From a virus, in the IMG/VR virus record IMGVR_UViG_3300035663_000133, positions 1 to 20,547 of that record: 20,547 nucleotides of DNA. One strand, given 5' to 3'. Below the pieces are notes generated by a model. The model searched no databases. It was not told the DNA's origin and saw only the letters and a list, made by a program, of their open reading frames with translations. The translations under genes and the position numbers were made by a program. The stretch's first letter is position 1, and each line of letters begins with the position of its first letter. This document shows positions 1 to 20,547 of this stretch, one piece after another.

Positions 1-294
1 CATTGCTTCCGGTCCACTACGAATAGGAACACCATCCCTAAACTGGTAGCGATCAGAAGCAATGTCAGAGAGTTCGTTGATAACTGTATCTAGTGGAAGT
101 CCGTGAGTAAGTGCGAAGGTTAGCATTCGTGAGAACGCATTGCACCATGCAGCTACAGAACTTCCACTCTTACCAATGATGATATCGACGCGGTTGATCT
201 TTGCATTCTCACCTTCCGTAATGCAGATGGTTGCATCTCCATCTGGAGTTGGAAGAGAGAACGTAAAGTTCTCATAACCAATGTCGCTCCTCAT
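1..294 (-). CDS. TSCPD-domain protein (partial, C-terminus beyond window)
   Basis: The first 98 residues are visible; the reading frame is open at base 1. They match the TSCPD domain pattern, known from the C-terminus of B12-dependent (class II, NrdJ-type) ribonucleotide reductases and from stand-alone phage proteins. Visible hallmarks are a short beta region, then IIIGKSGSSVAAWCNAFSR (about residues 38-56), a helix with LTHGLPLDTVINELSDI, and the closing IRSGPEAM. The exact role of stand-alone TSCPD proteins is not established; a link to nucleotide metabolism is inference. The ATG at 294 is the first usable start after the neighbouring stop. A 7-bp inverted repeat (GAGTAAT/ATTACTC) covers the junction with the upstream gene, and no good ribosome-binding site is visible, so translation may be coupled to that gene. 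It is last in the operon driven from 1163-1191. Confidence 0.75.
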   Translation of the reverse strand, partial: MRSDIGYENFTFSLPTPDGDATICITEGENAKINRVDIIIGKSGSSVAAWCNAFSRMLTFALTHGLPLDTVINELSDIASDRYQFRDGVPIRSGPEAM

Positions 295-310
295 TGGAGT
301 AATAGAATTA

Positions 311-637
311 TTACTCGTCGTCATCGTCGTCATCTTCGATCTTTAGAACAGTATCGTCATCATCGTCACTATCTCGATCCGACAATACATCTTCGATGTC
401 CAAGTCAGAGGAGATATCATCCTCATCCTCTTGTGTTGGATCATAGTTGCGGAGAATGATTGCGTTCTTCAACCGCTCCACTTCTTTCTCGATTGTGTTA
501 GACACTTGGAATCCAGAGAGCGTAAGCTCTTCGTCGAGAAAGGTTAGAATGTTTAGTGCAGGTGCAATGATGCTTGGAGAAAGTCCTTTGTCTCCAAGAT
601 GGATACCAACGAGAAGGCGGATATCAGATAGGATCAT
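311..637 (-). CDS. Acidic hypothetical phage protein
   Basis: A 108-aa protein that I do not recognise. The first 60 residues are mixed helical sequence without Cys, a signal peptide or a membrane segment. From about residue 68 the chain is extremely acidic, with two Asp runs near the end and a DDDDDDE terminus. Such tails occur in DNA mimics, in single-strand-binding-type proteins with acidic protein-docking ends, and in small adaptor proteins; nothing here decides between them. It lies 26 bases after the glycosylase-family gene and 16 bases before the TSCPD gene, so the three are probably co-transcribed. The ribosome-binding site is weak (GAG, 9 bases before ATG). Confidence 0.7.
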   Translation of the reverse strand: MILSDIRLLVGIHLGDKGLSPSIIAPALNILTFLDEELTLSGFQVSNTIEKEVERLKNAIILRNYDPTQEDEDDISSDLDIEDVLSDRDSDDDDDTVLKIEDDDDDDE

Positions 638-663
638 ACATAACTCAGAAGAAAGGTGAGAAG

Positions 664-1131
664 TTATTCCGGCCAGTAGTATCCATACTTAACTGGAACC
701 TCCGGAAATTGTGGACCATAGTGTGCATCATCTTTAAAGCGCAACGATGAACGATGAGAAAAGATGATAGCATCGAACTGCTTCACGTTTGATATCCACG
801 TGGGATAGCACAGCGGACCAGACAATACTGCAATGTCAGTGAAGTATGAAAGAAGAGAATCAGAGAAGCCTCTACTGATCCACTCTTTACACATGGCTGC
901 ACCGTACAGCGCCAACATATTATCACATCCTCGCCACATCCTCGCGGCAGGATGATTCTTCCACGCAAGATTAAGCGGAGAAGACAGGGGCGTAAACTTT
1001 GTCTTGTAGAGCGAGATCTTTTGATTTGTTTGTAGAATTTGTTTGCATTCCACTCTCTGCTTACCTAATCGTTTGTTGTCTAGTGATTGTGCAGTGAGTT
1101 TGAAACTTGTGTGTGTTAGGAATGTTTGCAT
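664..1131 (-). CDS. Pyrimidine dimer DNA glycosylase family protein
   Basis: A 155-aa protein of the phage-type pyrimidine-dimer glycosylase / endonuclease V-like family. The family pattern is visible: MQTFL at the N-terminus, SLDNKRLGKQRVECKQIL (residues 16-33), WKNHPAARMWRG near residue 57, the long helix LALYGAAMCKEWISRG, then SHRSSLRFKDDAHYG and the closing KYGYYWPE. Members are expected to excise UV photodimers from DNA; whether this one is active cannot be told. The frame is open upstream to 1239, but the ATG at 1131 is preferred because family similarity starts there and because the promoter at 1163-1191 would start the transcript near 1156, leaving a leader of about 25 bases. A start at 1239 would lie upstream of the promoter. 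No strong Shine-Dalgarno sequence is visible. Confidence 0.75.
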   Translation of the reverse strand: MQTFLTHTSFKLTAQSLDNKRLGKQRVECKQILQTNQKISLYKTKFTPLSSPLNLAWKNHPAARMWRGCDNMLALYGAAMCKEWISRGFSDSLLSYFTDIAVLSGPLCYPTWISNVKQFDAIIFSHRSSLRFKDDAHYGPQFPEVPVKYGYYWPE

Positions 1132-1162
1132 AAATGAAATGGGTTGAGGTCGCCATGAGTGT

Positions 1163-1191
1163 AGTATAATGGGGAGAGCAGGAAAAGTCAA
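1163..1191 (-). promoter_or_regulatory. Sigma70-type promoter P1
   Basis: On the minus strand, TTGACT (1191-1186) and TATACT (1168-1163) are separated by exactly 17 bases. It would start RNA near 1156 and serve the glycosylase, acidic and TSCPD genes. Both hexamers and the spacing are identical to those of P2 (4944-4972). A run of C (CCCCCC) precedes the -35 box, as CCCC does in P2. Confidence 0.8.
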
Positions 1192-1244
1192 GGGGGGTTG
1201 ACAAGCCCGCACCCTTGACAGTCCCTTCCGCTCATCCATACAGA

Positions 1245-1448
1245 TTAATCATCTCCATCATCATGTAGAATTTCATCTCCCCATCTCTTGTGCCACTTCC
1301 GCATATCTTCGAGAGTTGTGCATAGAACTGGAGGGAATACAATGCACCAGCCAAATCGAACTCCCCAGAAATTTTCTATTACGAGTTTGTTCTGCCTGTC
1401 ATAATAGGCAAGAAAAACGGTCTCCGAACTTGTGATTGCTAAGATCAT
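1245..1448 (-). CDS. Hypothetical 67-aa phage protein
   Basis: A small protein of unknown function. It has a beta-like first half (MILAITSSETVFLAYYD, then KLVIENFWGVRFGWCIVFPP), a short Trp-rich helix (RKWHKRWGDE) and an acidic end. There is no signal peptide and only two separated cysteines. The start is supported by GAGG eight bases before the ATG. It begins 5 bases after the helicase stop codon, so it is very probably translated from the helicase operon. The first half is hydrophobic but is broken by charged residues, so a membrane segment is unlikely. Confidence 0.65.
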   Translation of the reverse strand: MILAITSSETVFLAYYDRQNKLVIENFWGVRFGWCIVFPPVLCTTLEDMRKWHKRWGDEILHDDGDD

Positions 1449-1453
1449 CTTGT

Positions 1454-3280
1454 CTACCTCGAATTCTTGAGTGCTTGAATAAGTTCTGACAACATACCCT
1501 GCTGCTCTTCTGCATATCCTTGTGTGCCGTCGATAGACTGCTCGAAGATCTTAGCTTTACGCATAAGAATTCCTACGATCAGTGCATCTACTGTCTTCTC
1601 AATCTCCATCCACACTGACGTTGCACCGTGAACATCAATCAAGCGGCCATAGCATCTTGCCTCTGCTTGGTTGATATCTTTCATCGTCCACGGTAGATCA
1701 TTGAAGAGAACTGTAGATGCAGAAGTCAAGTTCAATCCTTCTTGTCCAGTTGCAACCGTGAGAACTAGGACTCGCGTATCGGGATTGGTATTGAAGTCAT
1801 CTACATATGCCATGCGCGTAGCATTATCGACGCCACCATGAATAACATTGCAGCCAATCTCCACTGCAATCTGCTTGGCGGGAAGAGTGAAGTTGGAGAA
1901 CACTAGAATCTTCTCTTCGGTTTGTTCTAAGAAGTTCTGAATGTACTCTACTGACTCGTCTGCTTTCGCATCGGCCACAATCTGACGCAAGCGATTGAGT
2001 TGAACGAGTGTGTTCTGAATATCCATCTCGTTACCGTCAATCGTTTGATAAACCATTTCAAGCGCAGACTCGTACCGTTCGCGATGTAGTGGCGAGAGCG
2101 ATATGGAATGCGTGATGCGCGAGATGGGAGGAAGTTCTGTGAGAACATCTTTCTTGGCCCGGCGAAACATGTACGGGAGTAATGCGCGCTGAAGTTCTTT
2201 GGGATTCTTGGGCGCACCGTTGCCGTTGTCATACGTATTGAGGAATGATTGTTCGGAAGGGAATGTATCTGGTGCGATCCAATACAACAGGGGAAACAAT
2301 TCCTTGAGGCGATTGACTAGTGGTGTACCAGTCAGAGGAATCTTACGAGGAACATTCATGCGAAGAATAGCTTTGGTGCGCTTCGCGCTCATGTTCTTGA
2401 ATGAATGTGCTTCGTCTGCAATGATACAGTCTAGAAACTTTGCAGACGCTACTGCATTGATGAGATCAGCCCAAGGATAGTTGACTACATCTTTGCCAGC
2501 TTTCTCGTTAGATACTTCTGTACCGATTACTTCATAGTTGAGGATGAAGTATTGAAACTCTTTGTTGAAGAATGCTTGCATCGTGGTGTGATCTGGAATG
2601 CGTCCACCTAATACTACTGGGCGCTTGCCAGTGAGCTTGCGTATCTCACGATCTAGATTAGGAACGAGAGATGACTTCGTGAAGAAGATGGTACGATAGT
2701 TATTATCTTCGCAGAACTTGAGAGAGACGGCAGTCTTCCCTAGTCCCATGTCCAAGGCGAGAATCTTGTTATCAGTATTGTAGTTAAGATAACGGAAAGC
2801 TGCTGCTTGGAAGGGACGCAGTGTGATAGGTCCCAATTCGTGATTGATTTCTGGTGCGTCGTTTGCTGTGGCGAAATCAAACGCAAGCCGATCACGTTCG
2901 AGAGTCTTGGTAATGTAGTGCGATGTCTCATCGTCAATGGTGTAGTTGAGATGCTTGTACTCTTCTGTGAGAATACGATAAAGACTAGGAGATTCTTCTA
3001 GTGGAATCGTGAAGCCTCCACCATCTACGAATCGGTAATCGTTAAAGCGATACGGAGGGAAATAGATTCCCTTGTTAGTTGAAACAACTACACGAGTCGG
3101 TCCCATCTTACGCACATCGAGATCAATGCGCTTGATTTCGGGCGGCTTGATATTCTCGGGCAGAGATATGTGATCTGGCTGCACCTTGCGTACGCACAAC
3201 TCACACAACTCCCCATACAGTTCTACTTCTTTATCTGTTTGTGGAACTGTGCAGCGACGGCAACTAAATTTCGGGGGCAT
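1454..3280 (-). CDS. SNF2-family (superfamily 2) DNA helicase/ATPase with N-terminal zinc ribbon
   Basis: A 608-aa SF2 ATPase of the SNF2/RapA group, of the kind found in phage replication regions; such enzymes move on duplex DNA using ATP. Motifs in order: a four-Cys zinc-ribbon-like segment (C7, C10, C26, C29), a Q-like LRPFQ near 154-158, Walker A DMGLGKT (177-183), motif II DEAH (289-292), motif III TGTP (317-320), and in the second RecA domain ILVFSNF (458-464), TGQEGLNL (511-518) and motif VI QAEARCYGR (538-546). All ATPase motifs are intact, so the enzyme is probably active. The GR ending of motif VI, one residue longer than the RxxR of eukaryotic SNF2, resembles other phage members as I recall them. 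The ATG at 3280 lies 4 bases after the upstream stop. The ribosome-binding site is weak (AGAG), suggesting coupling. Its job in this phage is inferred to be replication or recombination. Confidence 0.92.
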   Translation of the reverse strand: MPPKFSCRRCTVPQTDKEVELYGELCELCVRKVQPDHISLPENIKPPEIKRIDLDVRKMGPTRVVVSTNKGIYFPPYRFNDYRFVDGGGFTIPLEESPSLYRILTEEYKHLNYTIDDETSHYITKTLERDRLAFDFATANDAPEINHELGPITLRPFQAAAFRYLNYNTDNKILALDMGLGKTAVSLKFCEDNNYRTIFFTKSSLVPNLDREIRKLTGKRPVVLGGRIPDHTTMQAFFNKEFQYFILNYEVIGTEVSNEKAGKDVVNYPWADLINAVASAKFLDCIIADEAHSFKNMSAKRTKAILRMNVPRKIPLTGTPLVNRLKELFPLLYWIAPDTFPSEQSFLNTYDNGNGAPKNPKELQRALLPYMFRRAKKDVLTELPPISRITHSISLSPLHRERYESALEMVYQTIDGNEMDIQNTLVQLNRLRQIVADAKADESVEYIQNFLEQTEEKILVFSNFTLPAKQIAVEIGCNVIHGGVDNATRMAYVDDFNTNPDTRVLVLTVATGQEGLNLTSASTVLFNDLPWTMKDINQAEARCYGRLIDVHGATSVWMEIEKTVDALIVGILMRKAKIFEQSIDGTQGYAEEQQGMLSELIQALKNSR

Positions 3281-3284
3281 TACT

Positions 3285-4025
3285 TTAGTTCTCTGATTGG
3301 GTTGGAAGAAGATGTGTGGAAGTATTACGATACTCTAAGTGAGTGTGTAACGAACCTGATTCATTAGATGAGATTGTGTATGAAGATGGTTCTTCTGTGC
3401 CGCGAGCGTTGACTTGCTGAGAACGTGAGGATTCTAACAAGTCTACAAGTTCTTCTGTCTCTGTATCTTGTAGCATAAGAATAGACAGAGCGTGTTTGAG
3501 TGCATACACTTGCGGCTCAAGCGGCAGAGATGCAAACAATTCGGTAGTAAGTGTGCGTCCGCTCAATCTATCTGTGAGCGTAATCGAACCAGACATCTTG
3601 AAGTAGCGATCATCGAGTGCATTATATCCATAGGACATAACGGTACGACGCAGACGCTTGCGTTCTTTCGTAATAGCGTATGCAAGATCACCAGTAACTA
3701 GAGCTGATCCAGTCTTGGACAGAAGCGTTGCAAGTTTGATAGCTTTGTTAGCTGCGAATCGAAACTTTGCAATGCGCGGCTTATCTGTCTTGTCAAGAGA
3801 TACGAACTCGTAACCGTTGACAAAGATAACCGCTTCGTCACATCCAGTACGCTGGATATGAAATAGATCTACGTCCTGCAAACGAAACGAGATAAGAGTC
3901 TTCCAGTTAGTAGGAAGATCAGAGTCGTGAGCAAACGTTTGGAGAACTGTGTGTGCCGTAGATGACAGAGTATCTACGAGTAAAGATAACTGCTCTGGCG
4001 GTATAGAACTTAGATTGATTGTCAT
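3285..4025 (-). CDS. Hypothetical 246-aa phage protein upstream of helicase
   Basis: I do not recognise the family. The protein starts with a helical region, has a central beta-rich part (CDEAVIFVNGYEFVSL, then KFRFAANKAIKLATLLSKTG), a basic patch KERKRLRR near residue 120, a second helical part, and a Ser/Thr/Glu-rich tail of about 40 residues that is probably disordered. There is no Cys-cluster, signal peptide or membrane segment. The frame is open to 4085, but that extension enters a long RNA hairpin (4072-4145). The ATG at 4025 is preferred; it has only a purine-rich GAGAGAAA stretch upstream. The stop is 4 bases before the helicase, which suggests a joint role in DNA replication or repair (inference only). 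Confidence 0.75.
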   Translation of the reverse strand: MTINLSSIPPEQLSLLVDTLSSTAHTVLQTFAHDSDLPTNWKTLISFRLQDVDLFHIQRTGCDEAVIFVNGYEFVSLDKTDKPRIAKFRFAANKAIKLATLLSKTGSALVTGDLAYAITKERKRLRRTVMSYGYNALDDRYFKMSGSITLTDRLSGRTLTTELFASLPLEPQVYALKHALSILMLQDTETEELVDLLESSRSQQVNARGTEEPSSYTISSNESGSLHTHLEYRNTSTHLLPTQSEN

Positions 4026-4071
4026 GCTTGGTTTCTCTCGGTTTTGAAAAAAAGATGAGATGAAATAATAC

Positions 4072-4145
4072 AGCAATGGCTGCACAGATTAAACTTTACA
4101 CGTCGCTGTGGGAGAGTGTACAGTCTAAAATGTGCAGCCATTGCT
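4072..4145 (-). promoter_or_regulatory. Long intercistronic RNA hairpin
   Basis: A perfect 14-bp inverted repeat (4072-4085 with 4132-4145; AGCAATGGCTGCAC) flanks a second, inner pairing: TTAGACT with AGTTTAA (one G-U), one mismatch, then TACAC with GTGTA around a 14-base loop. The result is a 74-base stem-loop of about 26 pairs between the 177-aa gene and the 246-aa gene. It has no U-tract, so it is not a classical terminator. It could be an endonuclease entry site, an mRNA-stabilising element, or (in DNA) a protein-binding palindrome. A smaller stem, CGCTAA/TTAGCG, overlaps the 177-aa stop codon just upstream. Confidence 0.7.
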
Positions 4146-4157
4146 TCGCTAAAATGA

Positions 4158-4691
4158 TTAGCGGTTGATACCCAGCTGTGCCATGATCGCACGAACCAGC
4201 GCATCGGGATCGTTCTTCAACGATTCGGCGAGTTCGGTGATCTTCTCCAGCTTCATCTTCGCACCCTCACGAGTACCGCGCTCCTGCTCGGCGAAGATGT
4301 TAACTTCCGTAGCAGCATCGCGCATGAAATCAGCGAGATCAGACGGGAGAACCTTCGCATCAGTCACGCGAGAACGAACGATGCGGACAGTCTCGTTACG
4401 TTCTGCGGTATTAATGAGATCGAGAACGACAGCCTCGAAACGATCAGCCGTGATTCCGCTGGATTCAGCGGCAGACTTCGCATCGGCGAGCGAAAGATAT
4501 TCACGAACGAGAATCGCTGCGGGAGAAATCTTGATAACGGGAACGTCCTTCGCGCTTTCGCCCTTGCCATACTTCGTGGACGGGAGATGCGGATAATCAG
4601 ACGCCTTGAGATTGTTAGCAGCGAACTCGAAATACTTCGCTTCGCCCTTCGCAGTCTCAGCCTTGCCAGATGCAACCAAAGTGAACGACAT
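4158..4691 (-). CDS. Hypothetical 177-aa phage protein, probably highly expressed
   Basis: The family is not recognised. The sequence is Ala-, Lys- and Glu-rich: a mixed N-terminal part (YFEFAANNLKASDYPHL), a beta strand VPVIKISPAAILVREY near 50-65, and a mostly helical second half with charged helices that could form a coiled coil (EQERGTREGAKMKLEKITELAESL). It has no Cys and no membrane segment. Its base composition is more GC-rich than that of its neighbours. It has the most elaborate control in the window: promoter P2, a 14-bp stem-loop, a tRNA-like element and a 10-bp stem-loop all lie in its leader. The start ATG has GTGAGG seven bases upstream. This arrangement suggests an abundant early protein, such as a DNA-binding or scaffold protein, but that is inference. 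Confidence 0.8.
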   Translation of the reverse strand: MSFTLVASGKAETAKGEAKYFEFAANNLKASDYPHLPSTKYGKGESAKDVPVIKISPAAILVREYLSLADAKSAAESSGITADRFEAVVLDLINTAERNETVRIVRSRVTDAKVLPSDLADFMRDAATEVNIFAEQERGTREGAKMKLEKITELAESLKNDPDALVRAIMAQLGINR

Positions 4692-4725
4692 GATGTAGCC
4701 TCACAAATAAAGTGAGTTAATAAGT

Positions 4726-4751
4726 ATTCTATAACGGAAGTGTTATAGAAT
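4726..4751. repeat. 10-bp perfect inverted repeat in 177-aa gene leader
   Basis: ATTCTATAAC (4726-4735) and GTTATAGAAT (4742-4751) are perfect inverted copies around 6 bases. In RNA this is a stem-loop 22 bases before the ribosome-binding site of the 177-aa gene; in DNA it could be an operator. It lies between the tRNA-like element and the start codon. Confidence 0.7.
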
Positions 4752-4782
4752 TATCCATCATCCGGTTTAGGAATGAATGGAA

Positions 4783-4866
4783 TGCCTCACTAGGGAATCG
4801 AACCCTACAAACTCGCAGACGAAAACCGGAGAAGAAACGTCGCGTAGGTTTGGCCAGTCGTGAGGC
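4783..4866 (-). ncRNA. tRNA-like element 1 (no anticodon arm; tmRNA-TLD-like fold)
   Basis: The minus-strand RNA of 84 bases has a 7-bp acceptor-like stem GCCTCAC (4866-4860) with GTGAGGC (4790-4784), a one-base A discriminator, and a 5-bp T-stem TAGGG/CCCTA closing the 7-base loop TTCGATT, which fits the tRNA T-loop consensus. Between them are GACTGGC (D-loop-like, with GG) and one long hairpin: CAAAC/GTTTG, then CGCGACG with CGTC-T-GCG (one bulged T), around the 16-base loop at 4822-4837. No 5-7-5 anticodon arm or D-stem can be drawn, and base 8 is not U, so it is not a normal tRNA. The layout resembles the tRNA-like domain of tmRNA. No CCA is encoded. It lies in the leader of the 177-aa gene. 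Confidence 0.6.
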
Positions 4867-4868
4867 GT

Positions 4869-4924
4869 ACAAAACAAAATAACATCGCACACATATAAAG
4901 TGTTAAGAGATTATTTTGTTTTGT
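4869..4924 (-). promoter_or_regulatory. 14-bp stem-loop 5' of tRNA-like element 1
   Basis: ACAAAACAAAATAA (4869-4882) and TTATTTTGTTTTGT (4911-4924) are perfect inverted copies around 28 bases, which themselves hold ACAC/GTGT. In the RNA from P2 the stem ends 2 bases before the acceptor stem of the tRNA-like element. The outer stem is A/T-only except for two C/G pairs. It could present the tRNA-like element to a nuclease or protect the 5' end of the transcript. Confidence 0.65.
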
Positions 4925-4933
4925 GGTGCTGCC

Positions 4934-5113
4934 CTATGAATACAGTATAGCGGGTAGGGGTCCGAAAGTCAAGGGGTTCGGGGGAGCTGGTGAGCTGGAC
5001 AGTAGGGCAGCCAGAGCGAAGGTAGCTGGAAGTACTTGACAGAGGGCGACGCCCTCAAGGTACTGTACAACCATAACTTCTGTAGAACTGTAACTATTGA
5101 GGATAGCTTTCAT
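4934..5113 (-). CDS. Possible 59-aa ORF overlapping promoter P2 (doubtful)
   Basis: An ATG that overlaps the stop of the zinc-ribbon gene (ATGA) opens 59 codons. The first 25 residues (MKAILNSYSSTEVMVVQYLE and on) look protein-like; the rest is Pro/Ala/Leu-rich and is read through the promoter P2, ending 8 bases beyond its -10 box. The tight junction favours a real gene. The composition of the second half and the lack of a good ribosome-binding site argue against it. The function is unknown. Confidence 0.3.
   Translation of the reverse strand: MKAILNSYSSTEVMVVQYLEGVALCQVLPATFALAALLSSSPAPPNPLTFGPLPAILYS
4944..4972 (-). promoter_or_regulatory. Sigma70-type promoter P2
   Basis: On the minus strand, TTGACT (4972-4967) and TATACT (4949-4944) are separated by 17 bases. 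RNA would begin near 4937, run through the 14-bp stem-loop and tRNA-like element 1, and reach the 177-aa gene after about 245 bases of leader. It has the same boxes and spacing as P1. Confidence 0.8.
5031..5064. repeat. GC-rich stem-loop after the small-gene operon
   Basis: GAGGGC (5042-5047) pairs with GCCCTC (5051-5056) around GAC, extended by AGTAC/GTACT and TT/AA with a bulged G and an unpaired GACA. It lies about 50 bases past the stop of the 75-aa gene, where leftward transcripts could end, but no U-tract follows on either strand, so a Rho-independent terminator is not proven. Confidence 0.4.
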
Positions 5114-5337
5114 TCTACGATCTCATCTTCTGAAAGTTCGAACATCTTGTCGTAGCAATCTCCGCAAATGCCAGAGATTAAAAGCTCACGGAGATCGAGA
5201 GAAAGATACGGGAATGCATTCTGGATGCGCGTTCCATGTCTCCACTTAACGTAGTCGATCTCTTCTACAACGATATCGTGGAAGGTTCCACATCCGCCGC
5301 AGTTGCGAGATAAATCTTTTGGCTCGCGAAAGATCAT
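5110..5337 (-). CDS. Small putative zinc-ribbon protein (75 aa)
   Basis: A 75-aa protein with two CxxC pairs: CGGC at residues 13-16 and CGDC at about 58-61. They are probably the four ligands of one zinc site. Between them is a polar region with KWRHGTRIQNAF; the C-terminus is acidic (ELSEDEIVE). Such small zinc-ribbon proteins are common in phage early regions and often bind nucleic acid or host proteins, but no exact family is recognised. The start is well supported by GGAG nine bases before ATG. It starts 1 base after the stop of the 89-aa gene, so it is part of the same operon. Confidence 0.75.
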   Translation of the reverse strand: MIFREPKDLSRNCGGCGTFHDIVVEEIDYVKWRHGTRIQNAFPYLSLDLRELLISGICGDCYDKMFELSEDEIVE

Positions 5338-5338
5338 G

Positions 5339-5608
5339 TTAGTTTTCTCCTACGCGTAAACGCGATTGAAGGTGATCGACCAATCCAACCAGTGCATCGT
5401 GAGGAAGCTCCCACCTATCTTCTACAAGATAGATGTGGCAAAATGCGTCGACAGCATGATCGAATACATCGCGCAGAATCTCGCCATGAGAATCTGGTTT
5501 GTGCGGTGCGTCTACAACCATTTCGGCTTGATACTTCGCTACTTTCCCTGAATCGGGAAAGAACCAAACGCGGCCGTGCGGACTTTGTTCGATCAGAATC
5601 TTTGTCAC
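5339..5608 (-). CDS. Hypothetical 89-aa phage protein
   Basis: The function is unknown. It starts at GTG 5608, which overlaps the TGA of the preceding 77-aa gene (GTGA), so translation is probably coupled. Its middle shares a layout with that neighbour: both begin with a short beta segment, hold a DSG or EDSRG turn, then an aspartate/alanine-containing helix, and end in a segment with LPHDALVGLVDHLQSRL, compared with LPVEAMVTLLNHYHEIAL in the 77-aa protein. The two may therefore be distant paralogues by tandem duplication. There are no Cys pairs and no membrane segment. Confidence 0.7.
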   Translation of the reverse strand: MTKILIEQSPHGRVWFFPDSGKVAKYQAEMVVDAPHKPDSHGEILRDVFDHAVDAFCHIYLVEDRWELPHDALVGLVDHLQSRLRVGEN

Positions 5609-5838
5609 AGTGCGATCTCGTGATAATGGTTGAGAAGGGTAACCATTGCTTCGACGGGAAGTTCATCCACATCTCCCACGCAATAAAGCGCGCACATCGC
5701 CCACTTTGCAAAATGGTAGGGATAAGGTTCGATGTCAAATCCACGCGAATCTTCCAATATGTAATTCTTTCCATCTTCGCCAAACGGAAGATGGTACAAC
5801 TTGGAGTTTTTGTGTTCAGCTACGAGCTTCTTCACCAT
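5605..5838 (-). CDS. Hypothetical 77-aa phage protein
   Basis: The function is unknown. The ATG at 5838 is chosen because GAGG lies 8 bases upstream and overlaps the stop of the 44-aa gene. The frame is open to 5880, but that start lies inside the preceding gene and has no ribosome-binding site. The sequence is beta-like at first (KLYHLPFGEDGKNYILEDSRG), then AKWAMCALYCVGDVDELPVEAMVTLL, similar in layout to the next gene's product (LPxxAxVxLLxHxxxxxL ending), suggesting an old duplication. There is no membrane segment. Confidence 0.7.
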   Translation of the reverse strand: MVKKLVAEHKNSKLYHLPFGEDGKNYILEDSRGFDIEPYPYHFAKWAMCALYCVGDVDELPVEAMVTLLNHYHEIAL

Positions 5839-5848
5839 GTTATTATCC

Positions 5849-5983
5849 TCAGAGTTTACGAATGTGAAAGACGGCACCATCGGCGGACGTATCGTGAATC
5901 AGATCAATCACAGCTTGTGCTTCGCGAAGAGTATAGAACTCTGCGATGACGGCGTCGAGCGCCGTTACAACAATTGCGTACAT
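5849..5983 (-). CDS. Small 44-aa phage protein
   Basis: A short gene with good support: ATG at 5983 with CGGAG five bases upstream, and a TGA at 5849-5851 whose bases form part of the next gene's ribosome-binding region. The product begins MYAIVVTALDAVIAEFYTLR and ends VFHIRKL. It looks like a small alpha/beta fold with the pattern strand-helix-strand and contains the phrase TLREAQAVIDLI. I do not recognise it. The leader, with tRNA-like element 2 and the sequence ACCGTAGTACAA before CAATCGGAGAAAA, is a near-copy of the leader of the 66-aa gene. Confidence 0.7.
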   Translation of the reverse strand: MYAIVVTALDAVIAEFYTLREAQAVIDLIHDTSADGAVFHIRKL

Positions 5984-6033
5984 GTTTTCTCCGATTGTGG
6001 TGGATTGTACTACGGTGAAACAACAAAAGAAAA

Positions 6034-6080
6034 TAGGTGGGAAGGAATCGAACCTTCCATACTACCCAACATCTCACCTA
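6034..6080 (-). ncRNA. tRNA-like element 2 (47-base minimal tRNA elbow)
   Basis: The minus-strand RNA has TAGGTG (6080-6075) pairing with CACCTA (6039-6034), directly stacked on GGAAGG/CCTTCC closing the T-loop TTCGATT (6052-6046). Twelve pairs in all equal the 7+5 of a tRNA acceptor-T helix. The 16-base linker contains GTTGGGTAG, close to the tRNA D-loop consensus, but nothing like an anticodon arm fits. TTTTCTTTTG follows, so an alternative reading is an unusual terminator or attenuator. It begins 7 bases after the stop of the 66-aa gene and lies 50 bases before the 44-aa gene. No CCA is encoded. Confidence 0.6.
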
Positions 6081-6087
6081 AGTGAAA

Positions 6088-6288
6088 CTATCCGATCAGG
6101 GTTGTCACATTAGATTCACGAATCGTCGCCACCACATTCCAACCAAGGCTGCGAAAATGTTCTGCAATTTCCTTGGCCTCTTCGTTAGTAAAGAGAAACT
6201 TGAGAAAGTGAAAGTCCAGCTTCTCGCCGTGATTTTCATAGTCACGATGAGTCAGCTCAAAACGATAAATCTTCTTCTCGCGGGGCAT
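6088..6288 (-). CDS. Small 66-aa phage protein
   Basis: The function is unknown. The start is firm: CGGAG six bases before ATG. The product begins MPREKKIYRFELTHRDYE, with a beta strand, then a helix TNEEAKEIAEHFRSLGW and a closing strand NVVATIRESN: an alpha/beta layout similar to that of the 44-aa neighbour (strand, helix rich in Glu/Ala, strand). There are no Cys. The gene is flanked on both sides by tRNA-like elements (6332-6375 before, 6034-6080 after), so RNA processing at both would release it as a single-gene mRNA. Confidence 0.75.
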   Translation of the reverse strand: MPREKKIYRFELTHRDYENHGEKLDFHFLKFLFTNEEAKEIAEHFRSLGWNVVATIRESNVTTLIG

Positions 6289-6331
6289 GATTTTCTCCGA
6301 TTGGGTGAAAGTTGTACTACGGTACAGCTAA

Positions 6332-6375
6332 TCTATCTGACAGAATCGAACTGTCAACGGCCTAATCCTGATAGA
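6332..6375 (-). ncRNA. tRNA-like element 3 (44-base minimal tRNA elbow)
   Basis: The minus-strand RNA has TCTATC (6375-6370) pairing with GATAGA (6337-6332), stacked on TGACAG/CTGTCA closing the T-loop TTCGATT (6350-6344). Again there are twelve pairs with the same loop as elements 1 and 2. The 13-base linker AGGATTAGGCCGT carries a GG but no arm. It lies 43 bases before the 66-aa start and only 2 bases from the left arm of the origin-like palindrome. No CCA is encoded. Confidence 0.6.
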
Positions 6376-6377
6376 AA

Positions 6378-6624
6378 GTTCCCATGGTTCCCCAGCTTTC
6401 CCATACTTTCCCTTGGAATCCCTTGGTTTTCTGGGTATGGGTACCGAGGTCGAGAGGTAGGGTTGGTTGTTAGTAGTGTAAGTATTTAAAAATATATTAA
6501 TATATATCTATATACATATACTACTAACTACACAACCACCCACCCATACACCCGCTTGTGCCCATACCCGAAAAACCAAGAGAAAGCTCGGGAAACCATG
6601 GGAAAGCTGGGAAAGCATGGGAAC
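6378..6624. other. Candidate replication origin: large imperfect palindrome with AT-rich core
   Basis: The left arm (6378-6480) and right arm (6519-6624) are imperfect inverted copies about 105 bp long. For example, 6422-6441 and the complement of 6561-6580 agree at 18 of 20 bases, and the outer parts share a GTTCCCATG...CCAGCTTTCCCAT pattern. Each arm carries four TTTCCC (left) or GGGAAA (right) units about 9-10 bp apart, that is, on one face of the helix. The core (6481-6518) is almost pure A/T (AATATATTAATATATATCTA), fit for strand opening. No gene is plausible here. Repeats plus an AT-rich core suggest an origin; a nucleoprotein assembly site or bidirectional control region is also possible. 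Confidence 0.5.
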
Positions 6625-6648
6625 CCAAATTAAAGTTTGGGAAGAATA

Positions 6649-6684
6649 AAAGTAAATGTTAATTGCTAAAGAAAGTAAATGTTA
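6649..6684. repeat. Two 13-bp direct repeats
   Basis: AAAGTAAATGTTA occurs at 6649-6661 and 6672-6684, 23 bp apart. An inverted pair TTGCTAA (6663-6669) and TTAGCAA (6682-6688) overlaps them, and a stem CCCAAA/TTTGGG (6624-6641) precedes them. The cluster flanks the origin-like palindrome and may be an extra protein-binding site. Confidence 0.5.
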
Positions 6685-6727
6685 GCAAAAAACATTCGAG
6701 AGTCGAGAAAAGAATGTAAAGCCAAAG

Positions 6728-6754
6728 TTCCCCAAACATTGGATGTCTGGGGAA
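6728..6754 (-). terminator. Stem-loop after the 116-aa gene, possible terminator
   Basis: TTCCCCA (6728-6734) pairs with TGGGGAA (6748-6754), and ACAT with ATGT inside, making an 11-bp interrupted stem with a 3-base tip. On the minus strand it lies about 35 bases after the 116-aa stop and is followed by CTTTGGCTTT, a poor U-tract. It may end the transcript before the origin region. Confidence 0.4.
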
Positions 6755-6764
6755 AATTGGATTT

Positions 6765-6779
6765 AATCGGGAAGTGTAC
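6765..6779. repeat. 15-bp inverted repeat flanking the 116-aa gene, copy A
   Basis: AATCGGGAAGTGTAC, the exact reverse complement of copy B at 7196-7210. The pair brackets the 116-aa gene. The site lies 9 bases past that gene's stop codon. Confidence 0.65.
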
Positions 6780-6787
6780 CGGATTTA

Positions 6788-7138
6788 CTACAGTGATTCG
6801 CGCTTTTCTTCTACACTAGGAAAAGCTTCCAGATTCGCTTCGATGACGGTTTTCCAATACTTGTAACCCGCTGCACGAGTCAGGGCCATTGCGGCGCGCT
6901 TCACGTTCGATTCAATGTACGAGAGACGCATCATGTTGCCTGACGTCATTTTTGAGCGCGCTTCGGCGATATCTTCCTCACTGAGATGATACGAACGAAG
7001 CTTGGCGACAAAAGCTTCCAACCCACGTGCTTCCTCCGCCAATTGCTCGCGTTCTTTCATCCAACCAGTGACGTTCTCTCGCGTGTACGTTGCGAGTACT
7101 TCCGACGGATGGCGGCGCGGCTTATTCTTACGTGACAT
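6788..7138 (-). CDS. Hypothetical 116-aa basic helical protein
   Basis: The function is unknown. It begins MSRKNKPRRHPSEV, a strongly basic N-terminus that could bind nucleic acid, followed by long charged helices (WMKEREQLAEEARGLEAFVAKLR, about residues 27-49) likely to form a coiled coil, and a second helical part with IESNVKRAAMALTRAAGYKYW. It has no Cys and no membrane segment. The ATG at 7138 has CGGAG five bases upstream; the frame runs on to 7261 but passes through hairpins and a repeat. It is the first leftward gene next to the control region and is bracketed by a 15-bp inverted repeat, so a regulator or origin-binding protein is conceivable, but no helix-turn-helix is evident. Confidence 0.7.
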   Translation of the reverse strand: MSRKNKPRRHPSEVLATYTRENVTGWMKEREQLAEEARGLEAFVAKLRSYHLSEEDIAEARSKMTSGNMMRLSYIESNVKRAAMALTRAAGYKYWKTVIEANLEAFPSVEEKRESL

Positions 7139-7195
7139 GAAAACTCCGGTTTTTGAAAGGTTTTGGAACGGACAGAAAGAGTCTCCCCGATTCCA

Positions 7196-7210
7196 GTACA
7201 CTTCCCGATT
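7196..7210. repeat. 15-bp inverted repeat flanking the 116-aa gene, copy B
   Basis: GTACACTTCCCGATT, the exact reverse complement of copy A (6765-6779). It lies about 58 bases upstream of the 116-aa start, where a repressor or activator of that gene could bind. Confidence 0.65.
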
Positions 7211-7221
7211 TTCAAAAAGCC

Positions 7222-7261
7222 CGGGCAAGCAGACCCGTGCAAGGGACGTTGCACCTTGCAC
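7222..7261 (-). terminator. Adjacent stem-loops upstream of 116-aa gene, possible terminator/attenuator
   Basis: GTGCAAGG/CCTTGCAC (7237-7244 with 7254-7261) forms an 8-bp stem. Next to it, CGGG (7222-7225) pairs with CCCG (7234-7237); on the minus strand this second stem is followed by GGCTTTTTG. The pair could end or attenuate leftward transcripts coming from the control region. The second stem is short, so this is tentative. Confidence 0.35.
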
Positions 7262-7298
7262 CTACTACTATGGCAATCGCCGTACCATGCTAGTTGAG

Positions 7299-7386
7299 AA
7301 ACGTAAGTCTATATAAATCAATGACTTACGTTTTCTGGAAACTAGAACTGTAGTGCCAGCGCAACACCAAAAAACGTAAGTCATTG
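7299..7386. repeat. Three operator-like copies of AACGTAAGTC
   Basis: Copy 1 (7299-7309, plus) and copy 2 (7323-7333, minus) form an 11-bp inverted repeat around 13 A/T-rich bases. Copy 3 (7371-7386, plus) shares 16 bases, AAAACGTAAGTCATTG, with the complement of copy 2 (7319-7334). The mixed orientation and non-coding location indicate a protein-binding cluster. Confidence 0.6.
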
Positions 7387-7459
7387 TGCCGCAATGAGTT
7401 AGCACGCCACACTTGTGTTGCAGGGGTGCCACACTTTCTAGTTGATTCTCATTCTCATT

Positions 7460-7499
7460 CTAACGCCGTTAGGTGAGCGGGATTGTCTCAGTACTGAGA
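7460..7499. repeat. Two short palindromes
   Basis: CTAACG-C-CGTTAG (7460-7472) and the perfect 14-bp palindrome TCTCAGTACTGAGA (7486-7499), 13 bases apart. They are operator-like but their binder is unknown. TTCTCATTCTCATTCT just before them repeats the TCTCA theme of the neighbouring sites. Confidence 0.5.
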
Positions 7500-7518
7500 T
7501 ATGCCCCCGCGCCGGCAT

Positions 7519-7606
7519 TGATAATGATTTCTCATTATCAACAAACTTATTGATAATGATTTCTCATTATCATTCCCGCCATGCTGATAATGATTTCTCA
7601 TTATCA
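7519..7606. repeat. Three identical 22-bp palindromic operator-like sites
   Basis: Three exact copies (7519-7540, 7551-7572, 7585-7606) of a palindrome with half-site TGATAATGA and centre TTTC. Start-to-start spacing is 32 and 34 bp, close to three helical turns, so dimeric proteins on the three sites would face the same side. They lie 150-235 bp upstream of the rightward promoter. Their perfect identity implies selection or recent duplication. The spacers differ, which argues against a plain tandem duplication of a larger unit. Confidence 0.75.
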
Positions 7607-7615
7607 TTTAGGTTT

Positions 7616-7645
7616 GTCTTAGTGGTGAGAGTCTTAGTGATGAGA
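7616..7645. repeat. 15-bp tandem repeat, two units
   Basis: GTCTTAGTGGTGAGA (7616-7630) is directly followed by GTCTTAGTGATGAGA (7631-7645), identical at 14 of 15 bases. It ends the repeat cluster that starts at 7299. A purine-rich stretch (AGGAGGGAGGGGGG) follows. Confidence 0.55.
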
Positions 7646-7753
7646 TAGGAGGGAGGGGGGAAATGCGAGGCCGAGGAGGAAAAATTAAGGCACCGCTATA
7701 ATTTTTGCAATAAAATTTAAACACTCATGGGAAAATATACAGCCCTGTCCATC

Positions 7754-7782
7754 TTGCCCTTTCCCCTCCAACCCACTATACT
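7754..7782 (+). promoter_or_regulatory. Sigma70-type promoter P3 for the rightward genes
   Basis: TTGCCC (7754-7759) and TATACT (7777-7782) are 17 bases apart. The -10 box and spacing equal those of P1 and P2, and the -35 box differs from theirs at two positions. RNA would begin near 7789, giving a leader of about 40 bases before the 117-aa gene, whose AGGGAG ribosome-binding site follows. It is probably the promoter of the structural/packaging block; no other clear plus-strand promoter was seen downstream. Confidence 0.65.
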
Positions 7783-7828
7783 TACTCCAATAAGTCCAAC
7801 CAATCACAGCAAACAGGGAGCGCAAAAG

Positions 7829-8182
7829 ATGGGACTTTCAAGAGTTAATCGCGTAACAGTAACAATCGCGAATGGAGCAACGGCTTCGAACGTTATCTCC
7901 TCGTGGAACACGTACGGGGGAAGTGCGGGAATCATGATCTACTCTCCTGCAACTCTTCCCGAAACCGTTAAGATCGAAGTATCAGCAGACACATCTTCGA
8001 CTCCAACGAACTGGCAGAACCTGCAAGACGGAGCCGTTCTCGCTGATCTCACCGTACCTGCTGCAAACAAGGCACAGTACTACGAAAGACTAGTACTAGC
8101 AAACCATGTGAGGTTCGTCTCAACGGCTGCGGTTGGTGCGGAGAGAAACTTCTCTATTACATTCCAGGCCATCTACAACTAA
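7829..8182 (+). CDS. Putative virion structural protein (117 aa)
   Basis: The first rightward gene. The sequence is almost all beta-like, with many Ser/Thr/Ala/Asn, no Cys, no signal peptide and no long helix: VTVTIANGATASNVISSW, then GIMIYSPATLP, VKIEVSADTS, and a final VRFVSTAAVGAERNFSITFQAIY. This style is usual for small phage virion proteins (decoration or tail-associated), but I recognise no exact family. The ATG at 7829 is chosen for its AGGGAG ribosome-binding site and because promoter P3 (7754-7782) lies inside the possible longer frame that starts at 7727. Confidence 0.75.
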   Translation: MGLSRVNRVTVTIANGATASNVISSWNTYGGSAGIMIYSPATLPETVKIEVSADTSSTPTNWQNLQDGAVLADLTVPAANKAQYYERLVLANHVRFVSTAAVGAERNFSITFQAIYN

Positions 8183-8186
8183 TACC

Positions 8187-8402
8187 ATGAGCCTCGAAAC
8201 ATACAGTGGATCAAACGCTGATGTATTAGAGCTTCTCTTCCCAGAAGGGAAGTGGCGGGAGATGATTGCGAAGATTGCGTGGGAGATCTACGATGAACTT
8301 CCCACCGACAATATACGCCTAAAGAGATGGGGATTTTCAATTCCTATTCCAAGATTCATCTTCGATAAGTTCATGGTCCTTCTTTTCGGTAATAAACCAT
8401 GA
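8187..8402 (+). CDS. Hypothetical 71-aa phage protein
   Basis: The function is unknown. The N-terminus is acidic/polar (SGSNADVLELLFPEG), followed by an amphipathic helix KWREMIAKIAWEIYDEL and a basic-hydrophobic end (LKRWGFSIPIPRFIFDKFMVLLFGNKP) that could attach to a membrane or pack in a virion. The ATG at 8187 lies 4 bases after the previous stop. There is no Shine-Dalgarno sequence; the context ACCATGAG is shared with the next two genes. Its TGA overlaps the next start (ATGA). Confidence 0.65.
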   Translation: MSLETYSGSNADVLELLFPEGKWREMIAKIAWEIYDELPTDNIRLKRWGFSIPIPRFIFDKFMVLLFGNKP

Positions 8403-10195
8403 GTCCTATTATTGTTACTAATAGCAGCCCAAGCGGTCGCATGAGGCGCGTGAAGTGGGCGGCTGGTGAAGGTGGTGGGGGTGGTGCATACACGGTGCAG
8501 CAGCGCGTCAATCTCTGGCGATTTGATGGGAATACTGGCACCGTTCGTGTGTCAGGAGGAATCCCGTTCGCGCCGGGAGTGATGACCGATCCAAGCAAAA
8601 TTTCGCTTTGGATTGGCGGCGTCGAGCAGCGCATTGCGGTGGGCAACATTTTTGGCCGCTGGCCTGATCGAGTCTCCAAGCGTGCGGCGTGTATTCAATG
8701 GGAAGGTGCGCTGACTAATGGCGTTCCCGTTGAAGGTGAAATCCGATACGGAGTCACTCGCGCTACAACAGACCTCACGTACGCTGACGAGATTTACTTC
8801 TCTAGCAATCCTCTCGTTGCATCACGCAACCGCAAGGCGGTCATTGCGTGTATGGACTCGCAGTACCTGTGTGACACATGGGTGCTGCTGACCAGCGCCA
8901 AGCCAGAAAGCAGTCAGACGACGACATCGCTTACGCAATATTTCTCGACTGACCGCAGCGGCGACTTGAGTTATCGCGCATACGCAGGGTTCTCGAATTT
9001 CAACAACACCTTTTCTCCCGGTGTTGCACGCGGCACTGGTACGACGTACGAACACGTTTGGGCAAGACAAGCGGCGTACGTACGTACGACATCGGATGCA
9101 AACCGACGAACGTACTATCAAGAGTGGCATGAGCTAATTACGAATCTGGCAACAGAAGAGTATAGCCAACGACTTGGTTCAAACAATCTTGCCTACACTC
9201 AACTTTGGGCAATCGACCCATCGTTGCCTGTGGCGCTATCGCCAGATTCGTACGCTTTGGTTGGAGAAGCGTTCACCGGCTTTTTCTTCGGTCTGACCTC
9301 TGGCTATCTTCTGAGCGGATACAAACAATGCTGGCGCGCAATTAATCGTCATGCAGGAGCAGCCTTCGGAGACGCAGCGTTTCACGGGTTCTCTGGCGAG
9401 TGGATCAAGAACAACGAGTACGCATCGCCACGCTTTAATCTCCATTTAGGCATCAACCCTCTCATGTGTGCCTACGTTATTGAGGCGACCCAGACAATCG
9501 TTGGTGGCTATACCTCGTATGGGTTTGGCCGAGACAATAGTGTTGAAAGCTGGTCGCGAGATTTAAGCACTATGATCGACGATTTAGACACTTTCAAGTT
9601 CACGACGGCGAACTACGCCGCATGGAAAGATGGTGTCGTTGGTATGCGCCCAACGCTAACCGTTGGATATCCCCCTTCCAGTCCAATCGCCGGAAGAGTT
9701 GGTGTATTCCAAGCTCTCATCATTGCCAACACGCTGCGTTTTTACTACGAAAACATTAAGAACGACAGCCGCATTCCAACGATGCTTGTGAAACTTGCAG
9801 ATTGGGCTGCTGGGCAGGTTGCCACGTTTACGACGGGCGTAAACACAGGGAAGATCGGTATCCCGTACACTGATGCCGCAACGCCACGCACGCAAGCGGA
9901 CTTTGACGATGACGCACTGTTCTACCCCGGTACGATTATCGAGCCGCTGGCCGCAGCATATGCAATCACTGGGACGGCGTCATATAAAACGCTCGCATTA
10001 CAGTGTGCCAGTAAAGCCCAACTAGGAGAGGATGGATCGTCCTTCGTGCCCAACATCAAGGGCGAGGGCGAGTATTTCCGCGCCAGCCAACAGAGTCTTC
10101 CATATCTGCTGGAAGGTGGCGTATTGCGACCGCTCGGTAATGCTGGACATCCGACCGCAATCTTCGACGATCTCCCCTCTCATCCAGCATCCTAA
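8399..10195 (+). CDS. Putative tail protein with RIFT-barrel (PcRGLX/YetA-like) domain and toroid-like C-terminal part
   Basis: A 598-aa protein. After a Gly-rich linker (about 24-29), residues 42-120 show the pattern of the N-terminal RIFT barrel of PcRGLX/YetA-like proteins (exo-rhamnogalacturonan-lyase family): SGGIPFAPGVMTDPSKISLW, GGVEQR, then GRWPDR and IQWEGAL. The rest (about 150-580) is rich in aromatic residues and helices, with repeated Trp/Tyr/Gly motifs typical of alpha/alpha-toroid carbohydrate-active enzymes. It probably degrades or binds surface polysaccharide as a tail spike or fibre-associated protein. Catalytic residues cannot be assigned by eye. The ATG overlaps the preceding stop (ATGA); there is no Shine-Dalgarno sequence, so translation is probably coupled. 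The LamG-like protein follows 3 bases later. Confidence 0.6.
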   Translation: MSPIIVTNSSPSGRMRRVKWAAGEGGGGGAYTVQQRVNLWRFDGNTGTVRVSGGIPFAPGVMTDPSKISLWIGGVEQRIAVGNIFGRWPDRVSKRAACIQWEGALTNGVPVEGEIRYGVTRATTDLTYADEIYFSSNPLVASRNRKAVIACMDSQYLCDTWVLLTSAKPESSQTTTSLTQYFSTDRSGDLSYRAYAGFSNFNNTFSPGVARGTGTTYEHVWARQAAYVRTTSDANRRTYYQEWHELITNLATEEYSQRLGSNNLAYTQLWAIDPSLPVALSPDSYALVGEAFTGFFFGLTSGYLLSGYKQCWRAINRHAGAAFGDAAFHGFSGEWIKNNEYASPRFNLHLGINPLMCAYVIEATQTIVGGYTSYGFGRDNSVESWSRDLSTMIDDLDTFKFTTANYAAWKDGVVGMRPTLTVGYPPSSPIAGRVGVFQALIIANTLRFYYENIKNDSRIPTMLVKLADWAAGQVATFTTGVNTGKIGIPYTDAATPRTQADFDDDALFYPGTIIEPLAAAYAITGTASYKTLALQCASKAQLGEDGSSFVPNIKGEGEYFRASQQSLPYLLEGGVLRPLGNAGHPTAIFDDLPSHPAS

Positions 10196-10198
10196 ACC

Positions 10199-11362
10199 AT
10201 GAGCGTACTACGCACAGATTTCTCTGGTGTCTTCGATGCAGGGTTGTTTACGAAGTACGACATCGGCGGCACAGTTACACAAACTGGCGGCGAAATTATC
10301 TTCGATGGGACAGACCCCTTCGTTGTTGATGTTACACCAGTTAACGCGACCGACTCATACTTTGCGGTCCAAATATCGAGCTATCCTGCTGCTAACACAG
10401 ACTACCGCTTTTTTGTCGGTGCAATCGACTCTGCTGGTCGTGGCATCGGGTTGCGTTTTTCTGCTGGATCATTCGATGCATTAAATCGACAAGATAGCGG
10501 AACCGCGCAAGCTCTTACTACTGCGGGGTTGTCCGGTGGGGCGAGTTGGTCTACATCGTACACGTTTGCTCGCACAAGGTTCAGTGGCGGGTTGGCTTAC
10601 TGTGAAGGCAGTAGTGACGGAGTTACTTGGACCGAGGTGTTTAATGCATCGGTACCGAGTGGGTTTGACATTACCAACGTACGCGGCGTGTTCGGCCAAG
10701 CTGGGTCATTCAATCCGTCGATTTACAAGGTCACGAACTACTACGCGCCTGCTCTCGCCGGTCCCGCCGCCGCAAGCGACAATTTCAATCGTGCAGACGG
10801 TGATCCCGGAAGTAATTGGGATACGATGACGGGTGCGTCTCGACTCCAGATTGTCAGCAACTCGGTGCGTGGAGACGCCAGCTTCACGCCGTTCGCGTTG
10901 GCGTGGAAAGAGAGTGTTGCAAATTTCAGCGACGATCAGGAATCGAGCGTGACAATCGTAAGCACAGGAACATCGGACGCATACGGTCCAGCAGTTCGCA
11001 TGAGCATCGGAGCGGGAACGTGTTATGCGCTGCGATGTTCAACAGGTAACACTGACGTAAGCGTTGAGAGCTGGAACAATGGTTCTAACACGCTACTTGG
11101 ATTGATTGCGGGTGTCGGCGTTGCAGTCAGCGATGTTTTTAAGTTGCGAATTGTCGGTACAACTCTCACGACATTCAAAAACGGAACACTCGTAGATACG
11201 CGAACAGTTACAACGCACAGTACGGGCCAGCCGGGAATCTACGGCTACCACTTTGGCGAGAATAGTACTCGTGTCGATACTTGGTCTGCGGCTGACGCCT
11301 CTGCTTCTACATCCGCAACCGCTGCAATTTCATCTGGCTACCATAACCGAGGACTACGTTAA
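10199..11362 (+). CDS. Virion-associated protein with two LamG/concanavalin-like repeats
   Basis: A 387-aa beta-rich protein. Two similar halves are visible: residues 1-185, starting with LRTDFSGVFDAG, and 190-375, starting with SDNFNRADGDPGSNWDTMTG. The second start is the typical opening of a LamG-like (concanavalin-type) jelly-roll domain, and FKNGTLVDTRTVTTHSTGQPGIYGY is a typical closing hairpin. Such domains bind carbohydrate. Together with the preceding RIFT/toroid protein it probably forms part of the receptor-binding apparatus. The C-terminal 25 residues are Ala/Ser/Thr-rich. The start context is again ACCATGAG without a Shine-Dalgarno sequence. The next gene starts directly after its stop. 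Confidence 0.65.
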   Translation: MSVLRTDFSGVFDAGLFTKYDIGGTVTQTGGEIIFDGTDPFVVDVTPVNATDSYFAVQISSYPAANTDYRFFVGAIDSAGRGIGLRFSAGSFDALNRQDSGTAQALTTAGLSGGASWSTSYTFARTRFSGGLAYCEGSSDGVTWTEVFNASVPSGFDITNVRGVFGQAGSFNPSIYKVTNYYAPALAGPAAASDNFNRADGDPGSNWDTMTGASRLQIVSNSVRGDASFTPFALAWKESVANFSDDQESSVTIVSTGTSDAYGPAVRMSIGAGTCYALRCSTGNTDVSVESWNNGSNTLLGLIAGVGVAVSDVFKLRIVGTTLTTFKNGTLVDTRTVTTHSTGQPGIYGYHFGENSTRVDTWSAADASASTSATAAISSGYHNRGLR

Positions 11363-12058
11363 ATGGCGTTTTGTGGATACATCAAACAGAGTAGCACACC
11401 AACTCTAGTTCTCGGTCCATTTCTGGATGCGACGGATGGTGTGACGGCAGAGACAGCACTCAGCATTGCACAAGCCGATGTGCGACTGTCAAAAAATGGA
11501 GCGGCGTTCGCGCAGATTGCAGAATCCACCTCTGCAACGCACATGGAGAATGGATACTACTCCAAGCTCACGAACTCCACCGACACCGGCACACTCGGCA
11601 TTCTAAGTGTTGCCGTCGCAGAAGCCGGTGCGCTGCCCGTCCGACAGGATTATCTCGTTGTTACTGGTCAGGAATGGGATCGCATTCACCAGACAACGGG
11701 TCCAATTGCGGGGTTGGGCATCCTCGATCGTGGAACGGCAACGGCTGCAACAAGCACATCTCTCACGTTGGCCGCCACGTCTACGTTTGCAGATGATACT
11801 TTGATTGGCGCGACGCTAATGGTGTTCGGCAGCACACAGAACTATTGGCAATCGCGTTCTATCATTGATTATGTTAGTTCCACGTTCATTGCGACAGTGG
11901 ATGCGTTTACTGTGACGCCCACTGGAACGCTTTTTTATGTGCTCTTTGCAGGCGCTCCGGCAAGTGCTACGCTATATCCGCCGATGAACGCTGAACAGAT
12001 TAACCAAGTCAACATCCTTGGCACTGGTACGATTGCCGATCCCTTCCGCACCGTTTGA
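11363..12058 (+). CDS. Fibre-associated virion protein (231 aa)
   Basis: It follows a pattern often seen in phage tail-fibre gene clusters: FLDATDGVTAETALSIAQAD, VRLSKNGAAFAQ, SATHMENGYYSKLTNSTDTGTLG, then VAEAGALPVRQDYLVV. The molecular role is not established; a position at the tail or fibre base is inferred. The remainder is beta-rich and Thr/Ala-rich, with ATSTSLTLAATSTFADDTLIG in the middle. The start is supported by GAGGA nine bases upstream; the ATG directly follows the previous TAA. There are no enzymatic motifs. Its neighbours are all virion-type proteins. Confidence 0.65.
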   Translation: MAFCGYIKQSSTPTLVLGPFLDATDGVTAETALSIAQADVRLSKNGAAFAQIAESTSATHMENGYYSKLTNSTDTGTLGILSVAVAEAGALPVRQDYLVVTGQEWDRIHQTTGPIAGLGILDRGTATAATSTSLTLAATSTFADDTLIGATLMVFGSTQNYWQSRSIIDYVSSTFIATVDAFTVTPTGTLFYVLFAGAPASATLYPPMNAEQINQVNILGTGTIADPFRTV

Positions 12059-12068
12059 GGAATAATTT

Positions 12069-13457
12069 ATGGCTGATAACGTAACACTTGGTAGCGCAAC
12101 GTACGCAACCGACGACATTGGTGGTGTGCAATACCCCCGTGAAAAGATTATCTGGGGTGGAGATGGTGTTGCTAACGAAGTAACTGAGGCCAACCCACTG
12201 CCTGTTGTTACGAGCGGCTATGATCCTGTCGGTCAAAAGCTGTTGGTTGGTACGGCTCGCGAGAGGTTCTTTGAAGACTTCAACACGTTTGACACGGTAA
12301 ATACGTGGGAAGTTACGCAGACGGGTCCTGGCATGACAATCACGGGTCCTCTCGGTGGTGCGGCAGCGGGTAGTAAGCCGTATCTCAACATCGCATCGGG
12401 TGTGACGACCGCATCAAAGACGATCATCTTGTCGCGCAGCATTTTCTCTATGCCGCTGGATGTTCGTTATCAAATCTCGGCATCGCAGCGTATTGCGAAC
12501 AATCGTTGCATTGTTGGACTCGTCGAGTGTAACAGCGCCGGTGTGTTGGTGACGGATACGACGTATGCATCTGCTGCTGATTTGCTCAACACGCGAAATG
12601 CCGTGGCTCACGTACACGATGGAACGACGGCCACGACTGCCCAGTTGTATGCTCGCGGAGCAGGATCGGCCATCGACATTTTCGCAAATGCGTTTGGCAC
12701 AGGATTTACCACCGTGGCAACCGGCACTGGCCCAAACTGGATCGCCGCGACCGTCTTCGGCTTTATGGCCGAGCGAGATCGCATTAATTCGCGAGCGTGG
12801 GGACAGAACGCAATCACGAATTTGGGCGGGCAGTTTGGATATGATCGTGTTCTGCCGAGTCCGACAAAGCTATACCGCTTGGCAATCATCGTAGAAAACA
12901 CGGGTGTTCCTGCTTCGACGACTGATTGGCGTATCCATCTAGTCAATATCATGGATGCGACGCGGTTTGATGTGTCTTCGCGCAACGGTGGCAGCACAGA
13001 TGCGAGCAAAGCACTTCCAGTTCTCGCAAACCTTGCCCCGGCACAAACGCTCGCTACTGTTACTACTGTCACGAACGTTACGACGGCAGGAACTCCACTC
13101 GCGCCCGCCACACCGTACATTCTTAATTCAGTCGCCGGCACCAACGGCGCATTGATTCTGACGGGTACGTCTGGACTTCATGCGTTCTACGCGACAAATA
13201 CAGGTGCTTCTGTCGCGTTTGTGAAGTTGTACAACAAGGCGACTGCACCGACCGTGGGCACCGATGTTCCCGCAATGATTCTGCCCGTTCCTGCCGCAGT
13301 TGGTGGCGTTCCCGGTGTATGTACGTTGCCTATTGGATTCAACGGGTTCCGCTTCGCGCTAGGATTGGGAATCGCAATCACTGGTTTGGTGGCTGATACC
13401 GATACCACCGCTGTCGCGGCTGGTCAGGTTAAAGTAATCCTCTCGCGGACAGTGTAA
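12069..13457 (+). CDS. Virion structural protein with phage N-terminal motif (462 aa)
   Basis: The N-terminus has the arrangement ATDDIGGVQYPREKI, then GGDGVANEVTEANPLPVV, which I know from many phage structural proteins near tail-fibre genes. The middle (about 65-310) looks like a jelly-roll or LamG-like domain (FFEDFNTFDTVNTWEVTQTG as opening, YRLAIIVENTG, DWRIHLVNI near the end). The C-terminal 130 residues are a separate beta domain rich in Thr/Ala/Gly. It is a probable tail or capsid-surface protein. The start is firm: GAGGA eight bases upstream. Its TAA shares one base with the next start (TAATG). Confidence 0.7.
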   Translation: MADNVTLGSATYATDDIGGVQYPREKIIWGGDGVANEVTEANPLPVVTSGYDPVGQKLLVGTARERFFEDFNTFDTVNTWEVTQTGPGMTITGPLGGAAAGSKPYLNIASGVTTASKTIILSRSIFSMPLDVRYQISASQRIANNRCIVGLVECNSAGVLVTDTTYASAADLLNTRNAVAHVHDGTTATTAQLYARGAGSAIDIFANAFGTGFTTVATGTGPNWIAATVFGFMAERDRINSRAWGQNAITNLGGQFGYDRVLPSPTKLYRLAIIVENTGVPASTTDWRIHLVNIMDATRFDVSSRNGGSTDASKALPVLANLAPAQTLATVTTVTNVTTAGTPLAPATPYILNSVAGTNGALILTGTSGLHAFYATNTGASVAFVKLYNKATAPTVGTDVPAMILPVPAAVGGVPGVCTLPIGFNGFRFALGLGIAITGLVADTDTTAVAAGQVKVILSRTV

Positions 13458-13627
13458 TGGCGACCGCAACGATCCTGCACAACTACGCACCATACTACGT
13501 CATCGAAGTTGCGTTTGGTGGGCTGACGTTCGTGCAGGAAATCGTTTCGTCACTCACGGGCGCAGCGTTGGATACGATGCTACAAGCGTATGCTGACGAT
13601 TACATGACACAGTACGAAGGAGCCTGA
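13457..13627 (+). CDS. Small fibre-region protein (56 aa)
   Basis: A short gene whose ATG overlaps the previous stop by one base and whose stop lies one base before the next start, so it is locked into the operon. The product reads MATATILHNYAPYYVIEVAF and goes on with GGLTFVQEIVSSLTGAALD and a helix ending YADDYMTQYEG. Small proteins of this look are common beside phage tail or fibre genes. The function is unknown. Confidence 0.65.
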   Translation: MATATILHNYAPYYVIEVAFGGLTFVQEIVSSLTGAALDTMLQAYADDYMTQYEGA

Positions 13628-13628
13628 T

Positions 13629-13841
13629 ATGTTTCTCATCCTCGTGGCCTCCAACGCAATGGACGGCACGTTACTTGATTACCGTCCACCCACGTTTCAA
13701 GTATGGGAGCGTGGTGTATGGCAGAGAGGAACGTGGGGAATGAATGATGATTTTGAGCCAGCAGGTGGTGGAGGCGGGGGAAGCGGCTCAGCTCCCACAG
13801 TAAGTGCAATATGGTTTTTCAATCGTCGTCGTCGTCGTTAA
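13629..13841 (+). CDS. Small Gly-rich, Arg-tailed phage protein (70 aa)
   Basis: AGGAG six bases before the ATG supports the start. The product has a hydrophobic first segment (MFLILVASNAMDG), aromatic middle (FQVWERGVWQRGTW), a run of six glycines and then SGS (about 46-54), and ends with five arginines. The flexible glycine linker plus basic end suggests a small DNA- or virion-binding peptide; the function is unknown. The poly-Arg end is encoded by repeated CGT-type codons (a short tandem repeat) and could vary in length. Confidence 0.55.
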   Translation: MFLILVASNAMDGTLLDYRPPTFQVWERGVWQRGTWGMNDDFEPAGGGGGGSGSAPTVSAIWFFNRRRRR

Positions 13842-13858
13842 CTCTAACTTCTCCTATC

Positions 13859-13939
13859 ATGCCCACGAAAAAGAAAGATCCCAAAGCTGGAAAGATTTGT
13901 AAGAAGTGCAATCGTCCGATGTCTAGCTGTAAGTGCTAA
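13859..13939 (+). CDS. 26-aa Cys-rich basic peptide
   Basis: A very short ORF beginning MPTKKKDPKAGK with four cysteines in the order CxxC and CxC (ICKKCNRPMSSCKC), enough for a single zinc site. Seven lysines make it basic. It fits between two genes in the same direction without overlap. There is no strong ribosome-binding site, so expression is uncertain; the Cys layout is the main argument for a real gene. Confidence 0.5.
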   Translation: MPTKKKDPKAGKICKKCNRPMSSCKC

Positions 13940-13957
13940 CAACCTTCGGAGACTAAC

Positions 13958-14098
13958 ATGAAGAAAGACGGAATGGCTTATCAGAACCTGAAGCCGAAGA
14001 CTCGCGTTGGCAAGCTCAAGAAGTCTGCTAATGCAAAGACCATGTCTAAGATGAAGAATCGTGTGAAGGAAAGCCCTTACATGAAGAAGGGCAAGTAA
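13958..14098 (+). CDS. 46-aa Lys-rich basic protein
   Basis: The ATG has CGGAG seven bases upstream. The product begins MKKDGMAYQNLKPKTRVGKL and ends YMKKGK, with about 14 lysines and 5 methionines; it probably binds DNA or packs into the capsid. The next gene, the terminase small subunit, begins one base after its stop, so it belongs to the packaging block. I do not recognise the family. Confidence 0.65.
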   Translation: MKKDGMAYQNLKPKTRVGKLKKSANAKTMSKMKNRVKESPYMKKGK

Positions 14099-14099
14099 C

Positions 14100-14741
14100 A
14101 TGAAGATGACGCGCACACTGGATAAGGATCACGGTGGCGCGGCCAATCAGTACCACAAGAACTGGAAGCCAATTCATACTTCTATTGTTCTCGATTACGC
14201 GCAAGGAAGAAGCATCTCTCAGCTCTCTGAAAAGTTTGGCTTTGCTCAGTCCACTATAGCAAACGTCGTACGATCGAAGAAAGCTAAAGATATCCTTGCG
14301 CGAATCGAGGCCAATATCCTTCGAAGCGGCACAGAATCTTTCCCAGATGCAGTCAAAAAGGGAAAGATTCTGGCCTTCGAGCGTATGCAGGAACTTCTAC
14401 AGAACGACGCACTAGCCGAAAAAGCGCCGTTTGCGTTCTTTGATAAGGCCGCCAAAAGTTTTGAGCTCTTTGCAAAGTACGAAACACCAACTCCCGAAGC
14501 AGCATCTGTGCAGAACAACAACGTGCAGATGAATATCTTCTCTAATCCTGAACAAGTCTCTGCACTTACAGACGGCCTAAACAAGGCTCTCGAAGTGACC
14601 CAGAGATACGCCGAACTATCTTCCGGTTCAGTTGATGGATCTTCTACAGAACAACAGCTCTTCCCTGAAAGAAGCCGAGAAGTTGCAGGCAAACTTGGGG
14701 CGAGAGAAGATTTCTCTTTTGAGGAGGCAGGCGAAGACTGA
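14100..14741 (+). CDS. Putative terminase small subunit
   Basis: A 213-aa protein directly before the large terminase, where the small subunit (DNA recognition, oligomeric ring) normally lies. An N-terminal helix-turn-helix is visible: IVLDYAQGRSISQLSEKFGF, then AQSTIANVVRSKK (about residues 29-61), the usual TerS DNA-binding layout. A long helical middle (LARIEANILRSG, FERMQELLQND, AFFDKAAKSFELFAKY) fits the oligomerisation core, and the last 40 residues are acidic/polar, as in tails that contact TerL. The family was not confirmed by search; position and HTH carry the call. Its last 107 bases overlap the reading frame of TerL. Confidence 0.7.
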   Translation: MKMTRTLDKDHGGAANQYHKNWKPIHTSIVLDYAQGRSISQLSEKFGFAQSTIANVVRSKKAKDILARIEANILRSGTESFPDAVKKGKILAFERMQELLQNDALAEKAPFAFFDKAAKSFELFAKYETPTPEAASVQNNNVQMNIFSNPEQVSALTDGLNKALEVTQRYAELSSGSVDGSSTEQQLFPERSREVAGKLGAREDFSFEEAGED

Positions 14742-16227
14742 CCTGTTCTTCCTCTGCTCTACAATCCTAGGTTATAACAAGCTTTCTCCAGGATTGCACG
14801 GTCACTTCTCATCGTGGTTACGCAAAACTGTAGCAAAACAGTGGCGATTAATGCTGCTTCCACGCGGTCATTATAAGTCAACCGTCGCTACAATTGGAGA
14901 TACGATACAGATTATTCTTCCAGATGATGGGGGAAATGAGCCGTATCCGCGCAATCTAGGACCCGAAGTGCGAGTTCTTCTTTCACACGAAGGGCAAGAG
15001 CACGCATCGCGATTCCTCTACTCGATCACTTCTCACTTCCGCACTAATCCTCTTTTGATTGCTCTCTTTCCTGAGTGTGTTCCGGGGAAGGGACAGCGAA
15101 TGAATCAAACAGAGCTAGAGCTGCCGCGGAAAAGTTATTGGGCAGAGCCAACCGTAGACGTTATGGGTGTCGGTACTCGTGCACAGGGGCGACATTATGA
15201 TTGGCTTAAACTGGATGATATCTACGGAGCTGCCGCCCGAGACTCTGAGGCAGTTCACAGAGCTACAATACTATGGCTCGACAACATTCAGTCTTTCTTG
15301 CTTACGCCCTCCACCGACCACATTGACTTTATTGGCACACGATACAAACACGATGACGTGTACAAACACATCATGGACGTGTATGACAGTGAACTTATTA
15401 AGTATGTCCGTCCAATTGTAGAGTACAATGGCTTGACGGGAAAGCGGGACTCAATCTTTCCTGAGCAGTTTCCAGAATCTACACTAAAGATTCTACAGAA
15501 GAACCCAGTTGTATATAACTCTCAGTATCTTAACGATCCTCTCTCAGGAGCAGCTGAGTTTGATCGCGCGTGGGAGAGATACTACAACCGTATCAAGTGG
15601 GACACACTAGATCGACGAGTTAGTTATGAGAGGGATGATGGAACAATGGAAACTCTCTCATGGTTAGAACTAGATCGTCTGATCATTGTTGATCCTGCAA
15701 CCGTTGGCAACAGTGGCATTGTAGTAACAGGAACTAACTCTGCTCGTAACCCTAAAGCTTTCATCCTCGAAGAGGAACAGAAGGCGCTTCAGCCTCCAGA
15801 GTTAGTTAAAAGGATCTTTCAGCTCGTTGAGAAGTGGCAACCACGTGGAGTAGTGATCGAAGAAGTTCTATTCTCACAGCTCTTTCGCCACTGGATTCAG
15901 CGGGAACAACAGGTACGAGGAACGTACTTCCGTATCATTCCTGCTAAGACGCGACAGAGATCTAAGGAAGACCGAGTAAGAGGCTTGTCTACTTGGTTTG
16001 CAAACTCGCAGATCTATCTGCATCCGAGCCAAGAAGAATTAATCCGTCAGTTCCGTCAGTTTCCAGGAATCAAGGAATATCATATGCTAGACGCATTAGC
16101 ATATGGTCCAGAGTTCTGGAGAGCCAGTGCGGGAAGTGATGAAGAAGAGAAGCGAGAGTCTGCAATTGATTACATTAAGCGCACACGCGACCCCGTGACG
16201 GGATACTCTAAAGTGAGGTATGGATGA
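14635..16227 (+). CDS. Terminase large subunit (packaging ATPase and nuclease)
   Basis: It packages DNA into the prohead, using an ATPase motor and a nuclease that cuts concatemers. Numbered from the ATG at 14635: a deviant Walker A PRGHYKST (76-83), Walker B LKLDD (191-195), and a C-terminal RNase H-like nuclease with LIIVDPATVG (D353), VVIEEVLF (E409/E410) and YHMLDALAYG (D486). All three acidic nuclease positions are present. At 530 aa the length is normal. The start is uncertain: the frame also offers TTG at 14632, 14683 and 14695, none with a strong ribosome-binding site. The conserved part begins near residue 30, so the later starts remain possible. Its TGA overlaps the next ATG (ATGA). 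Confidence 0.92.
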   Translation: MDLLQNNSSSLKEAEKLQANLGREKISLLRRQAKTDLFFLCSTILGYNKLSPGLHGHFSSWLRKTVAKQWRLMLLPRGHYKSTVATIGDTIQIILPDDGGNEPYPRNLGPEVRVLLSHEGQEHASRFLYSITSHFRTNPLLIALFPECVPGKGQRMNQTELELPRKSYWAEPTVDVMGVGTRAQGRHYDWLKLDDIYGAAARDSEAVHRATILWLDNIQSFLLTPSTDHIDFIGTRYKHDDVYKHIMDVYDSELIKYVRPIVEYNGLTGKRDSIFPEQFPESTLKILQKNPVVYNSQYLNDPLSGAAEFDRAWERYYNRIKWDTLDRRVSYERDDGTMETLSWLELDRLIIVDPATVGNSGIVVTGTNSARNPKAFILEEEQKALQPPELVKRIFQLVEKWQPRGVVIEEVLFSQLFRHWIQREQQVRGTYFRIIPAKTRQRSKEDRVRGLSTWFANSQIYLHPSQEELIRQFRQFPGIKEYHMLDALAYGPEFWRASAGSDEEEKRESAIDYIKRTRDPVTGYSKVRYG

Positions 16228-16484
16228 ACATTTCAGGCAACCCTAAGACAACTCTTACTGGCGCATCTCTTGGAGTTAGCGGAGTCATTCTAGCTCTGCT
16301 TCCTCCTGCAATTCAAGATGCGTGCATGGATGCAATTACATCTCATGACAATCCTCTCGTGATCGGTGTACTTGTGATCACTGGAATTCTTCTCACTGTT
16401 ATCGGTCCATCTCTTGCGAAAAAGGGGAAGCCGGACGATCAAGGCGAGCAACATACTCCGAGCGTTGAGCCGCCTAAAGAGTAA
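16224..16484 (+). CDS. Two-helix membrane protein, possible holin
   Basis: An 86-aa protein with two predicted membrane segments: about residues 13-30 (GASLGVSGVILALLPPAI) and 44-62 (PLVIGVLVITGILLTVIG). A short loop with two Asp lies between them, and a charged, Lys- then acid-rich tail follows. Size, two hydrophobic spans and a charged C-terminus fit a class II holin, which makes the membrane pore for lysis. However, no endolysin or spanin is visible nearby, and other small phage membrane proteins look alike. The start overlaps the TerL stop (ATGA). Confidence 0.6.
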   Translation: MNISGNPKTTLTGASLGVSGVILALLPPAIQDACMDAITSHDNPLVIGVLVITGILLTVIGPSLAKKGKPDDQGEQHTPSVEPPKE

Positions 16485-16746
16485 GTGGCATCCGCCAGAA
16501 GAGTTTTTTAAGAAGTGGAACAAATATAGGAAGCTTCTGTATGAAACTGCGGAGTATCAGACTCTTCTGGCCGAAGTTAGAGCGAGGGCTTGCGGTATGT
16601 GTGAGAGGTGTCAGAAGCGCGGAAGAGAAGTTCACCACAAAGTTAGAGTTTACGATGATCCTTCTCTGGCTCTTGATCCTAACAACTGTGAGTTTCTTTG
16701 TCGTCCCTGCCATACAAAACATCACAAGAAGGATAAAAAGAAATGA
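16465..16746 (+). CDS. HNH endonuclease
   Basis: A 93-aa HNH nuclease. Numbered from TTG 16465: CERC (C46, C49), then VHHK with the catalytic-type histidines H57-H58, the Asn pair N73-N74, and LCRPCHTKHH (C79, C82, H83, H86). The four cysteines should bind a structural zinc. HNH proteins next to the terminase are known to work with TerL in genome cutting in several cos-type phages, and that role is likely here. The start is uncertain: no ATG exists in the open frame, which extends to a TTG at 16414; 16465 overlaps the membrane gene by only 20 bases. The end is a Lys-rich tail whose codons also supply the ribosome-binding site of the next gene. Confidence 0.85.
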   Translation: MSRLKSKWHPPEEFFKKWNKYRKLLYETAEYQTLLAEVRARACGMCERCQKRGREVHHKVRVYDDPSLALDPNNCEFLCRPCHTKHHKKDKKK

Positions 16747-18686
16747 CAATTCCATTTAATCCTAACTTTCAAGTACCTCCACAAGTTCCACAACTGCCGC
16801 CTCCTCAGCCTCCACCTCTTACGGAGTTGTTGAAGGGTGTGGGGATGCAGAACTATCAGGCTCCACAAGCTCCAACTAGTCCGTCGCCAAAAGATATGCT
16901 TCTCCATGCGCTGTCTATGGTTACGCGACCGGGAAGTATGGCGCTTGATATGGCGAGAGATACGAGGAAGGCGCAGGAAGAAAGTCTCAAGAACTTTGGT
17001 AAGGGCGATAAGCTCAACGATCTCGACTTTATCAGTAACTTTATCACGCCTGTTGGGATGGCTGGAACGACAGCTAAAGCATTTAACTCTGTTGCAAGGA
17101 ATCCAGGGAGTAAAGACTTCCTAGATAATCTTTACTCTAGACTGGTTGCCGCAATTACTTCTGGGCCAAATAAAGGTCAGGGTCAGCAGTGGTTGAAGCA
17201 CCTTGAAAAGGGTGCAGCAAAGGGAGAGGTAGATCACACGGGATTGACGGACTTCTTGACAGCTAATAAAGATCGGGTCTTCACTAAGGATGAGATCTAC
17301 GAACTCTCTCAGAAGAATCCGGTAAGGCTGAAAGAAACTGTGTATGAAAATGGTGGTGGGATGTATGGAAGCTTCTGGCCTTTGAATCCAGAAGGCATCA
17401 AAGCAAATCCAACGACATACAGAGAAATTGTACTTCAAGGCAATCTTCCTTTTGACGAAAGGCTCGCGGGAAAGAGTGAGGAAGCTCGAAGGGCTGCAAT
17501 AGAGGCGCTTAGTAGAAATAAAGCAGAAACCGAGTCTTTATCTAATTTGCGTGACCAAGCAAACGACACAGGAAGTTTGCATGTTTATGACATAGATAAA
17601 CTAAATACTGAAATTCAAGAACTAATAGCTCGGCGTCCAGCTTTATGGGCTGATTTTGATAAAGCTCGTCCATTGTCGGAACGAGCCAAACATTTTGAAT
17701 CTGATGTGACCAACCAAATTGGTCATCTTCGTACAATGCTTGGTGAACGCAAAGGAAAAATATCTCAAATCTTGGGTGAGTTTCAGTCAGATGCGCACCA
17801 GGATGCGAGAAAGCTAGGAAGATTAGGAAAAGCTGGAGAGAAATTACCCTCTGAAGTAGAAAGACTCTACGAAAGATTTAAGAAAGTTGATGATGAGCTG
17901 GCAGCTCATACAAAAGCAATAAATGCAGGCGATCCAAATGTCACCACAGAAAAAGATTATCAGCTTCGGAAGAAGTGGTCAGAAGCAGAAGCCGCATGGA
18001 AAGATTATAGTCAGGGTAAGGGTGGCGTTCTCCCACTTCCATTTCAGGGTGACAAAGAGTGGGCAGAGCTTCTTCTGAAGCGTGCTCTATTTGAAGCAGC
18101 CCAGAACAATGCAGATGAGATTATTATTCCATCTGGTCAAGCTCTCACTGATGCAGTGGGTATGCCGATAGGTGGACAGAAAATGTATAATAAAGATGGT
18201 CCTAACCAATTAATGGAATACATTAAGAAGCAGTTGGGAGTAGAGGTGCAGCCGGAACAGATCATGAAGACTAAATATGCGCCCCTTCCTTCGTATTCGG
18301 GTGAGCTTTATTCAGTGAATGGAAATGCCTCAACTCCAGGAGCTACAAATCCTCGCGGTCCCATTCCTCTGGGATATGATGATACACTCAGGGATCTTAA
18401 TGGCTGGGGCAGCATTCATAGTCCAACTCTTACCACTGTACAAAGAATGAAAGATAAGGAGCCTGATCCAGTGTGGAATGCGCTTCTAGCAGATCTCACT
18501 GCAATCGCTCCGCCCCCAACAACAGAGCTCGGTGGAACCGCAATCCCCTTCCCCGCAGAAGCCCGCGATAAGGTTCTCTCCGATGGTCAGCGCCTCTGGT
18601 CCGCACTTGGTCTAGCTGGAATCCCCACGCTGGACGTCATGACGCAGCCAAAGAAGAAAGAAAAGAAGAAGGAGAAAAAGAAATGA
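16743..18686 (+). CDS. Large polyvalent-type phage protein
   Basis: A 647-aa protein. A Pro/Gln-rich N-terminus (about 1-45) is followed by segments that match a pattern I know from large phage polyvalent proteins: QQWLKHLEKGAAKGEVDHTG and FTKDEIYEL (148-188), NPTTYREIVLQ (222-232), GEFQSDAHQ (345-353; usually EIQSDWHQ), and PLPFQGDKEWAELLLKRALF with EAAQNNADEIII (431-462). Between 240 and 420 there are long charged helices, likely coiled coil. The biochemical function of these domains is not established. It may be an internal or injected virion protein. The C-terminus is a Lys/Glu tail (KKKEKKKEKKK). The start has GAAGGA nine bases upstream and overlaps the HNH stop. Confidence 0.7.
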   Translation: MTIPFNPNFQVPPQVPQLPPPQPPPLTELLKGVGMQNYQAPQAPTSPSPKDMLLHALSMVTRPGSMALDMARDTRKAQEESLKNFGKGDKLNDLDFISNFITPVGMAGTTAKAFNSVARNPGSKDFLDNLYSRLVAAITSGPNKGQGQQWLKHLEKGAAKGEVDHTGLTDFLTANKDRVFTKDEIYELSQKNPVRLKETVYENGGGMYGSFWPLNPEGIKANPTTYREIVLQGNLPFDERLAGKSEEARRAAIEALSRNKAETESLSNLRDQANDTGSLHVYDIDKLNTEIQELIARRPALWADFDKARPLSERAKHFESDVTNQIGHLRTMLGERKGKISQILGEFQSDAHQDARKLGRLGKAGEKLPSEVERLYERFKKVDDELAAHTKAINAGDPNVTTEKDYQLRKKWSEAEAAWKDYSQGKGGVLPLPFQGDKEWAELLLKRALFEAAQNNADEIIIPSGQALTDAVGMPIGGQKMYNKDGPNQLMEYIKKQLGVEVQPEQIMKTKYAPLPSYSGELYSVNGNASTPGATNPRGPIPLGYDDTLRDLNGWGSIHSPTLTTVQRMKDKEPDPVWNALLADLTAIAPPPTTELGGTAIPFPAEARDKVLSDGQRLWSALGLAGIPTLDVMTQPKKKEKKKEKKK

Positions 18687-18940
18687 AAGACTCTAAGCTC
18701 ACGCGAGCGGGAGTGAGTGGCTATAACAAGCCAAAGAGAACTCCCTCCCACCCCACAAAATCTCACGTGGTCGTTGCAAAAGAAGGCGAGCAGACTAAGG
18801 TGATTCGCTTCGGCCAACAGGGCGTGACTGGAGATAGAACACCGACTAAACGTCAAGCATCTTTCAAAGCTCGTCATGCGAAGAACATTGCTAAGGGTAA
18901 GATGTCCGCTGCGTATTGGGCGGACAAGGTTAAATGGTAG
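18683..18940 (+). CDS. Conserved 85-aa phage protein (unknown function)
   Basis: A strongly basic protein with the layout seen in many phages: TRAGVSGYNKPKRTPSHPTK, SHVVVAKEGEQTKVIRFGQQ, then SFKARHAKNIAKGKMSAAYW and the ending ADKVKW. It often lies near portal and terminase genes. The function is unknown; the basic charge and small size suggest a head or DNA-associated role. The start ATG overlaps the previous stop (ATGA), with AAGGAG eight bases upstream provided by the Lys/Glu tail of the preceding gene. It is complete, with no membrane segment. Confidence 0.8.
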   Translation: MKDSKLTRAGVSGYNKPKRTPSHPTKSHVVVAKEGEQTKVIRFGQQGVTGDRTPTKRQASFKARHAKNIAKGKMSAAYWADKVKW

Positions 18941-18980
18941 CCTTACTACTCTACATTCTTCACGAACCGGCGCTGTTCGA

Positions 18981-18996
18981 GGGCGCGCTAGCGCCC
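18981..18996. repeat. GC-rich palindrome before the portal gene
   Basis: GGGCGC (18981-18986) and GCGCCC (18991-18996) flank GCTA, making a 6-bp GC-only stem in the 107-base gap before the portal gene. There is no T-run after it on either strand, so it is more likely an mRNA stability or partial-termination element than a strong terminator. Confidence 0.4.
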
Positions 18997-19047
18997 GAGA
19001 GGCAAATATATCCTGCACCCCTACCATCTTTCCCATGAGAAAATGGA

Positions 19048-20547
19048 ATGTATAACCGCCATTTAGTTCTCACCGAAGAGCAAGAAAGCAGACTAGCCTC
19101 ATGGTTAGAGACAGAAATCATTAATCATCTAGGTGAGCGTACCGATTTCGTAGAGCGTCTCAAGAGGTACCAAGGGGACTACCTAGCCGAGCCAAGTACA
19201 GAGGTGGCTGTCTTCCCCTTTCCGGGCGCAAGTAGTATTATTATTCCATTGACTGCTATCGCGCTCGAAGCTGTGCATTCTCGTACAATGCAAACTGCCT
19301 TCGCTCACGATCAGCTCATAGCTGCAAAGATTAAGAATCCAAAGCAGGCAGATCTAGAGCCAGAACTCGAACGCTATCTTCACGATGAGTTGATTGTCGG
19401 CGGAGACTTCAAGAAGTCTGTTGAGCCTGCGGTCCTTGAGCTACAGAAGTTGGGAACTGGAATCACAGAAGTGCAATACTGCTATCACAAGCGCAACGGT
19501 ATTCGTACTTCTCCGGACGGTACAGAAGAAGAGTTTGAAGTGGTGTTCAAGAATGGACCTGAGTTCAAGTCTGTTCCTGTTTCAAACTTCCTGATGCCAT
19601 TCGATTGTGATGATCCCCAGACTGCACGCTGGTGCGGAAAAGTATTCTGGCTAACTCCTCATGAGATTCTAGATCGTGAGAACGATGGATACTTTATCGA
19701 GGGAACGCACGAATCTCTCAAGCATCTCTACACTCCCGGTTCTGCGTCTAAGCTAGACGACGCCGATTCTTACCGAGAGTTTACAGAAGAGAAGACTCTT
19801 ACTGAACCTTCATGGCCGATTGATGTTGAGTTCTACTGGATCTCAACTCGTTGGCAGGTGAATGAGAAGGGCGCCCCCGAAGAAGTGTTCCTCATTTATC
19901 AGCGTGATCTACAGAAGGTTGTAGGTATTTGGTACAACTGGTATGAAGATCTTCGCCGTCCCTTTCGCAAGGGTGTCTACTTTCCGGTAGAGTTTCGATG
20001 GTACGGTATCGGCATCGCGAAACAGACAGAGCAGTTTCAGTATGAAGTAACAGCACAACATCGTACGCGCCTAGATAACGCAACGATCTCAAACATGAGA
20101 ATGTTTAAGGTCAAGAAGGGATCTGGAATTAAAGAGAACGAACCAATCTTCCCCGGTAAGATTTGGTATCTCGATGATATGGATGACATTCAGTCACTCG
20201 AAATGGGTGATGTTCGAGCATCCGCGTACAACAATGAAAACCAAGCAGTCGTCTACGCACAGCAGCGTAACGGCGTAAATGAACTTACTCTTGGTATGCC
20301 TAGTTCAGGTACACCCGGAACTGCCACCTCAGAAATGGCGCGAGTTCAGGAGTCTGCACGCAAGTTTGATTACTGCTATGGAAACGTAAAGACGCTGCTT
20401 GATGAAACGCTTCACGATGGATTGCTCACTACGATTCAGTGGGGTCCAGATGTTGCGCGTCTAGAGTTTAATCCTCGTGGAGCAGAGATTGAGAACTTTC
20501 TCAAGTCTCCCTTCAATTACTTCCGCGATAAGATTCTACTCGAAATC
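19048..20547 (+). CDS. Portal protein (partial, C-terminus beyond window)
   Basis: The first 500 residues are visible, and the frame is open to the window end. The portal forms the dodecameric ring at the head vertex through which DNA is packaged. Family signs are ERLKRYQGDYLAEP, then VAVFPFPGASSIIIPLTAIA (about 54-73), a charged stem/wing region with repeated Trp and Tyr, and the helix-rich part with ALEAVHSRTMQTAFA. The FPFPGAS phrase followed by IPLT is typical of a group of phage portals. A TGA at 19036 in this frame rules out earlier starts. The ribosome-binding site is weak (GAGAAAATGGA). It follows the 85-aa gene and a GC-rich stem-loop, in the packaging/head block. Confidence 0.82.
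   Translation, partial: MYNRHLVLTEEQESRLASWLETEIINHLGERTDFVERLKRYQGDYLAEPSTEVAVFPFPGASSIIIPLTAIALEAVHSRTMQTAFAHDQLIAAKIKNPKQADLEPELERYLHDELIVGGDFKKSVEPAVLELQKLGTGITEVQYCYHKRNGIRTSPDGTEEEFEVVFKNGPEFKSVPVSNFLMPFDCDDPQTARWCGKVFWLTPHEILDRENDGYFIEGTHESLKHLYTPGSASKLDDADSYREFTEEKTLTEPSWPIDVEFYWISTRWQVNEKGAPEEVFLIYQRDLQKVVGIWYNWYEDLRRPFRKGVYFPVEFRWYGIGIAKQTEQFQYEVTAQHRTRLDNATISNMRMFKVKKGSGIKENEPIFPGKIWYLDDMDDIQSLEMGDVRASAYNNENQAVVYAQQRNGVNELTLGMPSSGTPGTATSEMARVQESARKFDYCYGNVKTLLDETLHDGLLTTIQWGPDVARLEFNPRGAEIENFLKSPFNYFRDKILLEI

Follow-up and report, generated by a model that had tools for sequence, protein, structure and literature searches.

Selected tRNA-like elements without a D-stem in a tailed phage: an apparently undescribed RNA form and its possible role in mRNA processing

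At plant mitochondrial t-elements, and in mitochondrial tRNA punctuation, mRNA ends are formed by tRNA-processing enzymes at tRNA-like folds. The C4 RNA of phages P1 and P7 is reportedly (Hartmann 1995, as cited in PMC11143913) an antisense RNA that is processed by RNase P and acts near a ribosome-binding site. MALAT1 mascRNA and MEN beta are eukaryotic, about 60 nt long and cloverleaf-like, and structures of the TYMV type lie at the 3' ends of RNA virus genomes, have a pseudoknotted acceptor and are often aminoacylated. In the MALAT1 mascRNA and MEN beta systems, RNase P cuts the longer RNA at the tRNA-like element (PMC4919913); the 3' tRNA-like structures of plant viruses (e.g. TYMV), a viral tRNA mimic, are also recognised by this enzyme, according to work cited in PMC11143913. 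Hairpins consisting of acceptor, T-stem and T-loop are cleaved at the canonical site and are good substrates (PMC11143913). RNase P gauges a set length of the T-arm/acceptor stack, starting from the elbow; it does not need the D-loop, and it does need a T-loop or some similar loop (PMC4919913). Pre-tRNAs lacking CCA are matured by RNase Z (PMC4919913). Natural tRNA-like substrates of RNase P are, then, already known, and an elbow-only phage form was not found among them.

The DNA analysed here (hereafter the window) is a complete IMG/VR record of 20,547 bp from a tailed phage with terminase and SNF2 helicase genes. A search with the terminase returned five contigs from IMG/VR. Three of them, G001 (49.1 kb), G004 (38.4 kb) and G005 (49.7 kb), have the same early region and were used as relatives. 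One long element (TLS-L, or L) and a short element (TLS-A, or A) are present in all four genomes, and a second short element (TLS-B, or B) is present in two, the window and G001, making ten elements in all; with a sample of four genomes, L and A stand for few independent events and B for one comparison. The elements of the window are as follows.

4784-4866, minus strand: TLS-L, 83 nt; four homologues, supported by a covariance model and pairs with double changes
4866-4860 with 4790-4784, minus strand: TLS-L acceptor, 7 bp, GCCTCAC/GTGAGGC
4859-4853, minus strand: TLS-L linker, GACTGGC
4852-4808, minus strand: TLS-L long hairpin
4822-4837, minus strand: loop of that hairpin, UUUCUUCUCCGGUUUU, with the core CUCCGGUU invariant in the four-genome alignment
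4807-4791, minus strand: TLS-L T-arm, TAGGG-UUCGAUU-CCCUA, with a 5-bp T-stem
6034-6080, minus strand: TLS-B, 47 nt, linker AGATGTTGGGTAGTAT; homologue in G001 (L011:1270+)
6332-6375, minus strand: TLS-A, 44 nt, linker AGGATTAGGCCGTT; homologues in G005, G004 and G001

The A and B elements consist of an acceptor, a GG-containing linker (13-17 nt) and a T-arm only, for a total of 43-48 nt. The stems of the short B element are TAGGTG/CACCTA and GGAAGG/CCTTCC, with a linker including GTTGGGTAG, and those of the short A element are TCTATC/GATAGA and GACAG/CTGTC. In their stack, their T-loop and their lack of D and anticodon arms, they resemble the acceptor/T minihelix substrates that RNase P cleaves at the canonical site (PMC11143913), but those substrates are synthetic, whereas the phage form is encoded, conserved through covariation, provided with a GG linker and located in phage mRNA. 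TLS-L (83-89 nt in the four genomes, with a hairpin loop of 16-18 nt) has the layout of the tRNA-like domain of tmRNA: acceptor and T-arm, a D-loop-like linker without a D-stem, and a long hairpin in place of the anticodon arm. Unlike tmRNA, it has no tag reading frame and no chain of pseudoknots, for which its length leaves no room, and the searches for tmRNA with ARAGORN and Rfam were negative. L and C4 are both phage RNAs, and L is a candidate for what C4 is reported to be, a processed antisense RNA acting near a ribosome-binding site; C4 is not known to have a tRNA acceptor/T-arm module, whereas L has one and is located in another gene's leader. The t-elements and mitochondrial punctuation are organellar, whereas A and B are viral and short, at 43-48 nt, and structures of the TYMV type are 3'-terminal in RNA viruses, whereas the elements of the window are internal to the mRNAs of a dsDNA phage.

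A preliminary description of this DNA had given each element 12 pairs and a UUCGAUU cap, which is accurate for L and B, whereas A of the window has 11 pairs and an A-A mismatch (12 layers). Every L and B element has a 7+5 bp stack with a UUCRA T-loop and G53-C61. The A elements of the window, G004 and G005 have a mismatch at layer 7, and in that of G001, which has 7+5 pairs, the T-loop consists of six bases (UGCAAU), is closed by C-G and still conforms to the general motif U-(U/G)-N-R-A. All ten elements have 12 layers in the acceptor+T stack, the tRNA length of 7+5 pairs. Compensatory changes were looked for in the relatives and found to be very strong. All 12 acceptor/T pairs of L are kept in the four genomes, with both-side changes in 8/12; A keeps 11/11 pairs, 10 of them changed on both sides, and B keeps 12/12 (window versus G001), with double changes in five (the pairings of the short elements were assigned manually and tallied with a script). 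Broken or one-sided pairs number zero in each of the three, and when a 5' strand is combined with the 3' strand from a different genome, many pairs are lost, down to 3/11. Over the whole of L, 12/21 pairs have double changes, more than in any of 500 shuffles or in any slid control. The covariation among the compared sequences establishes the fold, and conservation, synteny and complementarity (see below) are likewise established. The three elements are, on this comparative evidence, a real, selected tRNA-like RNA form, without a D-stem and, in A and B, also without an anticodon arm, as had been proposed; it is apparently undescribed. An attachment-site origin (from a tRNA 3' end) was considered and ruled out, given that the 5' and 3' acceptor strands covary.

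The positions of the elements relative to genes are also conserved. Two genes are needed to describe them.

4158-4691, minus strand: gene for a 177-aa protein, behind TLS-L; relatives are 67-69% identical
6088-6288, minus strand: 66-aa gene, between TLS-A and TLS-B, with the Shine-Dalgarno sequence AATCGGAGAA at 6302-6293

TLS-L precedes the 177-aa gene, within its leader, in 4/4 genomes, in line with the earlier view that all elements occupy leaders of leftward genes; B departs from it, being intercistronic, with 7 nt separating it from the stop of the preceding 66-aa gene and about 50 nt from the next ATG. A lies directly behind a large inverted repeat in 4/4 genomes. The 177-aa protein has no match in Pfam or PHROG, and its structure model is of low confidence (pLDDT 51), too poor for a structure search. 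The homologue of the 66-aa gene in G004 (46% identical) is followed by tRNA-Leu(TAA) where the window has TLS-B. This real tRNA at the B site, together with the real tRNAs of the relatives and the D-loop-like string GTTGGGTAG retained in B, could suggest that the elements are relics of tRNA genes that have had their D and anticodon arms deleted and have lost their function. Such a loss is barely credible, however, with all pairs kept despite both-side changes in 10/11 (A) and 8/12 (L); descent from tRNA genes is plausible, functional loss is not.

The elements are distinct from known families. The canonical tRNA fold was absent, as had been anticipated: ARAGORN gave no match on the window, RF00005 gave none at E<=10, and A and B are too short for a cloverleaf with D-stem and anticodon arm. 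The same is true for Rfam, in which none of the three elements reaches threshold, tmRNA included; the sole match of the element region is RF01852 on short B, at 17.5 bits versus a cut-off of 47 (E = 3.3), and the only matches above the gathering threshold are true tRNAs of the relatives. Rfam microRNA matches at 6380-6623 are sub-threshold, fall on the large inverted repeat and were rejected. No phage element of this form is described in Rfam or in the literature searched. With a covariance model of L (R1), the four homologues used in training score 92-104 bits, the next-best matches are the phages' own tRNA genes (29-21.7 bits), and the B elements score 17.4 and 16.2 bits. A strict short-form descriptor returns A and B and nothing else in the window, versus 0.005 matches per second-order Markov shuffle and a maximum of one in any shuffle (n=400), and unrelated viral DNA amounting to 1.21 Mb holds no match to a broader descriptor (UUCRA or UGCRA, loop of 6 or 7).

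Searches for further carriers gave few results. The region had no blastn match in 50,697 phages, the SNF2 helicase none in viral contigs, the 177-aa protein none in phages, and alignments of the 177-aa protein and the terminase none in GTDB contigs. A viral scan with the linker and T-loop pattern of short B matched G001 alone; the loop pattern TTCTCTCCGGTT retrieved 94 contigs, among which the element is carried by G001 and G005 only, and a search with the pattern of the ribosome-binding-site hairpin yielded no further element. The distant terminase relatives L116-L118 have no convincing element. Weak candidates with a six-base loop were seen, one in L116 and one in L118.

Several properties of the ten elements bear on processing. 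For RNase P, the criterion for a non-tRNA substrate is a T-loop and a 12-layer stack from elbow to cut site, and the 12 layers are constant in all ten elements. The nucleotide at -1 is U in 8/10 (P = 0.001 versus local background), CCA is encoded in 0/10, and the trailers are mostly A/U-rich, resembling those of the relatives' real tRNAs. The 12 layers, U(-1), the CCA-less tRNA-like trailers and the exchange of B for tRNA-Leu together favour punctuation, and we give an even chance to the proposal that the elements are sites for tRNA maturation (RNase P/RNase Z) in phage mRNA, with the L loop also engaged in docking or antisense pairing. The preference of RNase P for G1-C72 and a 3' RCCA speaks against the proposal, as most of the elements start with U-A or A-U. 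With 20-nt flanks, acceptor-pair probabilities are 0.00-0.11 for B of the window and G001, A of G001 and G005, and L of G005; they are 0.73 for A of the window and 0.97-1.00 for A of G004 and the other three L elements. These values come from a nearest-neighbour energy model, which places tertiary contacts outside its scope and prefers another fold for A of G001. Several elements are thus not favoured in context by the energy model, and these would need the contact between T-loop and linker, or a protein.

Retention of the acceptor/T half could also mean that the elements are trans-acting small RNAs or decoys occupying a host tRNA-binding factor, such as RNase P/Z, the CCA enzyme, T-loop modification enzymes, EF-Tu or a tRNA-targeting defence nuclease, as every one of these candidates is generally able to read that half, and recognition that depends on the anticodon is ruled out for A and B. 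Determinants beyond the generic fold are not conserved, however: the outer T-stem pairs vary, and G3-U70 and CCA are missing. Single copies beside particular genes would fit a cis role better, and the decoy reading is improbable. A mimic of AlaRS substrates was rejected as unlikely, G3-U70 being missing from the acceptors. It is highly improbable that the elements are intrinsic transcription terminators with T-arm-like hairpins, since the hallmark of these is an unbroken, G+C-rich hairpin ahead of a U-run. A terminator scan does flag B of the window (GGAAGG...CCTTCC, with the tail CACCTATTTT), but its count in the window is not clearly above chance, the T-run is missing after A of the window (TTAGCTG), A of G001 (CTTCCCC) and B of G001 (TTAACTTT), the 13-17 nt linker breaks the stem, and the conservation of the T-loop and the GG would be left unexplained.

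TLS-L is part of a longer leader, the features of which are listed here together with a further gene, M.

4944-4972, minus strand: sigma-70-like promoter of L, TTGACT-17-TATACT
4869-4924, minus strand: A/U-rich hairpin H0, between promoter and TLS-L, with a 14-bp perfect inverted repeat
4755-4780, minus strand: leader hairpin KH, with AAACC in the loop; AAACCGGA (4768-4761) is complementary to the TLS-L loop
4727-4750, minus strand: leader hairpin TTCTATAACACTTCCGTTATAGAA; a co-located hairpin with altered stem is present in G001 and G004
4700-4716, minus strand: hairpin CTCAC-UUUAUUU-GTGAG, overlapping the Shine-Dalgarno sequence of the 177-aa gene
6788-7138, minus strand: gene M (MSRKNKPRR...), with AAAACCGGAG (7153-7144) at its Shine-Dalgarno sequence, which pairs with 10 nt of the TLS-L loop

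In the three relatives, the promoter is TTGACA-17-TATACT, with equal spacing and the same arrangement, and such sites are no commoner than chance in a promoter scan of the window. The relatives also have a hairpin at the position of H0, with a different sequence. The TLS-L loop can form 8 contiguous pairs with KH in the window, 9 in G001, 10 in G004 and 9 in G005; the register printed by the tool for G001 has 14 pairs, G-U pairs included. This complementarity of 8-10 contiguous pairs in 4/4 genomes, and the maintained order H0, L, KH and ribosome-binding-site hairpin with changed stems, could be explained by cis-acting leader domains that fold uncut as rigid scaffolds, the L loop kissing KH in a compact 5' UTR that sets the translation of the 177-aa protein, with A and B acting likewise for their genes or shielding mRNA ends. 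Tertiary folding alone could also account for the 12 layers and the GG. This explanation is possible but rather unlikely, as it leaves unexplained U(-1), the tRNA-type trailers and the exchange of B for a tRNA.

The TLS-L loop is also complementary to the Shine-Dalgarno region of gene M, with 10, 9 and 10 pairs in the window, G001 and G004, and more weakly in G005, where a bulge accompanies 6 pairs; these counts were read from the sequences, and the best register of the script differs in G001 and G005. When all ORF leaders are ranked by loop complementarity, gene M comes 2nd of 129 in the window, 2nd of 270 in G001 and 1st of 212 in G004, and in G005 it is outside the top nine. In the window, AATCGGAGAA is present at both genes that follow a short element (A or B), and it is complementary to the TLS-L loop with one G-U pair. 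The complementarity of the L loop suggests docking on the leader and/or C4-like antisense control; it is a lead only, because any Shine-Dalgarno sequence with GGAG will pair with a CUCC-like loop.

For the maturation-site proposal, a probable mechanism can be outlined. In each element, the acceptor and T-arm would form a 12-layer coaxial stack capped by the T-loop, and the GG linker, which stands where a tRNA has its D-arm, would lock onto the T-loop. Such a structure may serve as an address for host tRNA-maturation enzymes within phage mRNAs, with RNase P cutting directly upstream of the acceptor, and RNase Z or exonucleases acting downstream of it. Cuts at the two short elements would divide the leftward transcript; L would be released or defined within the leader of the 177-aa gene. 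The L loop, with its CUCCGGUU core, could dock on the hairpin of its own leader, or pair as an antisense RNA with the Shine-Dalgarno sequence of gene M; in the window, the Shine-Dalgarno sequences of the genes that follow A and B may be further targets. Taken together, these features might tentatively define a phage-encoded, elbow-only, minimal tRNA-like class (acceptor, T-arm and a linker mimicking the D-loop, 43-48 nt) that punctuates mRNAs through host tRNA-maturation enzymes, with a derived long member serving as a tRNA-scaffolded antisense regulator of a neighbouring phage gene.

The short-form descriptor can find elements that are missed by tRNA finders and Rfam. If the proposal is correct, selection has arrived at the acceptor/T minihelix that biochemists built as a minimal RNase P substrate, with a D-loop-like lock retained without a D-stem. 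Phage mRNA would then be subject to tRNA punctuation without tRNA function, and tRNA mimicry would be joined to antisense control, as a C4-like RNA on a tRNA scaffold.

Two related phages, G004 and G005, carry an additional structured module in the interval between TLS-L (the long tRNA-like element) and KH (a hairpin further down the same leader):

L014:9000-9170 (G004), minus strand, module
L016:17380-17540 (G005), minus strand, module

A closing stem surrounds three hairpins, the stems checked covary, and both sides of a 6-bp loop-loop complement change together (GTTAGT/ACTAAC versus TGATTA/TAATCA). An Rfam search with this module gave no match.

True tRNA genes, for tRNA-Leu(TAA) and tRNA-Gln(TTG) with no encoded CCA, are present in these relatives and in G001, whereas the window has none. 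In G001, the order is tRNA-Leu, a small-protein gene (missing at the corresponding place in the window) and then TLS-B, a short tRNA-like element. The small protein is possibly nucleotidyltransferase-like, and the stem 3' of TLS-B, which flanks a G+C-rich interior, is possibly a further structured RNA.

L011:703-786, L011:12898-12970, L014:10118-10201, L016:7139-7209, true tRNA genes
L011:859-1266 (G001), small protein, sub-threshold Pfam NTP_transf_5
L011:1325-1405 (G001), second long stem, CTTAAGTCT...AGACTTAAG
Window 664-1239, pyrimidine dimer DNA glycosylase gene (Pfam Pyr_excise)
Window 7517-7606, three 24-nt iterons, ATTGATAATGATTTCTCATTATCA, spacing 32-34
Window 6378-6624, large imperfect inverted repeat, arms 67 nt, 81%

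Each iteron contains a dyad, and a divergent gene boundary lies close by. The large inverted repeat, which has TGGGAA units and is A/T-rich at its centre, is possibly a replication origin; in all four genomes (window, G001, G004 and G005) a similar structure sits immediately upstream of TLS-A, the other short element.
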